Shown here: piece by piece, positions 1 to 64,000 of the stretch
How positions within the stretch are numbered: position 1 is the stretch's first letter
Layout: every line of letters starts with the position of its first letter
NCBI RefSeq assembly: GCF_004138295.1
Contig: NZ_SCFM01000016.1
Coordinates: 1 to 64,000 of the forward strand
DNA from: Ectobacillus funiculus
GTDB lineage: Bacteria; Bacillota; Bacilli; Bacillales; Bacillaceae_G
DNA length: 64,000 nt
Direction: 5' to 3'
The notes under the pieces: model-generated
Database searches by the model: none
What the model was told of the DNA's origin: nothing
The model's input: the letters and a program-made list of their open reading frames with translations, nothing else
Program-made: the position numbers and the translations under genes

Positions 1-438
1 ATCGTAATGGGTATTATTTCACATATCATGTTAAGCCAAATGAGATTTGGTAAGTACACATACGCAATCGGCGGGAATGAACAAGCTGCACGTATTTGCG
101 GGATTCCAGTCGATCGCTACAAAATTATGATTTTCACATACGCAGGTCTTTTAGCAGGTATTGCAGGTTTGATGTTAACAGCGCGTATTTCTGCGGGACA
201 GCCAAGTCTTGGATTAATGTATGAATTGGATGCAATCGCTGCTGCGGTTATCGGCGGAACAAGCTTAAATGGCGGAATTGGTACGATTCCAGGAACAATG
301 ATTGGTGCTTTGATTATCGGGGTTCTAAACAATGGACTTGATTTAATGAACGTATCTTCTTACTGGCAGCAGATTTTAAAGGGAGCGATCATCGTAGCAG
401 CAGTACTTCTTGACTCTCGTAAAAACAAAAAATCTTAA
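1..438 (+). CDS. rbsC: Ribose/monosaccharide ABC transporter permease, C-terminal part (cut by window edge)
   Basis: Membrane permease of a ribose-type sugar ABC importer. The frame is open to base 1, so only about the last 145 of roughly 310-320 residues are present. The segment carries the family-typical stretch [12 protein letters not shown] followed by the cytoplasmic loop and the last membrane helices, with the conserved [14 protein letters not shown] region and a basic tail ending in KKS. In Bacillus, rbsC is followed by rbsB; here no binding-protein gene follows. A repeat and a hairpin come next, so rbsB is missing or displaced. A distant binding-protein gene lies at 60937-61890 but is not obviously its partner. 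Family assignment is strong; the substrate (ribose) is inferred. Confidence 0.85.
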
Positions 439-489
439 AAAGTTGTAGGCGAACTCTACGAAAAAATCTATTTTATAAGTTGAAAAGTG

Positions 490-625
490 GCAGGGCTCGC
501 CGATTGGCGAGCCCTGACCTTGGGCGGAGACAGAGGCGTAGTTGCCCTTATACTGTATTCCTAAAGTTTCTTACTACGTCGAATGGTCTCCTAGCTAGAA
601 ATGTATACTTTCTTACAGTGTAAAT
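490..625 (-). repeat. Dispersed palindromic intergenic repeat, family A, copy 1 (inverted)
   Basis: About 135 bp that recurs at 11609-11736, 15528-15618 and 18016-18143. Read on the minus strand it has an opening block ACTGTAAGAAAGTATA, a middle block containing GACGTAG, the block TTTAGGAATACAGTATAAG, the block CAACTACGCCTCTG, and a closing hairpin. The closing hairpin here is a perfect 11-bp stem (492-502 with 507-517, loop GATT). The two ends of the first 60 bp are imperfectly self-complementary. Apart from this and the hairpin at 650-690, nothing else is seen in 439-881. Confidence 0.8.
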
Positions 626-649
626 AAATTCAATACCCGTGTGTAATAA

Positions 650-690
650 AAATCAGCCAAGTGCTTTTTCAAAGAAGCCTTGGCTGATTT
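650..690 (-). terminator. Hairpin, probable intrinsic terminator
   Basis: A perfect 12-bp stem (650-661 with 679-690) is followed on the minus strand by TTTTTATT. It would end transcripts coming from the aldo/keto reductase gene, although it lies about 190 bp beyond that gene's stop codon. Confidence 0.5.
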
Positions 691-881
691 CGTATGTATT
701 CTCTCCTTGGATAATCGCAGTTGATAAGAATCAGTGTATTCTGTAGTGATGCAAGAATTACAAGGAAAAAAGCAAACCTTCTGGCACACAAATAAGAAAA
801 CAGAAGTATCTGTATAACTAACACTATTCATTTTTGCAAACGATCATTGTATTTACACCAGAACCGTTTTACTTGCAATTG

Positions 882-1724
882 TTAAAATTCTTCATAAGTA
901 GCAGGATCTTGATTGTTAATTCTACCATCTGGACGAGTTAATTCTGCGATCATACTCATTTCCGTTTCAGTTAGGGAAAAATCAAAAATTGAGATATTCT
1001 CAAGTTGTCGTTCAGGAGATGAAGATTTAGGAATTGAGATTGCCCCTAGCTGATAGTGCCAACGTAAAATAACTTGTGAAATCGTCTTGTTATGATAGTC
1101 AGCAATCCTTCCAAGCGTTTCATTTCGTAGAACGGCACTTGCACGAGCTAATGGACTCCAGGACTCTATTGTAATGTTGTTCTCTTCGTGCCATATTCTT
1201 TGTTGTTCCTGGTTAAAGAATGGGTGTAATTCTATTTGGTTTATGCTTGGCTTCGTGCCAGTTTCTTTTTCTAAACGTTCTATATGTTCAGGTAAGAAAT
1301 TACAAACACCAATTGAACGAATCAGCCCCGATTTTTTAGCGTCAAGTAATGCTTGCCAAGCTTCTACATATTTATCCTGCTTAGGATTAGGCCAATGAAT
1401 AAGGTATAAATCATAATAATCTAGATTTGCACGATATAAGGATTCTTGAATGGTAGTAACCGCTTTATCGTACGCTTGATAACGACCTGGTAATTTGGAG
1501 GTAATTCTTAATTCCTCACGTGGAATCGAACTTCGCCGAACAGCTTCACCTACAGTCCCTTCATTTTCATAATTATAAGCAGTATCAATTAGTCGATAAC
1601 CTGCATCAATTGCGCTAGTTATAGCATTGGCACCTGCATTTCCATTCAGGCTATATGTACCAAGACCTATAACTGGTAAAGTAAGGCCATCATTAAGCGT
1701 AATCTCTGGGATTGATATACTCAT
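882..1724 (-). CDS. Aldo/keto reductase family oxidoreductase
   Basis: Cytosolic NADPH-dependent carbonyl reductase of the AKR superfamily, 280 residues, a normal length for the AKR5-type bacterial enzymes (YvgN/YtbE-like). Visible motifs are the N-terminal beta-hairpin, DTAYNYENEG with the catalytic Asp and Tyr, TSKLP with the catalytic Lys, LIHWPNP with the catalytic His, and the cofactor-phosphate motif IPKSSSPER near residue 235. The start ATG at 1724 has a good ribosome binding site (AAAGGAGTG). The gene is convergent with nsrR-side sequence across the 1851-1893 terminator and appears to be monocistronic. Substrate unknown; reduction of glyoxals and other reactive aldehydes is the usual role. 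Confidence 0.92.
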   Translation of the reverse strand: MSISIPEITLNDGLTLPVIGLGTYSLNGNAGANAITSAIDAGYRLIDTAYNYENEGTVGEAVRRSSIPREELRITSKLPGRYQAYDKAVTTIQESLYRANLDYYDLYLIHWPNPKQDKYVEAWQALLDAKKSGLIRSIGVCNFLPEHIERLEKETGTKPSINQIELHPFFNQEQQRIWHEENNITIESWSPLARASAVLRNETLGRIADYHNKTISQVILRWHYQLGAISIPKSSSPERQLENISIFDFSLTETEMSMIAELTRPDGRINNQDPATYEEF

Positions 1725-1850
1725 AATTAATCACTCCTTTTCAGTAATATTTTAAGATTATCATCTGTATGAACAGAAATTCAAATAATTGAACTGCTGT
1801 TGCCTTGTCAGATTTATATAAACGGTAATCGTTAGATTTCTGTACTAACA

Positions 1851-1893
1851 CAATTGAAAAAGCTGTTCATCTTTCCAACAGCTTTTTCAATTG
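1851..1893. terminator. Strong hairpin between nsrR and the aldo/keto reductase gene
   Basis: A perfect 17-bp inverted repeat (1851-1867 with 1877-1893), A-rich on one arm and T-rich on the other, with a 9-base loop. It lies just downstream of the nsrR stop codon on the minus strand and acts as its intrinsic terminator. Confidence 0.8.
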
Positions 1894-1899
1894 TAATCG

Positions 1900-2337
1900 T
1901 CAAGTTTGAAAGTTAAATAGTTCTAAAAGCCCATCCTGTGTGACAATATCGGCAAGCGTATATTGATCTAGTACATTTAGATAAGCCTGAAGTGCATCAT
2001 GTAGAATATGTTTTAATCGGCACGTGGGACTCAAAATACAAGAGTTTTTTTCAGCATTAAAGCATTCCACCAGATGGAAATCTTCCTCGGTCTTACGAAT
2101 GACAGCTCCTATGTTAATTTGATCTGGTTTTAATGCAAGACGAATTCCGCCGTTTCGGCCTCTTATCGTTTCAATAAAGCCAAGCTTACCAAGTTCATGG
2201 ATCACTTTCATGAGATGGTTTTTGGAGATGGTATATTTATCGGCGATATCCTTAATATTTGCAAGTTGGTCATTATTTTGCATTGCTAAATAAATCAGAA
2301 CCCTTAAGGAATAGTCAGTATATTGTGTTAGGCGCAT
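1900..2337 (-). CDS. nsrR: Nitric-oxide-sensing Rrf2-family repressor NsrR
   Basis: Winged-helix repressor of the nitrosative stress response carrying an NO-sensitive iron-sulfur cluster. The N-terminus MRLTQYTDYSLRVLIYLA and the central RGRNGGIRLA wing are typical of NsrR, and three cysteines near residues 90-106 (VECF, NSC, SPTC) match the cluster ligands. A frame extends upstream to a TTG at 2355, but the ATG at 2337 is chosen: it has the AGAGGT Shine-Dalgarno at the proper distance and gives the family's N-terminus. It diverges from hmp, its classic target, and the two operators at 2466-2535 sit between them. Length 145 residues, normal. Confidence 0.92.
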   Translation of the reverse strand: MRLTQYTDYSLRVLIYLAMQNNDQLANIKDIADKYTISKNHLMKVIHELGKLGFIETIRGRNGGIRLALKPDQINIGAVIRKTEEDFHLVECFNAEKNSCILSPTCRLKHILHDALQAYLNVLDQYTLADIVTQDGLLELFNFQT

Positions 2338-2465
2338 TGCCTCGACCTCTTTCAAAACAGCATGTAATTACTTTTATCTTACTATATTTTTTTAGGAATA
2401 CAAAAGGGAGATACCCATTACCAAGTTATAAGTTTGAAAAAAAGCAAATTATGTCTAATTTGTTA

Positions 2466-2535
2466 AAGATGTATTTTAAATATTGCTTTTAAGTAAGGTT
2501 ATCACTATGATAAAGATATATTTAAAATACATCTT
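2466..2535 (+). promoter_or_regulatory. hmp promoter bracketed by two NsrR-like operators
   Basis: Site 1 (2466-2485) and site 2 (2513-2535) each contain an AAGATRTATTTTAAA-type half; site 2 is a near-perfect dyad centred on TTTAAAA with AAGAT and ATCTT arms. This resembles the known Bacillus NsrR operator. Between them lies a sigma-A promoter TTGCTT (2483-2488), 17-bp spacer, TATGAT (2506-2511). Repressor at either site would block polymerase. Confidence 0.75.
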
Positions 2536-2576
2536 TAAATGAGTCATAAAAAAACAGACACATGGAGGTTATCGCT

Positions 2577-3815
2577 ATGTTAAGCGCAAAAACAATTGAG
2601 ACAATTAAAGCGACCGTTCCCGCATTAGAAATTTATGGAGAAGCAATTACGAAGCGTTTTTATGAAATGATGTTTACGAATCATCCTGAACTTTTAAACA
2701 TCTTTAATCATATGAATCAAAAGCAAGGGAGACAACAAGGAGCGCTTGCAAATACTGTATATGCAGCAGCCCAGCATATTGATAAGCTGGAACAAATCAT
2801 TCCTGTTGTTAAGCAAATTGCACACAAGCATCGCAGCCTCGGTGTAAAACCAGAACATTATCCTATTGTTGGTGAGCATTTATTATTAGCAATTAAGGAC
2901 GTATTGGGTGATGCGGCAACAGATGAAATCATTGATGCATGGGGTGAAGCATACGGTGTCATTGCTCAGGCATTTATTAGTATAGAAAAAGAAATGTATG
3001 ATGAAGCAGAACAGCAAGAAGGCGGATGGGCAGGATTCAGAACCTTTGTTGTGGACAAAAAGGTAACAGAAAGCACGGCTATCACATCATTTTATCTAAA
3101 GCCGCAAGACAATCAACTTCTTCCTTCATTTCTGCCTGGGCAGTATACTAGTGTCAAAATAAGTGACCCAGGAGAACAGTATACACATATCCGCCAATAC
3201 AGTCTATCAGATGCACCAGGGAAAGACTATTACCGGATCAGTGTAAAGCGTGAGTGTGGAAACAACTACCCTGATGGAAAAGTGTCCAATTACCTTTATA
3301 ATCAAATAAAAGAAGGAGATACATTGGAAATAAGCGCTCCTGCGGGTGACTTTACATTAAATATGGATACTACTATACCTGTTATTTTAATCAGCGGTGG
3401 AGTTGGCTTAACGCCAATGGTAAGTATGCTGAATACAGTTGCAGAAAAGCAACCTGAACGTGATGTAACATTTATTCACGCAGCCATTAATGGAGAACAC
3501 CATGCACTGCGTGATTCTGTTGAAAAGTTGACACAGGAAAAGAAACATGTAAAATCCTTTATCTGCTATGAGGCGCCAACGGAAAAAGATCGTGCAGCGG
3601 GCAATTACGACAAGGAAGGCTACATCGATCTTCCATGGTTAAAAGAAGTGCTGCAATCAAATGAAGCTGATTTTTACTTCTGTGGACCACTTCCATTTAT
3701 GAAAACTATTCGCAGTGCACTTTTAGAGTGGGGAGTACCGCAAAATCGAATTCATTTCGAATTTTTCGGACCTGCTGTGGATTTAGATAAGAAAGAAGAA
3801 GTAACTCAAAATTAA
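2577..3815 (+). CDS. hmp: Flavohemoprotein (nitric oxide dioxygenase)
   Basis: Converts nitric oxide and oxygen to nitrate using NAD(P)H; cytosolic. Three domains are visible: a globin domain (residues 1-140) with the proximal-histidine region KHRSLGVKPEHYPIVGEHL and the distal Tyr in YGEAITKRFYEMMF; an FAD domain with RQYSLSDAPG; and an NAD domain with ISGGVGLTPM and FCGPLPFM. Length is 412 residues, usual for Hmp. The ATG at 2577 is preferred over an in-frame ATG at 2562 because the latter overlaps the Shine-Dalgarno GGAGGT itself. Divergent from nsrR, with NsrR-like operators upstream. Confidence 0.95.
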   Translation: MLSAKTIETIKATVPALEIYGEAITKRFYEMMFTNHPELLNIFNHMNQKQGRQQGALANTVYAAAQHIDKLEQIIPVVKQIAHKHRSLGVKPEHYPIVGEHLLLAIKDVLGDAATDEIIDAWGEAYGVIAQAFISIEKEMYDEAEQQEGGWAGFRTFVVDKKVTESTAITSFYLKPQDNQLLPSFLPGQYTSVKISDPGEQYTHIRQYSLSDAPGKDYYRISVKRECGNNYPDGKVSNYLYNQIKEGDTLEISAPAGDFTLNMDTTIPVILISGGVGLTPMVSMLNTVAEKQPERDVTFIHAAINGEHHALRDSVEKLTQEKKHVKSFICYEAPTEKDRAAGNYDKEGYIDLPWLKEVLQSNEADFYFCGPLPFMKTIRSALLEWGVPQNRIHFEFFGPAVDLDKKEEVTQN

Positions 3816-3914
3816 AGCGAAAGATAGAACTGGAAGAAAGCTAGATTTTTTAGGTTGCTTGTATCTATTAACAGGAGGCGTGTTGAACGGTTAGTTAATA
3901 GAAGGGGAACGAGG

Positions 3915-3961
3915 AAGCTAAGTGTAGGACTCATCAGAGTGCCTATGCTTAGCTTTTTTTA
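3915..3961 (+). terminator. hmp terminator
   Basis: A 14-bp stem with two non-Watson-Crick positions (3915-3928 with 3942-3955) followed by a T run. About 100 bp after hmp. Confidence 0.7.
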
Positions 3962-4031
3962 CTGTTTCTAGTTGAAATCAACAAAACTAATGTACACCTA
4001 TAGGAAATAGTTTACATTCAACACAAAAAAT

Positions 4032-4058
4032 CCGTGTTCCAATAAGAAAGGAACACGG
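4032..4058 (-). terminator. Hairpin, possible minus-strand terminator
   Basis: Perfect 9-bp stem CCGTGTTCC / GGAACACGG with a 9-base loop, followed on the minus strand by ATTTTTTGTG. No convincing minus-strand gene lies just above it, so its role is unclear. Confidence 0.4.
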
Positions 4059-4083
4059 TCATACAAATTAGGAGGAAGGTCTT

Positions 4084-4176
4084 ATGGAATACCTCAAACT
4101 TCTCCTTCATACGCTGTATGTAGCAAAGACAAGCAGAGGGAAGGATGAAACAAGCGATTTCTCCCTATCAAATTGA
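4084..4176 (+). CDS. Putative 30-residue ORF with a strong ribosome binding site
   Basis: An ATG at 4084 is preceded by AGGAGGAAGGTCTT, one of the best Shine-Dalgarno sequences in the window, and starts MEYLKLLLHTLYVAKTS. The frame overlaps the next small ORF (4145-4294) by 32 bp, which could couple their translation. No family is recognised. Reported mainly because such a strong ribosome binding site is unlikely to be idle; the product could also be a leader peptide or the remnant of a decayed gene. Confidence 0.35.
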   Translation: MEYLKLLLHTLYVAKTSRGKDETSDFSLSN

Positions 4177-4294
4177 ATACAAGATGACCATGGGAAATCG
4201 AGTTGTAGGTGAATGTACAGCACATGTCTTTTCTGAATTCCTTGTTATAGAAAAAGTTAAACAGGAATTGTTTTGGTTTTGCAACATCCATTGA
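4145..4294 (+). CDS. Putative 49-residue ORF
   Basis: ATG at 4145 preceded by GAGGGAAGG. The product begins MKQAISPYQIEYKMTMG and has mixed, protein-like composition with no membrane segment. It overlaps the 30-residue ORF upstream and ends about 90 bp before the amino-acid permease gene. No recognised family. Either a small gene or a decayed fragment. Confidence 0.3.
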   Translation: MKQAISPYQIEYKMTMGNRVVGECTAHVFSEFLVIEKVKQELFWFCNIH

Positions 4295-4384
4295 ATTACT
4301 TTACTATGAAAAAATGTTATAATTATTTTTCATAACTATATATGAATAGAACTTTGTATCGATTTAGTGTAGGAGAGGTGAATC

Positions 4385-5785
4385 ATGGTTAAGAACACAC
4401 AAAACAAAGAACTTCAGAGGGGATTAGAGGAAAGGCATATTACCCTAATGTCTTTAGGGGCTGCGATTGGGGTCGGCTTATTTCTTGGTTCGTCTACGGC
4501 CATACAGACAGCAGGGCCGGGAATATTAGTCGTATATGCCATCGCTGGACTTATTATGTTTTTTATTATGAGAGCCCTTGGGGAAATGGCGATCCAAAAG
4601 CCTGTTGCCGGTTCCTTCAGCCAATATTCGCATGATTATTTAGGACCACTTGCGGGGTACTTAACTGGATGGACCTATTGGTTTTTATGGATTGCCACCT
4701 GTATGGCTGAAATTACAGCTGTAGGTATTTATATGCAATACTGGATTCCTGACATCCCGCGCTGGCTTTGGTCGTTAGCCGCACTATTGCTAATGTCATT
4801 AGTCAACTTCCTTGCTGTAAAAGCCTATGGTGAATTGGAGTTCTGGTTTGCCCTTATCAAAATCGTCACAATTATTTTAATGATTGTGTCCGGTGCTGGA
4901 ATGATTATTTTTGGTTTTGGAAATGGCGGGATTGCGACTGGCATTCATAACCTTTGGAGCCACGGAGGATTTTTCCCGCACGGTATAAACGGACTGTTAA
5001 TGTCGATGCAAATGGTCATGTTTGCCTACCTTGGAATTGAAATGATTGGCGTCACTGCCGGGGAAGTTAAAAACCCGCAGAAAAACCTAGCTAAAGCCAT
5101 TGATAATGTGTTCTGGCGGATTCTTATCTTCTATGTGGGTGCATTATTTGTAATTATGTCCATTTACCCCTGGAATGAAATCGGCTCAAAAGGTAGTCCG
5201 TTTGTGTTGACCTTTGAACAACTTGGGATTCCAGCTGCAGCAGGCATCATCAACTTTGTTGTTTTAACAGCCGCACTTTCATCTTGTAACAGTGGAATTT
5301 TTAGTACGGCGAGAATGCTGTTTAACCTTGCTGAAAATGGAGATGCACCCAAAAAATTAGGGAGAGTAACAAAAAATGGCATCCCAGGATTCGCTGTTAT
5401 TTGTTCAGCCGTTGTTTTATTGATGGGTGTTCTATTAAATTATGTTGTGCCAGCCAAGGTATTCACATGGGTAACGAGTATTGCCACATTTGCAGCTATT
5501 TGGACATGGGGAATTATTTTACTATCACAGATAGCTTACCGCAAAAACTTAAATTCTAGTGAGAAGAAAACGTTGAAATATAAGGTTCCTTTTTTCCCAT
5601 TGTCATCGTATATTTCGCTCGTGTTTTTAGCCTTTGTTCTTGTCGTGATGGCTATTAGCCCAGATACACGAATTGCCTTATATGTTGGCCCATCTTGGAT
5701 CATACTTTTAATTGCTTTTTACTTTTTAACCGGCTTACATAAAAAGAATTCAAAGGATAGAATAAAGGAAGAGCATATCAGCTAA
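4385..5785 (+). CDS. Amino-acid permease of the APC superfamily
   Basis: Proton-coupled amino-acid importer of the AAT subfamily, 466 residues with about 12 membrane helices. The N-terminal signature RGLEERHITLMSLGAAIGVG is the substrate-binding helix-1 motif, and the loop GEVKNPQKNLAKAI is the conserved cytoplasmic segment. The protein resembles the YbxG/ProY/GabP group of Bacillus; substrate specificity cannot be read from the sequence. Start ATG with GGAGAGGTGAATC. Monocistronic, ending at the 5861-5907 terminator. Being near D-serine dehydratase it might import a serine-like substrate, but there is no direct evidence. Confidence 0.88.
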   Translation: MVKNTQNKELQRGLEERHITLMSLGAAIGVGLFLGSSTAIQTAGPGILVVYAIAGLIMFFIMRALGEMAIQKPVAGSFSQYSHDYLGPLAGYLTGWTYWFLWIATCMAEITAVGIYMQYWIPDIPRWLWSLAALLLMSLVNFLAVKAYGELEFWFALIKIVTIILMIVSGAGMIIFGFGNGGIATGIHNLWSHGGFFPHGINGLLMSMQMVMFAYLGIEMIGVTAGEVKNPQKNLAKAIDNVFWRILIFYVGALFVIMSIYPWNEIGSKGSPFVLTFEQLGIPAAAGIINFVVLTAALSSCNSGIFSTARMLFNLAENGDAPKKLGRVTKNGIPGFAVICSAVVLLMGVLLNYVVPAKVFTWVTSIATFAAIWTWGIILLSQIAYRKNLNSSEKKTLKYKVPFFPLSSYISLVFLAFVLVVMAISPDTRIALYVGPSWIILLIAFYFLTGLHKKNSKDRIKEEHIS

Positions 5786-5860
5786 GCAGCAAGGAGGATT
5801 TATTGGGGCTGCTGACAAGCTAAATTGCCGAACACTAAGGCACAAAATATAGTAATAACA

Positions 5861-5907
5861 AAGAAGATGAACCACTATCCTGTAGTGATTCGTCTTCTTT
5901 TGCTTTT
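5861..5907 (+). terminator. Permease terminator
   Basis: Long stem AAGAAGATGAACCACTA pairing with the arm at 5883-5899 (two G-T pairs), followed by TTTGCTTTT. Confidence 0.75.
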
Positions 5908-5982
5908 GGTCTTTATTTGTCAACATCCCCTAGGGGGTTGCCTTTTTATATAGTTTTTGGTAATCGGCATTAGTAGATTTAT

Positions 5983-6099
5983 TTAGAAAGTATTTGTATT
6001 GTTACTTTTGTAGTAAGTCCCTTTGTGGTCTATGACAGCTATTCTGTCTGGGGCTGCCTGTTGGTATAACATTCGAAAGCGGAAGTCATCTTTTAACAA
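5983..6099 (-). CDS. Putative 38-residue ORF behind the acetyltransferase gene
   Basis: Frame opening at a TTG (6099) four bases after the acetyltransferase stop codon, so translation could be coupled; an AAGGAG lies immediately before it, too close to be ideal. The product contains the protein-like stretch DRIAVIDHKGTYYKSNN. No family recognised. Could equally be the end of a decayed gene. Confidence 0.3.
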   Translation of the reverse strand: MLKDDFRFRMLYQQAAPDRIAVIDHKGTYYKSNNTNTF

Positions 6100-6103
6100 C
6101 TCC

Positions 6104-6649
6104 TTACTCGATGGTTCTTAATGGCTTTGCTGGATTTCCTGCTACAATCGTATTAGGAGGTACATCTTTTGTAACGACTGATCCTCCCGCAACAATGGAG
6201 TTATCACCAATCGTAATTCCAGGCAAAATGACACAGTTCCCCCCAATCCATACACTGTTACCGATCCCGATTGGTATCGCATATCCACTCTTATTCCTAT
6301 CTTTAGGTTCTATCGAGTGTCCAGCGGTATAAATTCCAACATTCGGACCTATCATGCAGTCATCGCCAATTCTTACTTCTGCCATATCTAAGATTGTGCA
6401 GTTATATCCAGCGTAGAAGTTCTTACCAACGTGAATGTTATAACCTAAGTCACAGTGAAAATTGTGTTCAATACTAACATTTTCACCTACACTTCCGAAC
6501 AACTCTTGAATAAGGTTTTCTCTTTTTTCAAAGTCCTCAACGTCACTTCTGTTAAATTCCTGAACGAGTTTATGAGCACGAATACTCTTCTGTTTCAATT
6601 CTTCTGTTCCTCTTTGGTACATAATTCTTTCTTTATCTGTTTGAGCCAT
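6104..6649 (-). CDS. maa: Maltose O-acetyltransferase-type hexapeptide acetyltransferase
   Basis: Acetyl-CoA-dependent O-acetyltransferase of the LacA/NodL/Maa family, 181 residues, full length. The N-terminal Mac domain is followed by hexapeptide repeats forming a left-handed beta-helix (IGDDCMIGPNVGIYTAGH, then IGNSVWIGGNCVILPG). The catalytic His is in YTAGH, and the usual C-terminal VVAGNPAKPLR-like end is present as IVAGNPAKPLRTIE. Ribosome binding site TTGGAGACAC. It lies 36 bp behind the XRE-cupin gene in the same orientation, so they form an operon. The acceptor (maltose, other sugar or another hydroxyl) is not determined. Confidence 0.9.
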   Translation of the reverse strand: MAQTDKERIMYQRGTEELKQKSIRAHKLVQEFNRSDVEDFEKRENLIQELFGSVGENVSIEHNFHCDLGYNIHVGKNFYAGYNCTILDMAEVRIGDDCMIGPNVGIYTAGHSIEPKDRNKSGYAIPIGIGNSVWIGGNCVILPGITIGDNSIVAGGSVVTKDVPPNTIVAGNPAKPLRTIE

Positions 6650-6685
6650 ATTGTGTCTCCAATCTTATTAAAATTAGACTCTTAT

Positions 6686-7231
6686 CTAAAAAGCTGGTGG
6701 AGTTACTGAAAAAAGTATAGCAGCATTTTTATCAAAGTTATTTTCCCATTTATGCTTCATATGTGCTGGTATTTTTACACTGTCACCAGATTCTAATATG
6801 AATTCCTCATCATTTAAAAACACTTTAATTTTACCTTCTAATACATAAGCAACTTCTTCTCCTTTATGCCCCAACAGTTTCTCGGATGAAGCTGTGTTCG
6901 GTGGGAAATTCATAATGGCTGCTGCAAGGTTTCCAGTAAAATCAGGCGAAACGAGCTCATAAGATAAGTTTTCAATGATCATTTTCTTTCGGCTATTCGA
7001 TCTAACAACTAAATTCATCGTGTTGGTTTCTTCAATGAAGAAACTAAATGTAGGAACATCTAGGGATTTCGCTAAAGTTTTAAGGGTTTGAATAGAAGGG
7101 TTTGCTAAGCCACGTTCAATCTGGCTTAACATTGAAGGTGTTATTTCAGCTAACTTTGCTAGTTCTCTAATACTTAAATCTTTAGTTTTCCTATACTTTT
7201 CAACCTTCTTACCAATATCTATATTTTCCAT
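6686..7231 (-). CDS. XRE-family regulator with C-terminal cupin sensor domain
   Basis: DNA-binding regulator of 181 residues. The N-terminal helix-turn-helix (SIRELAKLAEITPSMLSQIE) occupies about residues 18-40, and a cupin_2 domain (about 110-175) binds an unknown small ligand. Start ATG with AAGGAGTGCAT. It is divergent from D-serine dehydratase with two matching palindromes in between (7257-7273, 7310-7326). Members of this family typically regulate amino-acid or polyamine catabolic genes next door, so control of dsdA and itself is the natural inference. Confidence 0.88.
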   Translation of the reverse strand: MENIDIGKKVEKYRKTKDLSIRELAKLAEITPSMLSQIERGLANPSIQTLKTLAKSLDVPTFSFFIEETNTMNLVVRSNSRKKMIIENLSYELVSPDFTGNLAAAIMNFPPNTASSEKLLGHKGEEVAYVLEGKIKVFLNDEEFILESGDSVKIPAHMKHKWENNFDKNAAILFSVTPPAF

Positions 7232-7256
7232 TGCTATGCACTCCTTGATAAAGAAC

Positions 7257-7326
7257 GTTAATTTTAATTTAACATCTTTAAATAAAACTTAACAACTTAA
7301 ACGGTTTGTGTTAAATTTTATTTAAC
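7257..7326. promoter_or_regulatory. Pair of 17-bp palindromic operators between the XRE-cupin gene and dsdA
   Basis: GTTAATTTTAATTTAAC at 7257-7273 and GTTAAATTTTATTTAAC at 7310-7326 share GTTAA-N7-TTAAC and are 53 bp apart centre to centre, about five helical turns. One lies just before the XRE-cupin start and the other 35 bp upstream of a TATAAT (7362-7367) that could serve as the -10 of dsdA. Confidence 0.6.
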
Positions 7327-7392
7327 GTTTGTTTAATTAGATTTTAATTCACCTTGATGGTTATAATCAAGTCGATTAGGAGGATTAACTAA

Positions 7393-8745
7393 ATGAAAGA
7401 GATTGAATGCAGAAATCTACAAACATTAAAAGACCACTATCCTTTACTAAACAAACTCATTTCGATGGAAGAAATATTGTGGTTAAATCCTAATGTTAAA
7501 AAATATAAAACAGGAATCGGAAATTCTCCCCTTACTCAAGATAATGTAGAGGATGCAGAGGAAAGATTGAAACGTTTTGCTCCATATATCGCAAGGGTCT
7601 TCCCAGAAACAAAAAAGCTGAATGGGATAATAGAATCTCCTTTAGTGAAAATTCCTTCCATGAAACAATCCTTAGAACAGAATTATCAACAGCCTATATT
7701 AGGTGAGTTATTGCTTAAGTGTGATAGTCACCTTCCTATATCAGGGTCTATAAAAGCAAGAGGCGGGATTTATGAAGTTCTCAAACATGCCGAAGAATTA
7801 GCTCTTCAACATCAATTGTTGACAATTCAAGATGACTATTCAATTTTAGATAGCGATAGGTTTCGAACATTCTTCTCACAATATTCAATCGCAGTAGGTT
7901 CGACTGGGAATTTAGGACTTAGTATAGGCATCATGAGTGCAAAGTTAGGTTTTAATGTGACTGTTCATATGTCTGCTGATGCAAAACAATGGAAAAAAGA
8001 CTTGCTTCGAGGAAAGAATGTTCATGTCATTGAATATGAAGCGGATTATAGTAAAGCAGTGGAGGAAGGTCGAATCCAAGCAGATGGGGACCCTACATGT
8101 TATTTTGTGGATGATGAGAATTCTCATGACTTATTTTTAGGATACGCCGTGGCAGCATCTCGATTAAAAAAACAATTAGAAGAGTTAGAGATAACCATTG
8201 ATGAAAATCATCCTTTATTTGTTTACCTTCCATGTGGAGTAGGCGGTGGTCCTGGCGGTATAGCTTTTGGTTTGAAGTTATTGTATCAAGACCATGTTCA
8301 TTGTTTCTTTGCTGAACCTACCCACTCTCCATGTATGTTACTTGGTTTAATGACCGGACTTCATGATAAGATTTCTGTACAAGAAATTGGTATTGATAAT
8401 GAAACAGACGCTGATGGGCTTGCTGTTGGAAGAGCATCTGGATTTGTGGGTAAAACTATGGAACCGTTTATAAGTGGTAATTATACGATTAGCGATGAAC
8501 AATTGTATAAATTATTAAAGGAACTAGTTGATACAGAGGGGATTCATCTAGAACCTTCAGCACTGGCAGGCATGATAGGACCAATTAAATTATATAAAGA
8601 AGGGGCAGATTATTTACTGAAGCACAATTTAACAGAAAAAATGAGTAAGGGTACGCATATTGTTTGGGGGACTGGTGGAAATATGGTTCCTAAAGAAATG
8701 ATGAAGCAATATTATCAAAAAGGATTGAATGTAACACGGGGTTAG
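7393..8745 (+). CDS. dsdA: D-serine ammonia-lyase (D-serine dehydratase)
   Basis: PLP enzyme converting D-serine to pyruvate and ammonia; cytosolic. The 450-residue length fits DsdA. Visible motifs: [12 protein letters not shown] with the PLP-binding lysine, [10 protein letters not shown] cofactor loop, [14 protein letters not shown] glycine-rich phosphate-binding loop, and the C-terminal [10 protein letters not shown]. Start ATG with TAGGAGGATTAACTAA. Monocistronic, divergent from the XRE-cupin regulator. It probably detoxifies or catabolises D-serine, which interferes with pantothenate and L-serine metabolism. Confidence 0.95.
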
Positions 8746-8764
8746 TTGATCCCCGTGTTTTTTA
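8733..8764 (+). terminator. dsdA terminator overlapping the stop codon
   Basis: Perfect 9-bp stem AACACGGGG / CCCCGTGTT with a T-rich tail. The first arm is inside the last codons of dsdA and the stop codon is in the loop. Confidence 0.85.
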
Positions 8765-9070
8765 TTTTAGACAACCACATTTAAATTTAGAGAAATTACG
8801 TCAAATAAAAAAGAAAGTCACACAGACCGCATATTTTAGAATAAAGTTTAGTAAAAAACGTTTATAATCCTTAATGTATCAACGTTTTTATAAAAATACG
8901 GACTATATTTTGATCAATCTTTTTTATAAACACCGTAACTTCATTTCAAAGCCATAATACAGAGTAGAACGAAACAATAACTAACTAAACAAACACAAAA
9001 CTTTTACCTATCTATTTAGGTGTGAAGTTTGAGTTAATAAATAATACTGGATGTCTCTTTTAACTTTTAA
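8765..9070. other. Intergenic stretch without a gene
   Basis: AT-rich and free of convincing genes. An imperfect hairpin at 8997-9030 with TTTTGTGTTTG on the minus-strand side could terminate the coat-protein genes read from the right. Confidence 0.5.
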
Positions 9071-9418
9071 TTAAGAGTATGGAAATTGGGTTGAGTAGTT
9101 GCTAAATTGCTTGTATGCTTGATCCAGTTTTTGCTGATCTTCAGCTTCAAGCTTATACCAGCCATTTTGAAACATTAAAGTATAGAGCTCACGGCAGCTT
9201 TGATGTGTTTCGTTTAGTATTTGAAGTATGTCGTTATGAAGCTGATCGTGGCTTGCTTCACGTACAGCGATATTTAAACTGTCTGTTAAATGTTTACAAG
9301 CGCTGAGACCATCGTTGATAAAATCACGGTCATTCATTTCTGGTCCTTTCACTTTTGGCAGCTGGCCTGTTTGTTGATTCGCAATTTGGTTACTGTTTTG
9401 ATTTTGCTGAGTTTGCAT
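9071..9418 (-). CDS. CotF-family spore coat protein
   Basis: Small helical protein of the Coat F family, 115 residues, made in the sporangium and deposited in the spore coat. A Gln/Asn-rich N-terminus (MQTQQNQNSNQ) precedes a helical bundle with DFINDGLSACKHLTDSLNIA and an aromatic C-terminal stretch YKQFSNYSTQFPY. The start at 9418 is chosen because GGAGGT lies eight bases upstream; a frame continuing to 9433 overlaps that ribosome binding site. It follows the second CotF-like gene by 22 bp, so both are probably co-transcribed under a late sporulation sigma factor (inferred). Confidence 0.85.
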   Translation of the reverse strand: MQTQQNQNSNQIANQQTGQLPKVKGPEMNDRDFINDGLSACKHLTDSLNIAVREASHDQLHNDILQILNETHQSCRELYTLMFQNGWYKLEAEDQQKLDQAYKQFSNYSTQFPYS

Positions 9419-9440
9419 TTTTGCTACCTCCATTTTTTTT

Positions 9441-9722
9441 TTACTGTAAAGGATGAGAATTCGGTAAATGTGCTAATGCTTCATTGTTATTAACCTGCAG
9501 ATGGGGGAGTAATCTTTGATAGTGATTTTGGTGCATTTGCCCTGTTTTTTCCAGTACTTGTTTTATATCAGGATTGTTTACCTGCTCGGCTAGATGATGA
9601 AATTTCTTAAATGCTAGAAGCTCCCATGATAAGACATCTTTAATGTAAAGCAAATCTTTCGTCGTAATCGCTCTAGGTGGATTAGGAATCTGTGGTTGAT
9701 TCATTTGTGTTTGCATTTGCAT
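9441..9722 (-). CDS. CotF-family small spore coat protein
   Basis: 93-residue paralogue-like coat protein: Met/Gln-rich N-terminus (MQMQTQMNQPQIPNPPR) and an amphipathic helical core (TTKDLLYIKDVLSWELLAFK), ending ALAHLPNSHPLQ. The start at 9722 has AAAGGAGATTTTTC; an upstream extension to 9830 lacks a ribosome binding site and reads unlike protein. It is the first gene of a two-gene coat operon. Related Bacillus genes (YraF/YraG group) are expressed in the forespore or mother cell. Confidence 0.8.
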   Translation of the reverse strand: MQMQTQMNQPQIPNPPRAITTKDLLYIKDVLSWELLAFKKFHHLAEQVNNPDIKQVLEKTGQMHQNHYQRLLPHLQVNNNEALAHLPNSHPLQ

Positions 9723-9916
9723 TGAAAAATCTCCTTTCGTTTTCATATCTGGCTTAGAATTAGCAAATAATATCCAGAATATACAGGGTTCTTTATTCAA
9801 CTGATGAAGCAAATTAGTTGAACATAACATTTCAAAACAATATGATTATGGGGATGGAATATTAAGGGATTTGAAGAAATAATGGAAATTTAAAAATCAA
9901 ATTTGTAGTTAATAGA

Positions 9917-10531
9917 ATGGATGATACTATGAATGAAAAAAGAATAAAGATACTTGCTATTTCAGGAAGTTTACGAAAGAACTCTTCTAATACAAATATT
10001 TTATATGCTATTTCTAATCTGAAATCAGAAAATATTGATTTTCATTTTTATGAAGGACTGGAACATCTCCCACATTTTAATCCTGAAATAGATACAGAGG
10101 ATCCTCCTTCTTCTGTTAAAGACTTACGCGAACAATTAAAACTAGCTAAGGGCGTAATAATATGCACTCCAGAGTATGCTAGGGGGGTTCCAGGGGTCCT
10201 AAAAAATGCTCTTGATTGGGTTGTGTCTTCGGGAGAACTCATGAATAAACCAGTTGCTGTTATTAGTGCTTCTCCACATAGTTCAGGTGGAGATAAAGCT
10301 CATGAGTCAATTATGCTCACATTGCAGATGGTCGAAGCAAAAATACCAAAAGAAAGCACACTACAAATTGCTCATGTAGGAACCAAGATTAATAATAAAG
10401 CTGAAATCTTAGATTCCACAACAAAGAAACAGTTAAAGTCAGTGCTTAATTCCCTTATTTCATCTATTTTTAATCATACATTTTATAATATTGAGGACAT
10501 AAGCGATGATGAAAGAAAATTTCCGAATTAG
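9917..10531 (+). CDS. NADPH-dependent FMN reductase family protein
   Basis: Flavodoxin-fold oxidoreductase of 204 residues or 200 if starting at 9929; neither start has a strong Shine-Dalgarno. The N-terminal ILAISGSLRKNSSNTN is the FMN phosphate loop, and CTPEYARGVPGVLKNALDW is the family signature. The C-terminal 30 residues are Asp/Glu-rich. It overlaps cdaR by 26 bp, which indicates co-transcription. Function in this context is unknown; members reduce FMN, quinones, azo dyes or chromate. Confidence 0.88.
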   Translation: MDDTMNEKRIKILAISGSLRKNSSNTNILYAISNLKSENIDFHFYEGLEHLPHFNPEIDTEDPPSSVKDLREQLKLAKGVIICTPEYARGVPGVLKNALDWVVSSGELMNKPVAVISASPHSSGGDKAHESIMLTLQMVEAKIPKESTLQIAHVGTKINNKAEILDSTTKKQLKSVLNSLISSIFNHTFYNIEDISDDERKFPN

Positions 10532-11594
10532 CCATTCGTTAGCCCAAACAATTGTAGATGCAGCAAAAGAAGTGGTTGGAAAGGACATCAACTTTATACA
10601 ATTAGACGGAAAAATTATTGCTAGTACTGATCCCAGCCGAATTGGCTCCTTTCACGAAGCTGCTTTTCAAGTAAAAGAAAAGAGAACGGTAGTAGAGGTT
10701 TCTGAGAATAACACATTCAAAGGAACGAAAAAAGGCATTAACTATCCGGTTATGATTGACCAACAGATGCTTGGTATCATTGGTATATCAGGTGATCCCG
10801 AAGAATGTAAATCGTTAGGATTTTTACTCACAAAGATTACAGAAGTATTGATTAAAGAACAAACGATGGCAGATAAAGTTTATTCTTTAGATGAACTACG
10901 TTCCTCTATTGTGCGCATGCTTATTTTTGAGGATGAAAAAAATAATGCTTCCATGAAGGACTATTTACAACAGCTTCAATATGAGCTAGAAGAGGTTGCG
11001 TTTGTAAGTGTCATCCATATACATGGGTTAAACAATCCCTCTTCACTTCCTGTTAATATGCACGATATTTTACTAAAGCAAGGAATCAAACTCTTTACTT
11101 ATTTGTTCCCAAACCAATATGCTATCATTGTTAATGAATCGCAGTATGAAACGACAGTACAAATATTAAAAACGTATTTTGATTCCATGCAGATAAGTTG
11201 TTCTATCGGAATTGGCAGCATCAGTGCTTTAGAAGAACTCGCGACGTCCTATAAACATGCAAAGTTTGCCTTAAAATATGCCCTTTCAAAGCAAGTACGT
11301 GTATGTGAATACGCAAAACTTGACTTAGAAATGATCATGGAAAATATTGATCCCCATATAAGAAATGACTATGCTTTGAAACTAGTGGGTAAGCTTTCGG
11401 AAGCAGAAAGGACACTCTTACACACCTACTACAAGTATAATCTTTCTTTAAAAGAGACAGCTGCGGAGTTATTTATTCATAAAAATACGCTACAATATCG
11501 TCTTGACAAAATTACTGAAAAAACAAAGGTAAATCCAAGAGAATACCATGATTCCGTTAAACTTTATATTGCTCTTTTGCTTCAAACGCTTTAG
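10506..11594 (+). CDS. cdaR: CdaR-type sugar diacid utilisation regulator
   Basis: Transcription activator for glycerate/glucarate-type catabolism, 362 residues. An N-terminal putative sugar-diacid recognition domain (about residues 5-135, beginning FRISHSLAQTIVDAAKEVVG) is followed by a GGDEF-like middle segment and a C-terminal PucR-type helix-turn-helix (LSLKETAAELFIHKNTLQYRL region, about 315-335). Start ATG at 10506 with GAGGACATAAGC. The glycerate kinase gene is 250 bp downstream, the usual CdaR target in Bacilli. A family-A repeat lies between them and may contain the glycerate kinase promoter region. Confidence 0.88.
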   Translation: MMKENFRISHSLAQTIVDAAKEVVGKDINFIQLDGKIIASTDPSRIGSFHEAAFQVKEKRTVVEVSENNTFKGTKKGINYPVMIDQQMLGIIGISGDPEECKSLGFLLTKITEVLIKEQTMADKVYSLDELRSSIVRMLIFEDEKNNASMKDYLQQLQYELEEVAFVSVIHIHGLNNPSSLPVNMHDILLKQGIKLFTYLFPNQYAIIVNESQYETTVQILKTYFDSMQISCSIGIGSISALEELATSYKHAKFALKYALSKQVRVCEYAKLDLEMIMENIDPHIRNDYALKLVGKLSEAERTLLHTYYKYNLSLKETAAELFIHKNTLQYRLDKITEKTKVNPREYHDSVKLYIALLLQTL

Positions 11595-11608
11595 TTTGAA
11601 GTTTTTTG

Positions 11609-11736
11609 CACTTTAAGAAAGTATAAATTTCTAGCCAGAAGACAATTCGACGTAGTGAAAAATTTTAGGAATAAAGTATAAGTAGGGCTACGCCTCTGTT
11701 TTCGCCCAAAGGCAGGGATCGCCAATCGGCGGGTTT
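11609..11736 (+). repeat. Dispersed palindromic intergenic repeat, family A, copy 2
   Basis: Direct-orientation copy starting CACTTTAAGAAAGTATAAA, with GACGTAGTG, TTTTAGGAATAAAGTATAAG and CTACGCCTCTG blocks, and the closing GGCAGGGATCGCCAATCGGC hairpin block. Confidence 0.8.
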
Positions 11737-11843
11737 TCTTTATTACAGGAACCAAAATTTTGTCTAATTATTTGTTACGTAGCCCATAACATCCTCATTT
11801 TACTTCGTCTATAATTAAACATAAGTAAAGGAGGTCTTAAAAA

Positions 11844-12983
11844 ATGAAGGTTTTAATTGCTATCGATTCATTTAAAGGAAGCATTTCTTCCATAGACGGC
11901 AGCAAAGCCATTTCTTTAGGAATAAAAGATGTCGATCCTGATATAGAGATTGTGACCCTTCCTTTAGCGGACGGTGGAGAAGGAACTGTAGAAGCGTTGG
12001 TTCAAGCAACCGAAGGACAATTTGTCAAAAGGGAGGTAATAGGCCCGTTACATGAGAAGGTAGATGCTGTATACGGTATTTTAGGAGATAAAAAAACAGC
12101 AGTGATTGAAGTGGCGGCAGCATGTGGTTTACCACTTGTTCCTTCTAACAAACGCAATCCATTTGTTACAACTACATATGGAGTTGGTGAATTGATTTGC
12201 GATGCGATAGAGAAAGGATGTCGCGACTTTGTCATCGGGCTTGGAGGGAGTGCTACAAATGATGCGGGCGTTGGGATGCTTCAAGCATTGGGGTTTAAAT
12301 TCTTAAATCAGTACAATGAAGAAATCGGTTGGGGAGGAAAGGAACTGCAAAACATCCACAAAATCGATGTAGCCGATATACACCCTGAGCTCCAGGCTTG
12401 CACATTTAAAGTGGCTTGTGATGTGAATAATCCTCTTTATGGACCAACCGGAGCTGCTTATATTTTTGGTCCCCAAAAAGGTGCAACAGCAGAAATGATC
12501 AAAGAGCTTGATCAAGGGCTTGAAAACTTTGCACAGATTGTTCTGGATGAGTTAGGTATGGATATTCATAATATAGCTGGTGCAGGAGCTGCCGGTGGAC
12601 TTGGAGCTGCATTTGCAGGCTTTTTACATGCCAGTCTCCAGTCTGGAATCCAATTAATTTTAGATCTCATTGCAATGGAAGAAAAGATACAAGGTGCCGA
12701 TTTTGTTATTACAGGGGAAGGAAGGTTAGATGGACAAACTTCAATGGGGAAAGCTCCCTTAGGTGTGGCACAATTAGCGCATAAACACCATATCCCAGTA
12801 ATTGCACTAGCAGGCGGTATTTCAGAGGAAACATCAACCTTAAATAAACTTGGCATAACTTCTTATTTCTCTATTATGAATGCACCAATGTCTCTTGAAG
12901 AAGCAATGGATTCAAAAATAACTTTTGATAATTTACGATTAACTACTAAGCAGTTATTTCGATTGATTCGAGCGGTTCGTTAA
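11844..12983 (+). CDS. glxK: Glycerate kinase
   Basis: ATP-dependent glycerate 2-kinase (GarK/GlxK family), making 2-phosphoglycerate from D-glycerate for glycolysis. 379 residues, full length. Signatures: N-terminal IAIDSFKGSISS, the glycine-rich LPLADGGEGTVEAL, GLGGSATNDAGVGMLQALG, and the C-terminal ITGEGRLDGQTSMGKAP and ALAGGISEE. Strong ribosome binding site AAAGGAGGTC. It lies behind cdaR and is presumably activated by it, forming a glycerate-use locus. Confidence 0.95.
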   Translation: MKVLIAIDSFKGSISSIDGSKAISLGIKDVDPDIEIVTLPLADGGEGTVEALVQATEGQFVKREVIGPLHEKVDAVYGILGDKKTAVIEVAAACGLPLVPSNKRNPFVTTTYGVGELICDAIEKGCRDFVIGLGGSATNDAGVGMLQALGFKFLNQYNEEIGWGGKELQNIHKIDVADIHPELQACTFKVACDVNNPLYGPTGAAYIFGPQKGATAEMIKELDQGLENFAQIVLDELGMDIHNIAGAGAAGGLGAAFAGFLHASLQSGIQLILDLIAMEEKIQGADFVITGEGRLDGQTSMGKAPLGVAQLAHKHHIPVIALAGGISEETSTLNKLGITSYFSIMNAPMSLEEAMDSKITFDNLRLTTKQLFRLIRAVR

Positions 12984-13163
12984 TGATGATCAAAGTGTAA
13001 GCGAACATCGGCAACTCTCTCGAGAAACTCATAACACATTCAAAAGAGAAGCCTTGTATCAGTGTATTGATTACCTGAACAGCTTATTTTTGTTAAGACA
13101 CACAACAGAAGATTAATTAAATAGACTACTTAATATAATTCGATTTATAGGAAGCTATAGAAA

Positions 13164-13212
13164 AAATACTACACAAAAAGTGGCCACAAGGGTCACTTTT
13201 TGTGTAGTATTT
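13164..13212. terminator. Bidirectional terminator
   Basis: A perfect 19-bp stem (13164-13182 with 13194-13212) with T-rich sequence on both sides. It abuts the stop codon of the minus-strand 38-residue gene, so the riboswitch transcript ends here. Between glxK and this hairpin nothing else is seen. Confidence 0.85.
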
Positions 13213-13329
13213 TTATTGTTTATGAGATAACATGTCGATGTATGCTTGGATAATTTCTAATATTTGATATCCCATGAGAGATACTGCAGTAAAAGAGAAA
13301 AAACCAATGACAATAAAACGAATCCACAT
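13213..13329 (-). CDS. 38-residue single-span membrane protein under a c-di-AMP riboswitch
   Basis: ATG at 13329 preceded by GAAGGGAGAAGATCTATT. The protein starts MWIRFIVIGFFSFTAV, one hydrophobic helix of about 20 residues, followed by an amphipathic tail (YQILEIIQAYIDML) and ends HKQ. It is the only frame between the riboswitch at 13430-13562 and the terminator at 13164-13212, so it seems to be the sole product of that RNA. No family is recognised. c-di-AMP riboswitches control potassium and osmolyte transporters or cell-wall enzymes in Bacilli, so a role as a small regulator of such a membrane process is a reasonable guess only. Confidence 0.7.
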   Translation of the reverse strand: MWIRFIVIGFFSFTAVSLMGYQILEIIQAYIDMLSHKQ

Positions 13330-13429
13330 AATAGATCTTCTCCCTTCATATGGTAATAGATGCTAATAAGTGACTCTAAAAGTCATCTATACCCTTAAGG
13401 AGAACTTATATGAGGCATGATGCCACATC

Positions 13430-13562
13430 CTCTCTTCATTACGCTTACGAGGTTAGCTGTCGGACTCGGGATTAGAGAGTTTCCCTACCTTAAAAGGATT
13501 CGCCCCTAGTGACTTATAATCACTGGTTTGGTTCCCCCGTTCCTAATTCAGGATTCAGCAAA
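13430..13562 (-). ncRNA. c-di-AMP riboswitch (ydaO/yuaA leader)
   Basis: On the minus strand the conserved blocks appear in the correct order: GCTGAATCC, GGAACGGGGGAACCA, GGGGCGAATC, GTAGGG, CCCGAGTCCGACAGCTAAC and CTCGTAAGC. These are the pseudosymmetric ydaO/yuaA aptamer hallmarks. Downstream (13330-13429) are small hairpins without a T tract, so the expression platform is not clear. Edges are approximate. The gene served is the 38-residue membrane protein. Confidence 0.88.
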
Positions 13563-13722
13563 AAATTTTTTGGTATTTTATAGATTACCATATTTTAACA
13601 ATGAGTGCAAATGAAATTTTTTGGTTGTGGTGCAAAACTCGTTTGTGACATAAAAAAATATGCATGTGTCATGCGACTTGCATTTTGATGAGAGGATAGC
13701 ATCTATTTCTCCACCTGGTTTA

Positions 13723-14226
13723 TCAATTTGCACTTTCCAAATAAGCCTTTTCTTCTTCTGCTGTAGCAAGTCTTGTGGCTATTCCAACGTTTCCACCTTG
13801 CCATTTCCAAACCTGATTATGAACCTCAACACAGTAGGAGAAATCACCCTTTTCCCATTCTCTTAGAGCTTTCATATAAAAATCATACTGAGAAAGATGG
13901 TCTTTATTTTTCTCAGCTATTGCAATTGTTGCCTTAATGTTTTTTGAAGACATTCTAGTAAATGTCCATTTCTCATTGGCTGCTACCTTTTGGTGAGTCA
14001 TTCCATGAAGAATGGTTTGTACCTCTGCATCAGTAATCATTTCAGACTTTAAATCCACTTCATCTTTGATTTGAACCTCAGTTGGACCTTTTTCAGCCTT
14101 GGTTGAAGTCTTTACATTCTTACTTTCCCAATGGTCAATATAGGAAAAAGTAGCATAAACACTTCCTACGAGTAAACCGATGGAAATCGTAATCCACATT
14201 AAAAACTTCATTATTGATTTTGTCAT
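13723..14226 (-). CDS. Membrane-anchored protein of unknown function (possibly DUF6241)
   Basis: 167 residues: an N-terminal signal anchor (about residues 8-27, FLMWITISIGLLVGSVYA) and a soluble extracytoplasmic domain with a conserved-looking block DAEVQTILHGMTHQKV, then FYMKALREWEKGDFS and HNQVWKWQGGNVGIATR near the C-terminus. I recall similar proteins in many Bacillaceae (possibly DUF6241), but the domain name is not certain. Start ATG with CAGGGGGATATT. Monocistronic; upstream of the c-di-AMP riboswitch in the same orientation, but separated from it by 160 bp. Function unknown. Confidence 0.75.
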   Translation of the reverse strand: MTKSIMKFLMWITISIGLLVGSVYATFSYIDHWESKNVKTSTKAEKGPTEVQIKDEVDLKSEMITDAEVQTILHGMTHQKVAANEKWTFTRMSSKNIKATIAIAEKNKDHLSQYDFYMKALREWEKGDFSYCVEVHNQVWKWQGGNVGIATRLATAEEEKAYLESAN

Positions 14227-14567
14227 AATATCCCCCTGTTGGAAAATCCTTTATTGCTCATTATAACATCTGAATAATTTGGATGGTCTACAAGTGAGAA
14301 AGAAGACTTATTGAACTAGCACTTAGTTTTGATTATCAAATACCATAGAAAAGTGATAGATGATGACATATCTGAACGTGCAAAAGAAATATTTCTTAAT
14401 TAAAAGTGCAGGACAGTTTAATTTTTGATGTGTGTTTTTAACTTTCCTAATATTAAATCATGTCAGGATAAGCATTTACTTGGTATAATGTATCATGCAA
14501 ACAGGAGGTAGATAGAAAAAATACTTCTAGTGATGTAATACTGAAATGCAGGGAGAGGGAACAATTT
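14227..14567. other. Intergenic stretch with the menA promoter
   Basis: Contains an extended -10 TGGTATAAT at 14481-14489 about 80 bp upstream of menA with no good -35. Further left a short open stretch (around 14335-14402) may be decayed coding DNA. No other feature seen. Confidence 0.45.
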
Positions 14568-15479
14568 ATGGAGAATCAAAAAGAAATTAGTTCCGCTAAA
14601 TTAATGTGGAGAATGACGCGACCTCATACATTAACGGCGACGTTTGCTCCTGTCATATTAGGGACAGTTGCAGCACTTTATGAAACCAAGATCCATTGGC
14701 TTTTATTTATTGCGATGATGCTTGCATGTTTAGCATTGCAAATTGCAACGAATTTATTTAATGAATATTATGATTTTAAACGTGGATTAGATACTGCTGA
14801 TTCTGTTGGAATTGGTGGTGGAATCGTCCGTCATGGATTGAAGCCAAAAAATGTTTTAACAGTTGCGATTGTATTGTATATCGTGGCAGCATGTATCGGT
14901 GTGTATATCTGCATGAATAGTAGCTGGTGGTTAGCGGTCATCGGTTTATTCGGGATGGCAGTTGGCTATTTATACACAGGTGGTCCATTCCCAATTGCGT
15001 ATACGCCACTGGGAGAGTTATTTTCTGGATTGTCAATGGGGACAGGATTTGTACTAATTGCTTTCTTTATTCAAGCCCATATGTTAACAGTTGAAAGTAT
15101 ATTGATTTCCATTCCGATTGGGATTTTAGTAGGGGCAATCAACATGTCGAATAACATCCGGGATATTGATGAAGACATTAAAGGTGGAAGAAAAACGTTG
15201 GCTATCCTCCTTGGAAGAGAGAAGGCAGTGGCAGCCCTAGCTATTTTCTTTTTAATTTCTTATTTATGGATTGTAGCGATTGTATTGCTGGGTTATGTAA
15301 GCCCTTGGGCATTGGTTATGTTCCTGGGTTTGAAAAAGCCAATTTCTGCCATTCGAAGCTTTCGAAAAGGAGCAAAAGAACCGCAATATATGCGTGTAGC
15401 AATGAAAGCAACAGCGATCACAAATACGATTTTTGCTTTCCTGTTATCAGCAGGACTATTAATTAGTTATTTGTTTTAA
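14568..15479 (+). CDS. menA: 1,4-dihydroxy-2-naphthoate polyprenyltransferase
   Basis: Integral membrane UbiA-superfamily prenyltransferase that attaches the isoprenoid tail in menaquinone synthesis. 303 residues with about eight or nine helices. The two Asp-rich prenyl-diphosphate-binding motifs are visible: NEYYDFKRGLDTAD (about residue 64) and NNIRDIDEDIKGGRKTLA (about residue 188). The start ATG has GGGAGAGGGAACAATTT. Transcribed alone, as in Bacillus subtilis where menA is away from the main men cluster. Ends at a good terminator. Confidence 0.93.
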   Translation: MENQKEISSAKLMWRMTRPHTLTATFAPVILGTVAALYETKIHWLLFIAMMLACLALQIATNLFNEYYDFKRGLDTADSVGIGGGIVRHGLKPKNVLTVAIVLYIVAACIGVYICMNSSWWLAVIGLFGMAVGYLYTGGPFPIAYTPLGELFSGLSMGTGFVLIAFFIQAHMLTVESILISIPIGILVGAINMSNNIRDIDEDIKGGRKTLAILLGREKAVAALAIFFLISYLWIVAIVLLGYVSPWALVMFLGLKKPISAIRSFRKGAKEPQYMRVAMKATAITNTIFAFLLSAGLLISYLF

Positions 15480-15483
15480 ATAG

Positions 15484-15519
15484 AAAAGCATTCCCGAACG
15501 GTAGAGGGGATGCTTTTTT
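15484..15519 (+). terminator. menA terminator
   Basis: Stem AAAAGCATTCCC pairing with GGGGATGCTTTT (one G-T) and a T run. Confidence 0.8.
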
Positions 15520-15527
15520 CATTTATT

Positions 15528-15618
15528 TCACTTTAAGAAAGTATAAATTTCTAGCGAGGAGACAATTTGACGTAGTGAGAAATTTTAGGAATAAAGTATA
15601 AGGGCAACTACGCCTCTT
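15528..15618 (+). repeat. Dispersed palindromic intergenic repeat, family A, copy 3 (truncated)
   Basis: Copy beginning CACTTTAAGAAAGTATAAA and ending after CTACGCCTC; the closing hairpin block is missing and a family-C repeat follows directly. From 15619 to 15780 there is a perfect 12-bp stem (15639-15650 with 15662-15673) and a 12-bp inverted repeat CTTGTTCAACTA near 15752-15776, but no gene. Confidence 0.75.
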
Positions 15619-15780
15619 ACGAAAATTATGTAAACAAACAATGCCCTCCATGTCACTTGACTGGAGGGCATTGCTATAGGCTTTTAGATACGTTGAATTC
15701 TGATAGTATGTGATTAACATGCATAGGATATACACTGTTCCTTGTTCAACTACGGGCAGGCTAGTTGAACAAGAAAAGTT

Positions 15781-16425
15781 CTATATTGAATGGTTTTTAT
15801 CTTTAGCATAATTTGGTGATGTACTAGAGTTTGTTAATATGCGGTCTAATACTTTTTCAGTAAATGGCATAAAGTAATTAAGTACTAGCCCCCCTAAACA
15901 AACGGTTAATAAAGTTCCAACGCCAATTGGTCCATGTAAAATCATTGCTATTATCAAGAATACGAGGTAAATGAATGTTCTCGAAAAAAATATGTTTGTT
16001 CTAGTTAATTCTTGTATGATTAATGTTAATCGGTCAATTGGAATCGGTGCAAAATTTGTGTGTAAATATGTTGCAGTTCCTAATCCGATAACAACTAAGC
16101 CGATTCCAAAACAAACAACTTTGCTGTACCATAGTTCGGGTGTTATCAAATTGTGTAATAAAAAAAGCCACATATCAATACCAATACCTGTTATAAATGC
16201 TGTTAACAACCCTAAAACTTCTGGTCTTTGTCTTTTTAAAAATGAATTACAACATATCAATATAAAAGCCAGTATGATTTCCCAACTTCCCACAGTAAGC
16301 CCCACATTTATGGACAGTCCTACTAAAAGTGCATCAAAAGGTGAAGTTCCAAGGTCTGATTGTATGGTGAAAGAAATACCAAGGGTTAATACTAAAATTC
16401 CTAATACATAAAAAACATATTTCAC
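15781..16425 (-). CDS. yczE: YczE/YitT-family integral membrane protein
   Basis: 214 residues, about five or six membrane helices, family of Bacillus YczE. The signature FTIQSDLGTSPFDALLVGLS is near the N-terminus. Translation starts at a GTG (16425) with AGAGGTCGAATC. Function is poorly known; YczE in B. subtilis influences lipopeptide production. It diverges from a MarR regulator; two palindromic operators between them suggest that MarR controls both transcription units, so this protein may be an efflux- or stress-related component. Confidence 0.82.
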   Translation of the reverse strand: MKYVFYVLGILVLTLGISFTIQSDLGTSPFDALLVGLSINVGLTVGSWEIILAFILICCNSFLKRQRPEVLGLLTAFITGIGIDMWLFLLHNLITPELWYSKVVCFGIGLVVIGLGTATYLHTNFAPIPIDRLTLIIQELTRTNIFFSRTFIYLVFLIIAMILHGPIGVGTLLTVCLGGLVLNYFMPFTEKVLDRILTNSSTSPNYAKDKNHSI

Positions 16426-16460
16426 TTGATTCGACCTCTTTATTATTGTTTTTTTTTTTT

Positions 16461-16529
16461 TTTTGTTGCAAATGCAACAAAATTAAGTTACATTTAATAT
16501 ATGCCATTTTTGTTGTATTTGCAACAAAA
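16461..16529. promoter_or_regulatory. Two long palindromic operators in the yczE/marR intergenic region
   Basis: A perfect 22-bp dyad at 16461-16482 (core GTTGCA-AA-TGCAAC flanked by TTTT and AAAA) and a near copy at 16508-16529 (core GTTGTA-TT-TGCAAC, same flanks), 47 bp apart. Both flank the divergent promoters; a run of 17 T lies at 16448-16464. Typical of MarR dimer sites. Confidence 0.75.
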
Positions 16530-16549
16530 TACATACTAAGGAGTTAATT

Positions 16550-17002
16550 ATGAAGGAAATTCTTCGTGAAATTGGAATGATAGCAAGGGCATTAGATTCT
16601 ATAAGTAATATAGAATTTAAAGAATTTGAACTTACAAAAGGGCAGTATTTGTACCTTGTGCGAATATGTGAAAACCCAGGAATCATTCAAGAAAAGTTAG
16701 CTGAGATGATAAAAGTAGATCGAACAACAGCAGCTCGTGCTATAAAAAAACTTGAAATGAATGGCTTTATTGAAAAAAAGGAAGATAAACATAACAAAAA
16801 AAATAAAAAACTCTTTCCAACAGAGAAAGGGAAAAATGTTTATCCTTTTATAAAAAGAGAACATGATTATTCCGATATCGTTGCATTAGAGGGATTTTCC
16901 GAAACAGAAGTAGAAACCATTTTCAATCTTCTTCAAAGAGTAAGAAAAAATGTAGAAAAAGACTGGGAATTTGTAAAAAAGGGAAACAAGAGAAATTATT
17001 GA
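16550..17002 (+). CDS. MarR-family transcription regulator
   Basis: 150-residue winged-helix regulator. The DNA-binding part contains GIIQEKLAEMIKVDRTTAAR (recognition helix) followed by the wing IEKKEDKHNKKNKKLF, which is unusually Lys/Asn-rich. Start ATG with AAGGAGTTAATT. It heads a two-gene operon with an acetyltransferase and diverges from yczE, with matched palindromes in the shared promoter region, so it is likely an autoregulated repressor. The inducer is unknown. Confidence 0.9.
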   Translation: MKEILREIGMIARALDSISNIEFKEFELTKGQYLYLVRICENPGIIQEKLAEMIKVDRTTAARAIKKLEMNGFIEKKEDKHNKKNKKLFPTEKGKNVYPFIKREHDYSDIVALEGFSETEVETIFNLLQRVRKNVEKDWEFVKKGNKRNY

Positions 17003-17027
17003 TTGTATAAGGGAGCGACGTATTTAA

Positions 17028-17558
<531 letters not shown>

Positions 17559-17590
17559 ACTCCTTGTACGTACTTCCTGTATTGAGGTTC

Positions 17591-17800
17591 CTACACGGAT
17601 GACATACTTACGATCTGGCCTGCTCGTTGGCTGACTTCTTCATAATACTCCATTAAAAATTGGGCGACTTTATAGAGGGACTTTCCAGCATCCGTGAGAC
17701 GGGTACCATGATTGGTCCGGATTAAAATATGAACGCCGATATGTGCCTCCAATAGATTCATCTGCTTCATAATCGCAGCAGCAGATTTGGACAAAAGTGG
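17591..17800 (-). pseudogene. LysR-family regulator, N-terminal fragment
   Basis: A 67-codon open stretch matches the LysR helix-turn-helix: KSAAAIMKQMNLLEAHIGVH then LIRTNHGTRLTDAGKSLY. There is no start with a ribosome binding site and no ligand-binding domain (family length about 300). The 5' end runs directly into the aldo/keto reductase fragment on the other strand at about 17800, so both genes were cut by one rearrangement. Confidence 0.7.
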
Positions 17801-17805
17801 AAGCT

Positions 17806-17910
17806 TTCCTGAAAGGACTCGAGACAGACCATATTGACCGGTATTATCAGCACAGAGTGAATGTGGAGGAAACGGTAAAAATAAGAATACTGGTCAAAGC
17901 TTATTTGTAA
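17806..17910 (+). pseudogene. Aldo/keto reductase remnant
   Basis: An open stretch reads GLETDHIDRYYQHRVNVEET, matching the SLKRLGTDYIDLYYQHR block of YhdN/Gsp69-type aldo/keto reductases. Only about 34 codons remain, followed by a stop. Opposite in strand to the LysR fragment at its left. Confidence 0.6.
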
Positions 17911-18015
17911 AGTGCTTCACTTAAACGAACGGTTAGGTTAGTTGAACAAGTTATAAATTCAATAGTTTAAATTTAGAGAGCATTTCTTTGTAATGAGGAA
18001 TGCTTTTTATTTTTG

Positions 18016-18143
18016 TTTACACTGTAAGAAGAAATTTCTAGCTAGAAGCGAATTCGACGTAGTCAGAAATTTTAGGAATACAGTGTAAGTCCAACTATGC
18101 CTCTGTGTTCGTCCAAGAGCAGGACTCGCCAAACGGTGAGTTC
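18016..18143 (+). repeat. Dispersed palindromic intergenic repeat, family A, copy 4
   Basis: Copy with ACTGTAAGAAGAAATTTCTA, GACGTAGTC, TTTTAGGAATACAGTGTAAG, CAACTATGCCTCTG and a degenerate closing hairpin. A family-B repeat lies just left of it (17917-17950). From 18144 to 18395 the DNA is very AT-rich; a 14-codon ORF with GTGAGGTG starts at 18264, which may be an ABC-operon leader or chance. Confidence 0.75.
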
Positions 18144-18395
18144 TCTTTGAAATTAAAGTTTATTTAACAATAAAAATAACATAAAAATAAATAAAAATTT
18201 ATTGAAAAACGATAAACTATGTGTTAAATTTCAAAATGACAGTAAATAAGTGAGGTGCTTTTTATGAAACAGGTATCAACCTGGAGATATTCTGGAGTAC
18301 AAAAGTGACGAAGACACTCAGTAATAAAGTAGGGATATTTAATATTATGAACAAAAGGACGAAACGTCTAAATCCATCATTAAAGGAGGACCTAT

Positions 18396-19328
18396 ATGAG
18401 CAACGAACCTATCATCAGCTTAAGGAATGTGACCAAACGGATTGGCCGAGCTACCATCATCGACGATCTTACATTTGACGTACCGCAAGGGGAAATTTTC
18501 GGCTTCCTTGGCCCAAATGGGGCTGGAAAAACCACCACAATCCGTATGATTGTTGGACTGATGTCGATTACTAAGGGTCAAATACTGATTAAGGGAAAAA
18601 ATATCAAAACCGAATTCGAGCAAGCAATCCGGCACGTAGGTGCCATCGTGGAAAGTCCAGAAATGTACAAGTATCTGAGTGGCTACCATAACCTCGTTCA
18701 TTATGCCCGCATGGTGCCGGGGGTAACTAAGGAACGGATTGATGAAGTGGTGTCGCTGGTTAAGCTAGAAAACCGCATCCATGACAAAGTCAAAAAGTAC
18801 TCGCTCGGCATGCGCCAGCGTCTGGGAGTCGCCCAAGCACTGTTGCATCGGCCGTCCCTGCTCATTCTCGACGAACCGACGAATGGTCTTGACCCGGCGG
18901 GAATTCGCGAGCTGCGCGATTATTTGCGGCATTTGACTCGTACGGAAGGAATCACTGTTATCGTCTCCAGCCATCTGTTGTCCGAGATGGAGCTCATGTG
19001 TGACCGGGTCGCTATCCTCCAGCGGGGTAAGCTGGTCGATGTGATGCCGATTCAGCATTTTACCCAGGGGAACGATCAGGTTCAAACGTATCTGATCCAA
19101 GCACAGCCGCCGGAACAGGCGTTGGCGGCTATGAGGCAGATGGATGGGGTCCAGGGGGGCAAGCTCGCTCAGGAAGGGATCGTCGAGGTCAAAACCGAGC
19201 GGGAATGCATCCCGGATATTCTGGCAGGGCTGATGCAGAACCATATTCGTATCTATGGCGTCCAGATGGTTTACCAGTCTCTAGAAGATCGATTCTTGGA
19301 AATAACGGAGGGTGGACAAATTGGTTAA
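18396..19328 (+). CDS. ABC transporter ATP-binding protein (BcrA/antibiotic-efflux type)
   Basis: 310-residue ATPase of an ABC-2 exporter. Walker A GPNGAGKTTTIR, Q-loop, signature YSLGMRQRLG, Walker B LLILDEPTNGLD and the switch His in SSHLL are all intact. A C-terminal extension of about 80 residues follows, as in bacitracin/lantibiotic-immunity and daunorubicin-type exporters. Strong ribosome binding site AAAGGAGGACCTAT. It overlaps the permease gene. Codons are visibly richer in G and C at third positions than neighbouring genes, suggesting acquisition from a higher-GC Firmicute such as a Paenibacillus-like donor. Substrate unknown. Confidence 0.92.
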   Translation: MSNEPIISLRNVTKRIGRATIIDDLTFDVPQGEIFGFLGPNGAGKTTTIRMIVGLMSITKGQILIKGKNIKTEFEQAIRHVGAIVESPEMYKYLSGYHNLVHYARMVPGVTKERIDEVVSLVKLENRIHDKVKKYSLGMRQRLGVAQALLHRPSLLILDEPTNGLDPAGIRELRDYLRHLTRTEGITVIVSSHLLSEMELMCDRVAILQRGKLVDVMPIQHFTQGNDQVQTYLIQAQPPEQALAAMRQMDGVQGGKLAQEGIVEVKTERECIPDILAGLMQNHIRIYGVQMVYQSLEDRFLEITEGGQIG

Positions 19329-20265
19329 TCTAGTGCTCAATGAAAACATGAAAATCTACCGGCGGGTGCGAACGTGGATCCTGGTCGGACTCATGTCCGC
19401 TATTGTGCTTTATATCAACATTATTGAATGGCATTCTGATGGAAAAAAGGCACAAGGCGAAGGCTGGCGGGCAGAACTGCTGCAGGAGAATCAGCAATGG
19501 AGCGAAATTTTGAAGCAGCCCAATCTCGATGAAGAGGCTCGAACGTTCTATCAGCAGCAGATTGCCGTCAATGACTATCACTTGGAGCAGAATATTCGCT
19601 CAACGGACGGTACGATGTGGGATGGCGTGAATGTTTCGGCCAATCTGATAATCGTAATTACCATTTTCACCATCATTATTGTGGGAGACAGTGTGGCGGG
19701 AGAATTTTCGTCAGGCACGATCAAGCTGCTACTCATCCGGCCGGCTAGCAGGGTCAAAATCCTCGTCTCCAAATATATCTCTTTTCTGTTGTTCGGCATG
19801 CTGTTGTTAGTTACTTTGTTTGTCATATCCGTCGCAGTGAACGGAGTCTTATACGGTTTTGGATACATGGATCTACCGTTGATCAGTATGACTGCGGAAG
19901 GACAAATCGTCGAAAGGAATATGGTCCTCAATCTGTGGAAAACGTATATGCTCAACGGTGTATCCACAGTCATGTACGTAACCTTGGCCTTTATGATCTC
20001 GTCCGCCTTCCGAAGCAGCACGATGGCTATCGGGTTTTCCATCGGCGCCTTATTTGCGGGCAATATTGTTCTGGAGGCACTTCAGCGGTTCGATTGGAGC
20101 AAGTACCTTTTGTTCGCCAACACCGATCTCACCCAGTACCTGACTGGACATCCTTTCCAAGAGGGAATGACATTGTCCTTTTCCATCGGGGTACTTGCTG
20201 TCTATTTCCTCGTGTTCAATCTAATTTCCTGGCTCTTTTTTACACGTAGAGATGTGGCAGCCTAA
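19321..20265 (+). CDS. ABC-2 type exporter permease
   Basis: Membrane partner of the preceding ATPase, about 314 residues, six predicted helices with a large first extracytoplasmic loop rich in Gln/Glu (about residues 40-100). The central GDSVAGEFSSGTIKLLLIRP is the conserved ABC-2 loop (EFSSGT). Two starts are possible: GTG at 19312 or TTG at 19321; the TTG is preferred because GGAGGG lies eight bases upstream. Same GC-rich codon use as the ATPase gene, so they were transferred together. No regulator or two-component system is adjacent. Confidence 0.88.
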   Translation: MVNLVLNENMKIYRRVRTWILVGLMSAIVLYINIIEWHSDGKKAQGEGWRAELLQENQQWSEILKQPNLDEEARTFYQQQIAVNDYHLEQNIRSTDGTMWDGVNVSANLIIVITIFTIIIVGDSVAGEFSSGTIKLLLIRPASRVKILVSKYISFLLFGMLLLVTLFVISVAVNGVLYGFGYMDLPLISMTAEGQIVERNMVLNLWKTYMLNGVSTVMYVTLAFMISSAFRSSTMAIGFSIGALFAGNIVLEALQRFDWSKYLLFANTDLTQYLTGHPFQEGMTLSFSIGVLAVYFLVFNLISWLFFTRRDVAA

Positions 20266-20501
20266 ACTTGTCGACATAGCCGATATAAATATCTTTCAGC
20301 ATTGATCATGGCTGTGCGCCTATCCCTCTAGCCTGAACGGTGGGGGATGCTCCATGATTTTTTTGTACACTTTATGAAATTTACATCAATTTCAATAATA
20401 ATTAATAGAATTGGTTCATTATCAACAAAAGATTCTATGAAATAAGCGGAATAAGTACGGTGAGTGTAGCCGGGCTAAAAGTACCTAAAGGTATACCTTT
20501 G

Positions 20502-20552
20502 GGAACACACTAAAGGACACATCATGTTCAGATGTGTCCTTTAGTGTGTTCC
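20502..20552. terminator. Perfect 22-bp hairpin covering the end of a minus-strand gene
   Basis: Arms 20502-20523 and 20531-20552 are perfectly complementary, loop of seven bases. The right arm is the last seven codons of the 20528-20830 gene and the stop codon lies in the loop. No strong T run follows, but a second hairpin (CCTAAAGGTATACCTTTGG) is at 20484-20502. Confidence 0.6.
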
Positions 20553-20830
20553 GCTATCAACTTAACTGCTCTCTCATACTCAAGTCTAACTTCTTCTTTA
20601 CTCAATCCTTTTATTTCTCCCCATACGTCATACGATTCTTTATTCAAACTATCAGCTTTCGCCCGAAATTCTGCCGCCAATACTTCATCATCATAGTATT
20701 CAGCTTCCCATGCTAAAGCGTAGTACTTAGCTCTATCCCTATAAATTTCTAAAAGACGTAGTTCTTTCTCACCTACCTTGTCGCGATATTTCTCTAATTC
20801 TATTACTTGAGAAGCCTTTGGCTTGTCCAT
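20528..20830 (-). CDS. Hypothetical soluble helical protein
   Basis: 100 residues, highly charged, predicted all-helical with probable coiled-coil: begins MDKPKASQVIELEKYRDK and contains YYALAWEAEYYDDEVLAAEF. ATG with AAAGGGGATGAAAAC. No family recognised; the composition resembles small phage or plasmid accessory proteins. It lies alone between the acquired ABC transporter and a gene-poor region. Its 3' end forms one arm of a perfect hairpin. Confidence 0.6.
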   Translation of the reverse strand: MDKPKASQVIELEKYRDKVGEKELRLLEIYRDRAKYYALAWEAEYYDDEVLAAEFRAKADSLNKESYDVWGEIKGLSKEEVRLEYERAVKLIAEHTKGHI

Positions 20831-20988
20831 GTTTTCATCCCCTTTTTAGTCTTGTATTATCTCAATTGATTCTCCCCAAAACCTAAGCTTTTTACTGCTC
20901 TCCTCAAATAATTTACCAAAGTCACTCACCTTTCTTCAACTTCAAATCTACGCTACCTGATAACTTTGTTACCGTCATGCATGCGTAT

Positions 20989-21177
20989 CTAGGATAGATC
21001 GAAAAGAACGTCGGCCGGATATGCTTGGTAAAATACTTCCCTATCCATCATTTTAGTGTCTGAGTAGGAAGATATGTCTATTGGGATTCTTTGCTTTTGT
21101 TTCTGTGAAACCCGTTTATGAGGTTTAATGCGTAATAGTCTATAATCTTTGAAAAAATCAAATTCATGTTCCTCCAA
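20989..21177 (-). CDS. Doubtful 62-codon ORF
   Basis: Opens with TTG at 21177, whose own codons contain GGAGGA, so initiation there is unlikely. The GGAGGAAC would serve an out-of-frame ATG at 21167, giving a 29-codon ORF. The product begins MEEHEFDFFKDYRLLRI; no family. Possibly a remnant of the same accessory region as the neighbouring 100-residue gene. Confidence 0.2.
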   Translation of the reverse strand: MEEHEFDFFKDYRLLRIKPHKRVSQKQKQRIPIDISSYSDTKMMDREVFYQAYPADVLFDLS

Positions 21178-21689
21178 CTTATAAATGAAAATAATACCAA
21201 AATTATAACATATTATTAAAAAACCACATTATGTTCAAAGGTTATAAATAGATTCAGATTAACAGATTTTTTAAGTTGTAGTTTCTGCTGTTAAAAGTTT
21301 GATGAAAAAACTAGGATAAACGGTTCTGATGCAAAGACTAAAGGGGTGTTTTTATAGTAAAAAGTGAAAAGAAGATCTGAACTGAAAGGTGGATTAAGGA
21401 ACTGTTGAGTGGCAATCAAGTTACTCCACTAAAGGGACAGATTGTAGATGATATCTTCTGGGAAATCGGATATTAATGTTAAAATAGATGGGGAATGTGA
21501 AGGAATGTACTTAAACTATATGGCAGTTTAGCGTAATAAGGAAATAATAAAAGAAAATGGGACAAGGGAGACCTGCTAAGTATAGGGGGAGAGGACTAGA
21601 AAGTCTTAGAAATTATTCAACAGCAATTCATATCCAAATTTGTTGAAATCTAATGGAGAGTTGCCTTACATTAATACATATTTTAAGCA
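21178..21689. other. Gene-poor stretch
   Basis: No complete gene. An open stretch around 21375-21476 reads RWIKELLSGNQVTPLKGQIV and ends in a stop, suggesting the C-terminus of a lost gene. The arsR promoter follows. Confidence 0.4.
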
Positions 21690-21718
21690 TTGACATTTTC
21701 TTATTTTGCTTTTACAAT
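21690..21718 (+). promoter_or_regulatory. Consensus promoter giving an apparently leaderless arsR transcript
   Basis: TTGACA (21690-21695), 17-bp spacer, TACAAT (21713-21718). The arsR ATG at 21725 starts seven bases after the -10 box, where transcription should begin, leaving no room for a Shine-Dalgarno. Confidence 0.7.
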
Positions 21719-21724
21719 AGTTTT

Positions 21725-22012
21725 ATGACTTTAGAACAATTGAGTGATAACCAAAGGATTAGAATATTTAACGCTTTAGCAGATGAGAAAAGGATCAACA
21801 TCATCCGAATATTATCTCAGCAAGATACACGCCCGCGATGCTCGGATATTGGAAGGAGGCTAGAAATAAGCAAATCAAATGGTTCTTATCATTTGAAAAT
21901 CTTGTCCGAAGCGAACCTGGTGCTTATTGAAAAAGAAGGGGTAACAAAATATGTTTCTTTAAATAAAGAGACATTTAAACAATACTTGCCCGGATTTTTG
22001 GCTACGTTATAA
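21725..22012 (+). CDS. ArsR-family winged-helix regulator
   Basis: 95-residue repressor with the ArsR fold: NALADEKRINIIRIL (helix 1-2 region) and a recognition helix in RRLEISKSNGSYHLKILSEA. No cysteine pair of the metal-sensing type (ELCVCDL) is visible, so the ligand may not be a metal. A longer frame back to 21653 has no ribosome binding site and crosses the promoter, so the ATG at 21725 is used. It precedes an MFS exporter by 70 bp and presumably represses it and itself. Confidence 0.85.
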   Translation: MTLEQLSDNQRIRIFNALADEKRINIIRILSQQDTRPRCSDIGRRLEISKSNGSYHLKILSEANLVLIEKEGVTKYVSLNKETFKQYLPGFLATL

Positions 22013-22082
22013 GGTAGCCAATTTTTTTCTCCATTAGTTCCAAGGTTTTATGACTATTAAACAAAGGAGAGTATAAACTAAG

Positions 22083-23414
22083 ATGAATAAACTTATATGT
22101 ACATTATGTTTAATTGTGCTGGCAGGTGTAATGAATTCAATATTATTTAATGTAACGCTGGAAGATATGGCTATTGATTTGAAAGTCAATAGTTCTGCAA
22201 TAAGTTGGATAGTTATTTCTTACACACTGGTCATAACATTTGGTTCGGGTATATACAGTAAGCTCGCTTCTTATTTTCAAATCAAAAAGTTGTTGTTAAT
22301 AGGAGTAACATTATTTACTTTAGGTTCTTTAATAGGGTATTATTCTAGCATCTTTACTGTGGTCTTGATAGGCCGTATTATTCAAGCAATGGGAGGAAGC
22401 TCATTTATCGCTCTATCCATGATTACAGCTACAAAATATATTCCTTTACCTAAACGGAACGTTGCTCTTACCCTGATAGGAGGATGTTTATCTTTAGGTT
22501 CTGGTATAGGTTTCTTAATAGGTGGATTATTTGCTTTTACATGGGGCTGGCACTCTTTGTTTCTATTAATGAGTCTAACATTACTAACAGTAATTGGTAT
22601 ATATTTTCTATTTCCTTCTGGATATGCAAGCAAAGAAAGGATAACAGAGCCCTTTGATATTCTAGGAATGTTCTACTTGATCATATTTGTCACATCATTC
22701 ATTTTAGGTGTAAAACTGAATATCTACCTGCTTTTTCTATGTATAATCTCTATATTTATATTAGGATTGCACAGTAAAAAGAAAAAAATTGTTTTATTAG
22801 TTGATCCTTCTGTATTTAGATATTTTTCTTACGATAGATTGATTTTGATTAGCTTTATTAATAATGCTGCTATGGTTGCAACTTTGTTTTTATTCCCCAC
22901 ATTGATGAATAGGGCCTTCCACTTATCAGTTGTACAGATAGGGTTCATCATTTGTATCGTTGCGATAGGTTCCTTTTTTATCAGCCTAATGATAAGAAAA
23001 ATAGTTCAGGTTATAAGTAATGGAAAGTCAATGTTTCTATCTATATTGTTACAGTTGCTTGGTTTTTGTGTCTTAGCATTTTTCGGCATTCATTCCATTA
23101 TAATGGCCATATTAGGACTTTTTTTGATATATTCAAGTTACGGGGCATTAACAGTGATTATAAACCTAGAAATACCACAACATTTAGAGCCGGAAAAAGC
23201 TGCGATGGGGTTGGGAATGTACAATCTTATAAATTTTTTAGGAATGTCATTTGGACCATCCGTCTCAAGTAGGATACTAAGTGTCTATTCCAATATTTCC
23301 TTTGTACTTCAGTGCTTCGCTGTTTTATTAGTTGTATTATTACTATTAATGTTTGTTGGAAGAAAGAATAGCCAACTTTCGTTAAAAAGAAACGTATCTT
23401 TAGAGAAGGACTGA
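22083..23414 (+). CDS. MFS drug:proton antiporter, DHA2-like (Tet(L)-related)
   Basis: 443-residue integral membrane exporter, about 13-14 helices. Features: LFNVTLEDMAIDLKVNSSAISW near the first helix (in the place of Tet(L)'s NVSLPDIA motif), the motif-A-like loop after helix 2 (GSGIYSKLASYFQIKKLL), and motif C in helix 5 (GGCLSLGSGIGFLIGG). Ribosome binding site AAGGAGAG, 13 bases before the ATG. In operon with the ArsR gene. Likely exports a toxic small molecule that also induces ArsR; the substrate is unknown. Confidence 0.85.
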   Translation: MNKLICTLCLIVLAGVMNSILFNVTLEDMAIDLKVNSSAISWIVISYTLVITFGSGIYSKLASYFQIKKLLLIGVTLFTLGSLIGYYSSIFTVVLIGRIIQAMGGSSFIALSMITATKYIPLPKRNVALTLIGGCLSLGSGIGFLIGGLFAFTWGWHSLFLLMSLTLLTVIGIYFLFPSGYASKERITEPFDILGMFYLIIFVTSFILGVKLNIYLLFLCIISIFILGLHSKKKKIVLLVDPSVFRYFSYDRLILISFINNAAMVATLFLFPTLMNRAFHLSVVQIGFIICIVAIGSFFISLMIRKIVQVISNGKSMFLSILLQLLGFCVLAFFGIHSIIMAILGLFLIYSSYGALTVIINLEIPQHLEPEKAAMGLGMYNLINFLGMSFGPSVSSRILSVYSNISFVLQCFAVLLVVLLLLMFVGRKNSQLSLKRNVSLEKD

Positions 23415-23884
23415 TGGGGTAGGTTTTTTACTAAAGAGATGAGTCTGTAATTGACCTACTCTATTTTTCTCTGGTTAGATATGTTTAAAGGGCAATTGAT
23501 CTAAGAAGGATTAATGTTCTTTTTTCGCAGGTTTCTACTGGAACTATCGTGGCAGCATTCCTGTAATAAATTCATGATCATAAGGTGGAATTGTGAATCA
23601 TTTCACTTACACTAACGGGGTGCGAGAGTTAAACAAAGGGGTGCTACGGCAGCTCTTTTTCTTGTTCCACTGGCAGGTTAGTGGTAGAGGGATTTTAAAC
23701 ACAAACATACTTAGACTCTGTTTTTTGAAAAAATGAGATCGTCCTGGAAGGACCTTTGTAAGCTCTCAGAATTACTAATATTATTTAGGATTGTCTGGCG
23801 GAAAAAGGTAAGACATATCTTTACAAATTTATGGGGATATATGGATATGCAAAAAGGTGCGCTCTAACGAGTGCACCTTTTGTT
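23415..23884. other. Intergenic stretch with a family-B repeat and a terminator
   Basis: A family-B repeat (TGTGAATCATTTCACTTAC then TAACGGGG) is at 23593-23635. At 23852-23882 a 13-bp stem (AAAAGGTGCGCTC with its partner) is flanked by A and T runs and ends transcripts of the minus-strand gene at 23885. No gene seen. Confidence 0.6.
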
Positions 23885-24631
23885 TTATGAATTGTATATT
23901 TCTCTGTTTAAATTCACAATATCCTTATGTGAAAATTCAACTTCTTTTTTTTCTGCAAGGAGCTCTGCAAACATTTCCATCACTTTATCCCGTAGTAATG
24001 GTGCTTTTTCTTTACTTGCCTTTTTCAACGCTTTCGTTAGTTCATCTTTTGTTAGCTCCGTACAGTAAGCAGGAGTTCCTGGCTGTTGTCTCCAAGAGTC
24101 ACTTATAGAACCACTATCTACTGCGTCGAATCCTAGCTCGTTTACTACGTTCATGACTACTTGTTTTTGTGATGGGTCATTACCAGCAACTGCCATCGCA
24201 ATTCGTCCACTAGAATCTTCGGATGTTCCTTCATTTTCTAAAGTATGGGCTAATAAGTTGTTGAAAGCTTTAATGATAGGTCTGCCTAATTGATTTGAAA
24301 CCCAAACACTTTCAACCATCCCGTTCTCGATTTCTTCAATTTTGCCGTCTCTAAAAGGATAATAATTTGAAGTATCTACAATGATTACTTCCTCTCCGAC
24401 TTGATCGATAATGTTCCGAATGCTTGGCAGTGCTTTTATAGGGAGAGATAGTATAAGAACTTCAATATTTGTAATTGCATCCTCTACACGCACAGGTGTT
24501 CCAGCAAGCTCTTTTCCTTCTAAACGTTCAATTCCTCGTGCATCTGCAATCTTGACATTATGCCCGTTCTTAACTAATTTTTTAGAAATAATGGACCCAA
24601 TTGGTCCTGCACCTATAATTCCAAATCGCAT
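23885..24631 (-). CDS. NAD(P)-binding oxidoreductase, F420:NADP reductase-like
   Basis: 248 residues with an N-terminal Rossmann fold (MRFGIIGAGPIGSIISKKLV, GxGxxG-type) followed by a segment IEVLILSLPIKALPSI and a C-terminal helical domain. Belongs to the NADPH-dependent F420 reductase/6-phosphogluconate-dehydrogenase-like NAD-binding group. Bacilli generally lack F420, so another substrate is likely. AGGAGGAACAATC precedes the ATG. Divergent from an HxlR regulator that probably controls it. Confidence 0.85.
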   Translation of the reverse strand: MRFGIIGAGPIGSIISKKLVKNGHNVKIADARGIERLEGKELAGTPVRVEDAITNIEVLILSLPIKALPSIRNIIDQVGEEVIIVDTSNYYPFRDGKIEEIENGMVESVWVSNQLGRPIIKAFNNLLAHTLENEGTSEDSSGRIAMAVAGNDPSQKQVVMNVVNELGFDAVDSGSISDSWRQQPGTPAYCTELTKDELTKALKKASKEKAPLLRDKVMEMFAELLAEKKEVEFSHKDIVNLNREIYNS

Positions 24632-24826
24632 GATTGTTCCTCCTAAAGAATTTGTATATCAAAGAATAATTCCGCTAACGTTACACAATCATATTTTCAG
24701 CTGAATCATTCACCTCTTATCAAACCGTAAACAAAGCATCATATGTCTTTATAAACGTATTGAGTATTTTGGTTACATATACTAGAATATAATCATTTCT
24801 CATCTTTTTGAAGAAGGCAATAAAAA

Positions 24827-24851
24827 TTGACATAGTACATTTTTTTGTACT
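24827..24851. promoter_or_regulatory. Palindromic operator over the hxlR promoter
   Basis: Perfect dyad AGTACA-N6-TGTACT at 24834-24851 directly behind a TTGACA -35 box (24827-24832). Spacing-compatible -10 is weak (around 24848-24855). Binding there would block hxlR transcription and perhaps the divergent gene. Confidence 0.6.
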
Positions 24852-24872
24852 TAACAGTAGAAAGCAGGTGAA

Positions 24873-25235
24873 ATGGTGTCTAGATTATGTAAGGATGGAT
24901 TTGACAAAAAGTGTATAAAGGAACAAAGAGAAGTATATGGTATCGCCTATACCCAAAACATACTTTCAGGCCGTTGGAAATATCTTATTCTTTGGTTTTT
25001 AAAGCCCACAGAGCGTCGTTATAGTGAAATCAAAGCTTTTTTAGGTGATATTTCACAAGGTTCTCTTACAAAGCAACTTCGAGAACTAGAAACAGATGGC
25101 TTAATTAACCGCATGGTTTATCCAGAGGTACCTCCTCGTGTTGAATATTCATTAACCTCAAAAGGGGAAGAATTCATTCCTATTATCGATTTGATGGAAG
25201 CGTTCGGAAAGAAGTTTGGGGAGCAAGCAGATTAA
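24873..25235 (+). CDS. HxlR-family redox/aldehyde-responsive regulator
   Basis: 120-residue winged-helix regulator. A cysteine pair in LCKDGFDKKC at the N-terminus could be redox or electrophile sensitive, as in HypR and YodB. The core ILSGRWKYLILWFL and RYSEIKAFLGDISQGSLTKQ (recognition helix) is typical of HxlR. ATG with AGCAGGTGAA. Divergent from the oxidoreductase; the AGTACA-N6-TGTACT operator sits in between. Confidence 0.88.
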   Translation: MVSRLCKDGFDKKCIKEQREVYGIAYTQNILSGRWKYLILWFLKPTERRYSEIKAFLGDISQGSLTKQLRELETDGLINRMVYPEVPPRVEYSLTSKGEEFIPIIDLMEAFGKKFGEQAD

Positions 25236-25396
25236 ACCAAAACGGTCACATCTATCGTTTCCCCCACAGAAATGAAAAATTAAATGGTGGATAAAGTAAA
25301 CGTTGTGGGGACGAGAAATCGTTCCAAAGGCAACTTTTTCTTTTACGATAAAAGTTTGTGAAGAAATGTACTTAAAGTAACGGGGTGCAAGAATTT

Positions 25397-25426
25397 AAAA
25401 AGCAGCGGAAGATCCGTTGCTTTTTT
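25397..25426. terminator. Terminator between hxlR and the recombinase gene
   Basis: Stem AAAAAGCAGCGGA / TCCGTTGCTTTTT (one G-T pair), three-base loop, T run on the plus strand and A/T-rich on the other, usable by the convergent genes. A family-B repeat (25356-25400) abuts it. Confidence 0.75.
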
Positions 25427-25437
25427 CTCTTCCTTAT

Positions 25438-26277
25438 CTAAAAATATTTTCTATGAAATTCTCTTCTAATACTTCCACTTAATTGAGCATAAATCCTAGT
25501 GGTCTCGCTCTTTTCGTGCCCTAGTAAACTTTGTATTACATCAATAGGAGCTCCATTATTTAATAGGTGTGTAGCATAGCTATGGCGTAATTGGTGTGGA
25601 TGGATTTCTTTGTTGATCCCTGCACGACTTGAAGTTCGTTTAATAATGTACCTCATCTGTGCAATGCTCATTTTATGTGGGTGCCGTTCAGTAACAAAAA
25701 TAGCTGGGTCTTTATCTTGACGAAGCTCTAAGTATCGTTTCAACCAAATTTCACAACGTATATTAAAATAGACTTCTCTTTCTTTATCACCCTTTCCAAG
25801 GACAATTGCAGAGCAATTTGACCAATTAATGCTATTCTTTTCTAAGGTCACAATTTCACCTATTCTACAACCTGTTGAGAACATAAACTCAAATAATGCC
25901 TTTTCCATTGGAGTAAAACAAGCTTCCCTTAAATGTTCGATTTCGCCCTCTGTTAAGAATTTGGGGATTCGTTTCCCTTGTTTAGGTTCTTTGATTTTCG
26001 CTGCTGGATTTTTAAAAATATGTCCTTCTTCGTGTGACCAGCGAAATACCGATTTAATAAATCGAATTCGATGAGCTAAACTTGATGGTTTTAGGTGTTC
26101 ACTGGACTTTGCTAAGTATTCTTTCAACTGATCTGTTGTCACTGATACAATACTCACATCGTTAAAGTGCTGAATTAATAATTTTGATTGAAGTCTATAT
26201 GCTTTCAGCGTCTGTGGAGAGAACCCTTCAATCCTTTTATCCGATTCGTAAAGTTCCCAGGCTTTTGATAAAAGCAA
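25438..26277 (-). CDS. Tyrosine recombinase/integrase (XerC/D-like)
   Basis: 279 residues. N-terminal SAM-like DNA-binding domain (about 5-85) and catalytic domain with all active-site residues: Arg in STGCRIGEIVTLE, Lys in GKGDKERE, HxxR in HPHQLRHSYATH, His in LLGHEKSETT and the nucleophile Tyr in RIYAQL. Starts at TTG 26277 with GGAGGGATATA. It stands alone; no att site or excisionase gene is visible nearby, so it is probably a domesticated or orphan integrase rather than the edge of an intact element. Confidence 0.9.
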   Translation of the reverse strand: MLLSKAWELYESDKRIEGFSPQTLKAYRLQSKLLIQHFNDVSIVSVTTDQLKEYLAKSSEHLKPSSLAHRIRFIKSVFRWSHEEGHIFKNPAAKIKEPKQGKRIPKFLTEGEIEHLREACFTPMEKALFEFMFSTGCRIGEIVTLEKNSINWSNCSAIVLGKGDKEREVYFNIRCEIWLKRYLELRQDKDPAIFVTERHPHKMSIAQMRYIIKRTSSRAGINKEIHPHQLRHSYATHLLNNGAPIDVIQSLLGHEKSETTRIYAQLSGSIRREFHRKYF

Positions 26278-26529
26278 ATATATCCCTCCTTAGATTGGTG
26301 ATATTAGAGGAATTATTGCCTTGATTTTAGAAATAAAAACATCGGATATTGAACTATCTGGCAGAATAGTTCAAGAAGAAAAGAACATGTATTCAGGGTT
26401 ATTGCATCCCTCATTACAAAAGAGATTTCCCAATAGGAAATGTTGTAAAACCATTTTCGACAATCTCATAATTTCCTCTAAGAAAACAACTACTTTGAAT
26501 CAGTGTATGGAAAGTTATAAAAAGGATTG

Positions 26530-26574
26530 TTGACATTTTAAATTAAATTTTTTAATATTTAATTGTACACAATT
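26530..26574 (+). promoter_or_regulatory. ohrR-ohr promoter and probable OhrR operator
   Basis: TTGACA (26530-26535), 17 bp, TAATAT (26553-26558), then the palindrome AATTGT-AC-ACAATT at 26561-26574, similar in core to known OhrR boxes. In the remaining part of the 26278-26612 gap no convincing gene is seen. Confidence 0.65.
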
Positions 26575-26612
26575 TAATTTTATAAAACTTAATTACTTGA
26601 AAGGGTGGGAAT

Positions 26613-27065
26613 TTGAATCTTACCGATAACTTGAAGCTTGAGAATCAACTCTGTTTCGCTTTATATGCTTGTTCCCGTGAAATCACCCGATTATATCGTC
26701 CTGTACTTGATCAATTTGGGATCACATTTCCCCAGTACTTAACCTTACTTGTCCTTTGGGAGCATAATCGTCTTACAGTAAAGGAGATTGGAGATTTGCT
26801 TTATCTTGATAGTGGTACATTGACTCCGATGCTAAAACGAATGGAAACGATGGATTTAGTCAAGCGTGTAAGGGCAATGGACGATGAACGGAAGGTATGG
26901 ATTGAGATAACAGAGAAAGCCAATGAACTAAAGAATGAAGCAGTATGTATCCCGCAAATGTGTTCACCCCATTTCGGTATTACACACGAGGAGTATGTGG
27001 ATTTGATGGCACAATTGAAACAAATTTTAGGAAACTTACAAAAAGAAACGAGGAATATAAAATGA
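26613..27065 (+). CDS. ohrR: Organic-hydroperoxide-sensing MarR repressor OhrR
   Basis: 150 residues. The redox-sensing N-terminal cysteine is in ENQLCFALYA, exactly where OhrR Cys15 lies, followed by the winged-helix (IGDLLYLDSGTLTPMLKRME) and wing VRAMDDERKVWIEIT. Translation starts at TTG 26613 with AAAGGGTGGG. The stop overlaps the ohr start (ATGA), so the two are translationally coupled. The repressor is released from DNA when the cysteine is oxidised by organic peroxides. Confidence 0.92.
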   Translation: MNLTDNLKLENQLCFALYACSREITRLYRPVLDQFGITFPQYLTLLVLWEHNRLTVKEIGDLLYLDSGTLTPMLKRMETMDLVKRVRAMDDERKVWIEITEKANELKNEAVCIPQMCSPHFGITHEEYVDLMAQLKQILGNLQKETRNIK

Positions 27066-27484
27066 CAGTATTATATACAGCAAGTGCTACAGCGGTGGGC
27101 GGAAGACACGGACGAGTGGTTTCTTCTGACAAGGTATTAGATTTAGATTTAAAAACACCTAAAGAACTTGGTGGTCCAGGCGGATATGGGACAAATCCAG
27201 AACAGTTATTTGCAGCTGGATATTCAGCCTGTTTTGACTCTGCTTTAAACCTGGTCATTCGTACAAAAAGGGTAAAAGAAGTAACAGCAACTGCAGTAAC
27301 GGCAGATGTTTCGATTCTAAAAAGTGGAGATAACAAAGGATTCAAATTAGCGGTAGTCCTTCAGGTGGAAGTTGAAGGCGTAGATAAAGAAACTGCCGAG
27401 GAGCTTGTAGAAGAGGCTCATCAGGTGTGTCCATATTCCAACGCTACTAGAGGAAACATTGAGGTAACTTTAAAGGTTATATAA
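27062..27484 (+). CDS. ohr: Organic hydroperoxide resistance peroxidase
   Basis: Thiol peroxidase of the Ohr/OsmC family, 140 residues, cytosolic. The two catalytic cysteines are in SACFDSALN and QVCPYSNATRGN, with the supporting Arg/Glu in the N-terminal region (GGRHGRV). Starts at ATG 27062 (GAGGAATATAAA); longer readings upstream lie inside ohrR. Under OhrR control. Confidence 0.95.
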   Translation: MTVLYTASATAVGGRHGRVVSSDKVLDLDLKTPKELGGPGGYGTNPEQLFAAGYSACFDSALNLVIRTKRVKEVTATAVTADVSILKSGDNKGFKLAVVLQVEVEGVDKETAEELVEEAHQVCPYSNATRGNIEVTLKVI

Positions 27485-27541
27485 ATGCAGGTGTTACACA
27501 GGATATTAAAATGCAACACTTTGAAAAATACGGATGACTGA

Positions 27542-27715
27542 TACAATAAATTTGAGTTTGCATATTATGATGAAAGCAATGTTCAAGGAATGAGAGTAAC
27601 TGTTCCAGAAGAAGGATATGAAATTACATTGATTGCGACATTTTATCAAAAGAAGAAATGGGAAAAATACTATTATCAATGGTTGAATAGTAATTGTGTG
27701 CGATTGCGAATATAA
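27542..27715 (+). pseudogene. Unidentified gene remnant
   Basis: 58 in-frame codons after a stop with no start site; reads like true protein (MRVTVPEEGYEITLIATFYQ). Ends inside the following hairpin. Family not recognised. Confidence 0.35.
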
Positions 27716-27729
27716 GCAATCGCTTTTTT
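27700..27729 (+). terminator. Terminator
   Basis: Stem GCGATTGC / GCAATCGC with six T; ends the ohrR-ohr transcript or that of the lost gene. Further right a family-B repeat is at 27776-27815 and a family-C repeat at 27846-27910 (stem 27879-27906). Confidence 0.75.
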
Positions 27730-27909
27730 CTATATTCAAGAAACGTACAACATACCAGTGCTAAAAGTTAAGTTTGTGAATCAATTCACTTAAGCTAACG
27801 GGGGCTTGAGTTGAAGAGGAAAACCAAAAAACGAATCATCAAATAACTTCCGCTTTCGTTAATTATGTGAACACAAATACTCTCCAGATTGCTTAGCTGG
27901 AGAGTGTTT

Positions 27910-28410
27910 TTATTGTTCTTTGTTGATAGCGCTATATCCTGTGTGGGTGCCTTTTCGGATTATACCCATGATGAAACGTACAATCAAAAATGTTGTGGTT
28001 ATAGAAGAAAACGTATATTTCCAATCCCATGACTTTTTGTACTCAATTAGTCGTGTGTTCTGTTCAAGCCAGTTTTCAACAATTGTCATAGGAATGCTGA
28101 AACACATGGCTTTCACTATCATGCCGAAAATATTCGAATTCTTGGTTAGTTGATTGTAGTACACACATGAAATCGGGAAGAGGATGTAGCTGAACAAGAC
28201 ACTAACATCAAATGTTTTAAACAAAGGAACAGGATACTTTAAGTAACCCTTTTTCACAGCTATAACGTTTAGAATTGATGAAATGTAACTTTTAAGAAAA
28301 AATATAATGAGCCAGTCTTTCATCAAAGGTTTTCTTACCAAGTTAAAAAAAGCGAATACCCCAAAAAGGAATAAAGATTTTAGAGTCGTTTTTTCAATGG
28401 TGCTATTCAT
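27910..28410 (-). CDS. CBO0543-family membrane protein
   Basis: 166 residues, four or five helices. Family-typical blocks: RKPLMKDWLIIFFLKSYISS, KKGYLKYPVPLFK, and CVYYNQLTKNS, ending in a basic tail. ATG with GGGGGCATCAGT. Function unknown; members are common in spore-forming Firmicutes, often in several copies. Neighbouring DUF3231 genes are sporulation-associated, but no direct link is shown. Confidence 0.75.
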   Translation of the reverse strand: MNSTIEKTTLKSLFLFGVFAFFNLVRKPLMKDWLIIFFLKSYISSILNVIAVKKGYLKYPVPLFKTFDVSVLFSYILFPISCVYYNQLTKNSNIFGMIVKAMCFSIPMTIVENWLEQNTRLIEYKKSWDWKYTFSSITTTFLIVRFIMGIIRKGTHTGYSAINKEQ

Positions 28411-28563
28411 ACTGATGCCCCCATCCTGTAATCCAAAGAGTAGTTAATAATATCCTTTCAAGGGTATCAAAAACTACACATTCACAAACGTCAAATTATG
28501 ACTTTTAAATTTTATCAATCCTTTTTGGTCATAATAAAAATAAAAAAGGAGTTCCCATTAGAA

Positions 28564-29568
28564 ATGGAACATAACCCAAAACTTGTTTCTTCAGAAGTTG
28601 CAGCCTTGTGGGGTGCTTATATGCAGAACTCAATGGTTTATTGTATCGTTCAGCATTTTGCCAATGTAAATGAAGATGCTGATAGTACAGACATTATTCA
28701 AACTGCTTTAACAAATTGTAGTTATGTTGTAAATGAGGTCAAACGAATCTTCGAAAAGGAAAAGCATGCAATACCTATTGGATTTACACAAGAAGATGTA
28801 AACTTAAAAGCGGATCGAGTCTACTCAGACCTTTTTACCTTGCGATATATTAAATACATGGCTGCTGCTGGAACAGCAGCGGCGGCAGCTTTACTCGAAG
28901 TATTGGCACGAAAAGATGTAAGAGAATTTTTTTCTACAACTTCCGAAATGTTTATGAAACTTTACAACAATGCGTGCGACTTACTCCTGAAAAAGGGTGC
29001 TTTTATTCGTTCACCAACTATACCTCCAATGGAAAAAGCCGAATACCTTCAAAATGAATCATTCCTATCAGGATTAATAGGCAAACATCGCCCTTTAACT
29101 GTCGTGGAATTAGCCCATATCTCTAAAAATACGGAAACAAACTCAATTGGTAGAACATTTATTTCTGGTTTTTCCCAAACTGCTCAATCACCTGAAGTTA
29201 GAAAGTATATGGAAAGAGGTGCGGAAATAGCAGCAAAGCATGAAACTGTATTTAGAGAAATATTAGTAGAAGATGGGGTAGCTTTCCCAAGCTCATGGGA
29301 TTCAACAATTTCCCGTTCCATTGAAGCTCCATTTTCAGATAAATTAATGATGTTTCATATGAATAGTCTAACTGCCATTAGTGTAGCAGGTTATGGGGCG
29401 GCGATTGGGGGAAGCCTTAGAAAAGATTTAGGGGGACATTATACAAGACTGCTGACTGAAATACTGCAATATGCAAATGATGGTGTTAAGTTGATGATTG
29501 AAAACAAGTGGCTGGAACAACCACCACAAAATGTAGACAGGGAAGCATTAAGAAAGAGAAGTTTGTAA
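28564..29568 (+). CDS. DUF3231 protein (duplicated ferritin-like/CotF-like domains), first paralogue
   Basis: About 334 residues made of two homologous halves of about 165 residues, each a four-helix bundle ending in a W-L-x-x-P-P block (RSPTIPPMEK; NKWLEQPPQN). Conserved sequence IPIGFTQEDV marks the family. The start is uncertain: ATG 28564 is preferred over the 66-bp upstream extension, with AAAGGAG 12 bases upstream. A paralogue follows at 30123. DUF3231 proteins are numerous in spore formers and related to CotF; role unknown. Confidence 0.82.
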   Translation: MEHNPKLVSSEVAALWGAYMQNSMVYCIVQHFANVNEDADSTDIIQTALTNCSYVVNEVKRIFEKEKHAIPIGFTQEDVNLKADRVYSDLFTLRYIKYMAAAGTAAAAALLEVLARKDVREFFSTTSEMFMKLYNNACDLLLKKGAFIRSPTIPPMEKAEYLQNESFLSGLIGKHRPLTVVELAHISKNTETNSIGRTFISGFSQTAQSPEVRKYMERGAEIAAKHETVFREILVEDGVAFPSSWDSTISRSIEAPFSDKLMMFHMNSLTAISVAGYGAAIGGSLRKDLGGHYTRLLTEILQYANDGVKLMIENKWLEQPPQNVDREALRKRSL

Positions 29569-29658
29569 ACATATCTTATGAAATAAACTAAAGTGTATTT
29601 GGACATGCTATGATTCAGATATCCAGTTCATATCAACGCTATCACAGTTCATATTTTA

Positions 29659-29757
29659 GTACCTCCTAAAGAATATCTTGACGTAAGATATATTCTTTAC
29701 TAAAAGGTACATATGCATTAAAGAAGTAGTTACTTAATAAAGTGACTACTTCTTTAA
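29659..29757. repeat. Long imperfect inverted repeat and a terminator between the DUF3231 genes
   Basis: GTACCT...AAAGAATATCTT at 29659 pairs with AAGATATATTCTTT...AGGTAC up to 29710. A second stem at 29720-29757 (AAAGAAGTAGTTAC / GTGACTACTTCTTT) is a terminator for the first DUF3231 gene. A family-C repeat is at 29864-29926; otherwise 29569-30122 is empty. Confidence 0.6.
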
Positions 29758-30122
29758 TTTCCTGCACATTTTAAAATGACTGAATGAAGAGAAAGAGAGC
29801 CTCATCATTGATTTGTTTCAATTAAAAAGTGTTTATGTTAAGCAATCCATATTTATTAACTTCTGTTTTCGAATATTATGTTAATACGCTCCCTTCAGAT
29901 TGCTTAACTGGAGGGTATTTTTTATAGGTTTTTAGATACAGTTACTTCCAATAGTGTAGGGTTATGTCAAATTCACGTGTATACCGATATACATTGCTCC
30001 TTATTCGTCAAACGTTACAGGATAGTTTTAAATCAAATACCTATAAAGATATTGCAGAAACTTTCTTATTCATAAAATAAACCTCTCAGGGTTACATTAA
30101 AAAATAAAACTAGGAGGATTGC

Positions 30123-31127
30123 ATGATGATTTCACAGCGAACACCTATCACATCATCAGAATTAGCTAATTTGTGGATGACTTATCAAGAAAAGACCATG
30201 ATTATCAGGATATTAGAGCATTTTATAGAACATGCCGATGATGAAGCAAAGCAACTGTTACAGTCCCATTCTAACACTGCCGCCAAAAATGTAGAGACGA
30301 TTACAAACATTTTTCATCAAGAGGGAGCAGTAATTCCTATCGGCTTTACAGAAAAAGATGTATATAAGGGAGTCCCAAAGTTATATGACTACATGTACGA
30401 TATCATGTATTTGCACATGATGACTAAAGTAGAAATGAGCCTGTATGCACGTTCTCTAGACATGTCTTACCGGAAGGATATTGAAGATTTTTTTATCAGT
30501 TTGACTGCAGAATCTCAAGCGATGAATAGCCAATGCACCCAATTGCTTTTAGAAAAAGGCGTTTTGGTACGCCCACCCTTTGTGTCAATGCCAACAAAAG
30601 TTGGATTTGTACAGAGTACAAATTACACGGACGGGTTAAAGTTATTTGGTGAACTAAGATCTCTTAATACAGTTGAAGTTTCCCTTATCCATCACGCGAT
30701 TGAAACAAATCTTGTAGGAATGCAATTAATGATTGGATTTGCTCAAGTGGCCACTGATAAAGAGGTACAGGACTATTTTGTCAAAGGAATGAAACTTTCA
30801 GAAAAGATAGAAACTTCTCTAGGTGAATTTTTACGTCAGAGTTTTATTGAGCCCCCTGCCACTCCTGCTGGAAAAGCAACCACGTCCAAAATGGCGCCGT
30901 TTTCTGAGAAATTGATGATGTACAACACCAGCTTGCTCACTTCACTTGGATTCGGAAGTAGTGCACTGGGCGGGGCTTTTAGTTTAAGAAGCGACATACC
31001 AACAAAAATGAGCTTGCTGACAAAAGATATTTTCTCTTTTGCTCAGGATGGTGGAAAACTTATGATTAAAAACGGCTGGTTGGAAGAACCTCCACAAATT
31101 GAGGATCGAAATCAGCTCACTACATAA
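30123..31127 (+). CDS. DUF3231 protein, second paralogue
   Basis: 334 residues, same two-halves architecture as the gene at 28564 (shared blocks IPIGFTEKDV, LLEKGVLVRPPF, MIKNGWLEEPP). The ATG pair at 30123/30126 has AGGAGGATTGC, so either may be used. Divergent enough in sequence that the duplication is not recent. Presumably spore-associated; function unknown. Followed by the tandem repeats at 31215-31594. Confidence 0.85.
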   Translation: MMISQRTPITSSELANLWMTYQEKTMIIRILEHFIEHADDEAKQLLQSHSNTAAKNVETITNIFHQEGAVIPIGFTEKDVYKGVPKLYDYMYDIMYLHMMTKVEMSLYARSLDMSYRKDIEDFFISLTAESQAMNSQCTQLLLEKGVLVRPPFVSMPTKVGFVQSTNYTDGLKLFGELRSLNTVEVSLIHHAIETNLVGMQLMIGFAQVATDKEVQDYFVKGMKLSEKIETSLGEFLRQSFIEPPATPAGKATTSKMAPFSEKLMMYNTSLLTSLGFGSSALGGAFSLRSDIPTKMSLLTKDIFSFAQDGGKLMIKNGWLEEPPQIEDRNQLTT

Positions 31128-31214
31128 TCGTTTTATCATGATAGGACTTATTATTTCCATTCTACTTTTCAACCTAATTGCGTTCAAAACAAATCAGCAT
31201 CTTACAAAAATTCT

Positions 31215-31594
31215 AAAAAGGAAAAGCTACCCAACTGCTCAATTGGGTAGCTTCTCGGCTAAAGCCGATTGTTTTGTGTGCTTCACAGATTACTTAAAAT
31301 TAACGCTTAATACTAACGCAACAAGGTGTACTAGGCCTATGAGGTTGAGTGCACTCTTATTATGCACTTTTCTCCTAGAATTTTATTCAAAAAGGGGAAA
31401 AGCTATACACTGCTGAATGTATAGCTTTCCTTAGAAAGTTGGTTTTTGCGTACTTCACAGTAGGCGAATGTCAAGTCACCAGAATGCACCATTAACTCCA
31501 AGTTTTGGATGCGACCTTATTATGTACTTCTTTCCTATAATTATTCAACAAAGGAAAAAACTATCCATAATGAATTGGATGGATTAAGGGGTTT
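31215..31594 (+). repeat. Degenerate tandem repeat array of about 170-bp units
   Basis: Unit 1 (31215-31390) and unit 2 (31391-31555), plus a partial third (31553-31594), share GGAAAAGCTA + hairpin, GTGCTTCACAG/GTACTTCACAG, CTTATTATGCACTTTTCTCC/CTTATTATGTACTTCTTTCC and ATTCAA tails. No gene is encoded. Confidence 0.65.
31224..31252 (+). terminator. Terminator of the second DUF3231 gene
   Basis: Stem AAGCTACCCA / TTGGGTAGCTT, near-perfect, with weak T tail. It is also the first hairpin of the tandem repeat array. Confidence 0.55.
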
Positions 31595-32116
31595 TTGGAA
31601 AACTATAACAAATTAAACCTAAAGGATAATTCATATATGATAAAACTTGTCTTATGGGCTTTCTTTTTATTACCTTGGATTTCCTTAATCTTTTTAAAGA
31701 ACTCGGCTATTCGCAGATATATGCCTGTTGCTTTGTTAGCGACAGTGATAAATACAATACTATACCAAGTTGCTTGGACATATGATTGGTGGAAGTACAA
31801 GGAAACTCTTTTTTCGTGGGATAAAGTAGCGCAAATACATACAGTTTATGGAGTTTTTTTGGTAGGGACTATATGGATATTTTATTTTACATTTCGTAGA
31901 TTTTGGATTTATTTCGTTGTTAATTTAATTATAGATTGCATCTACTCATTTGGTTTCAGAGCTTTATGGAAAAAACTCAAAATTACAACTAGTGAAGGAA
32001 ACTTATCTCCTCTCGAAGGGATTATTATCATGACAATAATTGCTGTCACTCTTTACGTGTATCAAATGTGGCAAGAAGGATTGATTTGGAGAGAAAATAA
32101 AATTACAGAAGAATAG
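31595..32116 (+). CDS. Integral membrane protein of unknown function
   Basis: 173 residues, five predicted helices, starting at TTG 31595 with TAAGGGG. Blocks such as WTYDWWKYKETLFSWDKVAQ and a C-terminal YVYQMWQEGLIW. It resembles in size and layout the CBO0543-type membrane proteins but lacks their motifs; family not identified. It lies directly behind the tandem repeat array and ends 80 bp before a bidirectional terminator. Confidence 0.6.
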   Translation: MENYNKLNLKDNSYMIKLVLWAFFLLPWISLIFLKNSAIRRYMPVALLATVINTILYQVAWTYDWWKYKETLFSWDKVAQIHTVYGVFLVGTIWIFYFTFRRFWIYFVVNLIIDCIYSFGFRALWKKLKITTSEGNLSPLEGIIIMTIIAVTLYVYQMWQEGLIWRENKITEE

Positions 32117-32194
32117 GATTCTTATTAAACGAACGAGTGCTAATTAACTTTCGCTTTCGGATTTTATGTTAACTCAACATGCATAGGACATACA

Positions 32195-32229
32195 AAAAGG
32201 ATACATCTGTACTGAAGAGGTATCCTTTT
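32195..32229. terminator. Bidirectional terminator
   Basis: AAAAGGATAC (32195-32204) pairs with GTATCCTTTT (32220-32229); T-rich on both sides. Ends both the plus-strand membrane protein gene and the minus-strand spo0E-like transcript. Confidence 0.75.
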
Positions 32230-32247
32230 ACATAGTTGTACGTAATT

Positions 32248-32400
32248 TCATTTTTGCACCTTGTTTTTCATAGATATATTGATCAATATATCTAATTTTT
32301 GACTGCATTGAATAGTCTGAGGATGGGCTAACCCATATAATTTGGATAAATAAAACAATTGTTGTCTTTTCTTTTCAATTAGATTTGCAAGACGAGACAT
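32248..32400 (-). CDS. Spo0E-family aspartyl-phosphate phosphatase (50 residues)
   Basis: Short protein, not recorded by long-ORF criteria. It starts MSRLANLIEKKRQQLFYLSK and carries the Spo0E signature in the second helix, CSQKLDILIN (S-x-x-L-D type). Spo0E-like proteins are helical hairpins that dephosphorylate Spo0A~P and block sporulation. ATG at 32400 with GAAGGA about 11 bases upstream. Preceded by a 22-codon ORF (18 bp gap) and a c-di-GMP-I riboswitch, and followed by a terminator, so it is probably the main output of that riboswitch RNA. Confidence 0.8.
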   Translation of the reverse strand: MSRLANLIEKKRQQLFYLSKLYGLAHPQTIQCSQKLDILINISMKNKVQK

Positions 32401-32418
32401 ATTATATTGAAAATCCTT

Positions 32419-32487
32419 CTATCCTAAATCAATAGAATTCGATTTTTGTTTTTGGCCTTTAACTATTTTTTCAATTTTCCCTTGCAT
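32419..32487 (-). CDS. 22-residue ORF between the c-di-GMP riboswitch and spo0E-like gene
   Basis: ATG at 32487 with GGGGGATTAAAGAG immediately after the riboswitch aptamer. The product is basic (MQGKIEKIVKGQKQKS). Its Shine-Dalgarno could pair with an aptamer segment (CTCCAGATC with GATCTGGGG), so its translation may be the event the riboswitch controls. Could be a leader peptide that couples translation to the spo0E-like gene. Confidence 0.5.
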   Translation of the reverse strand: MQGKIEKIVKGQKQKSNSIDLG

Positions 32488-32507
32488 CTCTTTAATCCCC
32501 CAGATCA

Positions 32508-32594
32508 GCGGCAACTCAGCCATCATAGCGATATTGTTACCGCCTTAGATCTGGAGCTTTGCGTCCCTATCTTTCGATAAGTTTGCCTTTATCA
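32508..32594 (-). ncRNA. c-di-GMP-I (GEMM) riboswitch
   Basis: On the minus strand: P1 strand GGCAAAC, GAAA tetraloop in TTATCGAAAGATA, the hallmark GGGACGCAAAGC, the segment CTCCAGATCTAAGGCGG, and the closing GGCTGAGTTGCC. Spacing and order agree with the class I aptamer. No intrinsic terminator is visible between aptamer and the 22-codon ORF, so control is probably translational. Edges approximate. Confidence 0.85.
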
Positions 32595-33195
32595 AATATG
32601 AATTTTTTAAATTTTATGGAAACAAATTATATTATATTAGTTCCTAAACTTATGAACAAGTGGAAAAGTTTCACCTTACATGTAAATTAAAACGTCCGCT
32701 TGAAGCAGCCTAAAAAGGCTGCTTTCTGTTTTTTTCTTTAGAATATTATCTCCTTCTCGAAACCTAATAAAATCAGTGAAATGAATGTATACTTTTGTTA
32801 GACATTTGCAAAATGTCACTAAAAACAAGAAGAGATCAATAAAAACAACAAAACGAATGTAAGCTTTACTCCACGGGTATGCGTTCGGTTCGTCATGCCG
32901 AATCGAATTGCCAAGTAGGGGATGGAAAGGGACTATCGAAAGAACAATTGGAACAGCTTAAATCCCATCGCTGGATTCGGAATTTCTATAAGGCTTGAGG
33001 GTTTCAAGTTGAAATTTATATAAATAAAAAACCAGCTAATCAGTTCCTATCCTTTGGCGATAGAGAAACTTTTAGGGATTTATAATTATGCAAATGAGCC
33101 CGCTGCTTTAGAAGAAGAGCTCGCACGGATTATGCGGTCAATCTCATAATAAGTGTTAGAGATTAAGTGGTTCTGGTTCCAAAAATAGTTAGAGT
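32595..33195. other. Decayed region without intact genes
   Basis: Contains a terminator-like hairpin (around 32705-32730, AGCAGCC...GGCTGCT) and broken coding stretches. Around 32945-32996 one reads LSKEQLEQLKSHRWIRNFYK and near 33058-33150 another ends ALEEELARIMRSIS. Families not identified. With the AraC fragment to the right, it looks like a graveyard of lost genes. Confidence 0.45.
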
Positions 33196-33315
33196 ATCAA
33201 GAAAATTACTCAGGAACTTCATTATTCATCCACTGCTCACTTTAGTCATCATTTCTTTAAAACAGTTGGACAGTCACTGTTAAAATTCCGGAATCATTCT
33301 AAGGTGGATTCATAG
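33196..33315 (+). pseudogene. AraC-family regulator remnant (C-terminal HTH)
   Basis: The last 39 codons read ELHYSSTAHFSHHFFKTVGQ and onward to a stop; this matches the second helix-turn-helix of AraC regulators (SSTAHFSHHFKK-x-x-GQSPxxFR). No upstream coding region remains. Confidence 0.65.
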
Positions 33316-33357
33316 AAAAACAAAACTGGCTCACATACTCTTAATGAATTAATTAAA

Positions 33358-33395
33358 AAGAAAACGTTGACAACGTATTTTAATCATGTTAGATT
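33358..33395 (+). promoter_or_regulatory. bgl promoter with overlapping cre site
   Basis: TTGACA (33367-33372), 17 bp, TAGATT (33390-33395). AAGAAAACGTTGACA at 33358-33372 matches the CcpA cre consensus WTGNAANCGNWNNCW except for one position and covers the -35 box, implying glucose repression. Confidence 0.65.
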
Positions 33396-33444
33396 GTATT
33401 CATCAACTAAACACAATATTTAACTTGAATATTCGAGTTATTTT

Positions 33445-33558
33445 AGGATTGTTACTGGTTAAGCAGGCAAAACCTAAATCGCTCACAGAATAGGGGTATG
33501 TATTCCTAACTCTAGGTGTATATACATGTCCATATACTGTGGTGATTTAGGTTTTTTT
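33445..33558 (+). promoter_or_regulatory. RAT antiterminator site plus terminator, unit 1
   Basis: RAT sequence AGGATTGTTACTGGTTAAGC + AGGCAAAACCT is the LicT/SacT-class target. Its 3' arm overlaps a terminator whose arms are AAACCTAAATC (from 33470) and GATTTAGGTTTTTTT (to 33558). Antiterminator protein binding would prevent termination. Confidence 0.85.
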
Positions 33559-33625
33559 ATACCCTTTGAAAGAAGGATGTGGTGTTTTACAGTGGTGCGA
33601 CAAATGAATAAACAACTTGTTACAC

Positions 33626-33727
33626 AGGATTGTTACTGGTTAGGCAGGCAAAACCTGAATTGATGTTCCTTGCTCGGGGGATTTTATTATCCGTAGCAAT
33701 GGAATCAATTCAGGTTTTTCTTTTTTG
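33626..33727 (+). promoter_or_regulatory. RAT antiterminator site plus terminator, unit 2
   Basis: Second RAT AGGATTGTTACTGGTTAGGC + AGGCAAAACCT with terminator arms AAACCTGAATTGAT and ATCAATTCAGGTTTTTC. Immediately upstream of bglP. Only 67 bp separate the two units; the usual antiterminator gene between such units is missing. Confidence 0.85.
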
Positions 33728-33805
33728 TAACAGAAATACCCGCATTTTTTCTTTCTTTAATAGCAGTCATTTTAAAAGGAAATTCTAATCACAAAAGGAG
33801 TGTAG

Positions 33806-35644
<1,839 letters not shown>

Positions 35645-35764
35645 ATTCATCATGGATTGAGAGGGGCTTATTAAGAGTCCCCCTTCCTTCCACTTATTTT
35701 GATATGGCATAGCCGTGTGGGCTGAAATCATTACTTTTTTACATGGATAATATCTTTTATTTGA

Positions 35765-37231
<1,467 letters not shown>

Positions 37232-37244
37232 ATTACACTATTTC

Positions 37245-37283
37245 AAAAAAAGAGATAAGTTACCAACCTTATCTCTTTTTTTT
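37245..37283 (+). terminator. bgl operon terminator
   Basis: Stem AAAGAGATAAG / CTTATCTCTTT followed by a run of T. Confidence 0.85.
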
Positions 37284-37313
37284 ACTACCTTGAACGTGTA
37301 AAAAACGTTTAAA

Positions 37314-37739
37314 ATGCTTATTATTTTTTCCCTTTGCTTTTCAATTACGTCATGGTTTTTAATGATACTTTTTCCAAAAACAATTATTTCTTTATTTAGT
37401 AATGATCCTATGTTGGTGGGAACTACTGTTTGGGCAATGCGAATTTACATGGTCACAGCTTTTGTTATGAGTGCACAGCTTAGTAGCTGTCAACAAACTT
37501 TCATTGCCCTTGGACAGGCCAAAAATTCTCTTTTCCTGGCTCTTTTACGGAAAATTATTCTGTTGATTCCTTTAATTTACATCCTGCCAAATTATTTTTC
37601 TAAAAAGGATTTTGCAGTATTTCTCACAGAGCCAATCGCAGATTTTCTTGCTGTCACATGTACTGTAATCTTATTTTCCATTCAGTTTAAAAAGTTATTA
37701 GCAAAGAAGCCAAAAACAAAAAAGTTACAAGCAAGCTAA
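37314..37739 (+). pseudogene. MATE-family efflux pump, C-terminal remnant
   Basis: 141 codons corresponding to roughly the last third of a MepA-type MATE transporter (usual length about 450): SLFSNDPMLVGTTVWAMRIY and CQQTFIALGQAKNSLFLALL are family-like. There is no ribosome binding site before the first ATG (37314), and the N-terminal two thirds are absent; the sequence begins right after the bgl terminator. Confidence 0.75.
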
Positions 37740-37786
37740 AGATTTCTAAAATTGATCTTTCAACAATAGAAAAAATAATTTCAAAA

Positions 37787-37818
37787 TTAAAAAAGAAGTG
37801 ATGTCACTTCTTTTTTAA
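37787..37818. terminator. Bidirectional terminator
   Basis: Perfect 15-bp palindrome (37787-37801 with 37804-37818), A- and T-runs on either side. Serves the convergent MATE remnant and HAD phosphatase gene. Confidence 0.85.
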
Positions 37819-37828
37819 TTACCTTTTA

Positions 37829-38623
37829 TTATAACGATAACATTTGAATGATTGTTTTCATTACAGCATCTTCTTCGTTTGAACGGGTAATAAAATTTGC
37901 AGCATCCTTTAATTCTTGAACTGCATTTCGGACAGCAAAGCTATATGTTGCGCGAGTCATGAGTTCTAAATCATTGTAACCATCTCCGAATGCCATTGTT
38001 TCTTCAGGAGTAACATTCAATAAACGCTGCAAATGTTCAACGGTAGTACCTTTATGAACATTTGCATTTGCTATATCGATCCAAGCAGCTTCAGAAGCAA
38101 CAATATAAGCTGACTCAAAAAACGGAGATAGTTTTTCCCTAGTCTCAAAACAATTAAACGATGGATCATGAATGGTAATCTTAACAAAATCATCTGTTAT
38201 TTCATTAAAATCAGAAACTTGCCTTACTTGCGCATAAGACCTTCTGACAATGGCTGCTTCTCCTTGAGGGATGTTTTCTTTTATTACTGCACCGTTTCTT
38301 GTACACGCAATAATCGTATGTTCTAAGCTTATTTCCTCAAGTAAACGGATAATTTCCAGTCCTAATGTATTACTGAGCAGAGATTCATAAACAAATTCCC
38401 CGTTATGCTTGATTCGAGTTGCGCTATCCCCTAAAATCCATAGACCATCTCCATCATCACCAAATAACTCTTCTACGCGTTCACATTGCTTGCCAGTAAC
38501 AGGAGCAAAAACAACTCCTTTTTCTTTCATTATCTTTTTTACATCCTTGTACAGTTCCCGGTTAAAGTCGCCGCTATTATTCAAGAAGGTTCCGTCCATA
38601 TCAGTTAACACTAATTTAATCAT
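37829..38623 (-). CDS. HAD-superfamily Cof-type sugar phosphatase
   Basis: 264-residue cytosolic phosphatase, HAD IIB (Cof) type. Motif I DMDGTFLNNSGD with nucleophile Asp, motif II in VTGKQ, and motif IV GDGYNDLELM are visible. Start ATG 38623 with GAGGAGAAAGCTT; an extension to 38638 overlaps it. Substrate likely a sugar phosphate or flavin nucleotide. It is oriented toward the bgl operon and divergent from the ROK regulator. Confidence 0.92.
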   Translation of the reverse strand: MIKLVLTDMDGTFLNNSGDFNRELYKDVKKIMKEKGVVFAPVTGKQCERVEELFGDDGDGLWILGDSATRIKHNGEFVYESLLSNTLGLEIIRLLEEISLEHTIIACTRNGAVIKENIPQGEAAIVRRSYAQVRQVSDFNEITDDFVKITIHDPSFNCFETREKLSPFFESAYIVASEAAWIDIANANVHKGTTVEHLQRLLNVTPEETMAFGDGYNDLELMTRATYSFAVRNAVQELKDAANFITRSNEEDAVMKTIIQMLSL

Positions 38624-38985
38624 AAGCTTTCTCCTCATACTTCTATTTTTTGAAAAAATTTTAGTGAATGTCCTTTTTTACTTTTTCTTCTTTAATAGCG
38701 AAAGTAAAAATACTTATGAATGAATTGTATCTGCGTTGATTAGGACGGTAAATAAGTCAGGAGCATCTAGTTTTTAATAACACGAAAAGTCATTTGTTAC
38801 ACAGATGTAACAACATGTGTCTTATGAAGTAGGTATCTTAAGATTGAGTTATAGAGAAGGTTTAACAGTTTAAGTAACTGAGGAGTGGTTTGAAAAGCTA
38901 TTGTTTTCAAAAATTGTATGTGGTATATTAACACCGTTACTTATTAAAGGTATTTAATAAGTTTATTTTTTAGGTGGTGAATCTA

Positions 38986-40020
38986 GTGGATGAATTATTA
39001 GCTACTCCTAAATCCATGAAGAAGGTGATTCTTCGTGGTATTCGTACAACTCTTTTAAAACTTGGAAGCGCAACAAAAGTTGAACTCAGCCATACATTAG
39101 GAATTAGTTTCCCGACAATAAGTAAGTTCCTAACGCAGATGGAGAAGGATGGGGAAATTCTTTCAGTCGGTTTAGATGATTCTAGCGGCGGGAGAAGGGC
39201 CAAAAGATATACATACAATCCTGAGCATATGCTAGGTCTGGCAATATTTTTAGAGAGAACCGAGACGAATTTTACAATTTTCAACTGTCTGGGAGAAGTA
39301 AAAGAACAGGGAAAAGCGCCGAGTGTATTGATAGATGATGGTTTACATGTATTAACTACGTACATTGAAAACATAATGACTACATATCCGAAGATCAATT
39401 CTATGGCAATTGGCGTTCCTGGTGCAGTCGATAATGGCCGGATTTTCTATATACCAGGATACGAGCAGTTTCAAAATTTTGATTTAAAAGGATACTATGA
39501 GGAACATTTTTCGATACCTGTCGTGGTAGAGAATGATATGAATGCTGCTGTTCTCGGATATCACAATAATAAGGGACTTAAGGATAAGCAATCCCTTATC
39601 TATTTGTATTCTGGTCAAAATGGCCCAGGAGCAGGGATTATGATAAATGGAGATGTGGTGCGAGGAAGTACTTTTTTCTCAGGAGAGATTTCATTCGTCC
39701 CTCAGTATAATGACCGCAATTTTCGGCAAGCTTTGGAAACCGGAAATGGCCCTAAAAAAATAACGATTCATGAGGATTATGAGATTGATGCAATTAGCAG
39801 GTTAGTCGCCTCGCTTGTAGCTATCATTAACCCTCATACTATTATTTTTTGTAATGATGAAGTTGAAAAAGCAATATTAGACAAAATTGCCCTAGGCAGC
39901 TCAAACTATGTCCCGTCAGAACATCTTCCAGTGCTTACAATGAGTGATTGGAAACAAGACTATTTATATGGATTACAAAGTCTTGGACTTGATCTCATGA
40001 TGAATGGAATAAGCAGGTAA
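38986..40020 (+). CDS. ROK-family (NagC/XylR-like) regulator
   Basis: 344 residues with an N-terminal winged helix (KVELSHTLGISFPTISKFL) and a sugar-kinase-like ROK domain (GVPGAVDNGRIF, VVVENDMNAAVLGY). The zinc-binding CxCGxxGC motif of true ROK proteins is absent (the position reads EISFVPQYNDRNF). GTG at 38986 chosen because AGGTGG lies eight bases before; other GTGs upstream lack spacing. It precedes an MFS transporter by 53 bp and probably regulates sugar use. The 38639-38985 stretch holds no gene. Confidence 0.85.
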   Translation: MDELLATPKSMKKVILRGIRTTLLKLGSATKVELSHTLGISFPTISKFLTQMEKDGEILSVGLDDSSGGRRAKRYTYNPEHMLGLAIFLERTETNFTIFNCLGEVKEQGKAPSVLIDDGLHVLTTYIENIMTTYPKINSMAIGVPGAVDNGRIFYIPGYEQFQNFDLKGYYEEHFSIPVVVENDMNAAVLGYHNNKGLKDKQSLIYLYSGQNGPGAGIMINGDVVRGSTFFSGEISFVPQYNDRNFRQALETGNGPKKITIHEDYEIDAISRLVASLVAIINPHTIIFCNDEVEKAILDKIALGSSNYVPSEHLPVLTMSDWKQDYLYGLQSLGLDLMMNGISR

Positions 40021-40073
40021 AACAAATCGGAAAGTACCATTGACCATTAAATAGTTAAAGGAGAGATTTACAT

Positions 40074-41306
40074 ATGACAACATTCCTTTTGGTCATTATT
40101 TATTTGGCTTTTATCAGCTTAGGTTTGCCTGATTCATTATTGGGGGTAACATGGCCTGTGATGCAATCGGACTATGGGGCCCCACTTGAGACTGCTGGAT
40201 TGCTTTTTATGACGATTGCCGGCGGTACAATTATTTCCAGTTTAGCTAGCGGAAAGATACTTAAACGGTTTGGCACTGGCAATGTCACATTTGTCAGTTG
40301 TTTAATGACTGCTGGTGCTTTGCTAGGATTTCATTTTGCTCCATCCGTCGTTTGGTTAATTGTATGTGCCATCCCACTTGGATTAGGTGCGGGATCTGTT
40401 GATACAGGATTAAACAATTATGTTGCTACCCATTATAAGGCACACCATATGAGTTGGTTACATTGTTTTTGGGGAGTCGGAGCTACTTTTGGTCCTATCA
40501 TTATGGCTCAGTTTATTTCAGAACAACATTCCTGGAGAAATGGGTATCTTGCAATCTCTGGAATTCAGTTCACGTTAACTGTCATCCTTCTCTTCACCTT
40601 GCCCTTATGGAATAGAGTGAAAAAAAGCAGCGATATCAACTTACATGAAGAGCCAGAGGATTCAAAAGGTGTATTTCATCATGAAGATGCTAAACATGTA
40701 AAGCCTTTACAAATTAAAGGAGTTAAACTAGCTCTGATCTCCTTCTTGTTTTATTGTGGGGTTGAGTCAACAGTAGGTCTTTGGGGAAGTAGCTTTCTGG
40801 TAAATGTCAAGGAGTTACCCGTAGCGGCTGCTGCACAATGGGTTTCCTTATATTACGCAGGAATAACAATTGGTAGATTTATTACAGGCTTTATTACCTT
40901 TAAAATGAGTAACCGTACTCTCATCCGAATGGGGCAAATAATAGCATTGACTGGTGCAACATTTCTATTCCTACCATTGCCGTCCACTTTCTCGCTTGTA
41001 GGTTTTATTATGATTGGCTTAGGATTAGCACCGATATTTCCGTGTATGTTGCATGAAACACCAGCACGTTTTGGGAAGAAGCATTCCCAAACAATTATGG
41101 GCTATCAAATGGCTGTTGCCTATACAGGTAGTACATTCATGCCACCTCTTCTTGGTTTTATTGCATCCCATTCAACAATAGGAATCTTCCCATTTTGTAT
41201 TGTTGTTTTTGTTGCAGCGATGCTCCTAAGTTCAGAAAAATTAAATACCTTACTGACAAAGAAGGAAGTATTCAAAAGGAAAGATGCAAGCTCAACAGCA
41301 TTTTAA
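40074..41306 (+). CDS. MFS transporter, fucose/sugar permease-like
   Basis: 410-residue integral membrane transporter, 12 helices. Closest to FucP/FHS-type sugar:proton symporters (FISLGLPDSLLGVTWPVMQSD at the N-terminus, GLGAGSVDTGLNNYV after helix 4). Ribosome binding site AAAGGAGAGATTTAC. Co-transcribed with the ROK regulator, so a sugar is the likely substrate. Ends at the 41368-41399 hairpin. Confidence 0.88.
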   Translation: MTTFLLVIIYLAFISLGLPDSLLGVTWPVMQSDYGAPLETAGLLFMTIAGGTIISSLASGKILKRFGTGNVTFVSCLMTAGALLGFHFAPSVVWLIVCAIPLGLGAGSVDTGLNNYVATHYKAHHMSWLHCFWGVGATFGPIIMAQFISEQHSWRNGYLAISGIQFTLTVILLFTLPLWNRVKKSSDINLHEEPEDSKGVFHHEDAKHVKPLQIKGVKLALISFLFYCGVESTVGLWGSSFLVNVKELPVAAAAQWVSLYYAGITIGRFITGFITFKMSNRTLIRMGQIIALTGATFLFLPLPSTFSLVGFIMIGLGLAPIFPCMLHETPARFGKKHSQTIMGYQMAVAYTGSTFMPPLLGFIASHSTIGIFPFCIVVFVAAMLLSSEKLNTLLTKKEVFKRKDASSTAF

Positions 41307-41367
41307 TCATGTAGGGATTCAACAGATAACAAAGGGGCTAACATGAGATAAATCAAATACATTAACG

Positions 41368-41399
41368 AGGGTGCCCATAACTTTTGGGACACCCTTGTT
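41368..41399 (+). terminator. Terminator of the ROK-MFS operon
   Basis: Stem AGGGTGCCC / GGGACACCCT followed by TTGTTC. Confidence 0.65.
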
Positions 41400-41568
41400 C
41401 TGATTAAACGTGAAATAAATAACTTTTCGATTTTTGCATGCTTCTTAGAATTTTGCAGAGCCAATAAAATTGTAAGATACAGTTGTATACGGTAGCAAGT
41501 GAACATTTATGTGAGCATATTGTAATGTTACAGGTGTTTTTACTTTAACAATCGGGAGAGATGATTGG

Positions 41569-42255
41569 ATGCAAAAATGGAAAACTGTAATGCTTGTTTC
41601 ATTTTTTCTGTTATCATTCTTGCTTCTTACAGGGTGTTTCAGTAATAATACCTCTGATGGAAAAACTAATTCCAATTCTGAACAACCGAAACCAGCATCT
41701 TCACCAAAGCCTAATCCGGACCCAGATGTAAAACCAACTCCAGCTCCAGATCCACAGCCGCAGCAATATGTAGTGCCAACACCAATCCCATTATCATTTC
41801 TTGAACCTAATGCTCTTCCTGATGCAATGATGGAGCAATTTTTACTTAATTTTAATGCATATGCGAATCAAGTTGGGTACGAACTTCATCAAGTGGGGGA
41901 TATAGACCATCTTGAAGATGGTACTAGATTCAGAGCAGTCTTCTCAAATGGTATGTCATTTACAATTGCATTTCATGCTAAAACAAATGAAATTATGGAA
42001 GTCACGATTGGGTTGGATAACGGATCGTCAGCAGCAAAAGATATCGATGAATTTTATCAAACTGTTGGTACCTTTTTAAATTGGTGGCTTGGATTGAGTG
42101 GAGGTACAGAGACTTCTGAACTTCTGGAGCATCTCGGCTACGGAGGGAATATATTGACCCAAGATTACGAAGCTTTTGGGAATGGATATAGATACTATGT
42201 ACACTATGATCCAACTGCAAAGACATTTATGTTTTCGCTCAATAAGCAATATTGA
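41569..42255 (+). CDS. Predicted lipoprotein of unknown function
   Basis: 228 residues. Type II signal peptide with lipobox LLLTGC (Cys about residue 23), then a Pro/Lys/Asp-rich linker (PKPNPDPDVKPTPAPDPQPQ region, about 40-75) and a globular domain of about 150 residues (blocks FLLNFNAYANQVGYELHQ and GTFLNWWLGLSGGTE). No known domain recognised. GGGAGAGATGATT precedes the ATG. Monocistronic; exported and anchored to the outer face of the membrane. Confidence 0.7.
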   Translation: MQKWKTVMLVSFFLLSFLLLTGCFSNNTSDGKTNSNSEQPKPASSPKPNPDPDVKPTPAPDPQPQQYVVPTPIPLSFLEPNALPDAMMEQFLLNFNAYANQVGYELHQVGDIDHLEDGTRFRAVFSNGMSFTIAFHAKTNEIMEVTIGLDNGSSAAKDIDEFYQTVGTFLNWWLGLSGGTETSELLEHLGYGGNILTQDYEAFGNGYRYYVHYDPTAKTFMFSLNKQY

Positions 42256-42380
42256 GTGAAAGAAGATTTTATTTAAATATTATATAAGGTGTGAGGAAGC
42301 ACCTTGCGTCATCCGGACTGACTTTTTTATAGTGAGTTCATTCTTAAACCTAACTTGTCCAAAACTTAAGTTTTTTTTAA

Positions 42381-42420
42381 AACTATCCTGTCCCGTTCGT
42401 ATTATAAGGTCAGGATAGTT
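42381..42420 (-). terminator. sspH terminator
   Basis: AACTATCCTG pairs with CAGGATAGTT across a 20-base loop; a minus-strand run of T (rc of ttttttttaaaa) follows. Confidence 0.6.
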
Positions 42421-42441
42421 AAAGGAGACAAAGAAATAAAA

Positions 42442-42621
42442 TTAATGTTCCATCAAGTTGGATACAGGAACACTTTGTTTGTTATTTGGGTTATCAAGGG
42501 AATGAATTGTAGCCGTTCCGTTTTGTTCATCCACATGTTCAATGTAGATGCGTTCCCCCTGACAGGTTACATTAGCCATGATTGGTGAAGCAGAGATTTC
42601 TTGCGCTCGTTGTGCATTCAT
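42442..42621 (-). CDS. sspH: H-type small acid-soluble spore protein
   Basis: 59-residue spore core protein of the SspH family, expressed in the forespore. N-terminus MNAQRAQEISASPIMANVTC, C-terminal SVPVSNLMEH, length and Glu/Asn-rich composition match the family. ATG at 42621 has AAAGGAGGTGGC; an in-frame GTG at 42630 lies inside it. Monocistronic. Direct evidence of a spore-forming host. Confidence 0.93.
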   Translation of the reverse strand: MNAQRAQEISASPIMANVTCQGERIYIEHVDEQNGTATIHSLDNPNNKQSVPVSNLMEH

Positions 42622-43034
42622 TATAGCCACCTCCTTTTGAGTTACAACAGTTATAATTATTTGCTTCAGATTACTTAGATATACTTGTTGAAGGTGTATT
42701 TTTAAACAAGGATAACTAAATCATGTTTGTATTACTTTTTACTTTATGGAAGCAATCCAGATTTTCTGAGTTGCTTTTACTTTGAACGAGGAACATCGGA
42801 GTGATGGGCCGGCTAAGTATAGGATTGGTAAAGTGCCTTATGCTTAACATTTTAGATGCGAGAGATTAGCGATGTAGTTTTTCCATAGAACAACAGGGCT
42901 TGGTTTTCAGGGATTCTGTAATCCTTCAATCAAATTTTGAAGAAGAAAACTTAAAAAATACAAGGAATATAAAATCACAATTTCTTATTTAGTATACAAT
43001 GGTAGAGGTGAAAATTTTCAAAGGAGGATTATAT
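42622..43034. other. Intergenic stretch
   Basis: No gene. An imperfect hairpin (GCTAAGTATAGG near 42812 with CCTTATGCTTAAC) resembles the hmp terminator, suggesting a shared dispersed repeat. Confidence 0.4.
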
Positions 43035-44369
43035 ATGTCTCAAATAACTCAAGCTAGAGTAGTTACGGCTTTAACAGGAGATTATCAAGACTATCAAACC
43101 AATGTACTTGGCACATTAGATTATTTAGTAGAAAAATATGAGGATGATTATGACTTTATTAATATTCCATTCCCCAATGGAGAGAATCGGTATCTTATCT
43201 TAAATGCTGAGTATACAGAGGAAGTTCTGCAGACGAAACAAAAATCATTTGTAAAAGGGGCAGCTTTTAACTTCTTTAAACCATTATTAGGTGAGGGTTT
43301 ACTAACAAGTGAAGGGGAGAAACATAAACGTGATCGGAGAATCATTCAACCTTCTTTTCATATGAGGAGTTTATCGGGCTATGCTGATACAATGGTGCTG
43401 AATGCTTTAAATTTAACAAAGCAGTGGGAGGAGGGAGACCTTCAACAGACAGATGTCTCAAAAGACATGATGAAACTTACATTAAATATTATTACGGAGA
43501 CAATGTTTGGTACCAATATAGATCAAGGTAAAATTGAAGAAGTGGACGAAGCGTTTACTACCTTCTCAAAAGTAATTAGCAGTGCTTATAGAGGAATAAC
43601 AGATATGGCGTTGTTTAAACAGCAGGTAGCCAACAGTATTCAAAAACTGCAATCCGCTGTGGCACCTATTATTACGGAGAGAAGGGGATTAGAAACACAA
43701 GAAACGGATGATTTACTTGCTGCTCTGTTTCGTGCAAAAGATGAGGAAAGCGGGGCTGGAATGACAGACGAGGAGATTTATGAACACGTTATGACGTTTT
43801 TTTTAGCAGGTCATGAAACAACGTCTAACGCGTTGTCATGGACATGGTACTTGCTCTCCCAAAACCCACATGTCGAGGAGAAGTTCCATCAAGAGATAGA
43901 TACAGTTTTGGGTAATCGTACGCCTATGTTAGAGGATTTTGGTAAATTAACCTATACAAAAGCAATTATTCAGGAGTCCATGCGTGTTTTTCCGCCAGCT
44001 TACCAAACTGCTAGACAAGCTTTCGAGGATGTAGAAATAGGCGGCTACAACTTCAAAAAAGGAGATACATTCTTAGCATCTCAGTATGTTTTACATAGAA
44101 GCAAGCGTTATTTTGAAGAGCCGCTCATGTTTGATCCTGAAAGGTTTGAAAATGGTACCTTAAAGGGTGTTCCTAAATTTGCCTATTTCCCATTTGGCGG
44201 GGGGAGTAGGGTATGTATTGGTAACCATTTTGCAATGTTAGAGGCTGTTCTTGTTTTAGCTACGCTTGGGCAAAAATATAAATTGCAAACCATTAATGAA
44301 GTCAAGCCTGAACCAATGATTACACTAAAACCAAAGACTTTAAATATGAAGCTTATAAAACGTATATAG
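43035..44369 (+). CDS. Cytochrome P450
   Basis: 444-residue soluble P450 of the CYP102/CYP4-like bacterial type without a fused reductase. Oxygen-activation motif AGHETTSN (about residue 260), ExxR ESMRVFP, and heme-binding PFGGGSRVCIGNHF with the axial Cys. Start ATG 43035 with CAAAGGAGGATTAT. Stand-alone; no ferredoxin or reductase gene adjacent. Substrate unknown, probably fatty acid or secondary metabolite. Confidence 0.92.
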   Translation: MSQITQARVVTALTGDYQDYQTNVLGTLDYLVEKYEDDYDFINIPFPNGENRYLILNAEYTEEVLQTKQKSFVKGAAFNFFKPLLGEGLLTSEGEKHKRDRRIIQPSFHMRSLSGYADTMVLNALNLTKQWEEGDLQQTDVSKDMMKLTLNIITETMFGTNIDQGKIEEVDEAFTTFSKVISSAYRGITDMALFKQQVANSIQKLQSAVAPIITERRGLETQETDDLLAALFRAKDEESGAGMTDEEIYEHVMTFFLAGHETTSNALSWTWYLLSQNPHVEEKFHQEIDTVLGNRTPMLEDFGKLTYTKAIIQESMRVFPPAYQTARQAFEDVEIGGYNFKKGDTFLASQYVLHRSKRYFEEPLMFDPERFENGTLKGVPKFAYFPFGGGSRVCIGNHFAMLEAVLVLATLGQKYKLQTINEVKPEPMITLKPKTLNMKLIKRI

Positions 44370-45090
44370 AACGCCGAAGTGTTATTTATAAAGGATATTG
44401 ATCTATAGAGATGCGGTAGTGAAGAGGGGAATAGCAGCAGGTGCCAAGGTGGTTGCACTAGCAGGGGGTCGTACAGGAGACATAAGTTTTGGTATGAAGA
44501 GTGTGATAAAGAGGTTGTTATTGTTCAGAAAGTAATGCATATACTTTGATTCCAGCGAATCTTCTTCATTCCAGCACAGAAGCATAATGGCATTTTCTAT
44601 ATCGTAGAAAGCACCGTACCCTCATTGCAGTTCACGTAAGGATAATCGGATTTTCTCTTCCAAAATATGTATTATTGTAAGTTTTTCGTGTTTTGACGTC
44701 GCTACCCCATAGCTATCAACATAAAAAAACAAACTACTCCCAAAACGATAAAAGTGAGAAATTTGCACAAAATTTTCGTTCTGGGGGTATCCTTTATTCT
44801 TAGTTTGATGGGCATGGAGTGCTCATCCGTCCGTTGTGCTTCTCTTGCTCCATATGTCTACACGCTGATGTGGTGGCTCTGCCCCTAAACATCCCCGACC
44901 AGCACAACACCCAAAAAGCAAGGGAAGTGCAAAACCTTAATAAGTCCCTTACTTTAATATCCCGATCATTCAGATTATAGGAAAAATATTACATTTTAAC
45001 CTATTTATTTGTAAAATATATATGTATTATTCAATATTATGTCCGCTAATACTTAACGTAAGATTTGGTTCGGTTGCTACACAGACCCCA
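44370..45090. mobile_element. Intergenic stretch with an IS4-family end remnant
   Basis: Around 44800-44830 the minus strand reads TGCCCATCAAACTAA followed by GAATAAAG and ACCCCC, matching the leader of the IS remnant at 48896. No transposase is left. Around 44400-44530 a 43-codon open stretch (AAGAKVVALAGGRTGDIS) may be a gene remnant. Confidence 0.5.
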
Positions 45091-45120
45091 GCTACGGTAT
45101 ATTGCAAAGTAGCTTAGCTC
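45091..45120 (-). repeat. Inverted repeat, left copy
   Basis: GCTACGGTATATTGCAAAGT + AGCTTAGCTC; reverse complement of the block at 45682-45712 with few mismatches. Confidence 0.6.
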
Positions 45121-45203
45121 CCTTACCTTGTATAAAATCAATTTAAAACTTTTTCTAGGCATGTTATAAAAGTGTGGGGATTTATACCATATGGGGTGAG
45201 CTA

Positions 45204-45596
45204 ATGGGGAAATATGTACTATCAAAAAAGATCGGGATTGTCTTAGGGATATTAACGATCATTGCTACGTTAGGATATGGCTTTCTGTATTTACTTGGTA
45301 CATCCTTAGGGAAAGCGCTCAACTCCGAAATCGATACATCAGCAACTGATAGGCTTACTTTAGTCATTCTTATTGGTCTTCTCATAGTCGGCGTAATAAC
45401 CGGAGCAGGTCCTTTTGGATTAAACCGGAATGTATGGAGAATCGTTTACTTTGGATTCTGTTTGGTACTTGGAATTTGTCTTCTTATTATCTTTTTTATT
45501 TCTATAGGAGCATTAGGAAGAACATATGAATTTATGATTTTATGTATTAGTATGATGTATTTTTTGTTGGGCTATTTAGTAAGAAAGGAGAAATGA
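45204..45596 (+). CDS. Small four-helix membrane protein
   Basis: 130 residues, four hydrophobic helices, starting MGKYVLSKKIGIVLGILT. The ATG at 45204 is preferred (GGGGTGAGCTA). No family recognised. It is flanked by inverted copies of a 30-bp repeat, so it could be a cargo of a small mobile unit. Confidence 0.5.
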   Translation: MGKYVLSKKIGIVLGILTIIATLGYGFLYLLGTSLGKALNSEIDTSATDRLTLVILIGLLIVGVITGAGPFGLNRNVWRIVYFGFCLVLGICLLIIFFISIGALGRTYEFMILCISMMYFLLGYLVRKEK

Positions 45597-45681
45597 AAGT
45601 TACAAAGGTTGATTGTGGTTTCATCTCGCTCTTGAATGAAAAGGCATCAGATGCGCTTTAGCCTGTGAATAAAGGGTAGAA

Positions 45682-45712
45682 GAACTAAGCTGCTTTGCGG
45701 TATATCGTAGCT
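45682..45712 (+). repeat. Inverted repeat, right copy
   Basis: Reads CTAAGCTGCTTTGCGGTATA + TCGTAGCTC. The rest of 45597-45902 is empty. Confidence 0.6.
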
Positions 45713-45902
45713 CTAGCCCCCTCTATCACTATTAAAGCAGAAAATTCTATGAGTATTCTGAATTATTACATAAAAATATCATGAACATTGCTCTGTTCTT
45801 CCGTGTTTATTATGGAATCAAGTTGATAGAATCAGGCTGTGATTAAATTTAGGTCTTGAACCAAGATCACACACACTCGAGGATATGGGAGGACTGATCC
45901 TT

Positions 45903-46823
45903 TTGAAAGGTGTAAAGATGTTAAAAATATGGACGCGTGTTGGACTATTAAGCTTAAGTCTTGTAAGCTTAAGTTTCTTTGGAGACGGATCAAAGCAGAC
46001 GGAAGCAAAAGAAAAAGTAGAGCAAACAAAAAGTACAAGTCATGCGACTAGTCGAAAGTTCGTGCAACTTGAGAAAAAGTTTGATGCTCGGCTCGGCGTC
46101 TATGCTATTGACACTGGCACAAATCGTACGGTAGCCTATCGACCTGATGAACGGTTTGCTTACACATCCACCTTTAAGGCTCTGGCTGCAGCGGTAGTGC
46201 TGCAGCAAAACTCGATTGACAAACTGGACGAGGTAATCACCTACACCAAAGATGACCTAGTCACGTATTCGCCAATCACAGAGAAACACGTGGATACCGG
46301 GATGACCCTTAGGGAAATCTGCGATGCTGCTATCCGTTACAGCGATAATACCGCAGGGAACCTTTTAATGCAGAAACTGGGCGGCCCTAATGGATTCGAA
46401 AAAGCACTGAGGCAAATCGGCGATAATGTCACCGAGGCTGATCGCTTCGAGACTGATTTGAACAGTGCCATCCCAGGAGACATCCGTGATACAAGTACAG
46501 CAAGAGCACTTGCCACCAACCTGAAGGCTTTCACGGTCGATGACGTGCTCCCGAATGATAAGCGTACAATCCTTACAGATTGGATGCGGGGGAACACTAC
46601 TGGAGACGAACTGATCCGTGCGGCCGTACCTAAAGGCTGGGAGGTAGGCGATAAAACCGGAGCAGGAGACTACGGAACGCGAAACGACATTGCCATCGTT
46701 TGGCCGCCGAATAGAGACCCCATCATCATCGCGATTCTATCCACCCATGATACTAAGAATGCTACCTATAATAATGAACTTATAGCAAAGGCTGCCAAGA
46801 TCGCACTCAATGTCTTCAAGTGA
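45903..46823 (+). CDS. bla: Class A beta-lactamase (Bacillus penicillinase type)
   Basis: Secreted or lipid-anchored serine beta-lactamase hydrolysing penicillins. Active-site motifs: STFK (Ser70-Lys73), SDN (Ser130), the omega-loop Glu in [10 protein letters not shown], and KTG (DKTGAGDYG). Highly similar in layout to B. cereus BlaI-type enzyme I. TTG at 45903 is chosen as start: GGGAGGA is nine bases upstream and it gives the MKNKR-type N-terminus of the B. cereus enzyme; alternative ATG 45918. No blaI/blaR1 nearby. G+C richer than the neighbourhood. Followed by a terminator and a group II intron. Confidence 0.93.
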
Positions 46824-46889
46824 ATTAGGGGCGAGTATCAAAACAAGGAAAAATACACGTTTAGACATTAGATACTTTTTAGTTTTAGG

Positions 46890-46917
46890 AAGCAATGTCC
46901 AATTGCTTCTTTTTTTA
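46890..46917 (+). terminator. bla terminator
   Basis: Stem GAAGCAAT / ATTGCTTC with seven T. It immediately precedes a group II intron start. Confidence 0.85.
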
Positions 46918-47520
46918 TGTGTGCCAGGCATGGCAACTATCTAGGTGGTGAAAGTCCACTGTGGGGGTACATATCGACCAATCACTAAGGAAGCGCAAGG
47001 TACTTATCGTGAGGTAAGGGCTGGAGGAAGCGTGGAATAAAATCTTGGCTCGACGAACAGAAATCTGATACCAAGGCTCTATAAAGGGATGAGACTCCAC
47101 AACAAGTCAAAGTCCAAAAAGATGTGCGTAACTCTGTAGAGTAAATCAGGTGAGTAAAAGAGGAAAGATAGTTGTCTTACCCTGGGAGATCTTGCGGATA
47201 GTAGTACAGTCGGAAAAGGGTAGTCACAAGAAGTTAGCAGAAGCCATAGTAATGAAATACATTCATGAAGAGCCGAACAATTTATAGTGTTTCAACGCCA
47301 CAAATGAGTAAGTGACGTACTCCGAATGTGTTAATGGTAAAGTATGAGCATATCTCAAAGGATAACCAAAATGGGAGCTATCACTTACTACGTGAGAGGA
47401 AAGGAGAAACGAGTGTGGAACTTTTAGAAACAATTCTAAGTAATCAAAATATGAATAAAGCCTACTTGCGTGTCTATAAAAATAAAGGTGCAAGTGGAGT
47501 CGATGGAGTAACAGTCAAGT
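46918..47520 (+). mobile_element. Truncated group II intron (probably class IIC) behind the bla terminator
   Basis: Begins GTGTGCCAGGCATGGCAACT, matching the 5' end of class C introns, with the conserved GGTGAAAGTCC a little later. Class C introns insert just after terminator hairpins, as here. Domains I-III are followed by the first codons of a reverse transcriptase and then unrelated sequence; domains V/VI are missing. Confidence 0.8.
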
Positions 47521-47534
47521 GTAGACTTGATTAA
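47415..47534 (+). pseudogene. Group II intron reverse transcriptase, N-terminal fragment
   Basis: GTG at 47415 with AAAGGAGAAAC. Only about 39 codons: ELLETILSNQNMNKAYLRVY then KNKGASGVDGVTV, typical of LtrA-type proteins (length about 420 when complete). Coding homology ends at about 47520. Confidence 0.8.
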
Positions 47535-47676
47535 AGGTTAAAATTTCACGTATCGAATTAAAAAATATTTAATAACTATTAAATATCGTGTAGTATTATA
47601 GTATCTACATGTTGCCGTCAGGCTCCTGTAATGGAGGAAATATGTCAATATATATAAAGATATGGAGAATAACCAA

Positions 47677-48768
47677 ATGACGATTTTCATTATATGCGCA
47701 GCCGTTATATTCGGTATCGTATCTTTCTTAGCTTATTACCCATCCTTTGGAGCAAAAATGTCCAAAGAGGACATACAACTCTTCCGCCAACTTCCGAACT
47801 TCAACAGGAAGAGTTTCATAAACCAAACTCCTACCCCAATGAGTATGGGAATGGCAGATGTTTTGTCGCTTTTGCGGGATTATGTAAAGGGCAACCCAAA
47901 TCGGAAGCCGATTGCGCCTATTCCCATGCAGCACGTGAATTTTGGAAGTATACAGCGCCACAAGCAAACACGGGTGACGTGGTTTGGACATTCAGCACTA
48001 ATGCTGGAAATGGAGGGAAAGACGTTGCTGCTCGATCCAATGCTTGGACCGACCCCTTCGCCTATTCCGTTCATGAGCAACCAACGTTATAGCAAAGATG
48101 TGCCCATTGATCTAAATCAACTCCCAATAATTGATGCAGTTATTTTTTCTCATGATCATTATGATCATCTTGATTACCGCTCCATTCAAAAGTTGAAGGA
48201 TAAGGTGAAACGGTTCTTTGTGCCGCTCGGTCTTGGCAGCCATTTGGTACGTTGGGGTGTCGCACAGGAAAATATCACTGAACATAATTGGTGGGAGGAA
48301 TCCGAACTAGACGGACTTCAGCTTATCTGTACTCCGGCAAGGCACTTTTCAGGGCGTAGCCTCTTTGATCGCAATGCAACCTTATGGTGTTCATGGGTCA
48401 TTATTGGTCAGCAGGATCGAGTGTATTTTAGTGGCGATAGCGGGTATGCTACGCATTTTAAGGAAATTGGCGAACGATACGGTCCGTTTGATTTGACACT
48501 TATGGAGTGCGGTCAATATGACGAACGTTGGGCTAACATTCATATGATGCCAGAAGAAACAGTACAGGCTCATTTGGATGTGAAAGGGAAGGTATTGTTT
48601 CCAATACATTGGGGTGCCTTCACCCTAGCGTTGCATGATTGGAATGATCCTATTGAGCGGGTGATAAAAGCAACAAAAGAGAAGAATGTGGAGATTGTGG
48701 TACCGAAGATTGGAGAGCCAGTACAAATCCCTTCAGCACAATACCCTAATGCTTTGTGGTGGAAGTGA
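47677..48768 (+). CDS. Metallo-beta-lactamase-fold hydrolase (NAPE-PLD/UlaG-like)
   Basis: 363 residues with an N-terminal membrane anchor (about 1-22). The metal-binding motif is FSHDHYDHLD, with additional ligands in TPARHFSGR, FSGDSGY and FPIHWGAF. Related to N-acyl-phosphatidylethanolamine phospholipase D and UlaG lactonases. ATG 47677 with GGAGAATAACC; an ATG at 47662 lacks a ribosome binding site. Lies isolated between intron and IS remnants; G+C richer than the host average. Probably acts on membrane lipids or a lactone; substrate unknown. Confidence 0.88.
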   Translation: MTIFIICAAVIFGIVSFLAYYPSFGAKMSKEDIQLFRQLPNFNRKSFINQTPTPMSMGMADVLSLLRDYVKGNPNRKPIAPIPMQHVNFGSIQRHKQTRVTWFGHSALMLEMEGKTLLLDPMLGPTPSPIPFMSNQRYSKDVPIDLNQLPIIDAVIFSHDHYDHLDYRSIQKLKDKVKRFFVPLGLGSHLVRWGVAQENITEHNWWEESELDGLQLICTPARHFSGRSLFDRNATLWCSWVIIGQQDRVYFSGDSGYATHFKEIGERYGPFDLTLMECGQYDERWANIHMMPEETVQAHLDVKGKVLFPIHWGAFTLALHDWNDPIERVIKATKEKNVEIVVPKIGEPVQIPSAQYPNALWWK

Positions 48769-48839
48769 CTGTGGTCTTTCCTAACTATCCAGATCTTAAA
48801 AGGGTTGGTTTTGCTTTGTTAGCGCAAGAACAGCAAGGA

Positions 48840-49228
48840 TTCACCTTCATGGAAACATCTTAGCGTATAATATCCGCCTTTTTCCATCAGTACCCCCTGC
48901 CCATCAAACTAATTTGAATAAATATATCCCCCATATGCGAGAAATACGCTATCCTTTTAGTAGAATGATTGATAAGGATGGCGTTTCTTATGGAGGCTTC
49001 ATTATGCGACAACTGCAACTCTTTGCCCAGGAATTATACCGTAATTTATCTCCTGAAACCCTTCATAGACTCGCAAAAGAGGTAGGATTTGTCCGCCGAA
49101 CAAGTAAGTATAGTGGACAAGATCTTGTGTCACTGTGTGTATGGCTCAGTCAAGAAGTTGCATCCGCGTCCCTCAACCAACTATGCAGTGCATTAGAAGC
49201 TGCGACAGATGTACTCATTAGTCCGTAA
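48840..49228 (+). mobile_element. IS4-family insertion sequence remnant
   Basis: Leader with TGCCCATCAAACTAATTTG (48896-48914) matches the minus-strand copy at 44800. The transposase start is followed by a truncation. No right end or target duplication is seen. Confidence 0.7.
49004..49228 (+). pseudogene. IS4-family transposase, N-terminal fragment
   Basis: ATG 49004 with GGAGG. 74 codons remain: MRQLQLFAQELYRNLSPETL ... RTSKYSGQDLVSLCVWLSQE, the N-terminal region of IS4-type transposases of Bacilli (complete length about 450). Truncated by the azlD side. Confidence 0.75.
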
Positions 49229-49289
49229 ACATACTGAGCTCACGAAGGTATTTCTTCGTCTTTACACCCTAATACTTTATTTTTTATGT

Positions 49290-49595
49290 TTATAAAACAA
49301 AAGCTTCCACCAAAAACACAGCGACACAAGCAAACAGCGATACACGAAACAAACTTGCACCCTTATAAGCTAGTACTACAGCAATGATGAATCCAATAAG
49401 GGCGGAGGTGGTTGAAGCAGTAACATTTAGAATCGCTGGAAATATCATGACAGCCAATGTAACAAATGGCACATAGTATAAAAAGGACTGGATATAGACA
49501 TTTTTAATTTGTTTTCGTATTAATGTTAGTGGCAGCACACGAATGAGGTAAGTTACTGCAGCCATAACTAGCATATAGAAATAGACACTATTCAT
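49290..49595 (-). CDS. azlD: Branched-chain amino acid exporter, small subunit AzlD
   Basis: 101 residues, three or four helices (MNSVYFYMLVMAAVTYLIR start). Partner of AzlC in export of branched-chain amino acids or azaleucine. Its ATG lies inside the last codons of azlC (8-bp overlap), so the two are translationally coupled. Confidence 0.9.
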   Translation of the reverse strand: MNSVYFYMLVMAAVTYLIRVLPLTLIRKQIKNVYIQSFLYYVPFVTLAVMIFPAILNVTASTTSALIGFIIAVVLAYKGASLFRVSLFACVAVFLVEAFVL

Positions 49596-50304
49596 TGGCT
49601 ACATCCCCCTTTATCGGAAACAAATAGGCAGCCGTTCCTGCTATAACAAAGGTTAATACGATAATCTTCACACCCGATGAAATGCTTTTTAAACCTGGTA
49701 CCACACTAAAGAAAAAGCTCGCAATCATCGAAAGTAAAATTAGTACAGCTAAGATGTTATTCCCTTTCGCTGGAGGGATAATAACAGCTAGCAACATACC
49801 GTAAAGGGCGATGCTTAATGCACTTACCACGTTTGCTGGTAAGACGTCTCCGGAATAGGCACCAAGAAACGTACCAAGTGTCCAACCAGGAATCGCAACA
49901 CTCATAACGCCATACGTATAGAACGGACTTAATTTCCCTTTTACCGATATTGACAGGCCGAATACCTCATCGGTAATTCCGAAAGCCATGATCATTCGAT
50001 GAACAAGTGATGTTTGTGTATCTATTTTTTGCGATAATGCTGCCGACATAAGAAAGTAGCGTGAATTGATAATCAATTGTGTGACCGCAATTTCCACAAG
50101 ATGTGCCGAGGCCGCTATTAATGTTAGGCCGGCAAACTGTCCAGCAGATGTTAGATTTATTAATGACATAAGTACGGCTTCTACCGAGGTAATCCCTGCT
50201 TTCGCTGCTAAAATGCCAAAACTAAACGCTACGGCAAGGTAACCAAATGCAATTGGTAGCCCGTCCTTTGCTCCTTTTCTCCATAACGCCCCTTTTGTGT
50301 TCAT
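49588..50304 (-). CDS. azlC: Branched-chain amino acid exporter, large subunit AzlC
   Basis: 238 residues, six or seven helices; family block IAFGYLAVAFSFGILA and LTSAGQFAGLTLIAA. Start ATG at 50304 with AGGGGGATTGGAC; a TTG at 50310 is in frame but lies within it. Operon azlC-azlD, divergent from a LysR regulator that probably controls it. Exports branched-chain amino acids and analogues. Confidence 0.92.
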   Translation of the reverse strand: MNTKGALWRKGAKDGLPIAFGYLAVAFSFGILAAKAGITSVEAVLMSLINLTSAGQFAGLTLIAASAHLVEIAVTQLIINSRYFLMSAALSQKIDTQTSLVHRMIMAFGITDEVFGLSISVKGKLSPFYTYGVMSVAIPGWTLGTFLGAYSGDVLPANVVSALSIALYGMLLAVIIPPAKGNNILAVLILLSMIASFFFSVVPGLKSISSGVKIIVLTFVIAGTAAYLFPIKGDVANE

Positions 50305-50415
50305 GTCCAATCCCCCTGATGTTAAATTTCTTTGATTCTATCAGACGAATTTACATTAGTAAAATTAATATTTATAATAGTTGTATTAATAAAATTAATT
50401 CAAAAGGGGATAATT

Positions 50416-51285
50416 ATGAATCGGTATGAAGTCTTTCTAAAAGTAATGGAAAAAGGAAGTTTTACAAAGGCTGCAGATGAGCTCGATTATACACAATCAG
50501 CGGTTAGCCAAATGATCCATGCAATTGAGGAAGAGCTATCAACGACGTTAATTTTCCGCTCCCGAAAAGGAATTAGTTTGACTCCAGACGGGGAGCAAAT
50601 TTTGCCATATATTCGAAACATCTGCTATGCCCATAGAGAACTAATCGAGAAAAGCAAGGAAATGCGAGGATTAGAGAACAGTAATATTCGAATCGGGACA
50701 TTCTCTAGTGTGTCTAGTAATTGGTTGCCAATTTTTATGAAAGAATTTAAGAAAAGCTACTCTTCAGTCCACTTCCACCTACAGCAGGGAGAATACACGA
50801 GCATTGTTCAATACATTAAAGAAGGTAGTGTTGATTTTGGCTTTGTGAACCCAGATGCCGTCACAGACTTGGAAACCATTCCACTAACAACCGATGAGAT
50901 GCTTGCTGTGTTGCCCTTTGACCATCCACTTACAAGCAGAGAATCCATTTCAGTTGATGACTTAGTGAATGAACCGTTTATTTTATTAGATGAGGGAGGA
51001 CTAAGCGAACCGTTAGAAATATTTAAGCAAAAAGGATTATACCCCAATATTCAATATCATGTACATGATGATTATACGATTATGTCTATGGTAGAAAATG
51101 GATTAGGTATCTCGATTTTACCAGAGATGGTACTAAAGAAAGTAAGCTATCGGCTTGTCGCAAAACGAATTGAGCCATCTATTAGGAGGACAATTGGAAT
51201 AGCCTTTAAAAACAAAAAGACATTACCAATATCAAGCAGGTACTTTATTGATTTTCTAATCAAACAGTTTCATTACAAAGGGTAG
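50416..51285 (+). CDS. LysR-family regulator of azlCD
   Basis: 289 residues. N-terminal HTH RYEVFLKVMEKGSFTKAADE then LDYTQSAVSQMIHAIEEEL; C-terminal periplasmic-binding-protein-like sensor. ATG with AAAAGGGGATAATT; the apparent extension to 50332 is not used. Divergent from azlC with AT-rich intergenic DNA (ATTAATATT/ATTAATAAAATTAATT). It probably activates azlCD in response to an amino acid. Confidence 0.9.
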   Translation: MNRYEVFLKVMEKGSFTKAADELDYTQSAVSQMIHAIEEELSTTLIFRSRKGISLTPDGEQILPYIRNICYAHRELIEKSKEMRGLENSNIRIGTFSSVSSNWLPIFMKEFKKSYSSVHFHLQQGEYTSIVQYIKEGSVDFGFVNPDAVTDLETIPLTTDEMLAVLPFDHPLTSRESISVDDLVNEPFILLDEGGLSEPLEIFKQKGLYPNIQYHVHDDYTIMSMVENGLGISILPEMVLKKVSYRLVAKRIEPSIRRTIGIAFKNKKTLPISSRYFIDFLIKQFHYKG

Positions 51286-51557
51286 TAGGGGAGAAATGCG
51301 CTACCCTCTTAGTTGAATAACTAATAAGGCCGGCGGTTTTATTTTCCATTAATTTGTACAAGCACTCTATTAAGTTATGAATATATTGATAGTGTTTTTC
51401 ACTGTACAGAATGTGTATTCATGTCTTGAGTTGAGCAAAATCACTTACACTAATTTATAAATAAAAAGAAACATAAACAAATGACCTTGATAGCATAAAA
51501 GCGCCAACCAGAGAATAGAAACGTAAAAAATGGGCGATTTCATCATTTATTCGTGAT
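51286..51557. other. Intergenic stretch
   Basis: No gene. Contains a weak family-B-like string (TCACTTACACTAATTT) at about 51443. Confidence 0.35.
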
Positions 51558-51903
51558 ATGTACCCAAATACAACAGGGGGAAATATAATGAATTAACCTA
51601 GATGAAATTCCATAATTAACCTTTCGGAATGAAGGAGGGAAGTATATATGAGTGATGGTGGAGTTGCTGGTGGAACTGATTGTGGACATGGACATAGTAA
51701 AGGTCTTACGCTAATGCTTGTTCTCTTTATCCTACTTATTATTATCGGTGTCGGTGTGGCTTGGTTTGGCGGCCACGACGATAACAGCTTCTAGGAGCCC
51801 TGACGGCAAAACGCGGATATTATTATACATTGAGGGGATTTTTGCAATGGAAGTTCTTACTACAGTAAGAAAATGAGAAAGCAGCCCTGATTTGGGCTGC
51901 TAG
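51558..51903 (+). repeat. Direct repeat, copy 1 (346 bp) with an intact miniprotein gene
   Basis: Starts TTGTACCCAAATACAACAGG-like (TGTACCCAAATACAACAGG) and ends with the AGCAGCCC-hairpin. Copy 2 is at 54965-55268. Together they flank the rrf2 / cupin / hpaB island. Confidence 0.85.
51648..51794 (+). CDS. 48-residue sporulation-type membrane miniprotein (YjcZ-like)
   Basis: ATG with GAAGGAGGGAAGTATAT. Gly/His-rich N-terminus (MSDGGVAGGTDCGHGHSKG), one hydrophobic helix (about residues 20-40) and a short polar tail GGHDDNSF. It resembles the YjcZ family of sporulation miniproteins in size and helix. A damaged second copy is at 55053. Confidence 0.75.
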   Translation: MSDGGVAGGTDCGHGHSKGLTLMLVLFILLIIIGVGVAWFGGHDDNSF

Positions 51904-52377
51904 TTCACGTAATCTCCGATATAGGAGGTAGACAAATCAGGTCAGTATTTTCTTAACCAAGGACTCAGGGCTTCTCATTTGTATGATACCGACTAGATTC
52001 GAATCAGCAACCTCCAGGGACGACTAGGATTTATAATAGTTGTAGTTAATTCAGTTAGTTGATATGGTGGCTCTTTTTATCAGTTTTTATATGATTTTAT
52101 TGATAAAGTTGATATATTTGATGCAATTTTGCCATCCAAAGGTATTTTACTAACAAGTTCGCTACTAACATTATTTTTGTAAGTGTCTAATAGTACGTGA
52201 GTCAAATCTAGCTCTGATTCAGTGATGTTATTTTGAAGATAGCTATAGTTAACATAATAATTTTATGGTATCTAAAAATGAAGGACATTGTTGAATATAA
52301 AGTTTTAGCGACGACTTCTACTCCTTTAGCTCCTTTATCTTAATGTAAATTTTTTTAAGGGCTTGGAGAGTAGCCGC
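51904..52377. other. Intergenic stretch left of the Rrf2 gene
   Basis: No gene or convincing signal; AT-rich with short broken frames. Confidence 0.4.
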
Positions 52378-52800
52378 CTAATTTTTGTAGATATTTCCCT
52401 CCAATAGGTCCTTCAAGGTTGTGTGATCCAATAGGTCTGCCACTACGTCTCGAATTAGTCCCCAGAGCGGTTTTAAGACACATGCTTTCTCCTCCAACGG
52501 GCAATATTCGTAAGCAGTGACGCTTACACAGCTCATTGGTGCGAGCGGTCCTTCGAGATCACGTATCACTTTCCCAATGACAATTAAATTTGTTGGTACT
52601 TTCAATATATAGCCTCCATTAATTCCCCGTTTGCTTTTTACATACCCGTGACTTTTCAATTGCAGTAATATTTGTTCAAGGTATTGTGAAGGAACTAATG
52701 TTTCCGCAGCGATTTCTTTAACCTGAATGAGCTTGTTTTCATTTTTCCCTAACATTATAAGAGTCCTTAAAGCATATTCTCCTTTACTGGATATTTTCAA
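52378..52800 (-). CDS. Rrf2-family regulator with three cysteines
   Basis: 140 residues, winged helix (LVPSQYLEQILLQLKSHGYV, wing KSKRGINGGYIL). Three cysteines near residues 92-110 (SCVSV, EYCPL, KACVLK) are placed like Fe-S-cluster ligands of IscR/NsrR, although the spacing differs. TTG start at 52800 with GGAGGGAGCACGAT. Divergent from the cysteine-dioxygenase-like gene, which it probably controls. Related to CymR/RirA-type regulators of sulfur or iron. Confidence 0.85.
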   Translation of the reverse strand: MKISSKGEYALRTLIMLGKNENKLIQVKEIAAETLVPSQYLEQILLQLKSHGYVKSKRGINGGYILKVPTNLIVIGKVIRDLEGPLAPMSCVSVTAYEYCPLEEKACVLKPLWGLIRDVVADLLDHTTLKDLLEGNIYKN

Positions 52801-53018
52801 ATCGTGCTCCCTCCTTAAGAAAAGGCTTTTTTACCATGCTATTTCTCTGAAAAAAATATATACATGGAGCACGTCCATTTAAATAAAAGTTAAGCACGTC
52901 CAAGCAAATTTTTCATATTCTAATCTAGAAAGTCGACTAAGTTTATCATGTTTCTCTACAATTGTTTATTTTACTGAGAATAAATAGAATTCACTAAGAA
53001 AGGAAAGGAAAGGAACAA

Positions 53019-53522
53019 TTGGCTTTTCTAGATGAGATTAAAGAAACGTTTAATAATTTATCATCTTTTAAACATGAAAGTTTGGCTCTTACTGTTAAGA
53101 ATTTAAATTTAAATATTAATCAAATTGCCCATTTTCTAAAGCAGCCCGAGAACCTTGAATACGGAAGGAATGTTATATTCAAAAATAAAAATACAGAAGT
53201 GATTGTTATTTATTTACCAGCATTGGCTAAAACATTAGTCCATGACCACGGTACTTCTATCGGGTGTATTGCCATAGTAGAAGGGGAGTTGTTAAACGTA
53301 GTGTATAAGAAAAAGGAAAATAAATCTTATCCTATATATGAAGAAATACAAAAATATTCAAGAGGTGATGTCTTTCATGTGAATGGCGATACCATCCATA
53401 TGATGCTTAATCCGACATTTTCACCCGTTGTTACATTTCATGTATATTCTTCACCATTAAATGGAGGACAACTTTACATTCCGAGTACAAACATTGAGGA
53501 AGATTGGAAGGGGAAAACATGA
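53019..53522 (+). CDS. Cysteine dioxygenase-like cupin protein
   Basis: 167 residues. Metal-binding histidines are in VHDHGTSIGCIAIVEG (H-x-H) and in VNGDTIHMMLNP; the overall layout is that of type I cysteine dioxygenase. TTG start with AAAGGAACAA. Overlaps the monooxygenase gene by 4 bp (ATGA). Probable thiol dioxygenase that oxidises cysteine or a related thiol to a sulfinate; the substrate is inferred only. Confidence 0.75.
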   Translation: MAFLDEIKETFNNLSSFKHESLALTVKNLNLNINQIAHFLKQPENLEYGRNVIFKNKNTEVIVIYLPALAKTLVHDHGTSIGCIAIVEGELLNVVYKKKENKSYPIYEEIQKYSRGDVFHVNGDTIHMMLNPTFSPVVTFHVYSSPLNGGQLYIPSTNIEEDWKGKT

Positions 53523-54952
53523 CAAGTATCAAAGAACAATTTATTCAAAGCTTACAGGACGGAAGAAATGTCTGGTTGGATGGAAAAATTGTTGATGTGT
53601 CAAAAAATCAAAACTTTACAGGTACTTTATCGACCATTTCCAGCTTATTTGACATGTTTGAAGATCCGGATATAAGGGACTCCATTGGATATATTAGTCC
53701 CAAAACACATGAATATGTCCATACGGCATTTTTGATTCCTCACTCTTATGAGGATTTAATGAAAAGAAGGAGAGCCTTTGAAGTATGGAGCCAAGCAACA
53801 GACGGTGTTATGAGCCGTTTATCTGATTATGCGAGATCCAGGTTGACGGGATGGTATGCTTCGAGAGAAGAGTATAAACGATTTGATCAACACTTCCCCG
53901 GAAAAATAAGAACCTACTATGAAGAAGCAAGAGATCGCCATCTTTTTTTAAGCGTTGTGCAGCGGGATCCCCAAATTAATCGTTCTATTCAACCTGTCCC
54001 AGAAGTAAAAAATTTAGGCTTATTAAGAATTACAAAAAAGACAGAAGATGGTGTATTTGTAAACGGGGCCAAGATGGTTGGAACCGCAGCTCCATATAGC
54101 AATGACTTGATTATTTATCCGCTTGGAATGTTAAAAGAAGAGCAGAAGCCCCTAGCCCACATGCTTATTGTCGCAGCAAACTCTCCAGGCTTGCACCTAG
54201 TTTGCCGTGAATCCTTTGCCTCAGAGCCTTCAAAAAAAGCAGATTCCCCACTCAGTTCCCAGTATGATGAGATGGATGCGTTATTAATTTTCGATAATGT
54301 TTTTGTTCCGTGGGAACGTGTTTTACTTCATGATAACCCAGAAGCAATATGGCAAATCAAATCCGATTCCGTATCGAATAGCTTAGCGTATCACCAGGCT
54401 ATTGTCCGGTTGGGAACAAAATTGGAATTTGTGGCGGCTCTTGCATATGAAATTGCGGATGCTATAGGAGCCAATACTTATCTGCATGTTCAGGAAAAGA
54501 TCGGAGAATTGATCATGCAGGTTAAAACAATCAATGGTTTACTAATAGCTTCCGAGTTTCAAGGAAAAGTCGACCAATATGGAACCTTTACCCCGGACTT
54601 TACTTATATTGAAACAGCAAGAAACCTAGGGGCCAAATATTATCCACGTGCGCTAGAAATATTACAGCTTATAGGAGCTGGAGGATTTATTCAATTACCT
54701 TCAAGTGTTCATGATTTCCAGGGTCCGTTGTCCCCGCTTTTGAAGGAATATTTTAAGGGCGCTGCTATAGAAGCCGAAAAAAGGACAAAACTATTTAAAC
54801 TAGCCTGGGACTTGATTGGAAGTCCATTAGGGTCCAGACATGAATTATATGAGCGTTTCTATGCAGGAGACCCAATTCGTAATACGGCAAATCAGTATAA
54901 TAACTTTGATAAAACTAGACTTAAGCAGATGGTGGAAAAGTATATTAATTAA
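53519..54952 (+). CDS. HpaB-family FADH2-dependent monooxygenase
   Basis: 477 residues, class D flavin monooxygenase (4-hydroxyphenylacetate 3-hydroxylase, large component). N-terminal alpha domain (SLQDGRNVWLDGKIVD), central beta-barrel (NGAKMVGTAAPYSNDLI), and C-terminal four-helix domain with GAGGFIQLPS. ATG at 53519 overlaps the cupin stop; AAGGGGAAAAC precedes. No flavin reductase (HpaC) is adjacent. With a thiol-dioxygenase-like partner, the substrate may be a sulfur compound rather than a phenol. Confidence 0.85.
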   Translation: MTSIKEQFIQSLQDGRNVWLDGKIVDVSKNQNFTGTLSTISSLFDMFEDPDIRDSIGYISPKTHEYVHTAFLIPHSYEDLMKRRRAFEVWSQATDGVMSRLSDYARSRLTGWYASREEYKRFDQHFPGKIRTYYEEARDRHLFLSVVQRDPQINRSIQPVPEVKNLGLLRITKKTEDGVFVNGAKMVGTAAPYSNDLIIYPLGMLKEEQKPLAHMLIVAANSPGLHLVCRESFASEPSKKADSPLSSQYDEMDALLIFDNVFVPWERVLLHDNPEAIWQIKSDSVSNSLAYHQAIVRLGTKLEFVAALAYEIADAIGANTYLHVQEKIGELIMQVKTINGLLIASEFQGKVDQYGTFTPDFTYIETARNLGAKYYPRALEILQLIGAGGFIQLPSSVHDFQGPLSPLLKEYFKGAAIEAEKRTKLFKLAWDLIGSPLGSRHELYERFYAGDPIRNTANQYNNFDKTRLKQMVEKYIN

Positions 54953-54964
54953 CCTATAACTGAC

Positions 54965-55268
54965 TTGTACCCAAATACAACAGGGGGAAATATAATGAAG
55001 TAACCTAGATAAAGTTCCATAATTAACTTTTCGAAATGAAAGAAGAAAGTATATGAGTGATGGTGGAGTTACTTGTGGAACTGATTGTGGACATGGATAT
55101 AGTAAAGGTTTTACGGTATCGGTGTGGCTTGGTTTAGTGGCCACGACGATAACAGCTTCTAGGAGCCCTGACGGCAAAACGCGGATATTATACATTGAGG
55201 GGATTTTTGGAATGGAAGCTCTTACTACAGTAAGAAAATGAGAAAACAGCCCAAATCAGGGCTGCTAG
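54965..55268 (+). repeat. Direct repeat, copy 2 (304 bp), decayed
   Basis: Matches 51558-51903 with scattered substitutions and a deletion of about 37 bp inside the miniprotein gene. The terminal hairpin loop reads AAATCA instead of TGATTT, i.e. the loop is inverted. Confidence 0.85.
55053..55241 (+). pseudogene. Frameshifted copy of the YjcZ-like miniprotein gene
   Basis: Begins MSDGGVTCGTDCGHGYSKG like the gene at 51648, but a 37-bp deletion removes the membrane helix and shifts the frame, so it reads on into the untranslated part (62 codons). The ribosome binding site is also degraded (GAAAGAAGAAAG). Confidence 0.8.
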
Positions 55269-55275
55269 TGTACTC

Positions 55276-56271
55276 TTATTTATTAATATTTATATACTCT
55301 CTTACAGCATTCAACAAAAATTCCTCTAATCCCACACCTTGCTCCTTAGCAAGCATCTTTACCTGATCCTTAAATTGTTTATCTACATAGAAAGAAAGAG
55401 TTTCAATTTTACTATCCAATAATACTCCATTATGGCGCACAGCTATTTCCCCATCCACAACATGCCGATGCATATACCTAATCTCTTCCTGATATTGCAG
55501 CGGATTGATTTCTAACAAAAATGGTTTTACTTCTATTTTAATATTATCCCCATTTACCTCCATTCGAATATTCGCTGCCCCTTGATATTGATAAAGCCAC
55601 TCGATCATAGTATACGTCGGGGATTGAAGAAAAGCCGGTTTTTTAAAGAGAAACGAAACATACCCACGCTTCGTATTATAAGAACCACGTTCAATTACAA
55701 CCTTAGGTTTATATCCACGAGTTTTCAGTTCATGCAGTGGAAATACTTCTTCTTGCTCTGTTAATACCTTTCCTTCTCCCTCTACAGAGATAATACGTGC
55801 TAATTTGTTGTCAAAATTTACAAATGGCTGAAACAAGTACACTTCTGTGTCATCCACATTTGCGATGAATGTTTTTCGCTCATATATATAGGAAGAAATC
55901 GGATTATTATCTATGAAACGCTCTAATTCCTCTTCTTGAATGAAATACGTATCTCTTCCTCTATATTTCTGTAATTCTGCCTGCAGTGTTCCTTTTTGGA
56001 TATGCTTAATAATAGTAGAAGGGGCTACATCTAAAATCTTGGCTGCTTCTTTAGTAGTCAATCCAGGTTTTTGCTGCTGCTCAAGGAGTTGCTCTACATC
56101 CTTCTTATAAAAAATTTTCGTACCATCTTGCTGCCAAGAATCCGGATATAAAGATGCAAGCATTCCATTTTTTTCATACCGGAGAATCGTACTTTCCTTT
56201 ACCCCTAACAATTGTGCTGCCTGTTTGGTTGTCACGGTTTCCTCTTGAATAAATAATAAATTCTCACTCAT
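55276..56271 (-). CDS. DNA-binding protein with two excisionase-type HTH domains and a possible ribbon-helix-helix end
   Basis: 331 residues. Tandem MerR/excisionase-like HTH modules: TKQAAQLLGVKESTILRYEK (about 15-35) and TKEAAKILDVAPSTIIKHIQ (about 72-92). A middle domain of about 150 residues is unrecognised, and the C-terminus (FYVDKQFKDQVKMLAKEQGV...) looks like a ribbon-helix-helix or similar DNA-binding tail. ATG with AGGAGGATCTAA. Divergent from a tyrosine recombinase; a likely regulator or directionality factor for it. Confidence 0.75.
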   Translation of the reverse strand: MSENLLFIQEETVTTKQAAQLLGVKESTILRYEKNGMLASLYPDSWQQDGTKIFYKKDVEQLLEQQQKPGLTTKEAAKILDVAPSTIIKHIQKGTLQAELQKYRGRDTYFIQEEELERFIDNNPISSYIYERKTFIANVDDTEVYLFQPFVNFDNKLARIISVEGEGKVLTEQEEVFPLHELKTRGYKPKVVIERGSYNTKRGYVSFLFKKPAFLQSPTYTMIEWLYQYQGAANIRMEVNGDNIKIEVKPFLLEINPLQYQEEIRYMHRHVVDGEIAVRHNGVLLDSKIETLSFYVDKQFKDQVKMLAKEQGVGLEEFLLNAVREYININK

Positions 56272-56753
56272 TTTTTAGATCCTCCTAGCATTCTATCTAT
56301 TCGGTTATATATTTTCTCAAACTATGTAATATTCAATATCTGACTTTATAAATAAAAGATGTATAAAAGAAAAGAAGCATGTATAGTTCTAATTCTAGTA
56401 TATCACGCACTAACTTACACTTACACTTATTTATTACAAGTAAGCTATTAGATAATGTATCATTCATTTCTTTTTATTTATTAATGAAAAGTTATTTTTA
56501 ATTTAAAGATAAAAGTTAAATAAGTAATAAATTGCATATTGATAACAAGATAATTACTTGTAACAAATAAAAGAAATACAAGATATTTATAAAATACTTA
56601 ATAAGTAGGTTATATCAGTAAGAATAGACCATTCTTATAGGAAGACTTATGTAATTAAATATTTATAGTAATAATAAGGGTTTTATAGGTATGTTATAAT
56701 TAACATATCTATGAAAAGTCATAAAAGATAAACAAATAGAAAGAAGGGCTTAT
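56272..56753. promoter_or_regulatory. AT-rich divergent regulatory region with inverted repeats
   Basis: TTATTACAAGTAA (56431-56443) and TTACTTGTAACAA (56554-56566) are inverted copies about 110 bp apart; additional TTACACTTACACTT and TAAGTAA strings occur. No gene. Possibly binding sites for the double-HTH protein or recombinase. Confidence 0.45.
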
Positions 56754-57929
56754 ATGGATAAATTAGATATAACAAATATTAATGATCTAATCAATCAGAA
56801 CCTTATACATAACCATCTCATACAAAACAATATCCATGATGCAATAAACATTTTAATAGATAACAAATACATCCATACAATGAATATAAAGATAGAATTA
56901 GCGGAAAAAGAGGGAAGAAAGAAATATGAGTATCTAAGTGATATGGAAGTGATCTATTACTATGTACACTTTGAACGAGATATGGATGAGAAGAAGAATC
57001 GAAAAAGAGACACAAAACAAATCTATCTAAAAGAGCTACTAACATTTTGTCAGACGCTCATCAAGGATGCAGATGTATTTGATATAAGGGGAGAGGAGGT
57101 TGAGAAGAAAGGGTCACTTCTTCAAGTATTAGCCCCTTGGAATATCCGGCGTTATAATGATTGGTTAAAGACAGCAAAGTTAGGAAGAGGAGGAAAGCCA
57201 TACTCAGTGGCAACATTAGCTAAAAAAGTAACAATCATTCGCTCCTTTTTAAAACATTTATATACCATGTCTTATATTGAGGCACCCTTACATGAGGAGT
57301 TACAAAAAGCAAATGTGCGGAGTGAAGATCGGCCCAATCGAGATCTCTCATATGGAGAAGTGATGCAAATTCTAGAGTATTATCGACAAGAGCGAGATAT
57401 CTTCAGCTATACAATTTTACTTGCTTTAGCCAGTACAGGGGCACGTATTCAAGAATTATGTCAGGCCAGAGTAAAAGACTTGTTTTATGCAGAGGGGAAA
57501 TACTGGTTACGTGTAACTGGGAAACGTGATAAACAGAGGGATTTGTTTATTTCAGATTATCTTTTTCAATGCATATGTGAATTTCGAAAAAGAAGAGGAT
57601 ATGAAACGGATATTAAAACAGGAGATATAATGCCATTGCTCCTGAATCGAAATGGAAAAATATATAATTTTCGAATACTCTCCAATCAAGTAACGGAGAT
57701 GGTAGCAAAAACAGGATTAGAATTCTTAAAATATCGAGAGAATCCTGTAACAGCCCATACATTTCGGCATGCATTCGCAATTATGTCCGTAGAAGAAGGG
57801 AATGCAGATTTGTATCATTTAATGCACACCTTGGGACATGAAAGTATAAAAACAAGTCAAATTTATTTAGAGAAGTATATGAAACGTAAGAATAATGTGG
57901 GTGTGGGATTTGCTGATAAGCTTAAATAA
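56754..57929 (+). CDS. Tyrosine recombinase/integrase
   Basis: 391 residues. Catalytic residues visible: Arg in STGARIQELCQARV, Lys in GKRDKQRD, HxxR in HTFRHAFAIMS, His in TLGHESIKTSQ and the nucleophile Tyr in QIYLEKY. N-terminal SAM-like domain (about 60-190) is preceded by an Asn/Ile-rich helical extension. ATG with GAAAGAAGGGCTTAT. Ends 21 bp before a fragment resembling the rlmCD 3' end, the kind of site where integrases insert. Divergent from the double-HTH gene; plausible element ends unproven. Confidence 0.9.
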   Translation: MDKLDITNINDLINQNLIHNHLIQNNIHDAINILIDNKYIHTMNIKIELAEKEGRKKYEYLSDMEVIYYYVHFERDMDEKKNRKRDTKQIYLKELLTFCQTLIKDADVFDIRGEEVEKKGSLLQVLAPWNIRRYNDWLKTAKLGRGGKPYSVATLAKKVTIIRSFLKHLYTMSYIEAPLHEELQKANVRSEDRPNRDLSYGEVMQILEYYRQERDIFSYTILLALASTGARIQELCQARVKDLFYAEGKYWLRVTGKRDKQRDLFISDYLFQCICEFRKRRGYETDIKTGDIMPLLLNRNGKIYNFRILSNQVTEMVAKTGLEFLKYRENPVTAHTFRHAFAIMSVEEGNADLYHLMHTLGHESIKTSQIYLEKYMKRKNNVGVGFADKLK

Positions 57930-57949
57930 TGAAGTTGTTTTCCTATACT

Positions 57950-58009
57950 GAAATGTTTCCACACTCGGCGCATGTGGAATCCTGTTCACTACTTATTAGA
58001 GTAAGTTAA
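57950..58009 (+). pseudogene. RlmCD-like methyltransferase 3'-end fragment, copy 1
   Basis: Reads EMFPHSAHVESCSLLIRVS then stop, resembling the C-terminal DMFPHTxHVExVxLLxRK of TrmA/RlmCD RNA methyltransferases. No upstream part. Followed by a terminator AAAGGTCCC/GGGACCTTT (58031-58055). Confidence 0.5.
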
Positions 58010-58030
58010 TTAAAGATGTAACAGTAGCAT

Positions 58031-58055
58031 AAAGGTCCCATTCTGAGGGACCTTT
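58031..58055. terminator. Terminator hairpin
   Basis: AAAGGTCCC / GGGACCTTT, 7-base loop. Confidence 0.65.
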
Positions 58056-58185
58056 ATTTAAATAGGGAATCCTTGCATCAATGGCAAATCAATTGGTAGT
58101 TCAATTCTATGAATTGGATTGCTTTTTTTGTTTGTACGCCAAGCATGTCTGTATATATGGTGTGTGTAATGTAAATTACAAAAAG

Positions 58186-58224
58186 TTTTATGAAACATTT
58201 ACATTATGTTTATCATTATATAAC
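58186..58224 (+). promoter_or_regulatory. Possible Pho box upstream of the PhoX-type gene
   Basis: TTTACA (58198-58203) and TTTATC (58209-58214) are 11 bp apart, preceded by TTTTAT (58186-58191) and followed by TATAAC (58219-58224, possible -10). It resembles degenerate PhoP TTAACA repeats, but the fit is moderate. Confidence 0.3.
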
Positions 58225-58300
58225 AGGTGATTAATACTAGTCTTCTAAAATTGGAGGGAAGCAAATGATTGGAAAAACTATAAACTAGGAGTGAAGAGAA

Positions 58301-60076
58301 TTGAAAAAGTACCTTATACCTACACTGGCAGCATCTTTTTTACTTTCTTCCGTCGGTTCCATTTTAGCTGCACCTGCTCAACCACAGAAAATCAAATCGG
58401 TAGAATTCATTGGAATGGATGCACCAAAAACGGATGATGAGAAAAATAACCTGATGTATTCAAAGGCTTCTGTAGAAGTTACATATGTTAATGGAAGCAA
58501 GAAAACACTTCCTCTAAGCTATGAAACATTGTTCAGGCCTGGTGATGTCATCAATGGTAACACAGCCGGTGTCACGATAAATGCAAAGGGTCAAATTATG
58601 ACTAAGGCAGATGGTACACCGTATACATCAACTGCACCTGACATGAATAGTTTAATGAAGGTACCTGGGTTACCAGCAAACACGTATTATTTAATCAGCC
58701 ACTATGAATCAATGCCTAAAAACCAGAATGGGCTTGAAAACCCGGGAACGATGAGTCTAAGTACTGTAAAAATGGATCCGGAAACGGGCGAACTTACAGT
58801 TGTTGATATTAAACCAATTGATTTTTCTTCCGTTCACGGCATTTGGAAACCTTGTGCCGGATTGTTGACTCCTTGGAATACGCATCTTGGTTCCGAAGAG
58901 ACCGATCCGGATGCAAGGGCACATGAAGCGAATCCGAAAACATCATCGGTAACCAAGTATATGCAAAACTATTATAACGATCCAACCATTGTAGGTAATC
59001 CTTATTATTATGGCCATGTCCCAGAAGTTACTGTAAATGCAAATGGGGATACAAGTGTTGTAAAGCATTACAGCATGGGTCGTATGGCATTTGAGCGGGT
59101 GAAGGTGATGCCTGATAATCGAACGGTGATTTATGGCATTGACAGCAATCCGGGCGGATTCTTTATGTATGTGGCTGACAAGGAAAAAGATTTATCAGCC
59201 GGTACACTATATGCTGCAAAGTGGATTCAGACTGGTACAGACAATGGCGGCTCGGCAAATCTTGAATGGATTAAGCTTGGTCATGCAACAGATGCAGAAA
59301 TTCAAAAAATGGCTGATACCCTTAAATTCAGTGATATTTTCGACGTGACTGATGATGCAGTTAAAGGACAAGCAGAAGGGTACACACCAGTCAAAACACC
59401 TGCTAACGGCAAAAAAGTGGAATGGTTGAAAGTGAAGCCGGGAATGGAAAAAGCGGCTGCTTTCTTAGAAACACACCGCTATGCGGCTTACGTTGGTGCA
59501 ACAGTAGAATTTAATAAGATGGAAGGTCTCGATTTCAACGAAAAAGACAATAAGGCATACGTGGCCATCTCCTATCAGGAAAACACAATGCTTGCTGAAC
59601 CGACCGCACCTGCTGATGATATTCAATTACCGAAAATCAGTGCAGGCGGAGTATATGAGATTTCCTTCAAACCAAATCGTAAAACAAATGATGGCGGAAA
59701 AATTGACAGTCATTATGTGCCTGTAAGTATGGCAGGTCTTGTAATGGGTGAGGACTTAGTTACTCCAGATCAAGATGGGAATACAGCTAACGTAGACAAG
59801 ATTGCCAACCCGGATAACATTGTCTATTCTCAAGAAATGAGAACTTTATTTATTGCTGAAGATTCTGATCATCATGAAAATAATTATACCTGGGCTTACA
59901 ATGTAGATACCAAGAAGCTTTCCCGAATTCTTTCCGTTCCAGGCGGCGGGGAATCCACTGGATTACAAATGGTCGAAAATCTGGATGGTCATACTTATCT
60001 CATGAACAGTTCACAAAACCCGGGATATGTAGGGTACATCGCTGGGCTTCCATCTTTGGATGTAGACAATAAGTAA
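58301..60076 (+). CDS. phoX: PhoX-family (DUF839) secreted phosphatase
   Basis: 591 residues. Cleavable signal peptide (MKKYLIPTLAASFLLSSVGS...ILAA). Large beta-propeller-like domain; metal-site regions include AGLLTPWNTHLGSEE, GSxEE-type acidic cluster, MEGLDFNEKDNKA and AEDSDHHENN. PhoX enzymes use iron and calcium and are induced by phosphate starvation. Translation begins at TTG 58301 with AGGAGTGAAGAG. Isolated; ends at a strong terminator. Family clear, enzymatic activity inferred. Confidence 0.85.
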   Translation: MKKYLIPTLAASFLLSSVGSILAAPAQPQKIKSVEFIGMDAPKTDDEKNNLMYSKASVEVTYVNGSKKTLPLSYETLFRPGDVINGNTAGVTINAKGQIMTKADGTPYTSTAPDMNSLMKVPGLPANTYYLISHYESMPKNQNGLENPGTMSLSTVKMDPETGELTVVDIKPIDFSSVHGIWKPCAGLLTPWNTHLGSEETDPDARAHEANPKTSSVTKYMQNYYNDPTIVGNPYYYGHVPEVTVNANGDTSVVKHYSMGRMAFERVKVMPDNRTVIYGIDSNPGGFFMYVADKEKDLSAGTLYAAKWIQTGTDNGGSANLEWIKLGHATDAEIQKMADTLKFSDIFDVTDDAVKGQAEGYTPVKTPANGKKVEWLKVKPGMEKAAAFLETHRYAAYVGATVEFNKMEGLDFNEKDNKAYVAISYQENTMLAEPTAPADDIQLPKISAGGVYEISFKPNRKTNDGGKIDSHYVPVSMAGLVMGEDLVTPDQDGNTANVDKIANPDNIVYSQEMRTLFIAEDSDHHENNYTWAYNVDTKKLSRILSVPGGGESTGLQMVENLDGHTYLMNSSQNPGYVGYIAGLPSLDVDNK

Positions 60077-60102
60077 AAAAACGCTAAATAAGTATATATT
60101 TT

Positions 60103-60142
60103 GAGCAGTCTTGTAATTGTAAGCAAGACTGCTCCTTTTTTT
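60103..60142 (+). terminator. phoX terminator
   Basis: GAGCAGTCTTG / CAAGACTGCTC (11 bp) with a T run. Confidence 0.85.
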
Positions 60143-60430
60143 ATAGGGATGAAAACCTTAGGCTAGGCCTAGGGTTTCAAAAAGCTTTCAACGTGGTTTT
60201 ACGTCAAAAAACAATAATAGCTTAGCAACTTGGAATTGTTTATTTACGAAATAAGGGTAAGTACCCAATAGGGGATTTCCTTATTTGAATAGTTGTATTT
60301 TATTAGATTATAATTAATTAAACAAGAAGATTGTGAATACTTTCACTAATGGGGTTTTAATGCCAAAAGCATCAATCCTAAATAAACAGATTATAAACAA
60401 TAATTAATTTATAAATTATTCCCACCAACA

Positions 60431-60493
60431 TCTCATGTGTTGCCGCACCCTGGACATGTGGAGTGCTGTTCGCTGCTTGTAAGAAAAGATTAA
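60431..60493 (+). pseudogene. RlmCD-like methyltransferase 3'-end fragment, copy 2
   Basis: Reads SHVLPHPGHVECCSLLVRKD then stop, related to the fragment at 57950. Diverged from it, so the pair is not a recent duplication. A family-B-like repeat lies 90 bp upstream (60332-60360). Confidence 0.5.
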
Positions 60494-60936
60494 TAAGGGA
60501 TGTAATAGTGAGTAAGGAGGCTTTCCATTCAAGTGAGTGCGATTTGTGATGTGAATCAAGAACTTTTAAACAAAATTGGTAAGCAGGAAGGAATTAGCTA
60601 GAAGAGGATGTCTCAAAAGGTAGCGCTATGATCTACCTTTTGAGATATCCTCTTTACGTTTAGGAGATTTGTAAAAAGTTAATGTTTTTAAAATTTTAGC
60701 TTGTCCGAAAACGCTTCCTGTTGATAAAGTCATAGGAAGGTATTGAAGAAACATTTCTGCCCGAACTGAGGTTGCATCCACACATAAATTGTCGGAAGTA
60801 GTATCATAACCACAGTTGAAAGGGATATCGAGATTCTATACTTCTAAAAAATCATATTTGCATCTGAATCTGCTTGTCCTCAACGTGATAAAATCGAAAA
60901 AATTTAATGATATCCCTTTTAGGAGGAAAATAAATA
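60494..60936. other. Intergenic stretch with a large inverted repeat
   Basis: A 20-bp stem with one mismatch at 60604-60623 / 60633-60652 (GAGGATGTCTCAAAAGGTAG) resembles IS-end terminators. On the minus strand 60626-60838 is open (reading CVDATSVRAEMFLQYLPMTL) but has no start; unrecognised remnant. Confidence 0.45.
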
Positions 60937-61890
60937 ATGAAAAAGAAATGGGTCATCCTATTAATTAGCTCGATTCTTCTAGCTACTGTAATAGGATGTA
61001 TAGTCAAATTCCTTAAAAAAGACAATCGACCTAAAGTGGTTGTTGTTTTACAAGACCTAGATACACAGTATTGGAATATTGTGAAAGCAGGAGCGGAAAA
61101 GGGATTTCAAGAGTTTGATATAGATGGTAAAGTTGTGGCACCTGGTTTCAAATCAGAAAAAGATGTACAAGAGTATGTTTTAAAAAATGTTCTTAAAGAA
61201 CAGCCGGATGCATTAATTGTCTCTCCATTCCAATCACCTGCAGTCATGTCTGCCTTAAAGAAATTTGCTCAACATAAGATTCCCGTATTACTAGTAGATA
61301 CAGATATTCCTTTGGAACATAAAACTGCTTATATTGGTACCAATAACCTTGAATTAGGCAAAAAGGCAGGGGAACTATTAGCTTCAGGGCTGCAGCCTGG
61401 AGACGAAGTGGCCCTTATTGGCGGGTCTTTAAACGGTCCAGTTTCAGTTGAACGGATACAGGGAGCTACATCTAGTTTAGAAGATGCAGGAATTAAAATT
61501 GTAGCAAAACAAGTGGATTTACCAAATGAAGCTTTGCCGGCTAGGAAAGCAATGACAACAATTTTACAGAATTATCCTGATGTAAAAGGTATCTTTGCTA
61601 CAAGTGACATTCTGGCGCTAAGTGCTGTAAAGGTAATTAAGGAGCAAGGATATAAAATACCAGTCATCGGAGCAGATGGAATTATTAAAATGAATGAGTT
61701 AATAAAAGATGGAACATTACCTGGTACAGTAGCACAAAACCCTTATGATATGGGGTATATAAGTGTTGAAACTGCACGGAAAGTGCTAGAGGGAGAACAA
61801 TTTAGAAAAAGTGTTGATACTGGTGTAGATCTTATTACCAAAGATAATGTGAAGCAGAAACTGGATTTCCTGAAAGAATTGTTGAAGTGA
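60937..61890 (+). CDS. Periplasmic-type sugar-binding (RbsB-like) lipoprotein, orphan
   Basis: 317-residue substrate-binding protein of the ribose/galactose family (Peripla_BP_4). N-terminal hydrophobic segment ends VIGC, a possible lipidation site, followed by a basic patch (KFLKKDNR). Core features: QDLDTQYWNIVKAGAEKG, LIVSPFQSP, LLVDTDIP, IFATSDILALSAV, IGADGI. AGGAGGAAAATAAATA precedes the ATG. No ABC permease or ATPase adjacent, so it may serve as a ligand receptor for a sensor or share a permease elsewhere. Confidence 0.88.
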   Translation: MKKKWVILLISSILLATVIGCIVKFLKKDNRPKVVVVLQDLDTQYWNIVKAGAEKGFQEFDIDGKVVAPGFKSEKDVQEYVLKNVLKEQPDALIVSPFQSPAVMSALKKFAQHKIPVLLVDTDIPLEHKTAYIGTNNLELGKKAGELLASGLQPGDEVALIGGSLNGPVSVERIQGATSSLEDAGIKIVAKQVDLPNEALPARKAMTTILQNYPDVKGIFATSDILALSAVKVIKEQGYKIPVIGADGIIKMNELIKDGTLPGTVAQNPYDMGYISVETARKVLEGEQFRKSVDTGVDLITKDNVKQKLDFLKELLK

Positions 61891-62407
61891 AGTATCGCCA
61901 TTGGGCATTCATTAATACAGTTATGAGGTTTTTATTGGAAGTAACTAGGTTAGATCAGGAAGTAACACATAAGGGGTGTATATCGCGAAAACCGGGATGT
62001 GATAGCTTCGCAATTCAGCTATGACACTTGTTTAAAAACCGTAAGTCCCAGTAGGGTAAACCCTGTTGGGACCTTTTTGTTTTCATGATTTGGTAATAAC
62101 AGTTATCGTATCGAACATACAATAGGGTGTATTTCATATTTGTGCTACCAAAATTGTACTAACGATACCAAGGTAATGTTTGCTTCCATCACATTTACGA
62201 AGTGTCAAAGACAGGTGGATGTTTTTAGCCATTATTTACAAGAAGCCGTATCCCTCTTTTCTAGCCCTTCTCTTTACATGGATTTGTTTATAAAAAAGTT
62301 TTAGCGCTATGCATTTCTATATTCCATTTTTATTACCTCTCTTTATATAAACAAAAAACAGCAATTGAGAAGAGGATACGGAAGCTTGTTTATTCAGGGG
62401 GGAGTCG
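61891..62407. other. Intergenic stretch with a terminator
   Basis: Terminator GTCCCAGTAGGG / CCCTGTTGGGAC with T run at 62045-62077 ends the binding-protein transcript. Nothing else recognised. Confidence 0.6.
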
Positions 62408-62998
62408 ATGTTATTAATTATAAGTATATTAATAGTATTAGGTTATACTGCTTACTTGATTTGCAAAATTTATTTCAATACAGATAAATTAATAGGAACG
62501 ACAGGGATGATTATAGTGATGTCATTGGGAATGGTGTCTAGTTTGGTTATTGGATTAATCTCTGGCATTGTTTATAACAATAATTTAACTACTTCAACGA
62601 TGATTGCAATCATTTCAAGTTTGATTGTTGGATACTTTTTAGGCAACAAGTTAGGCTTATTGGTTACAATTGAAGGAATGGCAGCTTCACTTATGGGTAG
62701 CATGATGGGAGCAATGCTGGGAGTAATGTTGCCTTCAGGGAAATATCAGATAATGTTAGTATTTATGGATTTCCTATATATTATTGTTGCATCTTTAATC
62801 TTTCTTCTAATTAGTAATATTGTAAGAAAAAGTAGTGATAAAGCTCCGACTATTATTAATTCTTACACTTTAATATCCATAATGGTTATTTTATCAGTTA
62901 TTGTATTGATAGCTGCTTTTTATAATGGTAATTATTTCAAAAAACAGATTAATGATCGCCCTGTGGAAAGCAAAATGTATGAGCATTCTCATCATTAA
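62408..62998 (+). CDS. Integral membrane protein of unknown function
   Basis: 196 residues, six hydrophobic helices and a Met/Gly-rich central segment (MAASLMGSMMGAMLGVMLPS). C-terminus ends EHSHH, a possible metal-binding tail. ATG at 62408 with GGGGGGAGTCG. Members of similar layout occur in Bacilli, sometimes near copper genes, but the family is not identified. Monocistronic. Confidence 0.65.
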   Translation: MLLIISILIVLGYTAYLICKIYFNTDKLIGTTGMIIVMSLGMVSSLVIGLISGIVYNNNLTTSTMIAIISSLIVGYFLGNKLGLLVTIEGMAASLMGSMMGAMLGVMLPSGKYQIMLVFMDFLYIIVASLIFLLISNIVRKSSDKAPTIINSYTLISIMVILSVIVLIAAFYNGNYFKKQINDRPVESKMYEHSHH

Positions 62999-63207
62999 AA
63001 GGACAATAGCTTAATTTTATTCAAAAAAAGAAGCTAAATCAGATGACTATACTGTACTCGTTAACCATAAACATATGAACTCATTTAAAATTTTCACCTC
63101 TATGTAAAATTGTATCATAAAGGGAAGTTATAGATATATAGATTTTGAGCAATGTTTTGATACGAAGTAAAAGTTATTAAATCGTTACAAATTTGCTTAA
63201 AATAAAA

Positions 63208-63235
63208 AATCTCAAAAACAATCGTTTTTGAGATT
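63208..63235. terminator. Terminator hairpin
   Basis: AATCTCAAAAAC / GTTTTTGAGATT with A/T runs. The 62999-63340 stretch otherwise lacks genes; the exon next to the intron (63280-63340) is in a short open frame (MAFYFESRIFKKRARLLK). Confidence 0.6.
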
Positions 63236-63339
63236 CATAACACAGATAAAATGTCACCCTTAAACTTACTTTAATGTGGCTTTTTATTTCGAGAGTCGAA
63301 TATTCAAGAAACGCGCCCGATTGTTGAAGATCGTTATTA

Positions 63340-64000
63340 TAGTGATAGGTAAGCTTTTGAAGTTATCGCCAGCTTTTCCCTCACCTCACACCGTACGGGC
63401 GAGTTTCCTCGCATACGGCGTTCCAACTAATCCAATTCATTCAATATTTTTATGTGTATGCAAGATGAAATGTAGAATCAGATTGCTTCGTTCAGACATT
63501 GCTCACGCAATTTATTGACCTCTTCGAGTTGCTTTTTATTTAACTTGAGTACACTTAAAAGCACTTGTATTTTCTCTTGATTACTCATATGAATGAGGTG
63601 GTGAACAGATTCGTGCAATATCATTAAATTCCCGTATGAATCATCTTTTGTGAGATGGTACGGTGTTTTATGATGACAATGCCAATCGTTCGGTCCTAAT
63701 TCAATTCCTGTGACGGCACATTTCCCGTATTGTGCGATAAACCGGCTAATCCGATTATCATTGTATTCGATGGAACGGCTCGGTATAAATTGTTTCATCA
63801 CATAGGTGAGTGTGTGTTTATTAATTGCCCGCAAGTTTTGATGAATTTTATCTCTACCTGCGGTAGTATAATTACAGATTGTTTGAGAGAAATTTAGATT
63901 TACCTTACATCGTTGGGCATGGATTGGAACAAGCACTATTTCTTTTATTTTATAGAGCTTACATTCATATCCTTTATACCGTTTCTGTAAGGATTTTGTG
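63340..64000 (-). mobile_element. Group II intron, 3' part (cut by window edge)
   Basis: On the minus strand domain V is at about 63388-63428: CGCCGTATGCGAGGAAACTC followed by GCCCGTACGGTGTG, a typical catalytic hairpin with GAAA loop. A domain VI-like stretch with GGGAAAAGCTGGCG follows. The intron end is about 63340. The maturase ORF is inside (63478-63999). Confidence 0.8.
63478..63999 (-). CDS. Group II intron maturase, C-terminal X and HNH domains (partial)
   Basis: Multifunctional intron-encoded protein; only about 174 C-terminal residues are in the window and the frame is open to the edge. The maturase/DNA-binding region (NKHTLTYVMKQFIPSR) precedes an HNH endonuclease: CAVTGIELGPNDWHCHHKTP and NLMILHESVHHLIH. 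The HNH supports target-primed mobility. The reverse transcriptase part lies beyond the window. Confidence 0.88.
   Translation of the reverse strand, partial: TKSLQKRYKGYECKLYKIKEIVLVPIHAQRCKVNLNFSQTICNYTTAGRDKIHQNLRAINKHTLTYVMKQFIPSRSIEYNDNRISRFIAQYGKCAVTGIELGPNDWHCHHKTPYHLTKDDSYGNLMILHESVHHLIHMSNQEKIQVLLSVLKLNKKQLEEVNKLREQCLNEAI

Follow-up and report, generated by a model that had tools for sequence, protein, structure and literature searches.

A predicted c-di-GMP-I riboswitch placed before a mini-ORF and a Spo0E-like gene in Ectobacillus funiculus, and the recurrence of aptamer-Spo0E units in other bacilli

c-di-GMP is associated with sessile life, and the Spo0E family of proteins restrains spore formation. 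A riboswitch that responds to this nucleotide has been placed close to the sporulation circuitry before: in Bacillus methanolicus MGA3 a putative c-di-GMP riboswitch precedes sinI (PMC4342826), so that control of sinI has already been predicted in print. The B. methanolicus targets given in the accessible part of that paper do not include Spo0E, and two of the four have unknown function. In Bacillus thuringiensis, Bc1 and Bc2 are elements of the same class with the same ligand, but their targets are, in the sections available, a chemotaxis receptor and a collagen adhesin and not sporulation regulators as here (PMC5816809). High c-di-GMP reduces early sporulation in C. difficile, as it would in the proposal made below; in the text available, no effect of that organism's c-di-GMP riboswitches on sporulation genes was apparent, under conditions described by the authors as unfavourable to sporulation, and Spo0E is absent from the main text (PMC8653836). 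The signals that act on Spo0E have been called unknown in a source available to us in part (PMC12471899). Our search of the open-access literature found no published link of a c-di-GMP riboswitch to Spo0E, which leaves its absence in print unproven.

The locus described here lies in the window, by which we mean the whole stretch of 64,000 nucleotides analysed (Ectobacillus funiculus, contig NZ_SCFM01000016.1, positions 1 to 64,000). As in the (c-di-GMP)-sinI case of B. methanolicus (PMC4342826, seen in part), the riboswitch here stands before the gene for a small protein that regulates the Spo0A/SinR switch of development. The targets differ, in that SinI antagonises SinR, whereas the Spo0E-like protein is expected to act on Spo0A~P. 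The aptamer-sinI layout is also found in the window's own genus and family. The original prediction had held that riboswitch targets in bacilli are usually adhesins or motility genes; that description is incomplete, since sinI is a recurrent target and was already in print as such (PMC4342826). Rechecking of the coordinates bore out the predicted order of aptamer, mini-ORF, Spo0E-like gene and terminator. The features of the minus strand, read 5' to 3', are as follows.

32631-32659, minus strand: candidate promoter, read from the sequence, with TTGTTC (32659-32654), 17 nt and TATAAT (32636-32631)
32507-32597, minus strand: c-di-GMP-I (GEMM-I) riboswitch aptamer (RF01051, 81.4 bits; gathering score 35)
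32498-32556, minus strand: alternative hairpin that hides the mini-ORF Shine-Dalgarno and excludes the aptamer (-28.6 kcal/mol, z -5.28)
32496-32501, minus strand: mini-ORF Shine-Dalgarno, GGGGGA (accessibility 0.28 free, 0.74 aptamer-enforced)
32419-32487, minus strand: 22-codon mini-ORF, MQGKIEKIVKGQKQKSNSIDLG, in the same frame as the Spo0E-like ORF
32410-32446, minus strand: small hairpin over the Spo0E Shine-Dalgarno, at the mini-ORF end (z -2.36 tight, -0.81 with wider flanks)
32414-32418, minus strand: weak Shine-Dalgarno of the Spo0E-like gene, AAGGA, 13 nt 5' of the ATG (from the sequence)
32248-32400, minus strand: Spo0E-like protein, 50 aa, with S-x-x-x-D as SQKLD (PF09388, 54.2 bits; cutoff 23)
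32194-32229, minus strand: intrinsic terminator (-12.5 kcal/mol; 2 of 200 shuffles as good)

The candidate promoter is absent from a simple promoter scan because its -35 element agrees with the consensus at only three of six positions. The same scan listed no minus-strand site between the aptamer and the Spo0E-like gene, where a promoter would, as the original prediction had pointed out, make expression independent of the aptamer. Elsewhere in the window we observed a c-di-AMP riboswitch (13425-13570, minus strand; RF00379, 101.5 bits), with no minus-strand ORF of at least 150 aa between 10500 and the riboswitch; group II intron pieces at 47003-47175 (plus strand, RF02001) and 63339-63423 (minus strand, RF00029); and a DUF3231 protein at 30123-31127 (254.8 bits), of which the ORF at 28498-29568 looks by eye like a second copy.

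Our preferred reading, to which we assign a probability of about 0.52, is that the riboswitch turns on, at translation, a short operon of the 22-codon leader ORF and the Spo0E-like protein, so that Spo0A~P is lowered and sporulation delayed. Without c-di-GMP, a long hairpin would form between part of the aptamer and the Shine-Dalgarno region; the presence of c-di-GMP would let the aptamer fold and the mini-ORF be translated. Ribosomes arriving at the mini-ORF stop would then melt the small hairpin that covers the Spo0E Shine-Dalgarno and yield the Spo0E-like protein by coupling, and this protein would strip phosphate from Spo0A~P and delay sporulation for as long as c-di-GMP is high.

The two end members of this chain are identified by profile. 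The RF01051 covariance model, suggested as a check by the original prediction, aligns over positions 1-87 of 87 (32597-32507), and the GAAA tetraloop hairpin, the GGGACGCAAAGC core and all four of the aptamer motifs quoted in the original prediction are present. The profile supports a c-di-GMP-I aptamer, which by its class would bind c-di-GMP; our alignment A3 comprises 30 such aptamers and leaves out, among others, L059, L067 and L068, which lie near contig ends. The predicted Spo0E-like identity of the gene directly behind the aptamer likewise held, with a PF09388 score well above the curated cutoff; NCBIfam gave no match at E 0.01. The nearest solved structures are PDB 2c0s (E 2.3e-6) and 2bzb (E 3.4e-4), sequence-related proteins that their depositors name only 'conserved domain protein' and that we take to be Spo0E-like proteins. 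The S-x-x-x-D stretch, which we assume to be the motif of Spo0E-like aspartyl phosphatases, is present in the window protein, and the S...D pair is found in seven of seven linked proteins tested. Family membership suggests that the 50-aa protein dephosphorylates Spo0A~P.

The leader has two mutually exclusive folds. CTCCAGATC (32556-32548) pairs with GATCTGGGG (32506-32498) through nine pairs, one of them G-U, which is the anti-Shine-Dalgarno helix of the original prediction; it proved to be the outer half of a hairpin of ~18 pairs, whose inner half joins GGCGGTAAC (32544-32536) to GTTGCCGCT (32515-32507) in the folding calculation. None of 200 shuffles folded as well as this hairpin, and because it uses the aptamer's own strands, the two structures exclude each other. 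Enforcing the aptamer raises the mean unpaired probability of the mini-ORF Shine-Dalgarno from 0.28 to 0.74. With the native tail the alternative fold gains 12.2 kcal/mol over the aptamer, a gain that 28 of 1000 dinucleotide-shuffled tails matched and that none of 129 natural tails taken at other aptamer loci did. A point against the preferred reading is that the full-length RNA without ligand favours the alternative fold by a wide margin (-39.6 vs -26.6 kcal/mol for the aptamer fold), so that the switch must act during transcription. By computation, then, the window has an expression platform exclusive with its aptamer, a feature that the same test did not find on contig C101 (below). This modelling predicts a translational ON switch with ligand. 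The original prediction of an ON switch at translation thus stands as far as the aptamer fold frees a Shine-Dalgarno, with the qualification that the freed site is that of the mini-ORF and not that of Spo0E; control of the Spo0E-like gene therefore needs translational coupling.

The arrangement is not confined to this locus. Profile searches of the window genome gave seven RF01051 and 15 PF09388 matches, and in all we found seven aptamer-Spo0E units in six genomes of six GTDB families: the window, contig C101 of the same genome, and one unit each in G035, G063, G051, G113 and G233. In the C101 unit an aptamer of 83.3 bits is followed by a Shine-Dalgarno and a single 77-aa ORF that ends in a Spo0E domain (PF09388, 56.9 bits), leader and Spo0E being fused. 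The N-terminal part of this protein is similar to the first SinI helix, scoring 11.3 bits against an in-house profile built from six proteins with filters off (0 of 2000 shuffles as high) and E 0.045 in our aptamer census. With HMMER filters on, this profile gave no match at E 0.1, and Pfam SinI (PF08671) gave none at E up to 10; we consider the C101 N-terminus to be like half a SinI, but do not file it as SinI. In a DNA alignment, the Trp codon of SinI is TGG in C101 and corresponds to the TAG that ends the window mini-ORF, and a search with the C101 protein crosses this TAG at 49% over residues 15-76.

In relatives the aptamer stands before sinI. Three congeners carry aptamer-sinI, with SinI scores that exceed the cutoff, and three of the four genomes of the genus have a PF08671 match; the window genome is the one without, with no SinI gene at E 0.001. 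Within the same family, genus g2 has 13 genomes, of which 10 read as aptamer-SinI (L030, L032 and L034 were unread); nine of these ten also show a SinR-like ORF by eye, and the two g2-type proteins that were run against Pfam fall below the Pfam SinI cutoff of 31.4 bits (31.1 and 18.2). A second SinI gene occurs in congener G002, closely preceded by a weaker c-di-GMP-I aptamer of 43.6 bits (L335 and L039; contig C63, 205-285 and 349-442, minus strand). We propose an aptamer-sinI unit that gained a Spo0E domain as the ancestor of the units in the window and on C101. Comparison of the C101 surroundings with the sinI flanks gave no protein match and no synteny, and C101 might in principle derive from another organism, because contamination of the assembly is estimated at 4.75%.

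The mini-ORF and the Spo0E-like ORF share a reading frame, with the TAG stop between them. The mini-ORF has no Pfam match and is not classed as SinI (PF08671), scoring -0.7 and -1.3 bits, none above zero, against the SinI profile; its likeness to SinI is one of frame and DNA alignment only, and it is possibly a leader peptide or a remnant of a SinI-like N-terminus. The small hairpin at its end stands out from shuffles in the tight window and less so with wider flanks, and a stretch wider still folds no better than shuffles. Keeping a ribosome footprint open at the mini-ORF stop raises Spo0E Shine-Dalgarno accessibility from 0.31 to 1.00, a rise imposed by the constraint itself; a footprint just upstream of the stop gives only 0.43. 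These models lend at best moderate structural support to coupled translation from the mini-ORF to Spo0E, which is plausible. The Spo0E-like gene, with its own weak Shine-Dalgarno, could also be translated independently of the mini-ORF.

Such independence is central to the strongest competing account, which we consider unlikely: that control by the riboswitch is limited to the 22-codon ORF, the residue of a SinI-like N-terminus, and that the Spo0E-like gene is an inserted ordinary copy that escapes control through its own ribosome site. DNA likeness to a free-standing Spo0E gene on contig C65 does start close to the Spo0E ATG (query 237-439), by eye AGAAGG precedes the start in both genes, and the mini-ORF stop sits where the C101 paralog and sinI have their Trp codon. 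An escaping copy is harder to reconcile with the hairpin that covers the Spo0E Shine-Dalgarno, with the lack of a listed promoter between aptamer and gene, with the fusion of leader and Spo0E into one ORF in C101, and with six families that keep the aptamer together with Spo0E.

The leaders of the other units do not extend the ON direction into a general rule: the C101 leader and two sinI leaders are without a predicted switch, and two units carry terminators. In C101 the Shine-Dalgarno is equally accessible with and without the enforced aptamer (0.34), part of it being paired in a helix that closes the aptamer; the sinI leaders of congeners G001 (0.33/0.34) and G002 (0.37/0.30), in each of which one pair was not enforceable, show no predicted switch. 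In G113 and G233 a strong terminator lies between aptamer and gene, and the minimum-energy fold contains it together with an aptamer-like fold. This would suggest an OFF direction, with the antiterminators judged by eye and from minimum-energy folds only, and in G233 the 5' GGC pairing departs from the aptamer consensus. In the intact leaders of the G063 genus, a CTCCTTCGTCG segment in four of five (CTCCTACGTCG in the fifth) can pair either with the aptamer-closing helix or around the start codon. When the closing helix of seven pairs is enforced, it raises AUG accessibility in four of five leaders (the exception falls from 0.48 to 0.38) and lowers Shine-Dalgarno accessibility in four of five.

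These leaders bear on a reading that we judge distinctly less likely than an escaping copy, namely an OFF switch through which c-di-GMP would lower the Spo0E-like protein and raise Spo0A~P, favouring matrix production or sporulation. The terminators of G113 and G233, the loss of part of the C101 Shine-Dalgarno to the closing helix, and the reduced Shine-Dalgarno accessibility in most G063-genus leaders all fit it; against it, the aptamer frees rather than hides the Shine-Dalgarno of the window, and the closing helix exposes the start codon in four of the five G063-genus leaders. For the window itself we retain the ON switch as the preferred reading.

We surveyed the pairing of aptamer and Spo0E at several scales. 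First, in the window family (19 genomes) there are 36 RF01051 matches in 17 genomes and PF09388 matches in 19 of 19, and the two coincide only in the two units of the window genome (lists compared by eye). Second, a census of 143 aptamer cores, recognised by a text pattern among 163 mostly top-scoring and not random loci, found four followed by Spo0E (window, C101, G113 and G233) and nine followed by SinI; the pattern missed unusual cores, and a few were counted twice (L006 and L007 overlap). Third, 34 genomes were taken from 34 other families, one per family among the aptamer-bearing ones (G019, G021, G022 and G045 were left out). Among 150 listed of their 151 aptamers (the missing one is in G042), compared by eye with all 140 of their Spo0E-like genes, there were three aptamer-Spo0E units (G035, G063 and G051), each confirmed on DNA; a contact in G049, 1.4 kb apart, was not counted. 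Chance would give 0.02 by position (P 1.8e-6), or 0.18 under the assumption that every aptamer stands before a randomly chosen gene, with about one gene per kb (P 8e-4). The Pfam scores of the five foreign Spo0E proteins range from 40.2 to 57.6. A one-off arrangement is rejected by this recurrence, which strengthens the pairing beyond the single locus of the original prediction, and a chance overlap of aptamer and gene is disfavoured by the 34-genome comparison.

Within families the pairing is sparse. Across 73 sources (42 related loci, 30 Spo0E loci of the same family, and L012), an aptamer was found only at the C101 copy; one of these, L107, ends at a contig end, with its upstream side outside the data. 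Fifty loci from the families of G113 and G233 showed an aptamer upstream of Spo0E only in those genomes' own units, and in L278 and L279 the aptamer lies on the strand opposite to Spo0E. Of 18 Spo0E loci in the G063 family, five have an intact aptamer (66.8-77.6 bits) and two a weak one, and in 11 no aptamer was found; within the G063 genus the unit is intact in five species, with leaders 90% alike, and decayed in two. The two weak, apparently decayed aptamers before Spo0E (L371 and L374; 22.2 and 19 bits) form, together with the intact ones, a naturally occurring series in which the riboswitch is lost. The full layout of the window locus, mini-ORF included, occurred a single time in our data, and no conservation of its exact leader was found. 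It is very improbable that a real aptamer has lost its true target and now stands by chance before an unrelated small gene: 15 Spo0E-like genes and seven aptamers in one genome make some proximity possible, and around orthologs of the G063 gene two of 18 loci have only a weak aptamer and 11 none that was found, but two of the seven aptamers in the window genome precede Spo0E (P ~1.6e-4, assuming 5400 genes), and the three of 150 listed elsewhere exceed the expectation given above.

Several other c-di-GMP-I aptamers have neighbours of interest. Tandem aptamers (L007 and L006; G000, contig C78, 34607-34691 and 34892-34977, minus strand) precede a thiamine-pyrophosphate enzyme (PF02776, 89.3 bits on the first 90 residues), an unusual target. 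One aptamer stands directly before an ORF named by eye as an ArsR-type-like regulator (L005; G000, contig C82, 20215-20303, plus strand), and one in a relative stands before a CheY-like receiver protein, also by eye (L021; G007, contig C29, 325577-325664, minus strand). In genus g31 (L151, L152, L160 and L164) a Spo0E-like gene lies just upstream of a same-strand aptamer; these loci were set aside.

The presence of the unit in six families suggests repeated selection for this wiring. We tentatively put forward, at somewhat less than even odds, a broader proposal: that throughout the order c-di-GMP exerts direct control over the Spo0A phosphorelay, through riboswitches repeatedly placed before Spo0E-like phosphatases (and SinI), with c-di-GMP as an intracellular signal for Spo0E-type phosphatases and with C101 even encoding a SinI-helix/Spo0E hybrid. 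A riboswitch before a Spo0E-like gene would provide a riboswitch route from c-di-GMP to sporulation, of a kind not described for C. difficile in the available text of the study cited above (PMC8653836). The recurrence of aptamer-Spo0E units in several unrelated bacilli suggests that c-di-GMP directly influences the decision to sporulate.
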